Origin: Mermis nigrescens
Taxonomy: Eukaryota; Nematoda; Enoplea; Mermithida; Mermithidae
Assembly (NCBI GenBank): GCA_036768485.1
Contig: JAVLUZ010000333.1
Location: 124,001 to 188,000, forward strand
Length of the DNA stretch: 64,000 bases
Direction: 5' to 3'
The position numbers were made by a program, and so were the translations under genes. Under the pieces are notes generated by a model. The model was not told the DNA's origin and did not search any database. It was given only the letters and a program-made list of their open reading frames with translations. Shown piece by piece: positions 1 to 64,000 of the stretch (its first letter is position 1; the number at the start of each line of letters is the position of its first letter).

Positions 1-1010
1 GGATGAACACGCAACGCGCTATTAATGCACTCCATAGCATAGGTTGGACAGTAAAATAGTTAAAGACTGCCTTTTGGCGGAAAGCGGTCAAAAAACAAGT
101 AAAAACGGCCAAAAAATTTGATTTTTTCAGAAATTAGGAGAGGGGTCAAAATTTTCTGGCTTTGAAGGGGATAGGGAGAAGGCCGACTTTGAGTGGGGGA
201 TCCCCTCATCCCCCCTGTTAGATGAATGCGTACCTCCTGAACATATATGTTTTAGTGAATTAATTAAATTAAGGCAGCTAGTAAAAAATTGAACAATTGC
301 CTGAAAAATATAATGCTATTGTTAAGAACATGTGGTATACGTAAAATATATCACTAAATGAGAAAAACGCTTGATGAGAGATGCGAACAATAAAAAGCAG
401 ATTTTTCCATTGGTAGTATGGTAGTATAGAGCATTTAAGTCAAAGTGAGACGCACGGCGTTCGCAAGATGTGCAAATTATCCTCTGAGTTGGGTTATTTG
501 ATACCTTATTCGTCTCTAAGAAATCTAAAAACTTTGATTCAGACGACGAGAATGACAAAATTGTTTCGGGCTATGACCATTTCAATTTTCTGAATTATTT
601 GTCATCAAAAAAGCTCAAATCCAAACTGAAGACTCTAAAGATAAGAAGCATTTTCTGGCGCTTTGTTCTGTATTGACAAATTGTTGTCTTCTCTATTGTC
701 AGAGACCCAGGAATTTACTAAAGAGCTCTACTAAAAAACGTAAAAAAGTTTTTGGCATCCAGTAGAAATAGAAGGCGCCACAATGGCACAGGTTGGATGA
801 TTTAATAGGTCAATCCAGTCCAGCCTGAGGGTCAGTTGGGAATGAAAGACCTGAAATTCTAGGCTTTATCGACGTTAAATGGCCCAAAAACGTTAATTAA
901 ACATTAGATCACTCTAATGGACATTTTTTTACCCATTTTTCCCCTGTTTAAAGCTTCTGGTCCTCAAACTCTTTTATGTTTCCTTTCTGATGATGAAAAA
1001 AGACCCCAGC
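1..1010. other. no gene recognised
   Basis: AT-rich sequence with only short open frames that have no recognisable motif. About 60-230 resembles, in inverted orientation, the stretch between two MITEs at about 3040-3215 (both carry the TCAAAATTTTCTGGCTTT-like words and runs of G or C), so part of it is probably an old repeat. Confidence 0.4.
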
Positions 1011-1295
1011 CACACCTGGGCGTGGGAGGAGGGTTTGGGGAGTATGCATTCCCCTGAGAAACCTAAATACCCCCCTAGAAATCAGAATAACCCCCCCCCC
1101 CCTCAAAATTCAATTTTTAAAAATTTTTTTCGTTCCTTTCGCAATTTTTTGATGCCAATGGATAGTGCTCGATGAAGAATGTCGAAAAATTGTGTTTTTT
1201 CGCCATACCACCATTTTTAAGGCCATTTTTTGACCTTTGAAGAATCTTGCACCACCCGCCCCCATCCCACAGAATTTTCTTGCTGCCCACGTATG
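1011..1295 (-). mobile_element. family A hAT-like MITE
   Basis: Copy of the window's commonest repeat. In the orientation used here it begins CATAYGTGGGCAGCA and ends with CACGCCCAYGTGTG, so the ends form an imperfect terminal inverted repeat. The conserved middle contains TTTCTCATCGAGCACTATCC and GGCATCAAAAAATTGCG, flanked by G-rich or C-rich runs. This copy is inverted. No clear target-site duplication is seen here, although other copies have perfect 8-bp ones. Confidence 0.75.
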
Positions 1296-1429
1296 TTCCC
1301 AACCCCCATGTGTCTGACAAGCACTGAAAAAAACTCCCACCCCCATTGTGACATCAAGTTTTATTAAGGTAGAAGAAATACACCTTTCTATTGTACATAC
1401 ATAGTTTATTAAGCGTACCTATATGTTTA

Positions 1430-1570
1430 CTGTGCTACCCGTCCCGAACCCGATCGGTATTGATTTGAATACCCAAAGCCGAATAAAGTGAATTGGACTA
1501 CCGGTATGCGAACCCAAATAAATTAACTGAACTACCTGAACCCGAAGCCGGATACACTGAAATTCACTAC
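1430..1570. repeat. degenerate ACCCGA-type simple repeat
   Basis: Irregular recurrence of words such as CCCGAACCCGA and GAACTACCCGAACCC. It looks like the subterminal part of an unidentified element or an old simple repeat. No partner end was found nearby. Confidence 0.4.
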
Positions 1571-1680
1571 CCGTTGCATCCCCAGTACCCACCATTTTTG
1601 GCATCAAATAGGCACTTCTGAATTTCAAACTCTCATTCCCAGAATTCAAAGCTGTGCATGTCTAGTGAGAGGGGTATCTT

Positions 1681-1944
1681 TATAGGTGGGCAGCATCGAA
1701 ATTCTGGGGGGGGGGCAATTTTTCAAAGGTCAAAAAAAGGCTTAAAAAGGGTGGTATGACCAAAAAACGCCATCGTTCAATGTTTCTCATTGAGCAATAT
1801 CAATTGGCATCAAAAAATTGCGAAAAAATTGAAAAAAATTTCAAAAATTGAATTCTGGGATTGGGGGGTATTTCGGTATCTGGGGGAGGGAGAATTCGGC
1901 CTTCTGCGGGATGCATATCCCCCTCCCTATAGAGTCCACGTGTA
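1681..1944 (+). mobile_element. family A hAT-like MITE
   Basis: Forward copy, flanked by GGTATCTT on the left and GGTATCTC on the right, an 8-bp target-site duplication with one mismatch. The first base of the usual CATAGG end has become T. Confidence 0.75.
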
Positions 1945-1989
1945 GGTATCTCCTCCCGCTGCATGGTCAGCCAGACAGGCAGTGTTCGG

Positions 1990-2180
1990 CAGGGGTGGAT
2001 TTAGGGGCGAGGGGCGGCCCCCCACCATTGGCCTAAAATAGTGCGCAAAATTAAGGATTTTTTTAGTGATTTTTAGCGATTTTAGGGTTAAAACGCTTAA
2101 TTTTTCCGCCCAAGTCAGGGTTCCGCCCCTCTTAGGGGTACCGCCCCCCCCCTTTTAGGAAAATCCTGGATCCGCCATTG
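1990..2180. mobile_element. short hAT-like MITE (GGYGGATYYAGG ends)
   Basis: The left end CAGGGGTGGATTTAGG pairs with the right end read inverted, CAATGGCGGATCCAGG. The flanks GTGTTCGG and GTGTTCAG form an 8-bp duplication with one mismatch. Ends of the CAGTGGCGGATCCAG type with 8-bp duplications are typical of hAT MITEs. No coding capacity. Confidence 0.7.
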
Positions 2181-2765
2181 GTGTTCAGCGATTTTGAGCT
2201 GACGGAAGGTGTTTTGCATTATTTTTGAGGACAAAAGCAGTAATATTGTCAAAAAATTTTTTCCGGCATTATGCGCCGGATTGTTATTTGTATGTGTTTA
2301 CCCCTAAAAACGCGCACAGAATCGATCAATTCCTATATTATTATTGTGTTAAAACCGATATTATGCAGTAAAAATGGACTAACCATGCTTTTAAAATGTG
2401 TTATTACCACTAACAGGCGTTTCATAGGCTATTTTGAAATTGTGACCAATTTCGTCATTTGAATAGCTAAGATATTGTGAACACTAAATTTACTGTTATA
2501 GATGTCTGTAAATATATATATAAATATCTAGATATCTGTAAAATCGCGCCGAATCTGAAGTATTTTCCATAATTTTGGCTTAAACACGTCCAAAAATGAC
2601 ACTATATATTTCCTTTTTGGTCAAAAACTTTTTTAGATAAATAGTTCGAATTTTATGATCTAAATGGATATAGCATACCGAAAGACATCGAAAAACATGG
2701 TTTTTTCGAGCTATCCCGTCGAATTTGCTGAGTCATAGACCAGTCTATGTCGGATCCGACCCGAA

Positions 2766-3018
2766 GCACCGAAATTCTGGGGGGCTGCAAGATATTTTAA
2801 AGGTCAAAAATGATCTTGAAAATGGTGGTGTGAATTGAGAAAAACCGTTTTTCAACGTTTCTCATCGAGCGCTATCCATTGGCATCAAAACATTACGAAA
2901 AAAAATTTTTCAAAAATTGAATTCCAGGGAGGAGGTATTTTAATTTCTGGCGGAGGTGGGGGGGGGGGGTTCGGCCTTCTGGTGAGTTGCATACCCTCAC
3001 CCCCTCCGTCCGCGTGTG
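2766..3018 (+). mobile_element. family A MITE, 5' end eroded
   Basis: Forward copy with the ACCGAAATTCTGGGG part and the conserved centre, ending at GCGTGTG. The CATAGGTGGGCAG start is not intact. Confidence 0.7.
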
Positions 3019-3219
3019 CTCCATATATGTAACAAGGGGAGAGGGGGATCCTTCCACCCAAAATCGGACGTCCCTCCATCCCCCATAAAGCCAGAAAATT
3101 TTTGAGCCCTTGGTTTTAGAAAAAAATTGAATTTTTGGCTCTTTTCAGGCTTTTTTGGCCCTTTTCGGCTAAAAAATTTAGGTCAGATTACCCCACCCCG
3201 GCCTTAAACAGGGCGAGAT

Positions 3220-3527
3220 CATAGGTGGGCAGCACCAAAATTCTAGGTGAGAGGGGGGGGTTAAAAAATTTCTGGGGGGCAGGGGTGAAAAAATTTTCAA
3301 AGGTCAAAAATGGTCTTAAAAGTGGTTGAATGGCGAAAAAACCCAATTTTTCGACGTTTCTCATCGAGCACTAACCAATGGCATCAAAAAATCGCTAAAA
3401 AAACAAAAAACATTTTCAAAACATTGAACTCTGGGGGGGGGTATTTTGATTTCTGTGAGGGGGGGGTATTTCAACTTCTGGGGGTGAATACGCCCCCAAC
3501 CCCCCTCTTCCCCCACGCCCATGTATG
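3220..3527 (+). mobile_element. family A MITE, expanded G-rich arms
   Basis: Forward copy from CATAGGTGGGCAG to CCCATGTATG. It is longer than the ~262-bp norm because the G-rich AATTCTGGGGGG parts are duplicated. The flanks GGCGAGAT and GCCGAACT match only partly. Confidence 0.75.
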
Positions 3528-3808
3528 GCCGAACTCCCTGCTTTTCGATTTACTCGTACACGTGAGTTAATATATATCAAGAACACGTTAGTTTAAAACA
3601 GAATGTAAAGAGGTGAAAAAGCCCAATTTCTCAGTACGATAAAAAAATATTTTTCACTTTTTATAAAAGTATATTCATTAGCTTCAAAATTGTCAACAAC
3701 AACTAGGCATTTTTCATATAACTTTTATTGTTTTTAGTTTATGTCAAATTCTGAGGATATTTTAGAACCTGGAGGTTTTTTCCGTGGACGGGCCTGACCC
3801 TGAACAAG

Positions 3809-4056
3809 GAAATTCTGGAGGGGGTGTGTGCAAGATTTTTCGAAGGTCGAAAAATGGCCTTAAAAATGGTGGTAGTGGTATAGCGAGGAAGACACAATTT
3901 TTCGACGTTTCTCATCGAGCACTATCCATTGGCATCAAAAAATTGCGAAAAAAACCAAAAAAAATTTTCAAAAATTGAATTCTGGGGGTGGGGTATTTTG
4001 GTTTCTCGGGGAAGGGGTGCATCCCCCAAACCCCCTCCCCACAACGCCCAGGTGTG
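3809..4056 (+). mobile_element. family A MITE, 5' truncated
   Basis: Forward copy starting at GAAATTCTGG and ending CGCCCAGGTGTG. It lacks the CATAGGTGGGCAG head and abuts the degenerate ~290-bp array. Confidence 0.7.
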
Positions 4057-4353
4057 CTCTCATTGCTAGCTGAAGAATTTATATGCTCCCCGATTTACTC
4101 GTATGCCTCGGTTAGTAAATCAAGAAAAAGTCACTATAAAACAGAGTGTAAAGAGCTTAGAATACAATTATGAAAAATAGATTGGTGCATAGACTTTGAC
4201 ATACATACATAACCATGTCCTATTTTCAATTCATTAGCTTCAAAATTGTCAACAACAAACAGGTATTTTCATAGAAATTCAGTTGTCTTTAGTTTTGTCA
4301 AATCTGAGAATATTTGAGAACCTGGAGGTTTTGTCCGCCGACGGGCCTGAGTC

Positions 4354-4904
4354 TATAGATCTGTTTCATTTATTCGAGAGCTTTTTAGTCAATTCTTTTT
4401 AAGGGCTACAGTAAGCTAAACAAGACGAATTACTGTACTTCAGCAGATCAGCTCAGTGAGGGCGAGTACTAAGAATTCCTCCATTTTCAATGCACTAATA
4501 CGCACAAATAAATTTGATTTAGGCATTTAATCAGTGCTGGAACATATTACAGTAAGTGCGCTAAACAAAAAGCTATCGGCCAGAATCGAACCCGGGTTGC
4601 TTCGACTACAAGCAAGAGGTTTTACCACTGAGCTATGCGGTAGTTCGCGACGTTTCTTAGCATCTTAGTCGATTGTGTTTAAAATGTCGACTCATGATAT
4701 GATGAATGCGCGATTTTATCAGTAAGTTAATTGATCTGCTGGAAGACGAGAATAAATTATGCCGCAAAAATGTTGTTGAAAAACCCGTCTTTACTACATA
4801 GCTATAGTGAGATCTAGCGACCTACAGTAAATAAGAAAGAAGGGGTTACTGTAGGCTCCGGAAACATTTGCTGAAAAAGCTCTCGGATAAATGAAACAAT
4901 TATA
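4354..4904. mobile_element. tRNA-bearing TIR element, copy 1 (mariner-like MITE)
   Basis: The left end TATAGATCTGTTTCATTTAT (then TCGAGAGC) and the right end GCTCTCGGATAAATGAAACA form a ~28-bp inverted repeat. Related copies lie at 9170-9611 and 53387-54444. The interior carries a tRNA-like sequence with A and B boxes. A better-preserved copy has TA at both outer edges, which fits a Tc1/mariner-type TA target. The element interrupts the ~290-bp tandem array between its GGGCCTGA and ACCATCTTTCTTCC words. No transposase is present. Confidence 0.75.
4572..4643 (-). tRNA. tRNA-like sequence (probable pseudogene) inside a MITE
   Basis: On the minus strand a D-arm/A-box (TAGCTCAGTGGTAAAAC) is followed by an anticodon-arm-like CTTGTAG loop and a clear B box (GGGTTCGATTC), with flanking words that could pair as an acceptor stem. 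The loop would read TGT (Thr-like), but the anticodon stem pairs poorly. Because the same sequence recurs in other copies of the host element, it is more likely part of the element, perhaps an internal pol III promoter, than a working tRNA gene. Confidence 0.5.
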
Positions 4905-5820
4905 ACCATCTTTCTTCCTGCTTGTAAAATCACATCTATAGTCTCATTGATAGCTGAAGAATCTATATGCTTTCCGATTTACTCGTACGCCACAGTAAGT
5001 ATATCAAGAAACCGTCAGTTTAAAAGAAAAGTCTATTCATTAGCCTTAAATTTGTCAACAAAAACAAGGCAGTTTCATAGGAATTTAGTTGTTTTTGGTT
5101 TATGTCAAATTACGAGGATATTTTGGAACCTGCAGGTTTTGTCCGCGGACGGGCCTGAGCCTAATCATCTTTCTTTCCGCTTGTAAGTTTAGATCTATAG
5201 TCTCATTGAAACCTGAAGAATTTCTATGCTTTTCGATTTAGTCGTACGCCTCAGTAAGTATATCAAGAGAACGTTAGATCAAAACAAAGTGTAATGAGCT
5301 AAAAAGCCCTACTTCCCAATAAGCTAAAAACACTATTTTTCACCTATTTACCAGCCTTAAAATTGTCAAGAAAAATTGTCATAAAAATTTAGTTGATTTT
5401 AGTTTATATGAAATTCTGAGGATGGTTTTAGAACCTGAAGTTTTGTTTGCGGACTGGCCTGATCCCGACCATCTTTCTTCCTGCTTGTAAAATTATATCT
5501 ATAGTCTGATTGGTAGCTAAAGAATTTATATGCTCTTCGATTTACGTTGTAGTTGCAGGGGGTAGACATAGTTGGGGGTACCCAAGTATAAAGGTACGCG
5601 CTAACGCGGTTCTTATGATAAAACTGAAGTCTGGTCGAAACTACACATGAGCGTGTGGGGAGGGGTGGTTTGAGTCCGCAGGCCAATTTAAGATGATTTT
5701 AGTACAAAAAAGCGGCTCTTCAAAAACAGAAAATCGAAGGTTAGGAATTTTATAGAAAAATGCAACTACGCACAGAACTGAAAGATTTGTATCACTGCGG
5801 ACACCTTATAATCTGCCATC

Positions 5821-6085
5821 CATAGGTGGGCAGTACCAATATTCTGGGGGGGTGAAAAAATTTTGGAGGGGGCGAAAAAAGTTTTGAAGGTCAAAAATGG
5901 TCTTAAAAGTGATCGTATGGCGAAAAAAATACCATTTTTCGTCGTTTCTCATCGAGCACTATCCAATGGCATCAAAAAATTGCTAAAAAAGCAAGAAAAA
6001 TTTTTTCTGGGGGGTATTTTGATTTTTGGGGATATTTCAACTTCTGGGGGGGTGCATACCCCCCAAACCCCCACGCCAATGTGTG
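5821..6085 (+). mobile_element. family A MITE with perfect 8-bp TSD
   Basis: A 265-bp forward copy from CATAGGTGGGCAG to CCAATGTGTG, flanked on both sides by CTGCCATC (5813-5820 and 6086-6093). The 8-bp duplication and CA...TG ends assign the family to the hAT group by structure. Confidence 0.9.
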
Positions 6086-6093
6086 CTGCCATC

Positions 6094-7244
6094 TCGTAGA
6101 ACACAATTATGCTTGTTTTACTTATGCAAGAGCAGGATGAACGTTTCCCTCGTTCAGGAGTAATAAATGGCTAAACCTTGGAATAATTTTCAGAAGTCAA
6201 TTTTTGGTGGCAACTCGACACGACAAGAACGAGAGGAGAGCAATTATCAGAGAACTAACATTACTGTAGTTTTGAAGAGGGTAAAAAGTTGTCCGTATTC
6301 ACAAATTTTCAACGGATAAGAAGGTTCGGTTCGGCTGTAATGCAATTTCATATTTGGCGGTTTTTATGTTTTTCGTGTAATGAATACAAAGAGGGTTTAG
6401 CTTTTGGGCTCAGTCTACCAGTTTTCAATGTTACAAGAAAAAATTTGCATAGACTCGTTTGAGACCCTAAGAAACATATACACAAAATTTTAATAAATTG
6501 GAGATGGTCTAGTGGGTACGATTTATCGAATTGGACCACTTGATATAGGATGACCCCAAAAAGTCAATTTTCTGCGTTAACCTTACACAGCAACAGCGTT
6601 CAGAGAAAACTTAGTCAGATTCGTATCTCGGTGTTACGGAGAGCAGACATTAATTCTCACTATAAACCCAACGCATGCGCTGAGTGTAACGAAAATTAAA
6701 AGGAAGATCTAAATCATTTATCATGGAATACGTTGAAGAAAATTAGCGTTCTACAGCGCCCAGAAGTATAGTAAACTTGCAGTGTATACTTAACGCTGTC
6801 AATGAGTACACATTTGTTAATCCATGTGTAGCGCATAACTTTTAAGAAGAATTAGTTGCCCGTGATACTCTGGAAGTAAAGTTTATCTTTAGTGTAAAGT
6901 TTAAATAGCATGTTGAGTGTAATGCAAATCTGAGGTCAGACTAGCAATCCTGATATTACGTACACGGTGAACATCTAAAAAATTAGCCTTCTGCAATGAT
7001 CTTCAAGAAAATCTGATTTTTAGCGTAAACTCAGCATCTCAACAGTGATTCCATGTGGAGTGTAAAGAAACATACTCAAGTGCTTGTGTCGACTTCTGAC
7101 ACTTAGTACATTTTTTTGTGAATTCAAACCAATTGTCCCGGTTGAAAATGGAAGTCGGGGGACAAAAACGAATCAAAAATGTGTCTCCCCACAGAGTGCG
7201 AGATTTATGTAGGTACGCCACCTAGTCTTACTTAGTGTTGAATG
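6094..7244. other. no gene; degenerate GTGTAA-rich sequence
   Basis: No frame with a recognisable motif. From about 6580 to 7240 the words GTGTAA(C/T/A), GTAAAGTTT and AATCTGA recur irregularly, resembling the larger degenerate array at 49.2-51.4 kb. Confidence 0.4.
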
Positions 7245-8354
7245 TAGTGATGTAAAAGATCATCTGGATCTGATCTTTTTATCCAGATTCAGATCCAGAT
7301 CCAGATAATCTGGATCTGGATCTGTTTATTTTCTGATATGGTTATGTCTGATCTGGATCTGCATCTGCCAGAAATTCAGAACCTGATCCTTATCTGGATC
7401 TGAATCTGTTTAGTCAAGTTATATATGGTTAAACAGATCAGGAAGTTATTTTTCAGCGATGGTATCCTTTCTGTTTTACGATTTCATGTGGGTAGGTTAG
7501 CCTTACATGCACGTGGGGGGGGGGTCTGCTGGAGGTTTTGACCTTTGACCCCCCAGTTCCGTGCTACCCCCCCTTCAGAATGGCCAAAAAGTGCCGCTGA
7601 CCCCCCATAATTTTTTGGTTTTAGAAAAATTTTTAAAGCTCTGCAGAAAAGTAAATTAAGTGATAAAAATGTATTAAAGGTTGTTTTTTCACATAAATGA
7701 TCATCAGAATTGACCTTTGAGAGACTTTTTTGCCTGAAAATGGGAAAATTTTGAATTTTTTTGTCGTGTTTAGGACGTCGGAACAGATTGAGACACCAAT
7801 TAAAAAAATATTACCTTGTTTAAAATTAACCAACATTTTATTTAAATTTGAATTATTTGTTGATTAAAATTGTTGTTGATGTCTGTGAGACAGAAAGGAA
7901 CTTTCAAATAGTACGATAAGTATTCATGAGTGATTATAATTTTAGCAGCAATGTTTAAAAAAATTGCATTCGTAATTTGGATTAATGTCGTTTTTGTAAA
8001 AAGCAGACTACACTGTCTTCTGGTTGACTCAAAAGTCTAAACTTGTGAGCTTTTACTTTCTAGACAATTTTTACTGATATCATTTTTATGTAAAAGCTCT
8101 AAAATGCAAATTTTCCTCGGCTCTGCCCCAGACCCCTCTGGGACTGCTATATTAGTCCCGTCACCCGAGACCCCCCAATCAATCTTGGCTTGGGGGCTTT
8201 ACGACTTCCTTTTTAGCAATACAAATTGCTGCACAAAAAAATATTTTTATCTCGATCTGGATCTGGTTATCTGATCTGGATCTGGATCTGCCAGAAAATT
8301 TGAACCGGATCTTTATCTGGATCTGGGTAGAAATCTGGATCTTTTACATCACTA
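7245..8354. mobile_element. 1.1-kb non-autonomous hAT-like element
   Basis: The left end TAGTGATGTAAAAGATC and right end GATCTTTTACATCACTA are perfect 17-bp inverted repeats. The flanks GTTGAATG and TTTGAATG are an 8-bp duplication with one mismatch. Subterminal regions (7260-7440 and 8250-8340) are long runs of the word GATCTG/CAGATC. The interior holds no coding frame; a GGGGTCTGCTGG-type stretch near 7510 belongs to another old repeat. Confidence 0.85.
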
Positions 8355-9169
8355 TTTGAATGTAATGAAAGGCATCGAACGCTATGTGTATCTCTTATTT
8401 ACAACGTAATAGGTACCTACTTACCTACCTTAGCTTTATAAAACAGGCCACATGCCCCGTCCAGTGATGCAGGCTCAGGGATCTACTCCGCAGAATGGAA
8501 CAACGAACATTTTCTAAGGTAAAAACAGTTTTTTAGCATTTACACTAGTTTCTGAGGTTATTTTGACCCAAAGCTCAATTTAAGACTTCCCTCAGATCGA
8601 TTAAGATAGGCATCCATGGTCCCACTCACCCAACTCCTGATTTGATAAAATGGCTGACAAGAGGGAGTTTGAAATTTAAGTAGCTACAACTTCCAGAAAC
8701 TGCGTATTGAGTGCAAAGTAGCATGCACGAGTGCGATGTATTATATAAGGTACAATTTTATTTTAAGAATTGTCTCATGAAATTTAACTCATATCTGGTG
8801 GAGAACTTTGGCTGACATAAAAATGGCAAAAGTGTTTTTCACTACCCCTCTCCTGGTCCAGATTGTAAACTTTGAAGCGCCAGGGATTAAGTGCGGCCAA
8901 GTTCTACGTGTGACCTACATAACACATTTCTATCGGAGGACTCTACTCCTAAACAGTAAATGGCTCAGAAAAGGCCGAAAACATTACACGTTTGAGCCAG
9001 CAATTAGCTTGCACGGAAAAAAATTTGAAAAGCGCACATTCTAGATTTTATCGGAAAGTGGAAATATACTTAATTTTTCGATGTGAAAATTAAGTTAGGC
9101 TAAGCAGGGCATCCGTATTTCATAGTGAAATCTTCTCAGCAGCGAATAGATTTATCTGATTAAATGCAC
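8355..9169. other. no gene recognised
   Basis: Contains one 78-codon open frame (8808-9044, +) without a recognisable domain or good context. Nothing else is supportable. Confidence 0.35.
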
Positions 9170-9611
9170 TATAGTCTGTTTCATTTATCCGAGAGCTTTT
9201 TCAACAAATATCCTCCAAGATCACAGTAACTCTATCTTCCCTACTTGCTGTTGGTTCTTGAAAGATCACTGTATTTAGCTACGAGGCAGTGGGATTTAAT
9301 AAAACTTTTTACGACATAAAGATCGCCGAAAATTTCCGCTAGTAGATCGTATGATTGTAGTCGAAGCAACGCGGGTTCGATTCTTGATGCAAGATTTTTA
9401 TTCAGCGCACTTACTTTAATATGACAAAGCTCTGTTTAGACGCATGAATTAAGTCTATATCGACGCTTTAGTGCATTAAAAATAAATAAACGGCGACCGA
9501 TCGCCCCACTCAAGTTTTGGGTCGAGTTACAGTAAATCACCTAGTTAGATATACTGTAGCCATCGAAAAAAATTTTCTGAGAAAGCTCTCGAATAAATGA
9601 AACAGACTATA
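9170..9611. mobile_element. tRNA-bearing TIR element, copy 2
   Basis: The outer ends TATAGTCTGTTTCATTTATC and the inverted counterpart GATAAATGAAACAGACTATA (one base differs) give a ~30-bp terminal inverted repeat. The interior, about 9340-9400, retains TAGTCGAAGCAACGCGGGTTCGATTC, a degraded B-box region in the plus orientation. The A-box half is worse than in the copy at 4354-4904. The outer TA could be the target duplication. Confidence 0.8.
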
Positions 9612-9910
9612 CATATGTAAGTTCAAGACACAAATCCAGTCAGTTGATTATGTAATTTCGAAATAGTCATCACGGAAAACACAACTTAAATAAAACATTT
9701 ACTGTATCAATCCGTGAAAATTCGTCTAATTTCCGGAATAAGTGTCTAATTATAAAGCCAATGATCATACCAATACCGACCTTATCTCTCGTATCTGCTG
9801 AAAAATGTATCGGTATATCTGATTTGAATAGAAATAATTTCAATCATGATTTGTCACGATATGTAAATCTGGAAAGACCTACATAAATGTGCATATAGAG
9901 GACACGGGCT

Positions 9911-10403
9911 CATACCTAGGCGTGGGGGGTTTGGGGTATGCACCCCCCGAAGAAACCAAAAATCGCCCCCCAGAAATCAAAATACGCCCCGCCCAAAATT
10001 CAATTTTTGAAAATTTTTTCGTTTTTTCGCAATTTTTCAATGCCGCTTGATAGTGCTCGATGAGAAACGTCGAAAACTGGTGTTTTTTCGCTTACCTCCA
10101 TTTTAAGGTCATATTTTTTACCTTCAAAAAGTCTTGCATCCCTCACCCAGAATTTTCTTGCTGCCCACGTATGGTATGCACCCCCAGAAACCAAAATATC
10201 ACCTTCAGAAAGCAGAATTCATATTATAGAAACTTTTTTGTTTTTTTCGCAATTTTTTGATGACAATGGATAGTGCTCAATGAGAAACGTTGAAAAACGA
10301 TGTTTTTTCGCCATACCATACCACCATTTTTAAGGCCATTTTCTGAACTTTGAAAAATCTTGCAGCCCCCACTTCTCGAGAACTTTGGTGCCGTCCACCT
10401 ATG
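9911..10403 (-). mobile_element. two family A MITEs side by side
   Basis: Two inverted copies abut: 9911-10173 (full length, CATACCTAGGCGTGG to CCCACGTATG) and 10174-10403 (starting GTATGCACCCCCAG, lacking the first ~30 bp). The junction falls at the same internal GTATGCAC word that is the insertion site in the nested pair at 46.8-47.3 kb, which hints at a preferred target inside the family. Confidence 0.75.
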
Positions 10404-11385
10404 CTCGGGTCGTGTTGTGCCAGCCATCGTCTAGAAAGACAGATGCAGAGGTTGGGAAGCAACAAAATTCTGAAGGGGTCTGCGTGGCATAAAAGCGGCA
10501 AGATCCCAAAAAACAAGCCCAAATTTAATTTTGCAGCGGTAAATGGATTCTAGGAGGTCTACCGGATTCTGGGTGACTGAGATATTCCAAGTAGATAAGA
10601 AAAACCTGCCATTTGTGTCAAAAAACATTTTTCACCGCTTTTCAACGTCAAACTTTTAAGATCCTCTCTGGTGCATCATAAGATTTTTATTTGTCTACAA
10701 AAATCTATTCCTGGTTTGTAAAAATACAGTGTATTAGAACTTCCAAAGAAAAAGTAAAGACAAGAACAGTAGGTACCTAAATCGTTATAACGGTTATGGC
10801 TAAACTTATAAAAATATGTACGTACATAAATTGCCTTTATCCCGTAAGTCATGTTAGGCCAAAGGAATAGTCGCAGCCATACATGTTCTTGGAAGGATTC
10901 ATGGGAGGACTCCTAGAATAGCTATGGCCTATACGTGTTTTGGGGATGAGGGTTTGAAAGGGTGTTGGTTGACCAGACGTTTTCTTATGGGGGTTTTGGG
11001 GGTTTTAAACCCCCAGAATGGTAACTGACCCCTTCCCCGCAAAATGGCTGCAACCCCCAGAATTATTGATTTTTTGTAATAGTTGTGAAAAGCCTGCCTT
11101 TCTGAGCGTTTTAGCCCATTTTTGACTCAAAATTCTCAAATTTTCGGCGCTTCGTACTATACACACTATTTTGTTCAACTAACTAATTTTTTTCAAATTT
11201 TTCGGAATGTTTTTTACGTTATCTTGTTCTAGAAAGTACAAGCATTGCCTGAAACGTCAAAAAACTGTTTTTTGATGTGTACTTATCGTTTTTAGCCCCA
11301 GCACAGCACTTTTTAAAAAATATTTTTACGACTGATTCCACCCGCCCCAGAATTTCCATGCTGTACATGTATGTACAGTTTCGAC
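10404..11385. other. no gene; old GGGTTTTGGGGG repeat
   Basis: No recognisable gene. About 10930-11370 belongs to a repeat with words such as GGGGTTTTAAACCCCCAGAA, AACGTCAAAAAACTGTTTTT and CCAGAATTTCCATGCTGTAC. Related sequence lies at 11652-11965, 29880-30005 and 30275-30320. Confidence 0.45.
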
Positions 11386-11651
11386 CATACGTGGGCAGCA
11401 AGAAAATTCTGGGGAGGGGTGCAAGATTTTTCAAGGGTCAAAAAATGGCCTTGAAAATGGTGGTATGGCGATGAAAACACCATTTTTCGACGTTTCTCAT
11501 CGAGCACTATCCATTGGCATCAAAAAATTGCGAAAAAACTAAACAAATTTCCAAAAATTGAAAGCTGGGGGGTATTTTGGATTATGGGGGGAATTTTGGT
11601 TTCTCGGGGGGGGGGGAGGCGAGGGGTGCATACCCCCCACGTCCAGGTGTG
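11386..11651 (+). mobile_element. family A MITE with perfect 8-bp TSD
   Basis: A 266-bp copy from CATACGTGGGCAGCAAG to CCAGGTGTG, flanked by GTTTCGAC on both sides (11378-11385 and 11652-11659). It is inserted into the older GGGTTTTGGGGG-type repeat. Confidence 0.9.
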
Positions 11652-13116
11652 GTTTCGACCCCCAGAATGGCAACTAAATGGCCGCGATCTCCACCGAAAT
11701 TGTCGATTTTTCGTAAAAATTCTAAAAAGGGTGCTTTTAAGAGTTTTTTGCTTATCTTTAGCTAAAAACTCGAATATTGGCGTTTATCGTTATATCCCCA
11801 CATTGGACAACATTTTGTTCAATTTGCGCCATTTCTTCAGATTTTTCAAAATTTCCTCAATTCAACGTTCTAGAAAGAAAGGACATTGTCAGTAGCATCA
11901 GAAAGCAGTGTTTTTGAAGTGTACCCATCGTTTTTTAGCGCGAAAAATGCACTTTTCAAAAATTCTTTCATAAATAATACAACACTACGATGTACGTCCT
12001 ATCCAGTTAATAGAGGACTTAGTTAAATGCATATGAGAAGCAGCTAGATGCTGAGACTAATCTAGAAAAATGGCTAAAAAGATACCAAATATTTAATTCT
12101 CAGTATCTGTCCGATCTTTGGAGATTTGGATTCTGAGATACTAAACCTACATCCGTTTCCCACGCCCATGCATGTCAGGTCCGTTTTTTCCATTCACTTG
12201 ATAAACATGGGTGGATTCAAGGGGGCGGAGCAGGCCATCCCTAATTTACCCAAAGTAATTAGCGAGATAAAGAAAGGATATGTAATTTGCAATGATTTTT
12301 TTGGACGTCGGTGATCATAATGTCTCGAATTTTTCCCTGGTTTATCTGTTTATGGCATTTGTCTACATTCTTAGCAGTCCAGCAGCCATGTTTTAGGCTT
12401 GAAGGCAATTTCATGAATGGAAACAGTTTTTCAGCACAGTTTTCCTGTATTTTCAAGCATAACTTTTTGAAATTTTTGACGTTCTGAATCAAATTCAGCA
12501 TTTATTAAAGCTTCTTAAGTTCTTCCGCTTAACTTTCACCAATTTTTCTGGTGCTTCGCGACAGATTTTCGCTAAGGTCAAAGGAATTTAATGATTTTTT
12601 GCGCTAAATTTTCAAAAATTTAAACCAAAATAGACAAAGGAAAACGCTGAAAAATCCTATCTCGCAACGGAAGCCCAAATTTTTGGGCCGTTTATGGAAG
12701 AATTTGGGTACTGCCCTTTCGGGAAATCCCAGATTTGGCACTGCGGGTAGTGCTACTTAATGTAGTATTCACATCTCACAACACTTTTGCTAAGACGATC
12801 GTACTAAGTAGTAAAATGATGTCTAGCCAAGCCAGGAGAGTCAGCCACTGTGAGGGTTATTTGATCAAGCTTTTTGGACTGAAATGATCTAAACACTTGT
12901 TTAATTGCTTAGCGTGAAAATTTTAATCTACATTTCTAGCCAATTTCAAGAACTTTAGATGAAAATTTTTTATTTTAATTCATTTTTAACCGTGATTCTC
13001 CCTGATTTTCATAATGAAAATGTCCAGTTTTTACTTTTTGGGGCGCCCAGAACTTCAACCCCTTGAGTCCGCGTCTGACGGAAATCCCCAAAACCCCACG
13101 GAGATCATGTATGATG
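11652..13116. other. no gene; old repeats
   Basis: About 11652-11965 continues the repeat interrupted by the MITE. About 12206-12743 has a GGGTGGATTCAAGGGGGCGG start and a CCCAGATTTGGCACTG end that resemble the hAT-type GGCGGATC ends seen at 1990 and 55095, but without a matching TSD. Part of it (GGATATGTAATTTGCAATGA near 12277) matches about 55160-55185. No coding frame is supported. Confidence 0.4.
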
Positions 13117-14713
13117 ATTAGTGTGCATTTCCGCCGCATAGGTCACTTCCGCCGCATAAGTCACTTCCGCCTCATAATTCACTTCCGCCACAGAGTACAG
13201 TTCCGCCGCATATTATGGAATAATCGCTACATGCGCTACGATCACATCTGGGCGTGGGGGGTCTGGGGGGTATGCACCCCCAGAAACCAAAATACCCCCC
13301 CCCCAGAAATCGAAATACTCCCCCAGAATTCAATTTTTAAAAATTTTTTCGTTTTTTTCGCAATTTTTTGATGCCAATGGATAGTGCTTGATGAGAAACG
13401 TCGAAAAATGGTGTTTTTATCGCCATACCACCATTTTTAAGGCCATTTTTTGACCTTCACAAAAATCTTGCACCCCCCAGAATTTTCTTGCTGCCCACGT
13501 ATGGCTACGATTGGCCAAAGTGAGGGGGCGGACCCAACATAAAATGGTCCTATTTCTTGTAAACTTCGCTGAGATAGTCGGTAAAAACTGCATTTTCCTA
13601 CATTTTCCAACACAAGGTCATAAAATAGGTACTTTTAAATAATTTTCTACTATATTGGCTGTAAAAAGTGTCATCCTTAGCCAAATTTAAGGTAATTTAT
13701 GGAAATAATTCTCATGATGCGAACCAGCTATATTTTTAAGGTTTTCTTACATAAAAATACAATTTTCTCCCCAGGCACATTCGTACTAGCTTCAATACAT
13801 TTAATCTCACCAATACGAATATATACGGCGGTTCAGTCATACCCCACGTATCCTCATACTTTTCTGTGTTCTATATTCATGTGTGATTGTATCTCTTAAA
13901 AAGAATTTATAAAATCAGGTGCATGGAAGCGCTCATTCGTCTTAAATGACAACATTATGCAACAAACACTGAACGATTATTAAGACAATTATTCGATGAC
14001 TAATAAAACATTGTTTTCAATTAATAACAGCGAACTAATTCGCATTGTTAGCATCGTGTAGAACAATGCGAGGCTTCTTGCCAATCAAATGCTGCATATA
14101 ACGCAAATACTGATGAATCTCCGTCAATAAGAAGTGAAATATTATAGGCTGCAATGCCTGAGGATCGAAATTCGCAAAGTCCCAAATGTAGCGAGGCTCA
14201 TTTGAAATTCATTTTTAGCAGTGAACGCAAAATAAAATTTTTGACAAAGATAAGCTCATTTAAAATTCAATTTTTAACAATGAATGCGTGGTAAAATTTT
14301 GCCCTACTCTCATTTTATTGATTGAAGTTTACAGGATGAACCAGAAAGGAAGTGCTTATCCAATGCTGCAAAATATGGCTGAATGACTATCAAATAGCTA
14401 CCTAATAACTGAACTCAGTTATCTAAGTCGGATATTTATTTTTTACTAAAAAACTTATTTCATTTTGTAGTCGGGCATTTTAGTTTTTACTAAGAAGCTT
14501 TTATTATATTTTGTTTAATCAAATGGAAACCCGTATAAGTTCTATGCTTCAAACGCTACATTGCTCTGCTCTAAAATTCACTTTGTGTAATTAATAACGA
14601 TTGCAACTGTTACGTACTACTATGCGGCGGAAGGGAACTCATGCGGCGGAAGTGAACTGCGCCGCGGAACTGACCTAGGCAGCAGAAGTGACCTATGCAG
14701 CGGAAGTGCATCG
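13117..14713. mobile_element. foldback-type element with minisatellite arms
   Basis: The left arm, about 13117-13215, is four to five copies of a 16-18-bp unit like CACTTCCGCCGCATAAGT. The right arm, about 14620-14713, is the same unit inverted (TATGCGGCGGAAGTGAACT). Long arms made of short tandem repeats in inverted orientation are the hallmark of Foldback elements. The flanks share CATGTATGAT. The interior has no transposase frame and contains a family A MITE. Confidence 0.7.
13243..13503 (-). mobile_element. family A MITE with perfect 8-bp TSD
   Basis: A 261-bp inverted copy from CACATCTGGGCGTGG to CCCACGTATG, flanked by GCTACGAT on both sides (13235-13242 and 13504-13511). It is inserted just inside the left arm of the foldback-type element. 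Confidence 0.92.
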
Positions 14714-15256
14714 GACCCATGTATGATAGCAATGTGCATCGATTTTTCTTTTGTTATTCAATCCAAATGTGATAAAAAACAGTAATAGATTTCTACACAA
14801 AACACCACCTCCTTAGATGATATGAGAAAAGATATTTTTATATTTGTTGATTGCGTAACATGTGACTTGGAATAATTTTGACGTAAGCACATATAGCTCA
14901 AGGGTAATAGCCTGAGGAGGGTTTCTCATAAGACGTCTAAGCTTAGACGCGTCTAAATTTTAGATTTAGACGCGTCAATTCTTAACTGTGTTTCTCATAA
15001 GACGTGTAAGTTAGACGCGTTGAAATTTCGTCAAAGTTAGACGTGATTTAGACGAATCACTAGACGAGGCAGGGGGCTGGGTTAACTTTTGATTAAAAGC
15101 TTATTCTTTGCATCAGCATGCGCACATGAAAGTTGTTTTCGTAAAAATATGGCACTTTCGATGGTTTTAACTCGTTTTCAATCAAAACGACAATCATTTA
15201 AGACTTGTAATATTTATGACTTTCCAGATAAAGATTTTTACGTTCATTTCGGATAA

Positions 15257-15640
15257 ATGAAAAATTCTTTCAAAAGAATTCACGCTTTTTTACCGGCAAA
15301 AGTACCAGCGAAGGGAAATCCAAGTTGTTCAACGGAATTAAAATTTGTGATAACGTTGCATTTATACAGAACTGGAAGCCCTGATTTTGCTGTGGCGAAA
15401 CTGTTTAATTTGCATTCGAAATCAACTGTTTCAAGAATTGTTACTGAAACCACGGATCAATTATTCGAGCATATGATGAACAAAGTTATATTTTTTCCGG
15501 TAAATATTAAAGATTTATATGTGATCAAGCAAAAATTTTATAGGAAATGCAAAATACCGAATGTCGTAGGATACATTGATTGTACCCATGTATTGGTTTT
15601 AGCGCCCAGCGATGACGAAATTTCATCATGTAAATTATAA
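15257..15640 (+). pseudogene. Harbinger DDE transposase, N-terminal part
   Basis: A 127-codon frame. It shows the helix-turn-helix-like region usual in Harbinger transposases (around residues 45-65: F-N-L-H-S-K-S-T-V-S-R-I-V), then the block carrying the first catalytic aspartate, V-V-G-Y-I-D-C-T-H-V (residues ~100-111), equivalent to the family's G-x-I-D-G-T-H. The frame stops about 15 residues later, and no second Asp or final Glu block follows on this strand. Full-length family members are roughly 350-400 residues, so this is a 3'-truncated, inactive copy. Real homology may begin slightly upstream. Assignment is by motif only. Confidence 0.75.
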
Positions 15641-17319
15641 ACAACGACATTCTATAGACTCTTCTTTGCGTAACTTTCGCTAATTTTTTGTCAAGGTATT
15701 CCTCCTGCTTTTTCAAAACGATAAATTGCTGCTCTTCCAAATTGAAGGAAGTAATTCGTTTTTCTGAAACATCTTTTCGAAAGCCAACGGTGTCCTTTTT
15801 CCACATATGTAGATTGCAAATCCGAGTCCTACAATGCAAACAAATGCTATTCGACTTAGCAAAGTTATTTCTTTTTTTGTAGCATGAATGCAGTAAAGCG
15901 ATTTTTGGAACGGAAAAATCGGGCGTTTTTTGGCCCATTTTTTTGCATTGTTTTGCTGCCAAAAATTGTAAACGCGCACAAAATAGGCACACATTGACAT
16001 GGGTGGGGAAGTGGGTAGGTCGGGACCACATTTTCCTCTAGACAAACTTAAGGTTTAAAGTTCAAATTGTAGCCTTTTGTTGGGATGGATTTTTATATGT
16101 TCTATGCTTAATTTGTATTCTCCAAATGCAATTGTCTTTCAATAGCATGGAACCGATTTGGAAAATCATATGTTTACCTTGAAGCAGAAGGGAAGAAATT
16201 ACTTTGTGGCTCGAAGCACCAAGAAAAACGCATTTTTCAATGAAAATCCGGATTTTCAGCTCATTTCTTCTTTTCAACATTTTTTTCTGCCACTAACTCA
16301 TGTAAATATTGATTTTTCATAATGGGGGAGGGGACGGTGCCCCCACCTACTAAATACAGCCTCACAAATAGTGACTACATTCATGATTTCTGATGTCCAT
16401 AGATCCAAATATTACCCGAAAAATTTTCCAAACAATTTTCAAGAGTTTTTGTCATTATTCCACAGGAAATGATGCTATATGACAGACAATGCTCAATAAC
16501 ACGTTTTTAATGCTTGCTTTGTATTTTTCACTGATTTTTTGGTTTTTTCGGAAAAAATTGATGAACCTCCATAACTTTTTGCTGCCGATGTATAGTCGGG
16601 CCATGAAATTTTTGAGAGGTAGATGAAGAAAAAGAAAGAAAATGAAAGATGGTCAGATAAATGCAAAAACTGATTAGTCTGTTGACTTTTGATGTCAGTA
16701 AGTAAAAATTTTGCCCCAAACAGTCCTATAATAATATATTTCTCATCGATTTCTCCCCTTTTTTCACAAAAAAACTTTTTGGTGCACTTCCCCCATAATT
16801 TTTTTTTCTGTCGATTTATGATAAAAAAGGCTTAAATTTTGCGCAGATCGGCTTTGACTGCTACTCTTTCAGAATCTTATATTCTTTTGATGTTAAATTG
16901 CAGTCAGAAAGGTTAGTCTCGAAAAGTATTGAAAACTCTCCCTAACATACGTATTTTAAAACAAATGGCAATTTAGTTTCGTGTACAGAACAAAACTTTA
17001 TGTGATTACATGCAAGATTCGTGGAAAAATAACAAATTGGCAAAATTTTGGGTATTTGCCATGGTTCCATATTGAGTCATTTTTTCGAGCAAATCAATGT
17101 ATCTTTGCTCAATTTGGAATTATACAGTTTGTGCAATTTTTAAGCCAAAAAAGTTTTGATTGATTTTTAAAGTGTCTTGTAAGTGTTGTTTTGTACTAAC
17201 AAGAATATTACATAACTTCCTTTTTTGCGGCACTTGTAGTCATGTGTTCAAATCAGCTTACTTCATTTAGATTTTAATGAAACATTATCCCTCTTTCGAC
17301 ATCCGTGTTTAGTCCCATT

Positions 17320-17640
17320 AAGCTTGCTGATCCTTCTATTCAACTCGATAATTTAGCCAAATAATGCGGCAATTCGGTAGGCGCCGGACCGCCACCAGTA
17401 ACATAAATGCTTTTTCATGGTTTTGGTTTTGTTGTTGTCCTGCCAACATAGGCATAATTTCGTTTTAAATTGATCAATCGAGCTTTTTCGGCTGTCTATC
17501 GGTTATATTCATTCAATAAACTTTGCCAGGCTTCATTTTTCTTATTGGCCGTTTATGTAGCCGAGAAGGGGCATCCAAAAGTTTTTGATGCTTTTTGTAT
17601 TCTTGAACTAAAATCGCAGTGTCCGCAGCAGAAAAATTCG
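17320..17640 (-). pseudogene. Myb/SANT-like protein of the Harbinger element
   Basis: Read on the minus strand, this region encodes short matches in different frames to the DNA-binding partner of Harbinger elements: an I-L-V-Q-E-Y-K-K-H start (near 17610), an A-W-Q-S-L-like helix (near 17520), and the V-T-G-G-G-P-A-P-T-E-L block (near 17385) that in intact proteins follows the SANT domain as T-G-G-G-P. Frameshifts and stops lie between them, so the gene is dead. Its position opposite the transposase inside the same TIRs supports the call. Confidence 0.6.
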
Positions 17641-18057
17641 AACATCATGGGGGTTTAGCTGATCCTTGACCTTTACTATTGGTTTCAGATGTTTTCGATT
17701 CAGAATCTGAATCGAACCGTGGTGAATCTATTGAAAATTTTTTCAGACAAACAATAATACAAACACACACTTGAAAAATATTTGCAATCACTGACAACTT
17801 ATCGCCGTTGCAGTGTTCTTTTACGAATTTGTAATTTGAATCAAAGAAACATACTCACACTAATATTTGTTTGTATTGAGCAAATTACACAAAACTCACA
17901 ACTTAGATGTAATTCAGACATCCTATAAGAAACACAGTTAAGACTTCTAGACGCACGCATCTAACATCCGTCTAACTTCAACGCATCTAAACTTTGTCAA
18001 AATGGCGTCAAAGTTCAATGCGTCTAACTTCGACGTTCTAATGAGAAACCCACCCAG

Positions 18058-19080
18058 GAATTTTAGAATACAAAAGACCATAAAATGGGTGTAGTAGTCT
18101 GCAAAGTCTTTGCCCCTCGATCATTCGGTGGACAACAAATCTACAAGTATATACACCACAACTGAATTTTGGTGCTTTTTGGAAATTTAGCCCATCAGAC
18201 TACCTCCACAATTTTTTCGATGGCCATGTTTTGCGAAAGAACTGACAAATCATCACAATTATACATTTAAATTTGTTTTGTTTTTCCGCAATTTTAAGTC
18301 ATAGCAAAAAAGGACAAAAGATGCATTTTTGTATACCACCTCCTACAATCATTCTTTTTAAAAGTTTTCAAACCCATAAAATTACGCCCAGAAAATTCAG
18401 GTATTGCATTGCCTACACATGTCTCATTATAATTGCCTTGAACTGCCAGAGTACTGAAAAATGGTCCTTCTAGTAATTTGTTATCACAAGCATTGGCGCT
18501 TTGTGCATAGCTTCTACCAAATAACATTAGGTGGTTGAAAAATTAGTTTATGCTGAGTAAACTAAACAGTCTCAGAAATGTCGAAAATACTGTTCCATTT
18601 ATTTTTTGCCTTTTCTTGATCCATTGACTTGACAAAACCGTCTTGTGAACTTTGTATCAGATTAAAACGATATTAAAGAATTTTGTTCACATGACTAGCT
18701 TTGCCAAGAGGAGCAAACGGAATGTAAGCTGGACTAATCCTTGTGCGTGGAAATTAATTTTTGGCGATCTAGCAAGAAGCTGCAAAAGTGGCTTCTAGGC
18801 AGCTTACTGTAATGCAATTTAACATAATGAAACTTCATTTGCTTATCAATTGCTAAGCACAATATTGTGATTGCTGCTTCAGCTTAAACCGCTTTTGTAT
18901 TCGGTTCATATTGACTCAAGAATTTTGATCCATGTGCAAGGTTTTGTGAAAGATTATACATGGATGCGTAAAAATTGAAATGATTTTGCGGCATAACCAT
19001 GCACACAAAAGTAAAAGTAAACATCAAAAGAATGTTGATGCAGGTATAAATCCAAAAATAATTGTGAAATATTAGCATGT
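18058..19080. other. no gene recognised; possible 3' end of exon array
   Basis: Mostly unassigned AT-rich DNA. On the minus strand about 19008-18885 is open for ~40 codons and ends at TAA (…E-P-N-T-K-A-V). The sequence around 18970 resembles the intron-3'-end region of the adjacent exon array (TCATTTCAATTTTTACGC), though the AG acceptor is not preserved. It could be a terminal exon, but this is speculative. Confidence 0.3.
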
Positions 19081-19156
19081 ATTAAAAGCTGCGTTTGGCT
19101 GCAGAACCTGAAAACTCCGATGAATAATTTTTACTTTTTCAATTTTGATTTCTTAC

Positions 19157-19252
19157 CCATAGGGACGCACTCCTCTCCCATGCTCTGACTATTAAAGACT
19201 GTTTCTGTAAGATGGACTGACGTCTGTTCCAAATTTGATCTTATTTCACTGC
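19157..19252 (-). CDS. array exon 1 of 7 (lowest), 96 nt
   Basis: Bounded by acceptor GGTTCAG (intron ends at 19253) and donor GTAAGA (starts at 19156). Phase 1 at both ends, so it contributes 32 codons in frame with the other exons and contains no stop. The peptide begins S-E-I-R-S-N-L-E-Q and ends G-E-E-C-V-P-M, polar and without a recognised domain. A related but truncated unit lies at 29792-29855. Confidence 0.6.
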
Positions 19253-19477
19253 CTGAACCATGAAAAAATTGAGAAGATAAAAAAGCATGAGCATATGAAA
19301 GCAATGAATAATATAACCGAATTTAATTAAACATCGACTTACTTGAAACACTTTCTTTAAATTCGAATTAAAATTTCAAAAGCATTCTGAAATTATAGCA
19401 GTTATCAAAAGCTGCGTTTAGTGCAAAACTTGAAACCTCTGCTGAATAATTTCCACTTTTTAATTTTAATTTCTTAC

Positions 19478-19561
19478 CCACTGGCTCATGTTCTTCAACT
19501 AAACTCTGACTGTTCAGAACTTTTGAGGACGACTGCACCATATAAGAGTTTGTTCTACCGC
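19478..19561 (-). CDS. array exon 2 of 7, 84 nt
   Basis: Acceptor GGTTCAG, donor GTAAGA, phase 1 to phase 1, 28 codons, no stop. It ends in L-N-S-Q-S-L-V-E-E-H-E-P-V. The same end (with D for H) recurs in the exon at 29011-29103, showing that the two are related while their first halves differ. Confidence 0.65.
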
Positions 19562-19789
19562 CTGAACCACGAAAAAATTGAAACAATAAAAAAGCATGAG
19601 CATATGACAGCTGTGTATCATATAACCTAATTTAATTGAAAACGAATCACTTTGAAAAATAGCTTACACTAGTTGAAATTTAAATATAAAAAAACATTCT
19701 GAAATTATAGCAGTTATTGAAAGCAGCGTTTGGTGCAAACCTTGAAACCTCTGATGAATAATTTTAACTTTTTAATTTCAATTTCTTAC

Positions 19790-19882
19790 CTAAGGGCTCC
19801 TGTTCATCATCCAAAATCGGATTTCGGGCTACTAGCACAGTATTTCCGGATGTCTCTATGGTAATTCTGTTCACTGTTGTGT
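19790..19882 (-). CDS. array exon 3 of 7, 93 nt
   Basis: Acceptor GGTTCAG, donor GTAAGA, phase 1 to phase 1, 31 codons, no stop. The peptide (T-V-N-R-I-T-I-E-T-S-G-N-T… ending D-D-E-Q-E-P-L) is hardly alignable with its neighbours even though the flanking introns are closely similar. Confidence 0.65.
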
Positions 19883-20110
19883 CTGAACCACGAAAAAATT
19901 GAAATGATAAAAAAGCCTGAGCATATGACAGCTATGTATTGTATAACCTAATTTAATTGAAAACGAAACACTTCGAAAAATGGCTCACTGTAGTTGGAAT
20001 TTAAATATTAAAAAACATCATGAAATTATAGCACTTATAAAAAGCTACATTTGGTGCAAAACTTGAAACCTCCGATGCATAATTTTTACTATTTAATTTC
20101 AATTTCTTAC

Positions 20111-20191
20111 TCGCTGCTTCATTGTCTCCGGCTATACTGTGATTGTCTGCAACCAATGCATCTTGATTGGCAGTCGTCTGAACCACACCAC
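20111..20191 (-). CDS. array exon 4 of 7, 81 nt
   Basis: Acceptor GGTCCAG, donor GTAAGA, phase 1 to phase 1, 27 codons, no stop. It belongs to the 81-nt subtype (G-V-V-Q-T-T-A-N-Q-D-A-L-V-A-D-N…) shared with exons 20421-20501 and 29333-29413. A second GTGGTTCAG word inside the exon, 14 nt downstream, would shift frame if used. Confidence 0.65.
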
Positions 20192-20420
20192 CTGGACCAC
20201 AAAAAAATTGAAATGATAAAAAGTATGAGCATATGAATGCTATATATTCTATAACCTAATTTAACAGAAAATGAGTCACTTCAAAGAGTAGCTTTCTTTA
20301 AGTTCGAATTTAAATTTAAAAAAAACAATATGAAATTATAGCAGTTATAAAAAGCTACGTTTGGTGTAAAACTTGAAACCTCCGATGCATAATTTTTACT
20401 TTTTAATTTTAATTTCTTAC

Positions 20421-20501
20421 TCGCTGCCTCATCGTCTTTTGCTATACTCTGATTGTCTGCAACCAATTCATCTTGATTGGTAGTCGTCTGAACCACACTG
20501 C
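20421..20501 (-). CDS. array exon 5 of 7, 81 nt
   Basis: Acceptor GGTTCAG, donor GTAAGA, phase 1 to phase 1, 27 codons, no stop. Same subtype as exons 4 and 7 (…T-T-N-Q-D-E-L-V-A-D-N-Q-S-I-A-K-D-D-E-A-A). The intron upstream of it (toward higher coordinates) holds both the LINE and the Polinton. Confidence 0.65.
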
Positions 20502-20655
20502 CTGAACCACGAAAAAATTGAAATGATAAAAAAGTATGAGCTTATGAATGCTATGTATTCTATAACCTAATTTAACAGAAAATTAGTCACTTGAAACAGT
20601 AGCTTTCTTTTGTGCAAATTTAAATTTTAAAAAACATTATGAAATTATAGCAGTT

Positions 20656-21510
20656 GTTGTTGTTATTTGCCAGACATGGTACCATAAATCAAATGTTTAA
20701 TGCGGTTGTTGCCTTTATTGGTTTCCTGCATAATTCGATGATATTTACTTGTAAAGGCCGTGACAGGCAGTTAAAGAGGTGTAGTGTATCTTCTGTTGCC
20801 GCCAGGCAGTGAGGGCAAAGATCAGACATTTGTCCAGTGTTATCGAGTTGGCTGCAAGTCGATGCCAATATGTAGCTGTATCCGCTCATTAGTTGTGCAA
20901 GTTTGGCTCTGGAGCAACGTGGAAGATTTGTTTCGTGTGCAACAATGTTTGGTAGGCGACAGAATATGAAAGGGTTTGGTTTGATAAAGCAGTGTCGTTT
21001 GGCGATCACTGCCTTCTTGTGGAGATCGTTTTGACATTGGTGAAGTATTGTAAGCGGAGGTAGATTCCTTAAGTGGCGTTGAACTCTAGTTTCTGAGTAC
21101 ATTTTAAGTGTTGGTTTGAGCCGGAAATTTCTTTGACATCAGTAAGGTGGACCAGGACAGCCAAATAACTGCCAGCATGGATGGTTGTTATGCAGGCATG
21201 CGACGATTTATTGGTCAGCCAACAGTCAGTTGTGATCCAATACAGATAGCATTCTGGTTTTGCTATGCAGGTGGTTGATTGACATGATTTGAAGGCAAAT
21301 TGTGGATAAACGGAGTGCTGTATTTTGACAGCTTTGTGGTTTCTCAAAATTAGATGTTTCAATTGACGGCATCCAAAGTGGTGCAGCATAATTCAAAATT
21401 GAATGACCAATATCCTTGTATGTTAGTAGAATCGTTTCTTTTTGAGCACCACATGTTTGTCCAGTCAACGCTTTCAAGATCTTGTTGCGTTTTTGAACTT
21501 GGTTTGATTA
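20656..21510 (-). mobile_element. 5'-truncated Jockey/CR1-type LINE with 14-bp TSD
   Basis: An 855-bp minus-strand insertion flanked by AAATTATAGCAGTT on both sides (20642-20655 and 21511-21524), with a short AAC-repeat tail at its 3' end (GTTGTTGTT on the plus strand at 20656). This is target-primed reverse transcription with 5' truncation. Coding remnants are the C-terminal part of the reverse transcriptase protein. One frame (21477-21226) has L-N-Y-A-A-P-L-W-M-P and H-L-H-S-K-T. A second (21102-20689) has L-A-Q-L-M-S-G-Y and the zinc-knuckle-like C-P-H-C-L…H-L-F-N-C. Frames are broken relative to each other. It sits within an intron of the exon array. Confidence 0.9.
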
Positions 21511-21598
21511 AAATTATAGCAGTTATTAAAAGCTGTGTTTGGTGCATAACTTGAAACCTCCGATGAATAATTTTCACTATTCTAATTTTAATTTCTTC
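21511..21598 (-). repeat. array fragment between LINE and Polinton
   Basis: Continuation of the exon-array intron (GCAGTTATTAAAAGCTG… to TAATTTCTTC), cut off by the Polinton at 21599. The last five bases, TCTTC, are the Polinton's target duplication. Confidence 0.85.
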
Positions 21599-21741
21599 AG
21601 TAGTATAGAGGGGGGGGGGGGGGTGGGGGTTGCAAGCATATTTTGGGGGTCTGCCACACAAAACATAGGCAAAGCCCGCTCAAGCCAAGTCAGCTCAGGG
21701 GTCCACGGGGGTCCGCCCCGGGGCTACCCTGTTAGAAGGAA
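21599..21741 (+). repeat. Polinton left terminal inverted repeat
   Basis: Starts AGTAGTATAGAGG followed by a G run, then TCTGCCACACAAAACATAGG and CAAGCCAAGTCAGCTC, ending near CTACCCTGTTAGAAGG. It matches the right end read inverted over its whole length with scattered differences; the G run is longer here. Confidence 0.9.
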
Positions 21742-22099
21742 ATTTGGAATATGATTAGTCTTTGTGGGAATAAATGACTGAATTGAGCGAGAAAGAAAAA
21801 AGAGTTGCTCTCTTGAGGATCAAACTGCCGATCCCTTGCACCTCTGCTAAGGAGCGGAACCACTGCGCTTTGTGGGGGCAAATCTCAATTTTTCTCGAAT
21901 GAAGGTCAATCCTGTCTGGGCGTTGTGCTTAAACCCGTAAAGTTATGTTTCAAGTAGAGCATATAATAAGGTTACGGCAAGTTTTTTAAAAATTCGACCA
22001 AGCATAAACATAGTCTCCGGCGGCTTTTTCAGTAATATTAAAATTTATTCTAAGGGTATAAATATCAACAAACTTTATAAATATCGAGCGATTAGTTCG

Positions 22100-22300
22100 C
22101 ACGAAGCCTATAAATATCACTGACGTTTCATCAGGCTTATTTCCGTCTTTGTGACTAGAGAGATAAAGTCTATAAATGTCAGTGACGTTTCATCAAGCTT
22201 ACTTTGGTCTTTGTGACTAGTGAGATAAAGTCTATAAATATCAGTGACGTTTATAAAAATCATCAAGCTTTTCATGGTCTATGTGACTATTACAAAGCAC
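22100..22300 (+). promoter_or_regulatory. three tandem ~63-bp repeats upstream of the polymerase gene
   Basis: The unit CTATAAATATCAGTGACGTT followed by TCATCAAGCTT and GGTCTTTGTGACTA occurs three times (near 22108, 22168 and 22230). Each unit contains a TATA-like TATAAAT word and a TCAGT initiator-like word, too close together to be one core promoter. The position just before the polymerase start suggests a promoter or terminal regulatory region of the element, but this is inference. Confidence 0.45.
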
Positions 22301-22303
22301 AAA

Positions 22304-25300
22304 ATGGAGAAGCAATACATCTGTAACGTATGTAATAAAGCGTTCTCAAGGCCGAACAGGCTCGAGGAACATAATAATTCTGTTCATTTAGGCTCACGTT
22401 TCAGATGTCCACAGTGTAATGTATTGTTTAAACTTCCAAGAAAACTGGTAAATCATTTTGAATTGGTTCATCAAAGTTCATTTGAATGTATTTATTGTAA
22501 TATGACTTTCAATTCCAAAAAAATTTATTTTTCAATGGAACATCTAAATAATTGTCTTTCAATAAAACCTTTATCTGGGACTAACTATACTGGAGCCTAA
22601 GGAACAGCTTAAGAAAGACGATATTATACCCGAAGATGGACTCCTACCTAATTTGGACGATTACCCCGATCAAATGACTGATACTGTACAAACTTTGGCC
22701 GCTGATTCGTACTCACAAGAACATAAAAGATCTTTTAGATCACGCATATAATTATCGATGGGGCGTTGGCAATTGCATGGCAATGTTAACCAATGTTTTT
22801 AATAATGAGCAAGAAGCATTCAGAATAAATGGCGCCTTTGGCTTCACATCGAAAAATCGAGAAACGGTTGCTAGCAAATATTGGTACCCATCGCAAAATA
22901 ATTTTAATCTTCTAGACAAACCCGTACTAATTAAAGATGGAGAGGACATAAGACAATCAGCTGAGCACTTAAACAAAATTGATATTGAGAATAAAATAAG
23001 CCGGCCAGATACTAAATGGGCAATAGAAGCTATAACAAATATTGAATTCTATGTAACACCACAAGAGAATTTCATAGCCGGTTGTACTGACGTCAGTCTT
23101 CCAACATCAATTTCATATCAGAGGCATACTTTACATATGACCCAAGATAGACAGCGTAATAAATGTAAGGACAATCTATGTTTCTTTAGATGTTAAGCCC
23201 AATGTTTAGTTGATGATTACGAAAATAAGGATTTTGCATATAAATCTTTTCTTAAATATTGTAATTTAAAGAACATTCCAACTGATAAAAATACTTTTCA
23301 GGGTAGAGCATATACGGATTTACAAATTTTAGAAGATTTATTCAAGGTAGATATTCAATGTTTTCATATTGATGAAGATAATCAAACAGCGGTTTGTTGG
23401 AAAAAGACAGTTAGGCGATATACAAAAGTTTTGAATGTTGATATTTCGATCACTGAATCTGGAAAGGCGCATTTTAGTTATATTTTAAACCTAGATCACT
23501 ACGCAAAACGTTACAGTTGTTTAATGTGTGGCAGACTTTTCAAAGACGCGGAAAAATTAAGCAAGCATATATCGAAGCATTGTAATCATGGGGAGACTCG
23601 GCATAAATTCCCAGGTGGTGTCTTCCAGTTAAAGAAGACAGTATTTGAAGAGCTCAATGAATTTGACATAGAAATTCCAAATGATGATAAATTTTGTCCT
23701 TATTTCACTGTGTTCGATTTTGAAGCATTTTTAATTAAGACACCCATTGAAAATTCAGGAAAAATTGAATTCGTAGCACAGCACTAACCCGTTTTGTGTG
23801 CAATTCACACAAATGTCCCCGGATTTGAGCCCATATGTTTTGTGAATAATGACCCGGATCAGCTATTAGTTCAGCTAATGCAGTATCTAGAAAAATCCAG
23901 CGGGCGCAAAGCGCTCTTCTTCTCAAAACTTTTGGCTCAGTTTTGGTAGAGCTCGATAAAAAAATTCAGGCCAGTGAGCTATATCTAGCTGAAACGACTA
24001 ACAAAGATGCAACACGCGAAAATGGAAGATTGAATAAACTTCATCGCGCAAATACAAAATTAGGAAAGTATTGTAATCAGTTGATTTGTCTAGGATTTAA
24101 TTCCGGTAAATATGATATCAATTTAATATAACGAAATTTGTTCGCGGCTCTATTTCAACAAATTAGGAAGGACCCAAACAGCAATATGTGGCCCACAGCT
24201 ATTCTTAGGAATGACACTACCCTTTGTATGACAACTAGTCTTCTCAAATTTTTAGACATTAGCACATATGTAGCTCCGGGTTTTAGTTTAGACGCATTTA
24301 CAAAAGCATACAAAGCAAGTTTAACAAAAGCTAAATTTCCTTACAAATATTTAGACTCATTTGATAAATTGTATGAAACTCAGTTACCACCAGCCGAAGC
24401 ATTTTACAGTAAGCTAAGAGAAGAGTGCATAAATTCACAGGATTATGAGCAATGTCAAAAATATTGGGCGGATAACAAAATGGAGACACTTACGGACTAT
24501 CTCGTATTTTATAACATCAGAGATGTTGTCCCATTCTTAGAGGCTTGTATGACTATGGCTCAACTATACTGGGCCAAATTTGATATTGATATTTTCAGAG
24601 AAGCTATGTCATTACCCGGGGTTACAGAACGCTATCTTTTCAAAAGTGTCCCAAACACAAGATTTGCTCTCTTCAGTGAGCAAACAAAAAATCTGTATTA
24701 TTCTCCTAAATCGAGCATGAGAGGTGGACTTTCTATGGTGATGACACGACTAGCGATTAAGGACCAGACTTTCATCAAAAATAATCCATCTAAGCCAGTA
24801 AAATCTATAATTGGACTCGACTTTAATGCTCTTTATTTGTGGGCACAATCTATGGACACTCCAACCGGATATTTTGATCATTGGATAATGGAAAATAGAA
24901 AATTTCAAAAAATTAGTGCATCTAAACCTATTCCAATAGAATGGCTCGAATATGAAAGCAAGAAAATTGGTCATTTTATTCAACATTTAGGAAATGGGAA
25001 GGAAAAAGTGGTGGGACCTAAGGCACTTCCAGTCGATGGATTCTGTAGTGACACAAATACAGTTTATGAGTTCTACGGCTGCTTCTGGCATTGTCATGAA
25101 TGTCTGGCAGGCAGCCATAATAAGAACTGTGATCCAGATGAGGAGTATGAGCGTATTAAAGAGAAAGAAGCCTATATAAAATCACTAGGCTTCAATTTCA
25201 TTACTATTTGGGAATGTAAGTGGCATAATGAGAGAATCGACTACCTTAAAACTCAAGAAACACGAAAATTTTATATGAAAAGATGGGTAGGTCAACAAGA

Positions 25301-26451
25301 AATGATAAAATCTCTATTAGATGGCTCAGTTTTTGGTTTCGCAACAGTAGATATTTCAACGCCGGACCATTTAAAAGAGCAATATTCTGATTTTCCACCC
25401 ATAATTAAGCACACAGAAATAAATCGGAACGATATTGGAGACTTCATGAAACAGTATGCTGAGAAGACTGGTCAGTTTAAAAGGCCTCGTATAAATCTGA
25501 TAAGCAGTTTTTTGGAAAAGAAATTATGTTATCAATTGAAATGATTCGATTTTTAGTCTCCCATGGTCTCATTTTAGAAAAAGTTCACGAAATCGTTCAA
25601 TATGATAGGACTAGACCATTTGAAAATTTCAGGGATATTGTCACAAAACATAGGCAAGAAGGGACATTGACCCAAATCTAGCTATGATCGCTGACACATT
25701 TAAACTTCTCGGGAACACAGGATATTGCAAAACACTAACAAATAAAGAACAACATATTGACATATCTTACATAGGCTATAAAAAAGCGGCGGAATGTAGC
25801 CTAAGTCCTTACATTAAGAAAATTAAATGTATAACAAATAATTGTTATGAAGTACTCATGAGAAAGAAGGAAATTTCATTAGATCTACCTATAGTTGTAG
25901 GATTATCAGTGTTTAATTGGGCCAAAATCCGAATGTTGGAATTTTTCTATGATGTTTTACTAAAATATTTTGATGTTTCCGATTATCAATGTATGCAAAC
26001 AGACACAGACAGCATTTACCTAGCACTATCGGCAGAAAATTTACAAGATATAGTACGACCAGAGCTGAAAGCTGAATTTGAGAAAATATACTCAAGCTGG
26101 TTTGTCACTTCACAAGCTAGCAAACGGACACCAGGTCTTCTGAAGGAAGAATTTCGAGGAACAGCCATGTGTTGTTTAGCCGCCAAAACTTATATAGCTG
26201 TAGATGAAGTTACGAATAAAAGTGAATTGAGCAGTAAAGGCTTAATGAAAAACGTAAATAACCTAAACTTTCAACAATATAGCAGTGTATTACAGCAGCA
26301 AGAAGCCAAAGGTGGCAAAAATATAGGCTTCCGAATGCAACCAGATAATTATATGTGGACGTATATTCAAGAGAAGCAGGGATTACCTTATTTATATGTG
26401 AAACGGAAAGTTTTACAAGATGGAATTTCGACTGTCCCATTAGATATTTAA
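22304..26451 (+). pseudogene. polB: Polinton protein-primed family B DNA polymerase with N-terminal C2H2 fingers, broken
   Basis: Replicates the element's linear DNA in intact relatives. The start is set at an ATG in AAAATGG after the tandem repeats. C2H2 fingers follow at once (C-N-V-C…H…H and C-P-Q-C…H…H), with another at 23517-23580 (C-L-M-C…H…H). Exonuclease blocks: V-F-D-F-E-A-F (23710), G-F-N-S-G-K-Y-D (24090) and Y-N-I-R-D-V-V (24515). Polymerase blocks: motif A G-L-D-F-N-A-L-Y (24815), motif B L-L-G-N-T-G-Y-C-K-T (25705; the family usually has N-S-x-Y-G-K) and motif C T-D-T-D-S (26000). Premature stops at about 23194, 23785 and 24129 and frame changes near 22600, 23790-23940 and 25545-25680 make it non-functional. 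Confidence 0.9.
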
Positions 26452-26639
26452 ACAAAGTTCAACTAAAAAGGATTTCTATCTAAGAAATGCATATTTTTTC
26501 GGTATCATTTAAGTCAAAATCAACTTAAAATTCAAAAACAATAAAATTCCTGCTATAAGACCCTGATGCTTGAGTGGTGTGATAGCTACACATAGGGTTG
26601 GGGAGGCCCCTAGAATCTGGTGCTATTTTGCCTCAGTAG

Positions 26640-27180
26640 AGCTCTCGTTGTAGAGATTTATTGCAAAGTTCTAAAATTTAGCTGTATTGCCGCAAATTTT
26701 TTTTGTAAAATTTTATGAAAAGTTTGCAAAGTTTCGGGGAAATCTTGTAAAGTTTCAAAATGTTTTGTAAAGTTTCGAAATAATTTTGTAAAATTTCGAG
26801 CAACTTTGACATGCTTTAGGATAGAAGTTTTGTAAAGTTTCAAAATTTGGTTGTTAGGCTTCAAAATTTTCTGTAAAATCTTGTGGAAAGTTTGTAAAGT
26901 TTCAGATTAGTCTTGTAAAGTTTCGAAATAGGCTTGTTAAGGTTTCAAAATGTGGCATATTGCCACAAAATTATTTGTAAAATCTTGCGAAAAAATTTGT
27001 GAAGTTTCAAAATATTTTGCAAACTTTCGAAATAATTTTGTTAAATTCTATACGACTTTCACATGCTTTAGGATATAAGTTTTGTAAAGTTTCGAAATTT
27101 TGTGGTTAGGCTGCAAATTTTTTTTGTAAAATCTTATGCAAAGTTAGTAAAGTTTCGAAATTTTCTTGCTCTTTAGGTTA
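26640..27180 (+). repeat. degenerate TTTTGTAAAGTTTCGAAAT tandem repeats
   Basis: The 18-20-bp word TTGTAAAGTTTCGAAAT recurs about a dozen times, with variants. A longer period is visible: ACATGCTTTAGGATAGAAGTT near 26810 and again near 27060. It lies between the polymerase and integrase genes, where a capsid module could be expected, so it may mark the deletion site or a regulatory spacer. No gene. Confidence 0.7.
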
Positions 27181-27189
27181 TAAATAATA

Positions 27190-28262
27190 ATTATTCGGTT
27201 TTAGAAAGCATAGAGATCACGAAGCAGTATTGGACGGAGGTAGGCAGGCCAGCCTCCTTTACAGGTATCAACAAATTGCAGAAGGTTCTTAAAAATAGAG
27301 AAGAAATATCGGCTGATAAAGTTAGAAAATTCTTGAAAAATCAATTTTCTTATCAGCTACATAAACCTGTTTCGAAACGTTTTGCAAGACGCTCTATAAT
27401 TGTTTCTGGGCCATATAATCCTTTGGGATGTTGATCTATTAGATTTAAAGGAATTATAGGCAAATACTATAGAAATCGTTATATCTTAATGGCGGTTGAT
27501 GTATTTTCACGAAAAGCATATGGTGAGGCCATAACTAATAAGAGTGCTGATGCAACTACTGGGTGTTTGAAAAGATATTAAATGAGGCAAAACCGCAATC
27601 CAATCAGGACTGATCACGGCAATGAATTCAAAGGTGCCTTCAATAAATTATTACAAGCTCATTCTATCACGCATATATTGACAAGCAACCCAGAAATAAA
27701 AGCTAATTTTGTTGAACGGTTTCACAGGACATTTCGTGATAAGCTTATGCGGTATATGACTTATTATTCTGATGAAAACTGGATTAAAGTATATAAAAGT
27801 ATTCTCAATAGTTATTATAACACTCCTCATCTAAGTTTAAACAACCTGGCCCCTAATGATGTTAATTCAGAGAACACTGGTAAATTATTAGAATTTATGT
27901 TGAAAAGACAGAAAAAATACAAAAATGAACGAATATTTAATGTTGGAGAAATTGTTAGAATAACTTCTTTGAAAGGAAATTTCGCAAAAGCTAGTAAGCA
28001 TACATTCACAGATGAATTGTTCAAAATCAATAGCGTATCTCAATGTACACCAAAAACATATAAGCTGGAAGATATGTTAGGCGAACTTATAAACTGGTGC
28101 TTTTTATGCAAAAGAACTACAATTGGCCGAGCCAGAAGCTGAAAAGCACAAGAGAGTCAGAAATAGCTATAAATATCAATGAATCACAGTATAAAGTAAG
28201 ATTTAAAAATTGGACAGCAAAATTTGATAGGATTTTATCAAGAAAAGAATTGAGATTTTACG
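27190..28262 (+). pseudogene. int: Polinton retroviral-type integrase, broken
   Basis: Inserts the element DNA in intact relatives. Order: N-terminal part with L-H-K-P-V-S-K-R-F (27355-27400), which precedes the catalytic core in Polinton integrases; D-V-D-L-L-D-L (27427-27447), holding the probable first catalytic Asp; M-A-V-D-V-F-S-R-K (27490); R-T-D-H-G-N-E-F (27607) with the second Asp; N-P-E-I-K-A-N-F-V-E-R-F-H-R (27690) with the catalytic Glu; then N-V-G-E-I-V-R-I and a C-terminal Y-K-V-R-F-K-N-W (28190) resembling a chromodomain-like tail. Frame changes near 27425-27480, 27560-27585 and 28085 break it. It lies directly upstream of the small gene at 28279. Confidence 0.88.
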
Positions 28263-28278
28263 AAGAGCCTAAATAAAA

Positions 28279-28644
28279 ATGGCTCCAAAAAGGCTGAAAC
28301 GAAATTTGGCTTTTCTACATTTATTTAGCACCGCGAGACAGCCACAAAGAGATGCACTGATAAACACGGCAACTAAGGACCAAATATTATGCATATGCGA
28401 TTGTGCATACAATTTTTTGAGCGGCAATTTTCCATTCTCTGACAATGAGGTAGACAAACTTAGGCGATATCAGAATCAAATAAGATGTTTAGCTAAGAAC
28501 AAAAAGGTCGCAACTAAAGAAAGGAGAGACTTTATCATACAGAATGGTGGATTCTTACCTATTTTACTGGCTCCGATTCTTTCTATAGCCGGCAGTTTAC
28601 TAGCAGATGCAATTATGGGTGAAAAGGATGCAGAGAATGTTTAA
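28279..28644 (+). CDS. small basic protein with hydrophobic tail, Polinton-associated (PX-like)
   Basis: A 121-codon intact frame starting at an ATG 16 bp after the integrase end. Residues 1-10 are basic (K-R-L-K-R-N), residues 25-60 hold a Cys-x-Cys-x3-Tyr-N-F-L-S-G-N region, residues 68-85 are Lys/Arg-rich, and residues ~91-115 form a hydrophobic, probably membrane-active helix (G-G-F-L-P-I-L-L-A-P-I-L-S). Small proteins of this shape accompany many animal Polintons/adintoviruses and have been compared to adenovirus core protein pX. That comparison rests on general resemblance, not alignment. It is the only undamaged gene of the element, and the reason is unknown. Confidence 0.75.
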   Translation: MAPKRLKRNLAFLHLFSTARQPQRDALINTATKDQILCICDCAYNFLSGNFPFSDNEVDKLRRYQNQIRCLAKNKKVATKERRDFIIQNGGFLPILLAPILSIAGSLLADAIMGEKDAENV

Positions 28645-28884
28645 ATCTAATAAGTAAGACGAAGAAATCAGGGTCGGGTACCAGGTCACAAAATTTTTTT
28701 TGCTTAAGTTAAGGCCTGCACACGAACCCCAAATCTAGCGATCGAAATTTGCCCAAAAAAATCTGTCTATTGTGATTAAAACCCAGCGCTAAGCGCCAGT
28801 AACATTTTTCTCTATCCAATATTTTTGACTATAGGGTTGGGCCGCCATGGCCCTTTGAGACTTCCCCCTTCCTGCGACTATGTT

Positions 28885-29004
28885 CCCCTTCTAGCGGGGG
28901 TAGCCCCGGGCGGACCCCCGAGCTGACTTGGCTTGAACGGGCTTCGCCTATGTTTTGTGTGTGGCGGACCCCCGAAATACGCTTGCGACCCCCTCTATAC
29001 TACT
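28885..29004 (-). repeat. Polinton right terminal inverted repeat
   Basis: Inverted counterpart of 21599-21741, from CCCCTTCTAGCGGGGGTAGC to CCCTCTATACTACT. It contains GAGCTGACTTGGCTTG and TATGTTTTGTGTGTGGC. It is directly followed by the TCTTC duplication and the exon array. Confidence 0.9.
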
Positions 29005-29010
29005 TCTTCC

Positions 29011-29103
29011 CCACTGGCTCATCTTCTTCAACTAAACTCTGACTGTTTAGAACTACCATATGATTCGCGGACGCCTGAATCACAATTGCATGTATTGTAC
29101 CAC
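29011..29103 (-). CDS. array exon 6 of 7, 93 nt, donor destroyed
   Basis: Acceptor GGTTCAG; 31 codons open, phase 1 to phase 1. It ends L-N-S-Q-S-L-V-E-E-D-E-P-V like exon 19478-19561. The donor reads GGAAGA instead of GTAAGA, so GT is lost. The Polinton's TSD begins one base beyond this position, so the element lies in the first bases of this intron. Confidence 0.6.
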
Positions 29104-29332
29104 CTGAACCACAAAAAAATTGAAATGATAAAAAAGTATGAGCATATGAAAGCTATGTATTCTATAACCTAATTTAACAGGAAATGATTCACTCCAAACA
29201 GTAGCTTTCATTAAGTTCGAATTTAAATTTAAAAAAACGGTGTGAAATTATAGCACTTATAAAAAGCTGCGTTTGGTGTAAAACTTGAAACCTCCGATGC
29301 ATAATTTTTACTTTTTAATTTTAATTTCTTAC

Positions 29333-29413
29333 TCGCTGCCTCATCGTCTTTGGCTATACTCTGATTGTCTGCAACTAATTCATCTTGATTGGCAGTCGTC
29401 TGAACCACACCGC
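29333..29413 (-). CDS. array exon 7 of 7 (highest), 81 nt
   Basis: Acceptor GGTTCAG, donor GTAAGA, phase 1 to phase 1, 27 codons, no stop. Nearly identical to exon 20421-20501 (one or two residue changes), which suggests recent duplication or conversion. The intron to the next exon is 229 nt. Confidence 0.65.
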
Positions 29414-29855
29414 CTGAACCACGAAAAAATTGAAATGATAAAAAAGTATGAGCATATGAATGCTATGTATTCTATAACCTAATTTAAAATGAGTCACTTC
29501 AAACAGTAGCTTTCTTTAAGTTCGAATTTAAATTTAAAAAAACATTATGAAATTATAGCAGTTATTAAAAGCTGCGTTTGGTGCAAAACTAAAAAAGCAT
29601 GAGCATATGAAAGCTATGTATTATATAACCTAATTTAATTTAACACGAGTGACTTCGAACAATGGCTTTCTGTAGTTGGAATTTAAATATTAAAAAACAT
29701 TCTGAAATTATAGCAGTTATTAAAAGCTGCGTTTGGTACAAATCTTGAAATCTCCGATTAATAATTTTACTTTTTCATTCTAATTTCTTACCCAAAAGCT
29801 CTGACGATTTAAGGCTGTTTTTGTAAGTTGGACTGACATTTGATCCAAATTTAAT

Positions 29856-30369
29856 TTTTCGAAATTATGCTCTTAAAAGATAGAGCATATGTCAGAAACG
29901 GCAAAAAAACTATGTTTTTGACGCGTACTCAACATTTTCGGCCCAAAAAGGTACTCCAGGAATTTACCAAACCCCTCTCCCTACCCCTGAATTCCCATGC
30001 TGTGCTTGTCCGGTTACAGACTAGATAAAATTGTATTGATTTAAACGATATATGTTTTACATAGAAAATACATAGTTTTTTCGCCAAAGCTGACAAGTTT
30101 TCAAGCTGACTGAATTTGAATATTTCTTCGTATTGACTTTCTTTTTGATTTAAATAAACACAAGCTAGCACCGAACTAGACTGATTGTGAAGTCGGCCGG
30201 AAATACAATTATTAATGTAATGTACCGATTGAAGTTTCTTTTCAGACACCCTGCGCACATTTTTATGACCTAAGACTGTCAGAAACGTTGGACAACTAAA
30301 TTTCAAATGCGTACTCTTCGTTTTCAAGCACTGAATACAATTATGCGCTTAAATAAAACTTAGGGCATG
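29856..30369. other. no gene; old repeat fragments
   Basis: About 29880-30005 and 30275-30320 match the repeat at 11200-11380 (AAACTATGTTTTTGACGCGT, CCATGCTGTGCTTGT). A 132-codon minus-strand frame spans both repeat fragments and is therefore not credible as a gene. Confidence 0.45.
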
Positions 30370-30590
30370 GTTGAACCACAGCTGTAAACGAATAATTAAT
30401 AAGAAAAATATCACCTATTATATTAAAACACTAAGACTGCATACCGTTTTGTGGACGAGACCTTCTAAGTGCAAATTCGCACAAAGGTATTGCACGGCCT
30501 CTGAAATGAAGGATGAATAGCACAGAATAAATAATACCAGCAATAGCACGTAAAAAAACCATAAGTAAGGAGCACATTAAAAAATTACCG
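30370..30590 (-). repeat. duplicated exon-like segment, copy 1
   Basis: Matches 34690-34915. On the minus strand a pyrimidine-rich tract and CTTCATTTCAG precede a 56-nt exon-like stretch (30445-30500) followed by a GTATGC donor-like word. In one frame it reads V-Q-Y-L-C-A-N-L-H-L-E-G-L, aligning with the second copy. The lengths (56 and 61 nt) are not multiples of three, so the coding role is uncertain. Confidence 0.5.
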
Positions 30591-30594
30591 GACT

Positions 30595-31099
30595 CGAGCC
30601 CGGGCTTTGCTGCCGGGCTTGGTACTGGGCCCGGGCTTATTTACTAACAACATGCCTCGCTTTAAATAAAATGTTATGCATAAGATACATATTTAGACCA
30701 ATTTTACATTTGCTATTTGTCAAACGCAAGGTTTACGGCTGTGTCAAAAAGATTTTCAAATTCTAAGCTCTATTAATTATTCAATCTTCGTAAAAATAAA
30801 TTAAGTAGTTAGCAAGGATTTTGGTAGCATTATTCGAGCAATATCAACATTTACAATAGCGCGCAATTCCATTATTAAAATGCATATGCAACTAAACTCG
30901 GTTTGAAAGAGCACAGGGTTTCATGTATATACATATTTAAAGGAAATTGAGCATTAAATGTCTGCATTCAGACATAACACGACTATGATATGGTCGGATA
31001 CAAGATATGTTATTTGGATTTCAGAACTCAAACTATAGCGTACATTGACGTCAGTAGTGACGTCAGTTGAAATTGTGTAGTGTATAGGATAGGACACGT
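30595..31099. other. no gene; CCCGGGC-rich start
   Basis: 30595-30650 is rich in CCCGGGC words similar to those at 34425-34531, possibly the two sides of one interrupted element. The rest is unassigned AT-rich DNA. Confidence 0.35.
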
Positions 31100-32646
31100 A
31101 TTGAAGACTTGACTTGACTTAAACACCATAAGCTTCAATGACGTTGGTAGGGCAACGACCGTTGAGCTGTGGCGGCCAAAGGCAGTGTATCACGGATTAC
31201 AGCACGCCATTGATCGCGGTTCAAGGCTGCTTGTTGGGCATCAATGATTGAGAAGTGGAGCGGCTGAACATCTTGTGCCACTTGTGTCAACCATGTTTTC
31301 TTAGGGGCGTCTCGAGAGATTTTCCACCCCGTGGGCCGCTTGGAGTTAATTAACTGATAGGGTAGTCGGGTGTTGTTCATGCGGCAGACATGTCCAAACC
31401 ACCTGAGCCGCTGTCGCTTTAAGTAGAGTTCGATACTGGTTTGGTTTTTACATACTTGCAGCACAGTTTCATTCTCCCATCGGTCTCGTAGATTTATGTG
31501 CAAAATGCTGTGAAGACATCGAAGTTGAAAACGTTCTAATATGTGCATATCGCTTTTAAGCAGAGTCCACGACTCAGAGCCGTACATCAAAATTGTCCGG
31601 ATGGAAGCATTAAAAATTCTCATTTTTGTTGTGATGGTAACGTCTTTTTGGTTCCACAAACACTTCTTTAGTGAAGTGAATGCTGACATGGCATTCCCAA
31701 TGCGGTTTTTGATGTCGCTAGTCGCTACTATTCGTCCACTATCAATAACCGATCCCAAATATTTAAATGCATCCACCCGTTTGATTGGTTTGCCATCAAG
31801 TTGTAATATGGCCGGTTGTGTGCCCGTGAGAATAAATTTAGTTTTTTCGCTGTTTATTGTCAGGCCGAGTTTGTTGGCATTCACTTGTAACGCATTCAAG
31901 GTATTTTGTGCGGCTTGAGCTGTTTCGGCAAAAAATACAATGTCGTCGGCATATACTAAATCAGTGAGAGACAAATTAGCTCCGACTTGTACACCTGGCA
32001 TGTCGTCGAAAGTTTTTCTGAGAATCCAGTCCATAGTCACGTTGAACAACATAGGCGAAATAATGCATCCCTGTTTAATGCCAGTGGTAATTGAGAATGG
32101 TGAGGACACATTTCCCAAATATTTTGCCCTGCTCATTCCACCGTCGTAGAAGGCCTTGAGAATACTAAGTGTGGCATGCGGGATTGATTCATTTTTGAGG
32201 GCGCACCATAAGGACGAATGGTCTATGCTATCGAATGCGCATGCAAAATCCACAAATACCAAGAATGTGTCCTTTTTACAGCGTAGGCGCGATTCGGTTA
32301 GTTGCCTAAGTGTGAATATTTGGTCGGTGCAATCTCTTCCAGGCCTGAAACCAGCCTGCTCTTCCCTGCAGTTAGTTTCTCTAACACTGAGTAGTCTGGA
32401 TCGGATTATAGAGGTCAGAAGTTTTCCAGATGTTGCTAACAGGCTTATTCCTCTATAGTTTTTGCAGGTAGCTGGGTCTCCCTTTTTGTGAATTGGTACG
32501 ATAATTGAGTCCTTAAAGTCTTGAGGCACTGTGCCTTTGTTCCAGATGGTCGAGTATACGCCTTTTAGTTGTTTGACTATTGCCTCTCCTCCAGCTTTTT
32601 AAAGCTTCAGCAGGGATGTTGTCCACACCTGGTGTGGACAACAAGC
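31100..32646 (-). mobile_element. 5'-truncated RTE-like LINE
   Basis: Minus-strand non-LTR retrotransposon fragment. The 3' end after the stop has a short AAGTC repeat tail (plus strand GACTTGACTTGACTTAAAC near 31108). The 5' end is truncated before the RT domain near 32640, where the sequence passes into a GGCGTAGCCAGG-type hAT repeat. The apurinic-endonuclease part is missing. Confidence 0.85.
31135..32595 (-). pseudogene. LINE reverse transcriptase, RT domain and C-terminus open, 5' truncated
   Basis: Long minus-strand frame that continues upstream of the first possible start to about 32595. A 1-nt shift there joins it to P-G-V-D-N-I-P-A-E-A-L-K in another frame. RT blocks: P-I-H-K-K-G-D…C-K-N-Y-R-G-I-S-L-L, Q-A-G-F-R-P-G-R, F-V-D-F-A-C-A-F-D-S-I-D, G-I-K-Q-G-C-I-I-S-P and the catalytic Y-A-D-D-I. 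The C-terminus has the R-W-F-G-H-V-C-R-M block typical of RTE-like elements. Without an endonuclease domain it cannot move on its own, but the RT core has no internal stop, so decay is recent. Confidence 0.88.
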
Positions 32647-34200
32647 CATAGGCGTAGCCAGGGAGGAGGGCATTGGGGGCACATGCATAGGTGGGCAGCA
32701 CCAAAATTCTGGGGGGGGTGAAAAAATTTCTGGAGGTGAAAAAATTTTTAAAGGTCAAAAAATGGTCTTAAAAGTGATCGTATGGCGAAAAAACACCATT
32801 TTTCGACGTTTCTCATCGAGCACTATCCAATGGCATCAAAAAATTGCTAAAAAAGCAACAAAAAATTTTTCTGGGGGGTATTTTGATTTCTGGGGGGTAT
32901 TTCAACTTCTGGGGGGTGCATACCCCCAAACCCTCCCCTACGCCCATGTGTGGGCACATGCCCCCCCCCCGAAATCTTTCAGAAATTTTGTTTATTTTTC
33001 GAGTGTAATAATTGTGTCCGGAAAATTGAGTTCAAAAGGGCAAAAACGTCAAAAATATTCCGGCGCTTCGCGCCTAGTCTTTGTTATATTTATTGTTATA
33101 TAGATCCAATGAGTTCAAAAGCTTAAATCAGCTAAAATAATCGATCAATTCAACATCACATTAGTGATTTATTGCTCTATTTGTTCGTTGGATGAAACTG
33201 CGCATGCTTGTTGAGTATAACAGTAAATGTGCGAAAATGATTGTGTACCAGTTTGTCTATTCTTTGCTTGGTTTGTCTTTTTTACAAGGACAGGACACAT
33301 AATCCTATTTTAAATAGAAGGAATGGCCAAATTTTCTCATGTTTTTGCGCATTTTCTATGTTGCTGAAGTATATCTTATAATAAGAAGGCCACAAATGGG
33401 CCTCAAAACGATAAGAACAAAATTGTCATTGATACATCTTTTTTATATCTTATTGGCAGTGACCCTTTGCTGCGCTCTATACTCACTCAGCAGAGGTCGA
33501 GAAACGCATTTCAGCTCAAGAGTTCATCAATTCTAAGTATTTTGGTCTTGATTCAGAACCGCGATAGATTTGGCCGATTTTGCGAAAATTATTAGCAAAC
33601 AATAAAGTGCTTTTTTCACAAAATCTTTTGGGAAACTGCCCTGGACCCCACTGAAGGCGATTGATCGCGCCACCGCACACCCCCCCAGTCGTAAAATCTC
33701 GTTGTACATGTGCAACGAGATTTTTAGGGGGACAAAAAGAGAAAACGGTACGCCGGAATTAATTTGTCTGTTCTGTATGAGTTAATGCAGGATAAATTGA
33801 GGTTAAAGAACTGAAACATCAAAATTTTCCGGCGCATAGCGCCACTGGTTATTGTTCTTGCTTGGTGTAAAGCTTCAGCATTGCGTTTAATAGCCTAAAT
33901 CAGGCAAAATATCTTCATACTAAGTAAGTACTTCGCAGGTTAGGAACTTAAACTGTCAAAATTGTCTTGTACAAATTTGATAATTTTCTGCTCTGACAGA
34001 ATATTAGTATTCACAGGCTACAAAATGTTAAGGACAGTGAAAGATTACTGAATTCCTTGGTGCTTTGCGCCACTTATGATTTCCGAACTGTTTGTCAATT
34101 AAAAGACCGTAAATTCTACATGAAAACGATAAAAATTTTAAAAAATTTTTGGCGTTTTGCGCTGATTAACATTCTCGATTTCTTGATTGTCAGAAACCCA
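32647..34200. mobile_element. probable hAT-like element with GGCGCTTCGCGCC motifs
   Basis: The start GGCGTAGCCAGGGAGGAGGGC, then (after a MITE insertion) CATGCCCCCCCCCCGAAATC, is a common hAT-MITE-type end. The interior carries palindromic GGCGCTTCGCGCC-like words near 33061, 33831, 34061 and 34147, as does 55095-56066. The right end was not identified. A few weak frames only. Confidence 0.45.
32686..32952 (+). mobile_element. family A MITE with perfect 8-bp TSD
   Basis: A 267-bp copy from CATAGGTGGGCAG to CCCATGTGTG, flanked by GGCACATG (32678-32685 and 32953-32960). It is inserted in the first ~40 bp of the GGCGTAGCCAGG repeat. Confidence 0.92.
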
Positions 34201-34424
34201 TAAATTAGCTAGGCTACACTACTAAAGCTCGAAAAACTCAGTTTTATTATAGGTACATAACGCTACTGGTTCAATGCACTTATGAAGTTGACAAGGATAT
34301 GATAATGAGCAGGTAGGCAGAAGTAAGGCTAATGGATTTAAACGGAATCACAGGCTATAGCAAAGTTATAAGAAGTATGGACAACAGCTGAAATGGTAAA
34401 TGTCTAAAATGTCAACAATAATTA

Positions 34425-34531
34425 TTTGAGGCCCGGTTGAGGCACGGTGGTTTTCAGCCGGGCCGCGGCCCGGGCTCGCTATGACCGGCCGGGCCCAGTC
34501 CGGGCCCGGGTCCCTGGTTGATCACTGCACA
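34425..34531. repeat. CCCGGGC-rich hAT-like end
   Basis: Read inverted it begins CAGTGATCAACCAGGG followed by repeated CCCGGGCCCGG words, a form known from hAT terminal repeats. A possible partner is the CCCGGGC-rich stretch at 30595-30650, but no inverted match of the outermost bases was found. Confidence 0.4.
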
Positions 34532-34571
34532 CAGGACAAGTGTACTTGGTCAGACCGGCCTCCACAATGAT

Positions 34572-35050
34572 TGCAGATCATAGGTGGGCAACATTGCTAA
34601 AAATAGTACCGAAAATTCAACTGTAGGGTCTATCGACTTTTGGGGATCTGCTAGATTCTTGGGGGTCCAGACCACATGTGGGCGTGGATGGCCGAACCAC
34701 AGCGTTTTAATTCAGTAAACATATAATTATTAAGAAAAATATTGCTTAATTATTTACAAAACACTAAGACTACATACCGCGTCGGCGCCGGCGAGCCCCT
34801 TCCAATGGCAAGTTGGCCCTAAGTGTATCACGAGGACCCTGAAATGAAGAACGAATAGCATAGGAGAAATAAAAACAGCAATAAATGTAAAAAACCATAA
34901 GTTAGGAGCACACAGGAGAAGTGTAGTCAAATTCTAGGGGATCCAACGAAGCAGAGTTTCTAAAAATAGTACCAAAAATTCAAGTCTGGGGTATATGGAG
35001 TTTTGGGGGTCCGCTAGATTCTCGGTGGTTCAGACCACACATGGGCGTGG
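34572..35050. repeat. duplicated flanks around an exon-like segment
   Basis: 34585-34690 and 34950-35045 are direct copies (AAAAATAGTACC, AAAATTCAA, GGGGTCCGCTAGATTCT, CAGACCACA). Between them, 34690-34915 duplicates 30370-30590. Its minus-strand exon-like stretch 34778-34838 (61 nt, acceptor TTCATTTCAG, donor GTATGT) reads G-P-R-D-T-L-R-A-N-L-P-L-E-G-A-R-R-R without a stop. Confidence 0.5.
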
Positions 35051-35272
35051 GAGGGTGATGCACCCCGCAGCAGACCGAATACCCCCTCACAGGAACCAAA
35101 ATAATTCCTCAGAATGCAGTTTTAAAATTTTTTCCGTTTTTTTCCACAATTTAAATGCCAATGGATAGCGCTCAATGAGAAAGGTTAAAGCATGGTGTTT
35201 TTTTCGCCATGCCACCATTTTTAACCTTTGAAGATCTTGCAGCCCCAGCATTTCGACGCTGCCCACCAATTG
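35036..35272 (-). mobile_element. family A MITE
   Basis: Inverted copy from CACACATGGGCGTGG to GCCCACCAATTG, shorter than usual. No clear TSD. Confidence 0.7.
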
Positions 35273-36544
35273 TCCGGACCACACAGCCATGTGTGCTGCT
35301 GATCACAGTTGAGTAATTAACGCTGCATTTTGTCATTTGTCAATGTATGGGTTCTAACTTCTAAAGATATAGACTGGGCCAGAAATAGGTGAAAAGGTGA
35401 TTTAGTTTGATTTACAATTGTTTTATCGCATTATTTTTCCAGATCAGTTCATACAAAGAGACCGTCCAGCTTTTAAAACTAGCCCGTTCTTGAATAGGCC
35501 ATTGCCAGGTGTGCTGCTGACCTCTACAAAATTTTGATTTCGAAAAAAACCGTATAATCTGCTGTTTCTTGCGTTTTAACAGCGATCGATGCTCAGATTG
35601 AAGAATTTGTTAGTGTTTCGAGCCTAATGGGCCTTTCTGCCCAAATTTCTTTAAATTCTATTCAAATACGTTTTCTTTCAAATTTTCAGTGTTTTCCTGT
35701 ACAAGTAGTATACCCTGTCTCCCTAGGGCGCAAGGTTATAACATAGCCTAGTGTTATAGCATAGGCGGAGGGGCTCAGAATCTGCTCCCTGGCTTTTCTT
35801 AGGGATGCAATGCTGTAGCATAGGCTGTGTTGTAGCATGGAGACCTGCCCGGACCTGCCTGGGGAGGGGGCGAGCGCCAGCCCAGTTACTCAATATCATT
35901 TTCCATAGCTACTGCATAGCTAACGTGCTGTTTTTTCAATCATTTTTACGGTTAAATATTCATTTTAATCTGTTGGCCGAAGAATATACGTTGATTTTTT
36001 TGCGTTGCTTAGAGAAAGTGTGATTTTTAGCATATTTTGCGACTTTAGGTAGATTTTTCCTAGCCCCTCCAATTACATCGTTAATAATCCACAAATCCAA
36101 GTATATTCATCTTGTTTGTTCCATCGAAGCATTTTTCTTTGCTAGTACGTGTTTGACTGTCACTTATAAAATGCATCGATGGATTTTTGTCTGTTTCTGG
36201 ACACGATTGCTCATTTAAATTGAACTTTTGTTCAGGCAAGCATATCATTTAGGGCAAAAATGCTGCCTTGTTTTCAAAACGCTATTTCTCCATGTACGCT
36301 ACAAATGCATAAGTATCGATGACATACACGCTGTACATGTTTTACGTACATACTTTTACCTATTACAGTAAATGGAACAGAAATCTTGAGATCAAAGATA
36401 GGTTAGTCAGCATTCTCTTAAGAATGCAAGTAAAGATTTTAAACTGCTGTATTTGCATTGGTATGGCGAAAAATCGATCCTGTTGAACGATGCATCAAAT
36501 TATTGTATGAGGGCCGTCAAAAAATGAATTATATATGGTATGTA
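35273..36544. other. no gene; one family E repeat copy
   Basis: About 35890-36150 is a copy of a repeat (family E) with AGAATATAC, TTTGCGTTGCTTAGAGAAAG, GCGACTTTAGGTAGATTTT and CCAAGTATATTCATCTTG. Other copies lie at 51790-52060 (inverted), 52420-52600 and 57480-57665. The rest is unassigned. Confidence 0.55.
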
Positions 36545-36758
36545 GGATCTAGTATACAATTTACCCACCAGCGTTTTTTAGCCGATCCATAATGTATTGT
36601 AAAGGGTCATGTGTAATGTATAATGTGTAATATGTACACTTTACACATTACACATTACACACTACACATGACACATTACGCAATACACATTACACATAAC
36701 ACATTACATATTACACACTACACAAAAAACGGTGGTGGGTAAATTGTATACTAGATCC
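36545..36758. mobile_element. family F TIR element (hAT-like MITE) with TAATGTGTAA core
   Basis: Ends GGATCTAGTATACAATTTAC and GTAAATTGTATACTAGATCC (inverted, ~36 bp arms through CGTTTTTT). The flanks GGTATGTA and GGCATGTA are an 8-bp duplication with one mismatch. The core is a run of TAATGTGTAA/TTACACATTA words able to form a hairpin. The relative at 51560-51741 shares the ends but not the core. Confidence 0.85.
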
Positions 36759-36779
36759 GGCATGTATTACAACTAACTT

Positions 36780-39492
36780 TTTTAGTGGCCCTGTGTGGCC
36801 GCACAGTTTGCCCCTAAGCACGGCTATGCCCATCGCTGGTATTATCCTAGCATGTCTCCATCTTCGGAAAAACGTATCCTTGAACACTGCTTTTGTGCAA
36901 AAGTAATTGATTATAGTCATAGGGCACTAACTGGAAAAAGAGGGACCCTACATTTTTCCTTAAATTTTTTAAACCAAGTTTTCTGACCAAATAGAGTATG
37001 CTGAACACGATTCTGACAATATTATGTGTCAAACTACTATTTTATTAGCAAATGTCAACGAAAACAATGCAAAAGACACTAAGGCAAAGGATACCACTGC
37101 AAAATGTGATCAAGAAGACAATTCACCGCTTGAGGAACTGTTTTGCAGTGCATTTTGCGCCAAAGAAATTCATCGTGATTTCGATCGAGTGTACTGTTAT
37201 GCATACCACACATGCCCTTGAATTTCTTTTTGCAATTTTTCCCATGTGGCGACAGCAATTGCTTGCGGTTCAGATTGGTGCCAGTGATGGGCTAAGCCTA
37301 AGGCATAAATGGGTCAAAAATTGCTCTGTCCGCTTTGGTCGCTCCTCAATTTTTGCCCCATTTATCTCGGGCTTAGCCCATGCGCTGACACTAATGTGAT
37401 TGCACATAACTAAGCCTAAGCCTGGGAAATAGTTATAGAATCACTGTTTGTTGTTAACGTCTTAGGCAGGCTCAGTATAATATAAATTGTCGGCATATGA
37501 GCTAAACCTTATTCTATAAACCGCTTTAAGCCTGGCTTACACTTGACATGGTTTAAGCCTATGGCATAAATGGGTCGAAAATCGCTCCACTTGCTTTGCT
37601 CTCTCCTCAATTTTTGCCCATGTCAAGTGTAAGCCAGGCTTAAACTGGTTTATAGAAACCGAGTTCAGCTCATACACCAACAATTTATATCACTGCTTGA
37701 GGACCTGTTTTGTAGTGCATTTTGCGCCAAAGAAATTCATCGAGATGCGAATCGAGTCTACTGTTATACATACCACAAATGCTCTTAAATTTCTTTTTTC
37801 AATTTTTCCCGAGTGACGACAGCAATTGCTTGCGGATTCGTATTGGTGACAGACGTGGGCTAAGCCTAAGGCATAAATGGGTCAAAAATTGCTCCACTCA
37901 CTTCACTCACTCCTCAATTTTTGCCCCATTTATATCAGGCTTAGCCCATGTGCTGACATCAGTAAGAACCTCCGACGCTTTAGAGACTAATCCGAAACAT
38001 TCCAAAAACAAAGCTTACTTTACAACTAATTCTTTTCTGCAACACCAATTTACAACTTTTTTCCGAATAACTTACTGAAAAAATGTTTCCGTGTGATAAT
38101 ATTGTCAGAATCGTGTTCACCATATATACTTGATCTGAGTCAAGAAACTTGGCTTTAAAAAAATTTTTTGAGAAAAAATGTAAGGTCCTTCTTTTTCCAG
38201 TAGTGCCAGTCATATTTGGTACGCTGATGACGAATATGATAGTCATTGTTAACAAAAATGCTTACATTTAATTATTTATGCAAATTTATGCAAATTTTAT
38301 TCAAATTTGAAATTGTGCCTCACCAGTTGTGGTCTGATTTGATTAGCTGATCATGAATATAGTAAACATTTATGATAGAAAGTTGAGCATTATCTTAAAT
38401 TTTTTGTTTTTAATTTTGAAATTTTGAGCAAAAATTGCTCCGCAATTCACGCCCATTGAATTAAGGCTTAGCCTTTGCGCTGGCATCGATTTGGACGCAC
38501 ATAATTAAGTCTAAGCCAAGAAAATAATTAAAAACAACCAGGGCTGTTTGTTATACAAATACAAATTTTATTTGCTGATCCGACAACAAACCAAGTAACA
38601 TTGATACATTGATAAGTAACGAAAAAAAGATGAAATATAAACATATACAGAAAGACATGTCAATAAAAAACATAAATAGTCGAGGAAAGCAGGATAACGT
38701 AAAGGCAGTACATAAACTGCGCTTATTTACGCCCCTGAATTGAATGATTTAGATCAACCTTTTTTAATCTATTAAGGAAAGCATGTCTATTTGGAGCACT
38801 TATAACTTCCTCAGGTAGCGAATTCCAAACGGAGATTACTCAATTACAAAATTCAAATTTTCTGCAGTTTTTGTTTGCCCGATTGGCAAAAAGCTTACAA
38901 GAATTCATTGCTCGATTTGAATTAGTATTAAATGTAAAGAAATCCTCAAAAGGCAGAATAATAAATCTAATAATAGAAAAAGCTAAAAGTGAAGTCTTTA
39001 TATAATCGCCTTAATTCAAGTCTTTCTAATGTTGTTACAATTTGCTTAGGCTTAGGCTTCGTTATATGCATTCGCATTGATGCCAGCGCATGGGCTAAGA
39101 CTGAGATAAATGTGCGAAAATTGTGGAGCGAGAGAAACGAGTGGAGCAATTTTCGCTCATTTATGCCTTGAGCTTAGCCAATGTCTGGCACCAATCTAAA
39201 GCCTCAAGCAGTGATCAGGAAGGAGTTACCAACAAAAAAAACCACTTGAGCCAGCAGTTATGCGTCAGCAGTTTAGAATGAATGTGCCAGCAGTTCAGAT
39301 GAGTGTGTCAGCAGTTTAGTCCAATGTGCATAAATTTGCAAATATAATTAAATGTACACATTTTTGTCAAAGATGACTATCATATTCGTCATCAGCGTAC
39401 CAGATATGACTATAAACGATTGCTTTTGTACAAAAACAGTGTTCAAGGACACATTTTTCCGAAGTTGGAGACATGCTAGGATAATACCCTTG
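36780..39492. repeat. nested inverted and direct repeats with hairpin MITEs
   Basis: 36836-36926 is inverted at 39410-39492 (CATGTCTCCA…CTTCGGAAAAA), and 36926-37030 is inverted at 38087-38215 (TCTGACAATATTAT). 37120-37400 is a direct duplicate of 37690-37970 (GTGCATTTTGCGCCAAAGAA, GACAGCAATTGCTTGCGG). Hairpins built on GCCTAAGGCATAAATGGG…CCCATTTAT recur at 37299-37374, 37533-37640 (25-bp arms TAAGCCTGGCTTACACTTG), 37857-37945 and 39040-39180. It looks like an element repeatedly invaded or rearranged. No coding frame is supported apart from the LINE scrap at 38560-38960. Confidence 0.7.
38560..38960 (-). mobile_element. 3' fragment of a CR1/Jockey-type LINE
   Basis: On the minus strand the end of a reverse transcriptase protein is readable: N-C-R-K-F-E-F-C-N, an in-frame stop, V-I-S-V-W-N-S-L-P-E-E-V, then A-F-L-N-R-L-K-K and a stop near 38745. 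The W-N-S-L-P-x-x-V block is the usual C-terminus of these LINEs. Downstream is a short AT-rich 3' UTR. Confidence 0.75.
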
Positions 39493-40384
39493 GCCTTTCA
39501 GCCAAAAAGTCATCCTTGATAATTTTTGGTTTCATGCAATCCGCCTCATCCAGAACTCCGATACTGGCAAGTGAGGTAAACAGCAACAATTAATCACAAT
39601 GCCTCAAAGCGAACACAGCACAAATAAGATAATGGAAAGGAGAAAATGCAAATTTTGTAGTAGTGCTGAAATAATGATGCATTCATGAATGCAGAGATAA
39701 ATACAAAGCTATTTCCAGCCTTCATGGCAATTTTAATAACGTTTGTTATACGGGCGCAGCCAGTGGGGAGGAAGGCGGTGGGAGTAGGGGGATTCCTCCC
39801 TGAGGAAAATTTCAACATGTTCACGATCTGAATGATAATGGCTGCATGATACTGATCTGCGATGTGAAATCAAAAAAATTCGGCGCGCGTTAGAGCGCAT
39901 AATAAACATTCTTTATGTCAAAAAAGGGGAAAAAGTTCCGAAGAAAAATAAATTTCTCTACTGCTCAAATAGTGCAGGAAGATGCAAAAGCCCAAATAAT
40001 ACGTTGCTTACGGTTTGTTACACGGAAAATGAAAAAAGAATTATTCAAAAGCAAAATTACCAACAGTTTGAGAATTTTCAGCTTAATTTGAGGATTCATC
40101 AATCTATAGAAAAGCAAAGCTGTGAATAGGTAATGAATTCAAATAAGGTCAATTCTAACTAAATGCGCAATCACACAAATTCATCTAGCAAATAAACTGT
40201 TTTCAAAATTGCCCTCTGCATGCACCTGATCATTGAGCAAAGAAATGACCATTTAAAAGATATTAAATTCATATAAAAACAATTAATTTCATTCCAAGAA
40301 TTGATTAAGAGCATTTCATTTTGATCTTCAGAAAAACTATTTTTAAAAAACTGACAATGTTCAAATTATGACTATCTCAATATG
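39493..40384. other. no gene recognised
   Basis: AT-rich DNA. Around 39750-39800 GGGCGCAGCCAGTGGGGAGG resembles a hAT-MITE end. The last bases, CAATATG (40378-40384), are the left target duplication of the Penelope-like element. Confidence 0.4.
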
Positions 40385-40653
40385 GTTTTGAAAAAATGAG
40401 CTTGTTAAGCGAGAGTTGTAAACCAAGAGAAAAACTTAAAGTTTAAACATACCATTAAATTATGAAGAGAATTATAAAAGATTTTAAACTAGAAGAAAAT
40501 GAAAAAGGTGGGATTTCAGTAAATTAAAACAAATTTAGAGGATATGATGAAACATTATTGTTGAGAATAGGACGATCACGTGCTATGTATAACGACTCCT
40601 TGATTAAAAGATCAAAAGAGTTGGATGCTCGACTAATAACCTTGAAGCAATCT
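40385..40653 (-). repeat. PLE terminal direct repeat, 3' copy
   Basis: Nearly identical to 43363-43630; the differences seen are one A more in an A run near 40391 and T for C near 40458. It overlaps the last ~43 codons and the 3' UTR of the PLE gene, as is usual when the repeat extends into the coding end. Confidence 0.92.
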
Positions 40654-42992
40654 GATGTAATTGAATGATTGCTATTTGAGACATGTTTGTGAATAGCAGA
40701 TAAGCTATCACCCTGAATTGGCTTTCCTGTAGCAAATGAGATGCCAGTATGTTCTGCAATTCTACTCCCAAAATGTCGGCGAGTTTCGCCAATGTAACTA
40801 GCCATACAGCTAGAACACGTATACTTATATACTAAATTTGAGAGTAGCTTAGCAGGTACAGCATCCTTGTTCTTGAAAAACCGGCTTATACACATGACAG
40901 GTTTGTAAACAAACCTTACTCTAATCTGAGGGTAAAATGCAGATATAAGCTTTAGAATTCTGCTGCGTACATTGTAGCCATGCACACCAGTATAAGGCAA
41001 AACAAGAGAATAGCATAATTTATCACAACCGACTTTTATTTCATCACTCTTATTATACACCTTTGTCATAAAGTCTGATATGACCTTATCAATCAAGCCA
41101 AGGGGATACTCATTTTGCAGTAGAGTCTGCTTCAGCTTGTCAATATCAGAGACAAAAGTCTGATATGAGTTACAAATCATGTAAATGCGACTCACAAGTG
41201 TCCTTATTAAACCAACTTTATAGGCAAAAGGAATGAAGCTAGACAATTTGGTATAAAGGCCAGAAAATGTAGGTTTCTGATATGATGATGTCACAATATC
41301 ATCGGACTTCCTTTCAACAAGAACATCGAGGAAATTTAATTTCTTGTCACATTCAGTTTCAAATGTGAACTTCATATTAGGATGTTGCTGATTCATGTAA
41401 TCACAGAACTTAGTAGGCTGATTTCTGTCAGAAAACACTACAAATGTGTCATCAACATAACGTACATAAAACTTGGGTCTGATCTTTATATTGCAGTCTC
41501 TGAGCCACTTTGTTTCATGATAGCTCAAGAAAATGTTGGCAAGAACTGGGCCAAGCGGATTACCCATAGCAACACCATCTATCTGTTGATAGATTTTACC
41601 ATTACACGTAAAGTAACACTCTTTAACTGCAAGTTCTAGAAGCAGTTTGAATTGATGACAATTCATGTTATTTACTAACATGACATTTTGATCATCAAAT
41701 AGTTTCCTAATACATATATCAATAGTCTCATTGAGTGGAATATTAGTGAACAAGCTTTGAACATCAAGACTAGCCATAAAATGATGGCTTTTGAATGTAA
41801 AAGCCTTAAGTCTTGTCAGGAAACTACCAGTGTCACATAAAGTGTATTCATTTGTACTTATGTCTTGCAGGATCGGCACAAAATACTTAGCCAACTTATA
41901 AGTTGGAGTGTTGATGGCTGACAAGATCGGTCTTAGAGGTACATCTCTCTTATGGGTCTTAGGTAAGCCATATAGTCTGCCATAACTGCATCCTACAGGA
42001 TTTATACTTTTATACACATCAGCAGATAGTCCATTTTGCTTATGAACCTTCAGTATACGGGCTGATATGCGTTTCTGAACTGAGCGTATAAACTGACAAG
42101 GATTACAGTCAATGACTTTGAACTTTGAGATATCATTCAAGACATCATTCAACTTCCTGATGTAGTCATCTTTGTTCAAAATTACAACTTGGTTACCCTT
42201 ATCTGCTTTTAGGACAATGATATTCTTGTCTTTTGACAGATTACTGAGGATTTCATAGTCACGCTTTGATAGATTATCACAATGCTTCTTATCATAATTA
42301 AAGTATGAGCTAAGAGCAATGTCACGCAATTGATTCTTGATCATTTGCATTTTTACATTATCACACTTAAAGGCAGTTTGTTTATTGAGGAAACCCATCA
42401 GTTTCTCAAAAGGCAGCAAATAATCACCATATTCGATCTTCCTAGGTGTAATAGAGTACTTCATACCATAAGACAAGACAAGCTTCTCATGAGCTGTCAA
42501 AACTCGGTTACTTAAATTAACCACAACCTTGTCAGGATCGATACTATTAACACTTTTATGCATAAGCAAGTTTTTTACCTTCTTGCTATGCAACTGTCTA
42601 ACATGGTTGAGAGATTTAGACACATTGCGTCTAATGTATGTTAATGATACCTGAGAATCCAGCCAGGATAATCTTGAATCAAACAAGGTTATCTGTGCCT
42701 TCAAATCTCTTAGGACTCTTTCTACCTCTTTGATTTTATCTTTCAATTCCTCATTTAGCAAAAGCCTCTGGCATGTTATGTAACACTTAGAACGCTTAAG
42801 CATTCTATTAGAAACCTTGAAAGCCAGAAATTTAGGAAGTAAATCATTATCAATGCATTCCTTAAGAAATGCAACATCCAACTGAAGCTTATCATAGCGA
42901 AGTTGAAGCTTCTCAACTTTTCTCAATAGCAACACAACTCCATGATCATACTTATTCTTCAAATATGTGAATATATTTAGCTTTAAACGAAT
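40524..42992 (-). CDS. PLE reverse transcriptase / GIY-YIG endonuclease, main exon
   Basis: Copies the element RNA at a nicked target. Over 800 codons without a stop. Order: a coiled, Leu/Lys-rich N-terminus (~1-150); a D-K-G-N-Q-V-V-I block (~255); the RT domain with R-P-I-L-S-A-I-N-T-P-T-Y (~345), S-L-D-V-Q-S-L-F-T-N-I-P (~400), G-V-A-M-G-N-P-L-G-P (~465) and catalytic Y-V-D-D-T-F (~505); and a C-terminal GIY-YIG nuclease with a C-S-S-C pair then A-S-Y-I-G-E-T-R-R-H-F-G-S-R-I (~735), H-V-S-N-S-N-H (~780) and the catalytic-Glu-like K-E-S-L-Y (~795). The frame is open upstream of the first in-frame TTG (42962) to an acceptor at 42993, in phase with the upstream exon. All key residues look present. 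Confidence 0.93.
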   Translation of the reverse strand: MRLKLNIFTYLKNKYDHGVVLLLRKVEKLQLRYDKLQLDVAFLKECIDNDLLPKFLAFKVSNRMLKRSKCYITCQRLLLNEELKDKIKEVERVLRDLKAQITLFDSRLSWLDSQVSLTYIRRNVSKSLNHVRQLHSKKVKNLLMHKSVNSIDPDKVVVNLSNRVLTAHEKLVLSYGMKYSITPRKIEYGDYLLPFEKLMGFLNKQTAFKCDNVKMQMIKNQLRDIALSSYFNYDKKHCDNLSKRDYEILSNLSKDKNIIVLKADKGNQVVILNKDDYIRKLNDVLNDISKFKVIDCNPCQFIRSVQKRISARILKVHKQNGLSADVYKSINPVGCSYGRLYGLPKTHKRDVPLRPILSAINTPTYKLAKYFVPILQDISTNEYTLCDTGSFLTRLKAFTFKSHHFMASLDVQSLFTNIPLNETIDICIRKLFDDQNVMLVNNMNCHQFKLLLELAVKECYFTCNGKIYQQIDGVAMGNPLGPVLANIFLSYHETKWLRDCNIKIRPKFYVRYVDDTFVVFSDRNQPTKFCDYMNQQHPNMKFTFETECDKKLNFLDVLVERKSDDIVTSSYQKPTFSGLYTKLSSFIPFAYKVGLIRTLVSRIYMICNSYQTFVSDIDKLKQTLLQNEYPLGLIDKVISDFMTKVYNKSDEIKVGCDKLCYSLVLPYTGVHGYNVRSRILKLISAFYPQIRVRFVYKPVMCISRFFKNKDAVPAKLLSNLVYKYTCSSCMASYIGETRRHFGSRIAEHTGISFATGKPIQGDSLSAIHKHVSNSNHSITSDCFKVISRASNSFDLLIKESLYIARDRPILNNNVSSYPLNLF

Positions 42993-43044
42993 CTTGAAAA
43001 GAAAAGCAAGAATAAAGAAAAACTTTATTAAGTCTAAAACTCAC
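42993..43044 (-). other. 52-nt candidate intron inside the PLE gene
   Basis: The minus strand reads CTG|GTGAGTTTTAG… to a pyrimidine-rich …CTTTTCTTTTCAAG|ATT. Donor GTGAGT and acceptor CAAG are strong. Both flanking frames are in phase 0, so removal joins the upstream frame to the RT frame without a shift. Without removal, the upstream frame ends at a TAA just inside the main exon. PLEs are known to keep introns after retroposition. Splicing here is inferred, not observed. Confidence 0.75.
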
Positions 43045-43318
43045 CAGGCCCTCCAACCCGCCCTTACCTCCTCCCATCCTAGATGTTGTAGCAGTAATAG
43101 AAGTTATCTGACTAGCTGAAGTTGTTTGATTGACAGGCGATTTTCTCCCATTATGCCTCACTTGACCAAAAATATTCGGAAAATTGACTTCAGTAGCAGA
43201 GGGGGAAGCAATCTGACCAACCAAGGCTACTGGAGTAGGGTGTGATTCGCTCCCATTGTTCCTCCATTGTTTATCGACTCTACCACATTGAGCTGACGTT
43301 TCGACCAAATCTTTGGCC
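43045..43318 (-). CDS. PLE upstream exon
   Basis: Open minus-strand frame leading to the donor at 43044. The first good ATG is in GAAGATGGCC at 43316-43318 (M-A-K-D-L-V-E-T-S), inside the hammerhead-like motif, and the frame is open further upstream. The encoded ~90 residues are Ser/Thr/Asn-rich (N-N-G-S-E-S-H-P-T-P; Q-T-T-S-A-S-Q-I-T-S) and end G-G-G-K-G-G-L-E-G-L, with no recognised domain. The start codon choice is uncertain because the 5' end may be set by ribozyme cleavage within this region. Confidence 0.6.
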
Positions 43319-43332
43319 ATCTTCAGAGCATA
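43288..43332 (-). ncRNA. hammerhead ribozyme-like motif in the PLE
   Basis: On the minus strand: GCT, CTGAAGA (conserved box C-U-G-A-N-G-A), a 7-bp stem GGCCAAA/TTTGGTC with a GA loop, GAAA, a minimal third stem ACGT, then GTC with predicted cleavage before AGC, which pairs with the initial GCT (stem I). Minimal hammerheads with very short stem III are documented in Penelope-like elements. Stem I is only 3 bp before mismatches, so efficiency is unknown. Activity is inferred from the fold alone. Confidence 0.75.
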
Positions 43333-43362
43333 ACTGTAGAAGCGACTGTGCACTAGGTAATA

Positions 43363-43630
43363 GTTTTGAAAAATGAGCTTGTTAAGCGAGAGTTGTAAAC
43401 CAAGAGAAAAACTTAAAGTTTAAACATACCATTAAATCATGAAGAGAATTATAAAAGATTTTAAACTAGAAGAAAATGAAAAAGGTGGGATTTCAGTAAA
43501 TTAAAACAAATTTAGAGGATATGATGAAACATTATTGTTGAGAATAGGACGATCACGTGCTATGTATAACGACTCCTTGATTAAAAGATCAAAAGAGTTG
43601 GATGCTCGACTAATAACCTTGAAGCAATCT
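43363..43630 (-). repeat. PLE terminal direct repeat, 5' copy
   Basis: Same sequence as 40385-40653, from GTTTTGAAAAATGAGC to CTTGAAGCAATCT on the plus strand. It is followed by the CAATATG duplication. Confidence 0.92.
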
Positions 43631-43637
43631 CAATATG

Positions 43638-44307
43638 AACATAAAATTTCAGATCGTCCTTAATTTTTATACTCACATGTATTAAAAGGGCGGCCTAAAA
43701 ACAATAATGTAAAAGGCAGCGGACGCAATGCAATGCTGTGTACGCTTCCGATTCAACAAACCATGGAGAAGAATGAAAATGAAACGGCGCGCAGACTACA
43801 TGATATACGCGAAGTGTGTGCCTCGACGCAGCTTTGTAAACTGCGGAAGCGAAATCTCAAAGTATTTTAATGTGCATTAATTCAAAATAAATGCATCACG
43901 TAGTACATGATTGGTTGAAATGAAAATCTATCTAATAGAATTTGAATGGTTGAAATAAAAATTCTCAATAAGCGCATGAATGGTTGATATAAAAAATTAT
44001 CCAATTGCAATTGATTCTTTGAAATAAAAATTTGAAAATCAGATCAATATTGATTGACTAAACCGAAAATAAAGGTAAAAAAGTGTAAAACGACAAAATA
44101 ACGGATAGTGCATGTCGCCGCCTGATCAGCATAGTAGCGTCCATCCTGTCTGGAAAACAGGGCAGGCATTATTTCAATTCATGAATGGGTGTGCGCGCAA
44201 CGCATGCAACAATTATGGAAAAATTAGGGAAAAACGTAATGCTCTCGTCATAAATGCATTCTTCGACTGCGCGTTAAAACGCGCATCAGTACGATTCACT
44301 TTTCCTG
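43638..44307. other. no gene recognised
   Basis: AT-rich DNA with loosely repeated words GGTTGAAATAAAAAT near 43915-44030. No coding signal. Confidence 0.4.
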
Positions 44308-45249
44308 GGCCCGATTGCTCGACTCGACCATTAACTAATGTTTACCTTAACGTTAATGGTCACCTTAACGCAACCATGGTCGCGTTGAGTCCGATTTCCA
44401 CCTTAACGGAACCATTAAAAAAATCGGGTTGCTGGACTCAACCATTATGCTCGACTTTAAGGGAAGTCTAATGGTCGATTTAAATTTCGGTTGCTGGACT
44501 CCACCTTAGTGCAGCCATTAATTAAGGCCAACTTTTTTAATGTCTACCTTAAAACTGGTTGCTCGACTGGAATCTTAATGCTCCCATTAAGCGTTCAATG
44601 GTATCTTCAAGGTAAATTGGGTTGCTGGGCTTCACCTTAACGAGTTTAATGGTTTTGTTAAGGTCCATTCTTTAAGGTAGGTCGAGAGCTACATTAACGA
44701 ACTCATTGATTGTTTTCACATTGAAAAATGGCGCTTCTTCCTATCGTTCCGATTTTTAATATTATGACAAAATCTCGCCGATTGGAAGTCAAAAGAAGTC
44801 CCTTGACTCATTTCAATGATGACGAATTTTATGACTGATTTAGATTTAGCAAGTTATCCTTGATACTGAAGATTTCATAACAATAATATTAGTTTATCCT
44901 TTTTTCTTGTTGCAGACAAGGCAACTATGAGCGCTGCCTACCGACAATGTAAATTGCAGAAAAATGGCTGATACAAACCTCATCTTCACATAAATAGAAA
45001 TTTTTTCAACTATTAAATTTTTCTAACTACATAATTTTATAATAATCAAAACGCTGTCCTTATAAAGCCTTCATATATGCAATTATCGTTTACACGAGAT
45101 AATCCAATGATTATATTTCACACTTAAAAAGTAAAGCTTCTTTCATTATTCTTCTATTTTAATAATATGATACATACTCGCCGATCCACTGTCAAATGAA
45201 ATACATTGGTTCATTTTAATGAAAATAAGTTTTAATAAAGATTTCATTC

Positions 45250-45932
45250 ATGTATGGAAAAAACCCAGATTTGAAAATTTTGAATTTTGGGTTTTTGGGG
45301 TTTTTTGTTTTTTTTTGGGTTTTTGTGCTTTATTGGGGTTTTATTGGGTTTTCTAATGGAAATGACAAGTAGAGCTACATAAAGTAGCTAGGAAAACTCC
45401 AACAGCTGCAAGACACGAGACAAACAAAGAGCAACAACTTTATTCAGCTAATATTGGAATCCAACAACAAAATCGATCGTTAACTGCGGTTGCTATGTAT
45501 TTATCTTCCTCTTCAATGCTCGGACATTACCAGATTTTAATCAACAAATGCACTGGCTCTCAAAAAATATTAGGAAATAGAAAAATTAGTCGAACTCAGG
45601 AAAGTGTGGGCTATTGATGTGGCTGAATAAAAGCACCCTGTTTTGCAGCATGGGATGGCAATTGGCAATTGTGAACTAGGGGTTGAGATTTTCGAGCATG
45701 GCATTGTGTTGACCAGACTGAGGTTGGTTGGCCTTTACTAGTCGAAGGAACAGCATAAAGCAACAAAAAGAGATTGGAAATACAATTTGAATCACCTACA
45801 GTATGTATTTCAGTCTATTTGAAAAATTGGTAACCTGTAGATAAAAAACCCAAAACCCAATGATTTTTGCACCCAAAAAAACCCACAAAACCCAGATTAA
45901 AAAAAACCCCGCCTTGCCAACCCTGATTTTAT
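45250..45932. repeat. AAACCC/GGGTTT-rich element with hAT-like right end
   Basis: Runs of GGGTTTTT (45280-45360) face runs of AAAACCCA (45845-45910). The right end read inverted is CAGGGTTGGCAAGGCGGGGT, the form of many hAT termini. The left end does not show the matching CAGGGTTGG, so it is truncated or misplaced. Confidence 0.5.
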
Positions 45933-46756
45933 TCGAGAACCAGTTTTTAGTTGGCTTCTTCATTTTCTTTAGCTGTTGCCAAAAATTTGCTAAAATCCAA
46001 ATTGTATTTCCCTATTTTTATTTCTCTATTTTTTAAATTTCCATATAATTGCAAGCAATTAATTATGTTTTACCCAGACTAACAAGCGTTTTCATTTATT
46101 TTTCAAATAAGTGTATCGCTGTCACTGCAATCCATTATCAGCCGAATTCGGACTAACACCAAAAGTCAAGCATTAAAAGAGTAAAATAAAAGAAAATTCG
46201 AATTCTTAATGACTATGGTTCTCAACGTTTTATATCTATGTAGTTTAACCAAAACAATGCGTGTGAACTTAACACAACCATTAAACTTCCCTTAACGCAA
46301 CCATTAAGCTTACCTTAACGCTACCATTAGATTTCCCTTGATGCAGCCATTAAAGGTTTTTGTTAACCCTCCGTTTACCATCATGTTTTTGCAGTCGAAT
46401 TGCACCATCATGGCATAAACTCCTAATTTATATTAAACTGAGAGCTATTGCTTTCATTTAGTGCAATTTTTCATGCTCTTTCTGAATATGTATGTTATTT
46501 TCTGTGAAAATCTTTTGAAAAGAGGTATACTAAAAAACTGTCACAATGCATAAGAATAGAGCACCTGTTGGACATTATGCAAAAACAAGAAAAAGTAGAA
46601 ATCTGTTGTGTTAAACACACCCATGGGATGCATTTCAAGAGCTAGAAAGGAATGAACCACTAAATTTTCTTATTAGAACCTTATTTTCCTATATTGAGTT
46701 TTTGTGATATCACTGTAAATAGACCAAAAAATGCCTATTTCTTATTACTCTATAAC

Positions 46757-47285
46757 CACACCTGGGCGTGGGGGGTTTAGGGGGTATGCACCATACGTGG
46801 GCAGCAAGAAAATTCTGGGGGGGTGCAAGATTTTTTTGAAGGTCGAAAAATGGCCTTAAAAATGGTGGTATGGCGATAAAAACACCATTTTTCGACGTTT
46901 CTCATCAAGCACTATCCATTGGAATCAAAAAATTGCGAAAAAACGAAAAAAAATTTCAAAAATTGAATTCCGGGCGGGGGTATTTTGATTTCTGGGGGGT
47001 ATTTTGGTTTTCTGGGGGTGCATACCCCCTACAAACCCCACCACGAGGTGTGGTATGCAGCCCCCAGAAACCAAAATACCCCCCAGAAATCAAAATACCC
47101 CCCAGAATTCAATTTTTTGAAATTTTTTTTCGTTTTTTTCGCAATTTTTTGATGCCAATGGATAGTGCTTGATGAGAAACGTCGGAAAAATGGTGTTTTT
47201 ATCGCCATACCACCATTTTTAAGGCCATATTTCGACCTTCAAAAAATCCTGCACCCCCCCAGAATTTTCTTGCTGCCCACGTATG
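46757..47285 (-). mobile_element. family A MITE (outer), TSD TCTATAAC, split by another
   Basis: Inverted copy starting CACACCTGGGCGTGG and ending CCCACGTATG, flanked by TCTATAAC (46749-46756 and 47286-47293). It is interrupted after its internal GTATGCAC by a second family A copy. Confidence 0.93.
46792..47052 (+). mobile_element. family A MITE inserted in a family A MITE
   Basis: A 261-bp forward copy from CATACGTGGGCAG to CGAGGTGTG, flanked by GTATGCAC and GTATGCAG (8-bp duplication, one mismatch). Head-to-head placement makes a ~230-bp inverted repeat that could fold into a long hairpin. Confidence 0.92.
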
Positions 47286-47698
47286 TCTATAACTCTATTT
47301 CGGACTAAACCATTAAAAACGATGTAACTGAAACCAAAACGAGGCTAGAAAAAGTTTTGGACACGTGGATAAGGTAGAACAGAAAAAAATGCCACGATAG
47401 TGATTCATTATGCCTCTGGCATAGGACACGGTAAACGGAGGGTTAATGGTTTCTATAATGGTACCCTTAAAAGTTGCCTTAACAAATGCTCAACCATTAA
47501 TTAATGGTCAAGTCGAGCAACCCGATTTTTACGAACCTTAACGAAACCATTAGTTGAGGTTTTACCTTAACGTTAATGGTTTCTTTAAGGGAATCTTGAT
47601 GGTCGTTGGCGTTAAGGTGGAGTCGAGCAACCGGCCGACCATTGAAAATCAATTTTTAATAGTTAGCCTTTATTAAGGTGGAGTCGAGCAACCGGGCC

Positions 47699-48218
47699 TT
47701 GATCATAATATAAGTATTATGCGAACCAAAAATTAGGTGCTGAAATATTGATTCAGTAGTTTTTGACAGATGTAAAACAAAATCGGTACTATCCATAAGA
47801 CTCGGTCGAAATATGAAGATAAATCAATTAATACCACTCGCTGGTTCATAATTTTTAACAGCGTGGGTGGAAACCCAAATTTCCAAACAGTGTGAAGAAT
47901 TGTTCAAAAAATCCATCCATTTCGATTGTTTTCCGTCCATTGATAGGCATAATCAAATGTGATCCTAAGTAAGTTTGAAATTTTCGAGTTTTCAACGCAA
48001 AGCGAGCAGAAGTAATGCACAAATTGTGCAAGCACTGAAAAATACTCGAAACATCCAGAGTCCGTACATAAGCTACTCAGCCAACGTAAAAATAAAGTTT
48101 GGAGCGCCAGTAAATCGATAAATGACATTTTTGATTAAGACCTGGCAGTGAACGTTCTGTGGACACGCACGCGTTTGCAGTTCTCGAAATAAGAATGAGT
48201 GCTAGTTCGAGTATATTT
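47699..48218. other. no gene recognised
   Basis: A 74-codon minus-strand frame (47904-48128) is present but has no recognisable feature. Nothing else. Confidence 0.35.
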
Positions 48219-48365
48219 ATAGTCTGTTTCACACATATTCGGTCATAAATTTTAAAGCTCCGACAATAAGCTGACAGATTGCGATTACAGCATTGATCTG
48301 ATATATAATCATCGTTATCCTCGGCTTACTGTCGAAGAACATTCTTAAAATTTATGCACTTTACG
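48219..48365. mobile_element. partial TATAGTCTGTTTCA element
   Basis: Left end TATAGTCTGTTTCACACATA, followed by TTCGGTCATAAATTTTAAA and a segment (CAGATTGCGATTACAGC…CTCGGCTTACTGTC) that is repeated, ending in the inverted TGAAACAGACTATA, at 62885-63011. A matching right end lies at 56490-56519. Confidence 0.6.
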
Positions 48366-49199
48366 AAATCTAGTCAACAATTGCTGATATTTTGATCAAT
48401 TTAAAAAAACAAAATATTTTCCAGCTTTTTATTGAACACTTAGCGGATGAAATATTTCATAAAAATCATTCTTTCACTGAAATATTGCGAATCTTAGCGT
48501 AATATACAAATAGTTTTAGTTCGCGCAATTTAATTTTCTAAGACGTTTTGCGTGCGTTCTGCTGAAATCAAATACAATGGTCGTTTTGCGCAAAAAGCTA
48601 TCTTAGGATGACGCTAAATACACGTATAAACTTTTGAAAATCTTGGTCACACACAATGCCTTCACATAAAAACTACATACATATACATACATACATACAT
48701 CAATCTATATATGTATTTACATTCAGCCGTTTGCTGACATGAATCGAAAACAGGTCACCTTAATTAGCCAACGAACTTAATCCTTATATGTAAGCTGGAT
48801 TGATGATGGATTTACAATTGATGTGGTGACCCTGGAGTCACGCACGACTCGCTAAGCTACACCAAAATTGGTCCAATTCAACCAAAAGCCTTTTTACATT
48901 ACTATATTTTTAAAGCGCTTGGTATGAACCTATCTATCGTAGGTAGCGCGATAGCGCTACCTTTAATATACTTGGCCTCCTTTTTTCTTTTCTGTTTATC
49001 ACAGTAAGTGCGAAATTTGTTCCCTTCCCTCACAGCTATACCGGCACACATCTGGGAGGTGCGGTTTTTTTTAATCGATGGATAATTAAAAAATTCGATG
49101 TCGGTCTTTCTTTTGTCTACACTCAATACCGAGTTAGCAATGAGCGTGTAAAGTGCAAACCGGAAAATCAAACAATTTGCGGAGGGCCAATTTTTTTCA
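48366..49199. other. no gene; repeat fragment and ATAC microsatellite
   Basis: 48674-48700 is a short CATA/ATAC microsatellite. 48790-48870 (GGAGTCACGCACGACTCGCT) matches 63893-63970 in inverted orientation. An 89-codon minus frame at 48902-49171 lacks recognisable motifs. Confidence 0.45.
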
Positions 49200-51430
49200 A
49201 AATGTTGCCCCTAAGCTGTAGATTACGAATCTGACCTTAAAATTTCTTTACACTCGATGGTTGTTGCACAAAAGTGTAAAGTATACGTGTTTTTTACTCT
49301 TTGCGTGTCCTTCAGCTTATCTAACTCAATTTTGGTTTCTGTGCAGTCCAATCAGTTCTATAATGTAGAGGGTTGCAAAATCTCAAAACTGAATTTTTTT
49401 GTTTTCTCTTATGATGCAATAATTCTTTAACTGTGATCGTTTTAGTGTAAAGGGCTCGAGACGAAAAACGGCATTTCTTCAACTACTCCGCTAAGTAGGC
49501 GGAACATGCTAATTAATGCTTAAAAGGTGCCCTGACCTTAGCGTAACAGATCCCAGCTTATTTTGTTTCTATACACCCAATATTGCGGTATTAGCACAAG
49601 TGTAAAGTTTACACCGAGAAGCATTTTTGCGCCCAGAGCGTCGTAGATGATGTATTTTTTTAAAATTGTTCTCCGTAAGGTCAGAATAACGAATCTGATC
49701 TTTAAACTTTTATACAGCCAGTGTTTGTTGAGGTATAAAGAGGTGAACTTTGAATTATACCTACATCTATTTTCTAATGCCGATAGATAACTCCATATTG
49801 CATATTGTTTGATCAGATTTTTCTTATTTCAGAGGTTTTTGACTCGTCTTTAATAAATAATTATTTTATCATCAAAATTGTACTATTCCTAAACATCAGT
49901 AGAATGATGATTATTTTTCAAAATAGTATAATCAAGCTGAAATATTCCGACATGTCGAGTTGACGCAGTGGTTGACAACTCCGTTCTCGGATGCGGTCTT
50001 AAGAAAAGAATGATGGTTCAAACCTTCTAAATGCTGACTTTTTCATTTTTTAATTATGTACGCCAAACCATGCACTTTATTTGACTTATTCATCTGTTTA
50101 GGTTCTGCAGATAGCACTTTTTGTTTTTTTAAATTTCGCCTCAGTCCTCGAATGGGAATGTAAAGAGCGCAAAAATCTGGAGGTGAAAAAGACACATTTT
50201 GGCCGAGTTTTCGACTTGTTTATGTCTGCTAACTACTCCGGTTATTAGTTTCAGGAAATTTTTCTGACAGATATGTACTACGGATAAGGGGCTATCTTTT
50301 GCTTACCAGCAAACTTTTCTACAATCGAAACGCAGTTAGTACCAGGGTTTTAAACTTTACACTCTAGAGGATGAGTAAAAAACAGATTTTGTCCAAGATT
50401 TCTCAGCAAACTTTTTCGGTTATGAGTTGGGATGAATTAAATGAAATAGAAATAAAGTAACTTCTAATGGCTACACGTTAAAGCAAGCCGCGTTCAAAAA
50501 AACGTAACACTGAGTTGTTTATGGGGTGTAAAGTTCGAAATCTGAGGTGTAAAGTGGGCGAAAAAACAGGTTTTCTTCGTATTTTGATTGGTTAATCATA
50601 TCAAATATTTTGCGGAACATAAGTTTGGCACATACAAACGTACTACAATCAAAGGAAAAACAAACTGGCCCGAACCGAATTTATTTACATTCAATGGGGC
50701 GTTAGGTTCAGATTTTTAAAGTTTACAATATGGTGGACAGTGGAAAATACGTGTTTGTACATTTTTCGTTCGCCACTTTCTCTGTTTTCAGAAGTCGGGC
50801 GAGGTCGTATAGGATAAAAATAAAGTACTTTCTAAGGGGTACTCGTCACAGCGAATTGCGTTTGTTTACATCTGTATTTAGCTTTTTCGGAAGGTGTAAA
50901 GTCAAAAAATGGGGGACTTAAGCGTGTTTCTGTCTTGTTTTTCTTCTGTCAAGTTCTGGGTAATGAGTCTGGACACAATCTCAAGTCTAAAAATCAACCA
51001 GAAACCGAATGTGATACGCCAGTTTGTTTGCACACAACAGTGGTGTAAAGTGGTTAACATATGATATTTATTTGTCCCCGGGCCATTGTGGAGACTTAAT
51101 TTTTTCATAAATGTTGATCGTAATATCAGAGTAATATCAGAATTACGTATCCGACTGAAATGTTCTTTACACTCTGTGGTTGTGTAAAGTTTACACTGTA
51201 TATTAACTTTAGTTCTAGAGCCTTGCGAGAGCTTAATTTTTTCAAAATGTTCGACGCAAAATAAGAATTGGGAATCTGACTGTTAGTTTTCCTACACCTG
51301 GTAGTTGAGTAAAGTTTGCACTATTCATTTGTAGTTAATATGTAGTTTATACTACAAATTTATTCTACTTCAAATCTGAGCGTTAGTTTATCTTACAATT
51401 GATATTTGCGTAAAGTTTATGCTGAAAAAA
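49200..51430. repeat. degenerate array rich in GTGTAAAG / CTTTACAC
   Basis: The words GTGTAAAGT and CTTTACAC occur well over a dozen times at irregular 100-250-bp spacing, together with AATCTGAC and TTCTGACAG-like words. Short palindromes GTGTAAAGTTTACAC appear (near 49605 and 51190). No frame has a recognisable product. Similar but weaker sequence is at 6.6-7.2 kb. It looks like an old satellite or repeat-rich element. Confidence 0.5.
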
Positions 51431-51559
51431 TTTGATCTGTTTAAATAATGTAAAGGTTGTCTTGTTTAAAAAGGATAATGCTGATAATGCTGATGTTAAG
51501 AACAATATTGTTTTCCGCGTTCTTGGACAGCTGTCATTATTGTGGCATGTTACTGTATG

Positions 51560-51741
51560 GGATCTAGTATACAATTTACCCGCCACCGTTTTTTAGCCGA
51601 TTCAAATAAGCTACAGTGACCAAACTTTACACAAAAATTATCAAACATGTTCTGACTCGCATCAATAAAAATAGTGTTGGTCACTGTAGCTTATTTGAAT
51701 CGGCAAAAAAAACGGTGGCGGGTAAATTGTTTACTAGATCC
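51560..51741. mobile_element. family F hAT-like MITE with perfect 8-bp TSD
   Basis: 182 bp with ~70-bp inverted arms (GGATCTAGTATACAATTTAC, then CGCCACCGTTTTTTAGCCGA and CAAATAAGCTACAGTGACCA), flanked by ACTGTATG on both sides (51552-51559 and 51742-51749). It is almost entirely hairpin. Confidence 0.92.
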
Positions 51742-51789
51742 ACTGTATGTGTTTACTGACTGATGTACTCAAATCATGCTAATTAAAAG

Positions 51790-52600
51790 TAGGGTACTAG
51801 CAAAGAAAATGCTCCGATGAAACAAAAAAGATGAATATACTTGGAATTGTGGATTATTAAGGATGTAAACGGACGGGACTTTGAAAAATCTACCTAAAGT
51901 CGCAAAATCTGCTAAAATTCAGACTTTCTCTAAGCAACGCGAAAAATCGAAGTATATTCTGCGGCCAACATATTAAAATAAATATTTAACCATAAAAATG
52001 ATTGCAAAAGCAGCATGTAGCTATGCAGTAGCTATGGGAAATGATATTGAGTAAACTAACAGTGTTTCTAAGCCAATTGAATGAAATAGCAAACATCGAA
52101 GACAATTGGAGACATGGTTGGTTTAAAACAGTAGGAAACGCGTAAGTTGACTTGAAACAGACTAAATGTAGATACACTAGCATGCCCGTAACGATTGTAG
52201 TGCACTAATCAATCGGCCCCTGCTTTGCTTGCTAAAATGCTCATAACAAAATAAAACAATTTCAAATACAATACCACTTAGTTTTCTATCAATCCAGGAT
52301 ACGAAGCTAGTCAGCGTTGCTACTTGCCAGCAATTTAAAAAAATAAACATTAGAGATTTCGTTTATACATTCCTATCTGAAACTTTGCAAATTATTCAAA
52401 AAGACACATTTTAGAGGCCGCAGAATATACTTCGATTTTTTGCGTTGCTTAGAGAAAGTCTGAATTTTAGCAGATTTTGCGACTTTAGGTAGATTTTCCT
52501 AGTCCCCTCCTTTCACATCCTTAATAATCCATAATTCCAAGTATATTCATCTTTTTTGTTCCATCGGAGCATTTTTATTTGCTACTACATATACCTACCT
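51790..52600. repeat. family E inverted pair
   Basis: 51795-51965 and 52425-52600 are inverted copies of each other (AATATACTTGGAATTGTGGA against TCCATAATTCCAAGTATATT), giving ~175-bp arms around a ~450-bp spacer. They match single copies at 35890-36150 and 57480-57665. An ~810-bp TIR element of unknown class. Confidence 0.7.
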
Positions 52601-52857
52601 ACTTTGCAGGCCTGCAGATATGTTTTCATCTTTGAAATAACAGTTCCGAACTTTACCATAGTAAGCTAGTGTAGTATAAATAATTTTACCTGCCTTTAAT
52701 ATCTTGCGTGGCGTTGAAGGCTGGTCGAGGATATTGAAATTCTCCAACGAACTGATTCAGCAAAATAACACAACACCACTAAAGTGCGGGTGAATGATGG
52801 GAAGCAGGGAAACGTGTAAACGAAATATATAGTAGTTCAGTTGCTAATACCTACGCG
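52601..52857. other. no gene recognised
   Basis: Short unassigned stretch between repeats. Confidence 0.35.
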
Positions 52858-53386
52858 TAATCTGTTTTACACAAGCTTGTGCTTGTTCCCTTATCTGCTT
52901 CATTTTGGCACTGGTGCATGAGTTCGTATCTTTAGCATAGCGACTTATAGACGGTGTAAACTTACATTCTCTGTATTTGCATTTCTTTGATCTATATTTA
53001 CCAAGCGCTGTTCAGTTTATGCCTACAAAAATTCTTAACAGAAATCATCAAGTCTGTGAAACACCCGTGAGAATAGCGCAGCAGCTATCTATCGATTTTC
53101 TGTTATTGCATTAAATTCCTTGAAAATTGGGTAGGTACCAATCGCAGCTCCGTTGAATGCATCCTATAGAATTCGCTCCGACGCTGATCGACAGTTGATG
53201 TGCAGAGACATATGGATTAGCATCGTGGTGCCAGTTTTGGGCAAGATTATGATCTTAGTAGTGTTATTCTGTCTTGGACAAAAACAGACATATTTTCTGA
53301 CAGAATTTACCACCATCGAAATTCAGATACTGAAGACAAATATCAAATAAACATTGCAAAACGTATTGATAGCCCATTTAATTATT
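52858..53386. repeat. 0.53-kb inverted repeat, left partner
   Basis: Matches 63012-63550 in inverted orientation over its whole length (ACAAGCTTGTGCTTGTT, TCTCTGTATTTGCATTTCTT, GAATGCATCCTATAGAATTC, TATCAAATAAAC). Both partners abut a TATAGTCTGTTTCA end on the side facing the other. No coding frame is shared intact. Confidence 0.85.
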
Positions 53387-53632
53387 TATAGTCTGTTTCA
53401 TTAATGCTACAATTCTATCTTCCCTACTTACTGTAGGTCATTTAGAGATCACTACAGCTACATAGGGAGGAAGAGTTTTTCAATAGAATTTCTTTCGGCA
53501 AAATTTATTCTCGTCTTCCAGCAGATCATGCAACATCACGCGGATGGAATTCGCACATTCAGCTTGTCATAAATCGATGATTACACACAATAGACTAGCA
53601 TTTTAAACATCCCCGAAAAGATCCGCATAGCG

Positions 53633-54162
53633 TCGCTTATAGGCTTCATTCGAAAGTGAATATGTCATCTTCATTTTCTTGCAACTGCGCCGGTTCCATC
53701 TGCAGACGCCACTGGCGTCTATCATGCGCTCCATTTGTTGGTGAATTGTTTCTGGCTGAGGTTAAAGGGGGCCAAAGATACCTTGGCTTCTTTCATGAGT
53801 AATCGCTGCATTGTCTTCGACGCCACCCTGCGGGCGTTTCCACCTGGGTTCCGGCAGGCTCCTGATTGTTATTCCAGGAAGGCGGTTTTCAGGCATTCGT
53901 AAATTGTGACCAACCCACTTCCATCGTTTCAGTCTGACTAGGCTGGAGATTGGTATTATGTACATTACATCTTCTTCGGATCTCTTCGTTGGTGACTAAT
54001 AATGGGAAGTGGATCCCTAAGATGCGCCACAGACAACAATGGTCAAAAACTTCCAACTTTTTACAGTCTGACTCCAGCACAGGCTATATTTCGCTAGCGT
54101 AAAGTAGTGTTGGCCTCACAGTAGCTTAGTAAATCCGGACCTTGGTTTTATGCCAGATATCA
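53633..54162 (-). mobile_element. LINE fragment (RT C-terminal region) with 9-bp TSD
   Basis: Minus-strand fragment between CGCATAGCG duplications (53624-53632 and 54163-54171). Readable blocks: L-E-V-F-D-H-C-C-L-W-R-I-L-G-I (near 54050), N-E-E-I-R-R-R-C (near 54000), and in another frame L-K-R-W-K-W-V-G-H-N-L-R-M-P (near 53930), then a basic tail. These are C-terminal blocks of RTE-type LINE proteins. It is a short, frameshifted 3' piece. Confidence 0.82.
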
Positions 54163-54165
54163 CGC

Positions 54166-54235
54166 ATAGCGTAGTGGTAGAACGTCCGATTGTCGTCGAA
54201 GCAACACGGGTTCTATTCCTGCTGCAGCACTTAAT
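54166..54235 (+). pseudogene. tRNA-like sequence in copy 3
   Basis: CATAGCGTAGTGGTAGAACG (A-box-like), GATTGTCGTCGAAGCAAC, then GGGTTCTATTC (B box with one change). Same position relative to the element end as in the other copies. The fold is degraded. Confidence 0.5.
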
Positions 54236-55094
54236 TTAGCGCACTTACTGTAGTATGTCACAGCACTGTTTAGATGCTTGAATTAAAGTCTATATGGGTG
54301 GTTAAGTGCGTTAAAAATGAAAGCATGGCGGCCGCTCGCCCCAATCAACTTTTCTGTCGAGTGACAATAAATCACCTTGTTAGGCACACTGCAGCCTTGA
54401 AGAAATTCACTGAAAAAGCTCTCGAATAAATGAAACAGGCTATAGTGAAGAGATTATTCCTCCGAATTTAATCCAATGTAGATTATAAATGCAGCTTTAC
54501 CCTTGGACTAAAGTCTCTTTCACATCACTTCGTGCAAAAATTTAATCATTTTTTATCGATAGTAAGCCGAGGGTTACGATCACATGTGAGCGTGGGCGGT
54601 GGGGAGAGTGGGGTTTGGGGGTTGCAACTCCCAGAAGTAGTGTTGTAAAAGATATCTTTATTTTTATCTTTTTAGCAAGATAAAGATAAAATAAAGATAT
54701 CTTTATCTTTATCTTGACGATTCCTTTATTTTATCTTTATCTTTTGGAAAAATCACAGGCCATCTTTATCTTTATCTTTATTTTTTTGATAGGAATTTAT
54801 CTTGTTAAAAAAGATAAAGTATGTACATAATTTAGCACATAATCCAAAATGCAGGTTTGACGTCAAATATGTACCCATTTAGACACATATCAAATCTTAC
54901 TGTAATGCAAGAAAAGAAAAGAAAACGATTGTTTAAACCCTACGGTGTGCAGCCCAAACTAATGCCTTTATATCGACTTAGCAGGTGTGATACCGATTTG
55001 AGCCGACATACTAGCACCCATGTTAATCTAAGTCTAAGCCTAGAAAAATGGAGAAGTTCGATAAAATCAATAATTGCTGCGACTATAGTTTGTA

Positions 55095-56066
55095 CAGGCG
55101 CGGGCGGATTCAATGGGGGTTGGCTGCCCTCCCACTGGCCAAAAATATTGGACTAGATGAAGAATGGATATGCAATTTGCAATGATTTTTGGCCGTCAGT
55201 GACCATAATTTCTCAAATATTTCCGGCGCTACGCGCCAGATGATACCTATTAATGACATTTATTTACTTTCTTGGCAACCTGGAAAGCCATTTTCTGTTC
55301 ATGTAGGTTTCAAAACAATTTTAACAGCAGAAACAGCTATTTTTGCATCGTTTTCGTCTATTTTCAATTTAAAATTTATATGTTTCGTATCAAATGCTAT
55401 AAATACAGGAAATCAAGCAGTAAATCATGCTTCTAGACGTCTATCCGCCTTAATTTCTTAAGTTTTTGGCGCTTCGCGCCACGGTCTTTTTTGTATTCGG
55501 CAAAGATTTTCCCAATGTACAAAGACTTTTCGGGACCTCTTTGTATGTACCTACATGTACAAAGATTTTTGGAGAGACAAAAATCGCAAAAAAGGTCTAA
55601 AATTCGCAAAAATTTTTGGCGCTTCGCGCCGAAATGAGTAATTGTGTGTTCTATATAGTATGTATCTTTATAATGGCAGAAATTGCAATTCGAAAGGAAA
55701 ATTGTCAAATTTTTTGGCGCTTTGCGCCGTTTTAAGACAATGCTTAATGATTTTTGCCCTTAGAGACCCAAAAATTAGCTAAAATACCCTCGGTACTAAA
55801 CGTCGAACAACTCTGTTTTAACCACACTAATTGCTACTGTACCATATTATGGTAGCCAAAAATTTGTGTGTACATAATGTACAAAGACTTTTAGAGAGCA
55901 TCTTTGTATATGTACAAACGGACCTTGTACAAAAAAGACACTGCTTCGTGCCAGATTTTTGTTAAAGTCAAAGAAGTTTAATGATTGTTTGGCACAAAAT
56001 TTTGAAAATTTTAAAATTTTTAGATATCGCTCCCCTCGTCCTTAGGAAATCCTAGATCCGCCACTG
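55095..56066. mobile_element. GGCGGATC-type hAT-like repeat with periodic GGCGCTTCGCGCC
   Basis: Starts CAGGCGCGGGCGGATTCAAT and ends CTAGATCCGCCACTG. The palindrome GGCGCTTCGCGCC or a one-base variant recurs near 55224, 55467, 55616 and 55712. No TSD was identified. Nested in the 54638-56697 element. No credible gene. Confidence 0.55.
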
Positions 56067-56489
56067 CGCACAGAGCAGGGTTTGATGCTTGTGAAAAGAA
56101 ATAAGTGACTTGCTGTCAGCCAGCTGTATAGTACCATAGGTGCGCAGAGCTTGGCCGATTTTTTCGGTGTTGCTATCCCAATCAGTATAAGGATGAAAAA
56201 ATTAGCTTTTTTGGGCCAACGTCAAAAGCAGGTATGTAGATTGTGCATAAAACGGTTGCATTCATAGAATTAGGACTGAAGCGAATTGAGACCATTTTTG
56301 ACGATTTTTTTAACTAAGTAGTAGATACTTCATTGAATAAGTAAGTGAAATAATTAATTAATATTATTATAATATTATTATTAATATAATAAATTAACAT
56401 AATCTTACTGACTGTGTGGAGTAAAAAAAGGAAAAAAAGCAAAATAGGGAGCAGATCCGTCAGGTTATTGACGGAGATAGTTTTAAAAT

Positions 56490-56519
56490 TCATGACCGAA
56501 GCTGTGTGAAACAGACTAT
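56490..56519. repeat. right end of a TATAGTCTGTTTCA element
   Basis: AAAATTCATGACCGAAGC, then TGTGTGAAACAGACTATA: the inverted form of the element start at 48219. The left end may lie near 56130, but it was not found with confidence. Confidence 0.5.
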
Positions 56520-57199
56520 AGATCCAGGTGACCATATTTACACTTTATCTTTATCTTTATCTATTTGGTTCCTTTATCTTGAAAATTATCTTTATCTTTC
56601 TTAATTTATTATCTTTATCTTTATCTTCTAGATTTTAAAATTTTAACTTTATCTTAATCTTTTATCTTGCGAAAAATCCTTATCTCTTACAACACTACCA
56701 GAACTTAGAATACCCCTCAGAAATCAAAATACCCCGCCCCCCAGAATTCAATTTATGACAATTGTTTTTTGTTTTTCAGCGATTTTTCGATGCCATTGGA
56801 TAGTGCTCTATGAGAAACGTCGAAAAATGGTGTTTTTCCGCCATACGACCACTTTTAAGACTATTTTATTGACCTTTCAAAATTTTTACACCATCCTCTT
56901 CCCCAGAATTTCGGTGCTGCCCACCTATGGTTACGATAGTTATATATCAAATCAATGCTAAAATCGTAATTTGTCAGCAAACGAATCTGGCGTCAATTGA
57001 TATATGCACACAATGTTGCGGAATGCAACTTTACCTGCATGTAGTCTCTGTTTCACGTAAGCTTACGCGTTTCTAACTGCTTTAACCAAGAATTTCTTTG
57101 ATTGTCTTGAATACTTCGATGTTTGTTATTTCATTTAATTGGCCTGAAAAGTCGCTTTTAGTTTACATCATCTAATTTCCCATAGCTAATGCATAGCTG

Positions 57200-57420
57200 T
57201 ATTGTCCGTTTCATTTAACTTTGAGGTTTTTGAAAAGTTTTAACTGCTTACAAAAGTGATTAACAGTGTAGTTGTGATATTCTAATGTATATCGAGTTAT
57301 GATGAGACGGTTGCTTTTACCAAACCGCATCACTGCATCAAAAGTCTAAACCACCTTTGAAGACTGATTAACCCAGATTAATTCAAAAGAAAACCGCAAG
57401 GTTAAATGAAACAGACTATA
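57200..57420. mobile_element. ~220-bp TIR element with TGAAACAGACTATA end
   Basis: Left ATTGTCCGTTTCATTTAACT and right GGTTAAATGAAACAGACTAT are inverted repeats of ~28 bp (through AAACCGCAAGG against CTTTGAGGTTTTT). It shares its outermost ~14 bp with the tRNA-bearing elements but has a different interior. Confidence 0.7.
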
Positions 57421-57479
57421 GCTTGTTGCTTTTTTATTCGTTTTTCAGTTCAGTAGATTATTTCAATCTGCAGGATACA

Positions 57480-57665
57480 GAGTATACTTCGATTTTCTGC
57501 GTTGCTTACAGAAAGTCTGACTTTTAGCAGATGTTGCGACTGTAGATATGTTGTAAATATGTAGGTATCCTTTCCAAGTTCCTTCCTTTTGCATCCTCAA
57601 TAATCCACATCCCAAGTATGTTCGCCTTGTTTGTTCCATCACAGCATTTTTCTTTTCTAATAGTA
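57480..57665. repeat. family E repeat, single copy
   Basis: GTATACTTCGATTTTCTGCG, GTTGCGACTGTAGATATG and CCCAAGTATGTTCGCCTTG match the family at 35890-36150 and 51790-52600. Confidence 0.65.
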
Positions 57666-58187
57666 AAAATAATTGCATTCCTAATAAATTCGGAAACGCA
57701 TTTTGAAAGTTTAAAATCAGGCGAAAGAGATGTAGCAGGGCAAGGTAAGCAAATTAAATTAATTATCAGACAATTCTGCAGCCTGTTTTTCAGGGCCATC
57801 CTGACAGGCCATTTTAGATGCTTCAGAAAATCCTTTCATTCGATTATTAGCAAACAAGTGGATACTTGTTTCAAACGGAAGCACTTTTTCTGATTCATAA
57901 ATGCCGAAACATTTTTTTAAAACTTAGAAACGTACTAGAATTATTTCGTTATCCTTAAGATTTAATCTAGCTACAATGTCCGCAAAGTTAATCACTCTAG
58001 CAGGAAAATGGATAACCTTTTATCTTAGCAATAACAATGTCAAATTCATTCTTTATTTCTGATGGGATTTAATTGACTCTAAATGTGCTTTAATAATAGT
58101 TATAAATTCATCTTTTTTTGTTTCAAGTTGAAGCTCTTTTTCTGGCTCATTCAAAATAACGGGCGGAACGTTTTAATTTCCAGAATG
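57666..58187. other. mostly unassigned; gypsy remnant at right edge
   Basis: A 91-codon plus frame (57618-57893) overlaps the family E repeat and is not credible. From about 58187 down to 58060 the minus strand, in frame after a stop, still reads P-P-V-I-L-N-E-P-E-K-E-L, probably the spacer after the RNase H part of the adjacent gypsy fragment. Confidence 0.4.
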
Positions 58188-58345
58188 CTATTCGGAAGCG
58201 CCATTTTCTTTAGCAAACGTAAAATAAATTTCAAAATCGAATTCTTGAAAATTTAAAGCCCATCGCTTTAGTTTTCCGTTAGGATCTTTTAATTTTAACA
58301 ACCATTCTAAAGGCTTATGGTCTGTCTTTATTATAAATTTATTAA
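58188..58345 (-). pseudogene. Ty3/gypsy RNase H fragment
   Basis: About 50 codons on the minus strand: I-N-K-F-I-I-K-T-D-H-K-P-L-E-W-L-L (the conserved T-D-H-K-P-L of gypsy RNase H), then K-L-K-R-W-A-L-N-F-Q-E-F-D-F-E-I and Y-…-K-E-N-G-A-S-E. No RT upstream and no integrase or LTR downstream is visible. A short dead scrap. Confidence 0.82.
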
Positions 58346-58354
58346 TAGCGCAGT

Positions 58355-58453
58355 CTAATCGTCTACTAACACCCAATCATTACCATACCGTAACCAAACA
58401 GTATAATGTCCACAACTCAAATTATTACCACTATGGACGATTCCAGAACGGTT
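58355..58453 (-). pseudogene. possible ubiquitin-protease (USP) His-box fragment
   Basis: A 32-codon minus-strand frame between an AG (TATAG) and TAG: G-I-V-H-S-G-N-N-L-S-C-G-H-Y-T-V-W-L-R-Y, then G-N-D-W-V-L-V-D-D. The pattern H-S-G…G-H-Y-x3-x-R…W-x3-D-D is that of the catalytic histidine box of USP-family deubiquitinases. No Cys box or further exons are seen. It directly abuts the gypsy RNase H scrap, so it may be a captured or neighbouring gene piece. Assigned on motif alone and short. Confidence 0.45.
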
Positions 58454-58481
58454 CTATACTTAACTCCCCACAACTTAACAC

Positions 58482-58778
58482 CACACGTGGGCGTGGGGGT
58501 AGGTTTGGGGTATGCAGCCCCAAGAAGTTGAAATATCCCTTCCCCAGAAATTAAAATGCTCTACCCCCAGAATTCAAATTTTGAAATTTTTTTGCTTTTT
58601 TAGCGATTTTTTGATACCATTGGATAGTGCTCAATGAGAAACGTCCAAAAATGGTGTTTTTCCGCCATTAGACCACTTTTACGACCATTTTTAGACGTTT
58701 GAAAATTTTTTCACCTCACCCCCAGAAATTTTTTCACCCCCCCCCCCCCCCCAAGAATTTCGATGCTGCCCACCTATG
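58482..58778 (-). mobile_element. family A MITE with long C run
   Basis: Inverted copy from CACACGTGGGCGTGG to CCCACCTATG, lengthened by a C run and a duplicated CCCAGAAATTTTTTCACC. The flanks CTTAACAC and CTATTCAC match only partly. Confidence 0.75.
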
Positions 58779-59519
58779 CTATTCACTATTAGCATTGAAG
58801 TCAGTTATCCTCCGATTGCTAAAATAAAAAAGACTTACATTCATGTAAGTAAATAGAAGTAACATAATAATTCAATATTTATTGTCAGTAAAATCGATCT
58901 TTTTGTCAAGTTATGCTCCTTGAACGATTGAATAACTTACGTCCAACAAAGTTTCCAAAAGCGTATCACTGTTTTGAATAAGACATTTTCAAAGTTCGTT
59001 TTATCCTACCACTACAATCCAATCACAAGAAACTATTTCATTCAATGCAAACTTACACCTCAAATCTTCATTGCATAGCTAATTCAATAATTCTAAAAAT
59101 GATGAGGATCTTGCTGCTCAGTAATTCAGAACCAAAATCAACAGCAAGCCGCAAACCATTCGATTTAACACGGGGAAGTTTTTTACAACTAATTCTAGTG
59201 TATCTGACTTTAACGAATGACATCCAAATGCTTCTATCTGCTCATCTTTCTAGGCAAGAAAATTAAAATTCTTGCAAAAAATAAAAGAATATTTCTTGGC
59301 AAATTTCTCCCAACAAGAAATCCATTTATCTATCTATGACACACCTACTTTTCTCAAATAATTATATTTCCTAACAGAATCTCTGTTGCAGTACATTTTA
59401 TCAGGCAACGAACTAACCATAAATATTTTATTCAATTTATTACATCACATAGCTACCGTAAAAGTGCGATTGTTTTAGGTCAGTCATCAGACTATCCATT
59501 GTCAAACCTTGAGCCTTGT
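58779..59519. other. no gene recognised
   Basis: AT-rich; a 73-codon plus frame (59045-59266) has no recognisable feature. Confidence 0.35.
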
Positions 59520-60030
59520 GAATCGTAAACGCCAGTTTAAAACAAAATGTAAAGGGCTGAAAAAGCCCAATTTTTCATTAGGATAAAAAGAGTATTTTTC
59601 TATAAACGTCTAATTATTAGCTTCAAAATTGACAACAATAACTAGGCGTTTTCATCGAAATTTAGTTGTTTTTAGTTTATGTTAAATTCTGAGGATATTT
59701 TAAGTAATTTGAAGTTTTGTCCGCCATCGGGCCTGACCCTGACCATCTTTCTTTCTGCTTGTAAAGTTATATCTGTATTCTTATTGATAGCTAAAGAATG
59801 TATATGCTTTTCGATTCAGTCGTATGCCTAACGTCATTTAAAACAAAATGTAAAGAGCTGAAAAGCCCAGTTTTTCAATAAGATAAAAAGACTCTTTTTC
59901 TATAAACGTATATGTATTAGCCTCAAAATTGTCAACAATAACTAGGCATTTTTACCGAAATTTAGTTTGTTTTTAGTTTATGTTAAATTCTGAGGATATT
60001 TTAAAAATTTGAGGTTTTGTCCACCATGCA
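59520..60030 (+). repeat. two more units of the ~290-bp degenerate array
   Basis: Two direct units (TTAGCTTCAAAATTGACAAC…GAGGATATTTTAAGTAATTT…GTCCGCCATCGGGCCTGACC, then a second) match those at 3.5-5.5 kb. The short frame seen there is not maintained here. Confidence 0.65.
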
Positions 60031-62884
60031 CCGCGTGCTTGGGACTAAATGGATTCTAATTATAATTTTGAAATTTAGCGCGAGACGCCAAATTTTTTCA
60101 GCGATTCCCGGCTAAAAAGCAAAGGAGGAGTAGAGGAAAAAGCCATTCTCAGATTTCATTTGGGGGTTGGCACGTGCTCATTTATCCCCTTAGACACGGT
60201 CTGGTAGTCGAAAATTATTAATCAAACCTCTTTCAATAAGCTTGGAGAGAGAATAAAACTGACTTGCTAACATACTGTATTCTTACGATTTACATTTTCA
60301 TGCCAAAATAAATAGCCCTGTAAAGAACGAGCTGCACATACAAGTTGCAGCACATTTTGGTATTCTTTTGCTTTTGCGACCATTTTGGTCAAGTCTATGG
60401 AACTACGGATACGCATAAGAGGAATAGGGTAGGAGGCGGCCTCTCTCTTGAAGTCGAGGAATTTTTATAAAAGTTAGTGCATGGATGCAGGAGAGTACGG
60501 ACTATTGTCCATATTTATATACCACCATAGGATTCAAATTTTAAGTCTATTCAATAAGATCGATCAAAAGTCCGATATATCTTCCAAAACGAAGCAAATT
60601 TTCAAACAAAACTACCCAGTAATCGTTTTATCTGCATCTTCCACTGACGGACACATTTAAATTTTGCGTTGTAACGTTAAACTTTTACAGAATCAGCCAA
60701 ATCATGCTTCTGAATTAACCATAAAGATGGCCAAAGTTCATCAACAAATTCCTAATCATCGCCAAAAAATTGCTGTCATTCTTGCTCCTTGAACAAATCT
60801 CGTTTCTGCATAAAACCTGTGAAGAATGGCAGACATGCAAAATACGCTTTAGGTTGTACAAATTATTATCGTGAAGTTCCACGCGAAGCGCCGAAGGTCG
60901 TTTGCGATCATTCTCACGTTTCATTTTGAAAGGGGCGCTTTCCCCCAATCCCCTAAATACGAGCCTGAGCTCTAAGTTAGGGTTAAATAGGAACTATGGA
61001 CTATGCAGGTAGGTCGGTAGGATACTTAATCAGTGACACTGACACAAACTGACACAAAACCTCTAAAATAAAAATAATTCGTGACAATGCGGCGGAAGAA
61101 TAGAAAAGTTTTTTTAAAAATATACAGCAACAAGAAGTGCAAAAGCTCTATGCATAGTTATCTTGTTCATCCAACAGAAATGTCTGAATATAGTCAACTT
61201 GCTTATGGGGCAGAAATTCTTTTGAGCACTAAGTGGCTCAGAAATCAAATTATAAAATATTTATCAGCACTGCAAAGGAAAGACTATTTTGAGTGTATTC
61301 AAGCGCTATAGCACGCACTTAGGTACGCCACAGCATGGCTAAACTTTTAAAAATTGCAACCCTCTGCTCTCTCACATCTTCCATACTGCCTTGATTGCAT
61401 AGGCTTAGCTGAAATTTTCGTCTGTGTCACGCACAAATCATACTTGATTTACTTTTCTGTATATAAAGTCTTAATTATGCGAAAGTTATCTAAAAGTATT
61501 TTCGATTCTGTAATCTGAAAATTGGAAAATATTGCGCCGATGATCAAAACATTTAAGAGAACCTACATTTTCTGTAATGGTTAGGCATGGTGAACGACAA
61601 TGTATTATTTTTTTCTGTGTAAACGTGTAAAGCGGATTTAAATGAATGTATTATTTAGCGTATTAGATGTAGCGTTTCGTTTAATGGTATGTAAGGAATC
61701 GTCGGTTAAGCGAACATCAAAGTAAGAGCGAAAACCTGGAATGTGTGCTGGGAACGAGTGAAATTGAGTATTACAGAAAATATAGCAAAACTAAAAAATT
61801 TATTTTCGAGTGGAGATTAACTCGCGACAGATTAGCCGAGAAATTTGACCCAGTTTCTTTCAAAGGTGTCAAAAGCCAGAAATACTTATACCTTTGTTAC
61901 CTAACTGTAAAGTGATACGGTAGGCGTAGTTGCATGCATTGCGACCAGTCGTAAAAAGAGCAACCGAACCGCTAATCAAAGCCGCCGCTTTAGTGTGAAC
62001 TTAAAACAATGCAGATAAAAGCGCACGCCGCCGCAAGGTGTGAAATCACGTGCATTCCATAAGGTCAAAAGGGCATAAGTTCATAAGGTCGTATATGCAC
62101 GCGCGTAAAGAAATACAAACATATAAATGATACAACAACCGTAATTTATGTACTAAATAATAACGTGTAATAGATACGACACAGAAACAGGCATGTAAAA
62201 GACCGTGGCTGGTGCCAATTCCACTTCAAACCAAAAATGCAACATCTGGCAGAACAAGAAGGAATTGAAGTACCTATTGTCGAAAATATTTAAAAAACGG
62301 CTTAGGTTAACGAAATCGCTTCATTTCACGATTTTGTGTTCGAATCTTGTAGATCTTTCCAGCGTAGAGCTCCTATAGCATATTTTCCAGCGCTAACTTA
62401 GATTAGCGTCAGCATCATCTATTCGTTTTCGATATTATTTTTTTGTATTTATACGAAAGATTTGTCTGATCGCTATTTCTAGTTTTTCTCAGCAGACACG
62501 AACGATACCTACTTTATTATTTGTAAGTAAAGTTTGGACAATTTATCTGTTCTTTTACTCATAGCAGGGATCACTCCATATCTCGGCCCTTAAGATAAGA
62601 TAGACAACAGACTGAGAAATAGGAGCACTGCGCATCACCAAACCTAACACCATGGGGAAGTCCAATAATTTTTTAATCTGGAAAACCCATAAAAACGGGC
62701 GGGGGCCGACACATGATGTGTTTTTTTGGTTATTTACATTGTCCTGCACTATTAAAGCAACAACAAAAATTAATTTTTATCGGAAATTTTTCTACGTTTC
62801 TATCGGGAAAAATGCTGATTAAGCGCTTCGTCCCACTTTCCCCAGGCTCTTAGATAGGGGTGATAGGAGGGGCCAAATTTTAAA
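60031..62884. other. no gene recognised, 2.9 kb
   Basis: Longest stretch with nothing assigned. Short frames only (for example 60715-60948 - and 61081-61311 +) without recognisable motifs. About 60880-60960 has a GAAGCGCCGAAGG word and C-rich text like other old repeats. No tRNA, TIR pair or array was seen. Confidence 0.35.
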
Positions 62885-63011
62885 ACATCTCCGACTGACA
62901 GATTGCAATTATAGCATTGATATGACATACATATAATTATCGTAACCCTCGGCCTACTGTCCATGAAAATTCTTAGAATTTATGCACGAATTTATGTGAA
63001 ACAGACTATAA
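62885..63011. mobile_element. partial TATAGTCTGTTTCA element, right end
   Basis: CGACTGACAGATTGCAATTA…CTCGGCCTACTGTCCATG…ATTTATGTGAAACAGACTATA. It matches the interior at 48290-48365 and carries the inverted end. Confidence 0.6.
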
Positions 63012-63550
63012 TTAAACGGGCTATTAATACGTTTTAAAAGTTTATTTGATATTTGTCTTCAGTATCTGAATTTCGATGGTGGTAAATTCTCTCAGAAATT
63101 ACGTTTATTTTTGTCCAAGACAGAAAAAACACTGCTAGATCATAATCTTGCTCGAAACTGGCACCACGTTGATGATCCATGTCTCCGCACATCATTTGTC
63201 AATCAGCGTCGAAGAGAATTCTATAGGATGCATTCAAGGGAAAGCTGACAGCTGCGGTTGTTACCCAATGCTCAATGAATTTAATGCATAAAGGAAAATC
63301 GATGGATTAGTTGCTGCGCTATTCTATCAGTCTGTTTCACATACTTGATGTTTTCTTTTAAGAATTTTTGTAAGCAAAAACTGAAGAGCGCATGGTAAAT
63401 CTATGTAGATCAAAGAAATGCAAATACAGAGAATTTTAGTTTACACCGTCTATAAGTCGCAATGCTAAAGATACGAGAAAACCAGTGCCCAAGCAGATAA
63501 GGCAACAAGCACAAGCTTGTGTAAAACATATTAAACATGTGTATTACTAG
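63012..63550. repeat. 0.53-kb inverted repeat, right partner
   Basis: Inverted copy of 52858-53386, diverged by scattered substitutions and small indels. It contains a second CAGTCTGTTTCACATAC word near 63330, matching GTCTGTGAAACAC near 53050. Confidence 0.85.
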
Positions 63551-64000
63551 CCGAACTATTATATTTAGTTTACACGTCTCCTTGCTTGGCATCATTAACT
63601 CGCGCTTCAGTCGTGTTGTTTTATCCGGCTAAACCAATTAACCTATTTACGTAAAGCATGAATTCCAATACTGACAACAAGCCGTCAACGCCACCCAAGC
63701 GTAATAAAGGCAAGTCAAATTCTTTATAATAAACTAGTTTATTATGGTAAAGTCCGAAACTGTTATCTTAAAGATGAAAACATAGTCAAAACATGTCTGC
63801 AGGCTTACAAAGTAGGTGTATACATATAGTAATTGGTTCGTACTACGCGCATCAAAAAAATAGTAATGTAAAAAAGACTTTTGATTGAATTGAACTGATT
63901 TTGGTGTATGTAGCCCAGCGAGTCGTGCGTGATTCCAATATCACCTTTTCAATTTTAAATTCATCATTAACCCAGAAGCGCGAAATAAAAAAATATGTAT
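63551..64000. other. no gene; one repeat fragment
   Basis: 63893-63970 (CCCAGCGAGTCGTGCGTGAT) matches 48790-48870 inverted. Otherwise unassigned. Confidence 0.45.

Follow-up and report, generated by a model that had tools for sequence, protein, structure and literature searches.

Tandem phase-1 mini-exon cassettes of a putative orphan gene in the mermithid nematode Mermis nigrescens

A stretch of 64,000 nucleotides from Mermis nigrescens (contig JAVLUZ010000333.1, positions 124,001 to 188,000; here called the window) carries on its minus strand a short tandem series of segments separated by intron-like spacers. The question is whether these segments are exons of a protein-coding gene or units of a repeat that resembles one. 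The original prediction read them as mini-exons of a rapidly evolving gene. Judged from the genomic sequence, the series is a real, orphan array of mini-exon cassettes, with a putative transcript and a putative effector role. The cassettes are on balance probably symmetric phase-1 mini-exons of an orphan gene, or of a few gene copies, of this mermithid nematode.

Seven phase-1 cassette segments of 81-96 nt lie on the minus strand of the window, and all seven predicted AG/GT units, including the one with a GGAAGA donor, were recovered. They are W1 (class a, 81 nt, 29333-29413, with AG/GT borders and phase 1 open), W2 (class b, 93 nt, 29011-29103), W3 (class a, 81 nt, 20421-20501), W4 (class a, 81 nt, 20111-20191), W5 (class c, 93 nt, 19790-19882), W6 (class b, 84 nt, 19478-19561) and W7 (class d, 96 nt, 19157-19252). 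The acceptors end in GGTTCAG, with GGTCCAG at W4 alone, and the donors are GTAAGA, except at W2, where GG stands in place of GT. The five uninterrupted introns, also on the minus strand, are W1-W2 (29104-29332, 229 nt), W3-W4 (20192-20420, 229 nt), W4-W5 (19883-20110, 228 nt), W5-W6 (19562-19789, 228 nt) and W6-W7 (19253-19477, 225 nt), the same range as predicted. The claims that the phase-1 mini-exons have gene-like splice borders and that their length changes are frame-neutral were likewise upheld, the lengths of intact exons being multiples of 3. The 3' flank (18066-19156, minus strand), for which no exon is shown, is 82% identical to contig C267, which also carries cassettes.

The phase-1 frame was open in 7/7 window cassettes and each other sense frame in 0/7, in line with the predicted stop-free phase-1 frame. 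Reverse-strand frames were open in 4/7, 2/7 and 1/7. None of 20,000 mononucleotide shuffles kept all seven cassettes open, and a control frame of 84 nt placed inside the same five window introns was open in all five at 0/423 placements; these counts are not strict probabilities, because the units are related. Phase 1 was open in 16 of 18 sampled cassettes, a sample that takes in two of the 44 units of the largest array and leaves aside the decayed W0 (see below), B1 with its stop and the truncated M3. The 16 open cassettes were 72, 81, 84, 93 or 96 nt long, and 14 introns measured 225-233 nt with no regard to multiples of 3. In a simulation of neutral drift, six class representatives all stayed open in 7 of 1,000 runs at 0.3 substitutions per site and in 0 of 1,000 at 0.5; the simulation began from open representatives and is biased toward the coding reading. 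It disfavors chance survival of the open frames, and coding ancestry of the cassettes is therefore likely. Many introns likewise begin with a stretch of ~90 nt that is open in the exon frame, which counts against the gene reading.

Three features of the window array were absent from the original prediction. W0 (29792-29845, minus strand, upper limit approximate) is a decayed eighth cassette with a GTAAGA donor and without a recognisable acceptor. At the W2 donor, a Polinton-like element of 7,405 bp is inserted (21599-29003, plus strand). It has terminal inverted repeats, with arms of 65 nt that are 86% complementary, and a 6-bp target site duplication (TSD), GAAGAA, at 21593-21598 and 29004-29009, as in Polinton/Maverick elements. 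It also has the expected DNA polymerase B, as a DNA_pol_B_2 match (E 4.2e-6, just above the cut-off), and an integrase-type rve_3 match below the cut-off (E 0.004). The G at position +2 of the W2 donor is present in both TSD copies, indicating that the donor was lost before the insertion. The same W2-W3 intron contains a retroelement fragment of 855 bp (20656-21510, minus strand) with a 14-nt TSD, AACTGCTATAATTT, at 21511-21524 and 20642-20655. From its tail and TSD we take it to be of the non-LTR type; its ORF gave no Pfam match. The dead W2 donor, the retroelement insertion, the decayed upstream unit W0 and the lack of a convincing start exon indicate a worn copy, and the window copy is probably decaying or severed from its own 5' end.

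Other loci with the same cassettes, proposed as a check of the prediction, were found. In a six-frame protein search of the genome, cassettes occurred only on C259 (the window contig), C844 and C267 (60 matches, with 58/58 candidates scored, all on these three contigs), and no large arrays were found beyond them. One array on C267 consists of 44 units of about 327 bp. The possibility that it is a single long ORF was rejected, its introns holding several stops in the exon frame. Copies with lengths out of frame and with stops throughout the genome had been named as evidence against the gene, and here the outcome was mixed: 34 of the 63 units found overall combined AG and GT borders with a length divisible by 3 and an open reading frame, and 29 were broken in some way, with broken units at every locus. 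Outside the 44-unit array, 13/19 units were intact in frame and splice sites; inside it, AT replaced the AG acceptor in 20/44. The arrays at C267:880.6-881.8 kb and on C844 are bounded on the 5' side by no more than the final ~47 nt of the intron and on the 3' side by its initial ~114 nt, truncations expected from unit duplication. Relative to the array, C259 carries pieces of C844 (about 9-27 kb) in reverse orientation, which parts the window array from the shared upstream sequence. A copy that still works, if there is one, is more likely to be on C267, which holds exons A1-A3 and the 44-unit array.

Conservation changes sharply at the splice borders. Identity drops from 0.84 to 0.39 across the acceptor (eight chosen, distinct cassettes) and rises from 0.48 to 0.86 across the donor (seven of the same eight). 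Averaged over the 78 pairs among 13 units (C2 left out), identity was 0.857 for introns and 0.574 for exons. Introns were thus more conserved than coding parts overall, but not within class a, the youngest class, which showed no age contrast (dS 0.09-0.13, introns 0.06-0.17). Among the listed pairs for which both introns were available, the five whose exons differ most are W5/M2, A3/B2, A3/B5, A1/A2 and M1/M2. Their exon dS was 0.48-1.48 versus an intron distance of 0.03-0.11, and in the extreme pair, M1/M2, the introns were 96.9% identical and the exons 38%. In these five pairs, old exons lie between recently homogenised introns. Exon and intron distances agreed weakly among the 13 units (Mantel r 0.38; 148 of 10,000 permutations gave at least this value).

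The description of the gene as rapidly evolving is unsupported as worded, since synonymous sites have also diverged and recent changes look neutral. dS exceeded dN in 15 of 17 listed pairs, with both high between classes, and dN exceeded dS in 2. Because the diverged exons have diverged synonymous sites too, the exon/intron contrast comes mainly from homogenised introns, and the pattern is not simple fast coding evolution. Recent changes in class a (23 nonsynonymous and 5 synonymous; expected nonsynonymous fraction 0.76, P = 0.85) fit the expectation without constraint, also when C3 was left out (12 and 4, P = 0.57). Class-a indels numbered 0 in exons and 13 in introns, one of them of 3 nt (P = 0.019), a moderate avoidance of frameshifts.

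The statement that the cassettes have no known domain held, and protein searches that scored 389 and 7998 candidates yielded no relative. Nothing found at the loci was convincing as a constant exon, a start or a stop of the cassette gene. A search by third-position excess listed 33 stretches, and in an overall judgement of the list none passed as a probable exon of the gene; the strongest, in the array flank shared by C844 and C267:929-931 kb, was rejected as lying on the opposite strand. A downstream ORF of 82 aa (18294-18542, minus strand) is broken in the C267 copy, has no Pfam match and was treated as chance. ORFs at C267:894.6-894.9 and 895.9-896.7 kb had no Pfam match either, and Rfam at gathering thresholds gave nothing in the window and in L009-L014. 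The search for a signal-peptide exon, proposed as a check, yielded two weak candidates, neither convincing. An ATG at C267:880201, about 480 nt ahead of the first cassette, was rejected; its frame is kept in C844 and lost in the second C267 copy, and its donor is poor. The other, at window position 56493 (one on the minus strand versus none in three controls), was rejected because it overlaps a dispersed repeat.

What kind of locus would leave this record? The exons may be those of a gene now dead at all loci, the remainder being a tandem repeat that drifts neutrally and was amplified locally. The neutral ratio of recent class-a changes, the broken units at every locus, the loss of the W2 donor before the Polinton-like insertion and the inverted C844 pieces all fit such a relic, which we nevertheless hold to be rather unlikely: most units outside the big array keep frame and splice sites, and class-a exons have 0 frameshifts versus 12 in their introns. 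A non-coding repeat that never encoded protein, its splice-like borders and open frames having arisen by chance, is improbable. The 44-unit array does look like a satellite, and dN is high between classes along with the higher dS, but the frame control, the shuffles, the drift simulation and the switch in conservation exactly at AG and GT oppose it. Young introns beside old exons could also have arisen if a 229-nt, introner-like mobile element had inserted repeatedly into an older repeat gene at the borders of its cassettes, as the low intron divergence relative to exon dS in diverged pairs would allow. This is very improbable, as a whole-genome intron search returned the same three contigs only (at least 21 matches, a lower bound, since the big array, although known, goes undetected in it), and the partial introns at the array edges fit unit duplication.

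The orphan mini-exon gene that we prefer would have grown by unequal crossing-over that multiplies exon-plus-intron units. Since both ends of an intact exon are in phase 1, units could be gained, lost or skipped without a frame break. The introns are homogenised, probably via short gene-conversion tracts, and most exon classes predate this homogenisation. Such a locus might even diversify cassettes in the germline, building one secreted orphan protein from hypervariable phase-1 cassettes, with copies or haplotypes differing in which cassettes they carry and in how many (3 to >40), and with intron conversion sustaining recombination and selection for diversity separating the exon classes; we consider this elaboration improbable.

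Among known systems, the Hessian fly SSSGP genes are described as having diversified coding sequence beside conserved introns, for which concerted homogenisation was proposed, with a conserved signal-peptide region and UTRs, strong positive selection and, in SSSGP-2, coding regions of about 950 nt with 35 introns (PMC2955719). The Mermis cassettes share the more conserved introns. However, the SSSGP contrast is between whole genes and that in Mermis between exons inside arrays, and the Mermis cassettes show no comparable positive selection, only 2 of 17 listed pairs having dN > dS and recent changes being neutral, and no convincing signal peptide. Exons of schistosome micro-exon genes (MEGs) are much smaller than the Mermis cassettes. 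The cited account gives MEGs a coding region of mainly small symmetrical exons and a signal peptide, and apparently confines them to platyhelminths (PMC4350168). The cassette exons found in Mermis are symmetric (phase 1) too but 72-96 nt long, and they come from a nematode, the best named matches of a COX1-like ORF being mermithid nematodes, with no sequence relative found. The pea aphid KQY/KHI effectors are reported as orphan proteins from large genes with many miniature exons (33/37 in KQY1a are 15 bp or smaller) and conserved signal-peptide regions (PMC7495047), whereas the Mermis exons, of 72-96 nt, form tandem series separated by similar introns. Aphid bicycle proteins, a design parallel originally named, mostly carry CYC motifs, and the two solved ones have saposin-like folds (PMC13041983). 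The CYC motif is not seen in the Mermis cassettes, the seven of the window together holding a single cysteine, with split codons left out of the count. Dscam-type arrays consist of tandem diverged exons that are spliced mutually exclusively. The Mermis arrays resemble them in layout; the one intron folded gave no RNA-structure signal beyond shuffles (z -0.28). Genes built from numerous short in-frame exons are a recurrent feature of the host-parasite interface, as in flukes, aphids and gall midges. If the orphan gene is real, Mermis, a nematode parasitic in insects, would add an independent case, one whose arrays each record the age of the exons apart from that of the introns and in which the mechanism of homogenisation becomes directly testable; even as a relic, the locus would show a repeated exon turning into a satellite-like array, with the acceptor lost in nearly half of its units.

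The minus-strand array in the window (19157-29413) is real and comprises seven segments of 96, 84, 93, 81, 81, 93 and 81 nt. An AG acceptor borders all seven, and the donor is GTAAGA in six and GGAAGA in one (W2; the cassettes are numbered W1 to W7 in the 5' to 3' direction); the segment lengths and borders given in the original prediction were thus all recovered. The single stop-free frame claimed for them was found as well, since phase 1 is open in 7/7 segments and the other two sense frames in 0/7. All seven segments were open in 0/20,000 shuffles, and an 84-nt frame placed within five whole introns was open in all five at 0/423 placements, although these counts are not strict probabilities because the units are related to each other. 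An eighth, decayed unit (W0) lies upstream of W1. The array is most likely of exon origin.

In a neutral drift simulation at 0.1, 0.2, 0.3 and 0.5 substitutions per site, all six class representatives were still open in 131, 28, 7 and 0 of 1000 runs, respectively, with all representatives open at the start, a choice that favors selection. Neutral drift would thus seldom keep all six open, which suggests that selection probably acted on the frame during the divergence of the classes. Recent constraint is less clear. Class a (which includes W1, W3 and W4) differs from its own consensus by 23 nonsynonymous and 5 synonymous changes, which matches the neutral expectation (P = 0.85), but its exons carry no indels versus 13 in the introns, including one of 3 nt (P = 0.019).

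The genome (523,963,438 bp in 860 contigs) was searched in six frames with the cassettes. The 60 matches at E values up to 10 were all on C259 (the contig of the window, which spans its positions 124001-188000), C844 and C267 (58/58 candidates scored). In each of two more DNA searches, all 21 matches again fell on these contigs; the counts are lower bounds because both searches missed the known large array on C267. On that contig are four exons at 880.7 to 881.7 kb, one frameshifted; three at 888 kb, two of them whole and the third truncated; and a run starting at 914.7 kb, in which a unit with a stop precedes 44 units of about 327 bp. Of these 44, 21 are fully intact; in 20 (C267:914807-929190), intermixed with intact units, AT replaces the AG acceptor. 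The loci together contain 63 units, of which the window has 8, C844 has 3 and C267 has 52; 34 of the 63 are intact, or 13/19 when the 44-unit array is not counted.

Mean identity over 78 pairs of 13 units (unit C2 dropped) was 0.857 for introns and 0.574 for exons. Across the acceptor border, identity among eight chosen distinct cassettes fell from 0.84 to 0.39; across the donor border, in seven of them, it climbed from 0.48 to 0.86. In five listed pairs that have both introns at hand and a dS of 0.48 to 1.48, the intron difference was only 0.03 to 0.11, indicating that these introns are younger than the exon split. These pairs speak against plain rapid evolution, as in the original prediction of a rapidly evolving gene, since their synonymous sites have diverged too. 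Young introns between old exons are consistent with gene conversion or unequal crossing-over limited to the introns. Class a lacks the age contrast (dS, 0.09 to 0.13; introns, 0.06 to 0.17), indicating that this class is young. Agreement between the exon and intron distance matrices was weak (r = 0.38). In the recent C267 array, exons were more variable than introns (9/96 sites in 40 of 44 exons versus 6/231 sites in 36 of 43 introns, at a minor count of at least 2; P = 0.016).

The W2-W3 intron is enlarged by two insertions. A 7,405-bp Polinton-like element at the W2 donor is bounded by terminal inverted repeats and a 6-bp target duplication and carries a DNA polymerase B fragment; a degenerate tandem repeat of about 21 bp lies within it (26723-27041). 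The second insertion, further along, is a retroelement fragment of 855 bp flanked by a 14-nt duplication. Donor position +2 is G in both target-duplication copies flanking the Polinton-like element, indicating that the W2 donor was lost before the element arrived.

No constant or terminal exon was recognized in the shared flanks. The signal-peptide search gave two weak candidates. Of two other copies, only one preserves the reading frame of the candidate that precedes the first C267 cassette, and the candidate at window position 56493 overlaps a dispersed repeat. Pieces of C844 from roughly 9 to 27 kb recur in C259 in inverted orientation with respect to the array. Barring an assembly error, the window array may therefore be separated from its upstream parts. 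The cassettes had no Pfam family match above its cut-off, no matching PDB chain at E values up to 1, and no relative among 389 and 7998 scored candidates from a large protein database.

Other features were observed in and beyond the window. Within it, an 838-aa minus-strand open frame (40524-43040) contains a reverse transcriptase domain and resembles a Penelope-like element. A 487-aa minus-strand frame (31135-32598), which matches reverse transcriptase (E = 8e-41) and, below the cut-off, DUF6451, belongs to a retroelement, and a plus-strand ORF (15257-15640) with an HTH_Tnp_4 match below the cut-off is a possible DDE transposon fragment. Beyond the right end of the window, C259 carries parts of a GT10 fucosyltransferase gene as two open stretches (L023:8024-8602 and L024:608-1144) that match the Pfam N- and C-terminal domains over the cut-off; a minus-strand ORF (L024:8080-8412) matches the TATA-binding-protein domain, also over the cut-off. 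Inside the very long contig C61, near 36.16 Mb (L028), lies a mitochondrial-like block with COX1, whose neighboring ORFs we take to be ND1-, ND2- and ND4-like; it is either a nuclear copy or an assembly join. The best named matches of the COX1-like ORF among the best 120 of 8000 scored proteins are mermithid (Thaumamermis cosgrovei, 68%; Romanomermis, 67%).

The best account of the array is a frame-neutral cassette gene with homogenized introns, in decay at least within the window. That it might have an effector role is an idea drawn solely from the parasitic lifestyle and from likeness to genes of the Hessian fly, aphids and schistosomes.
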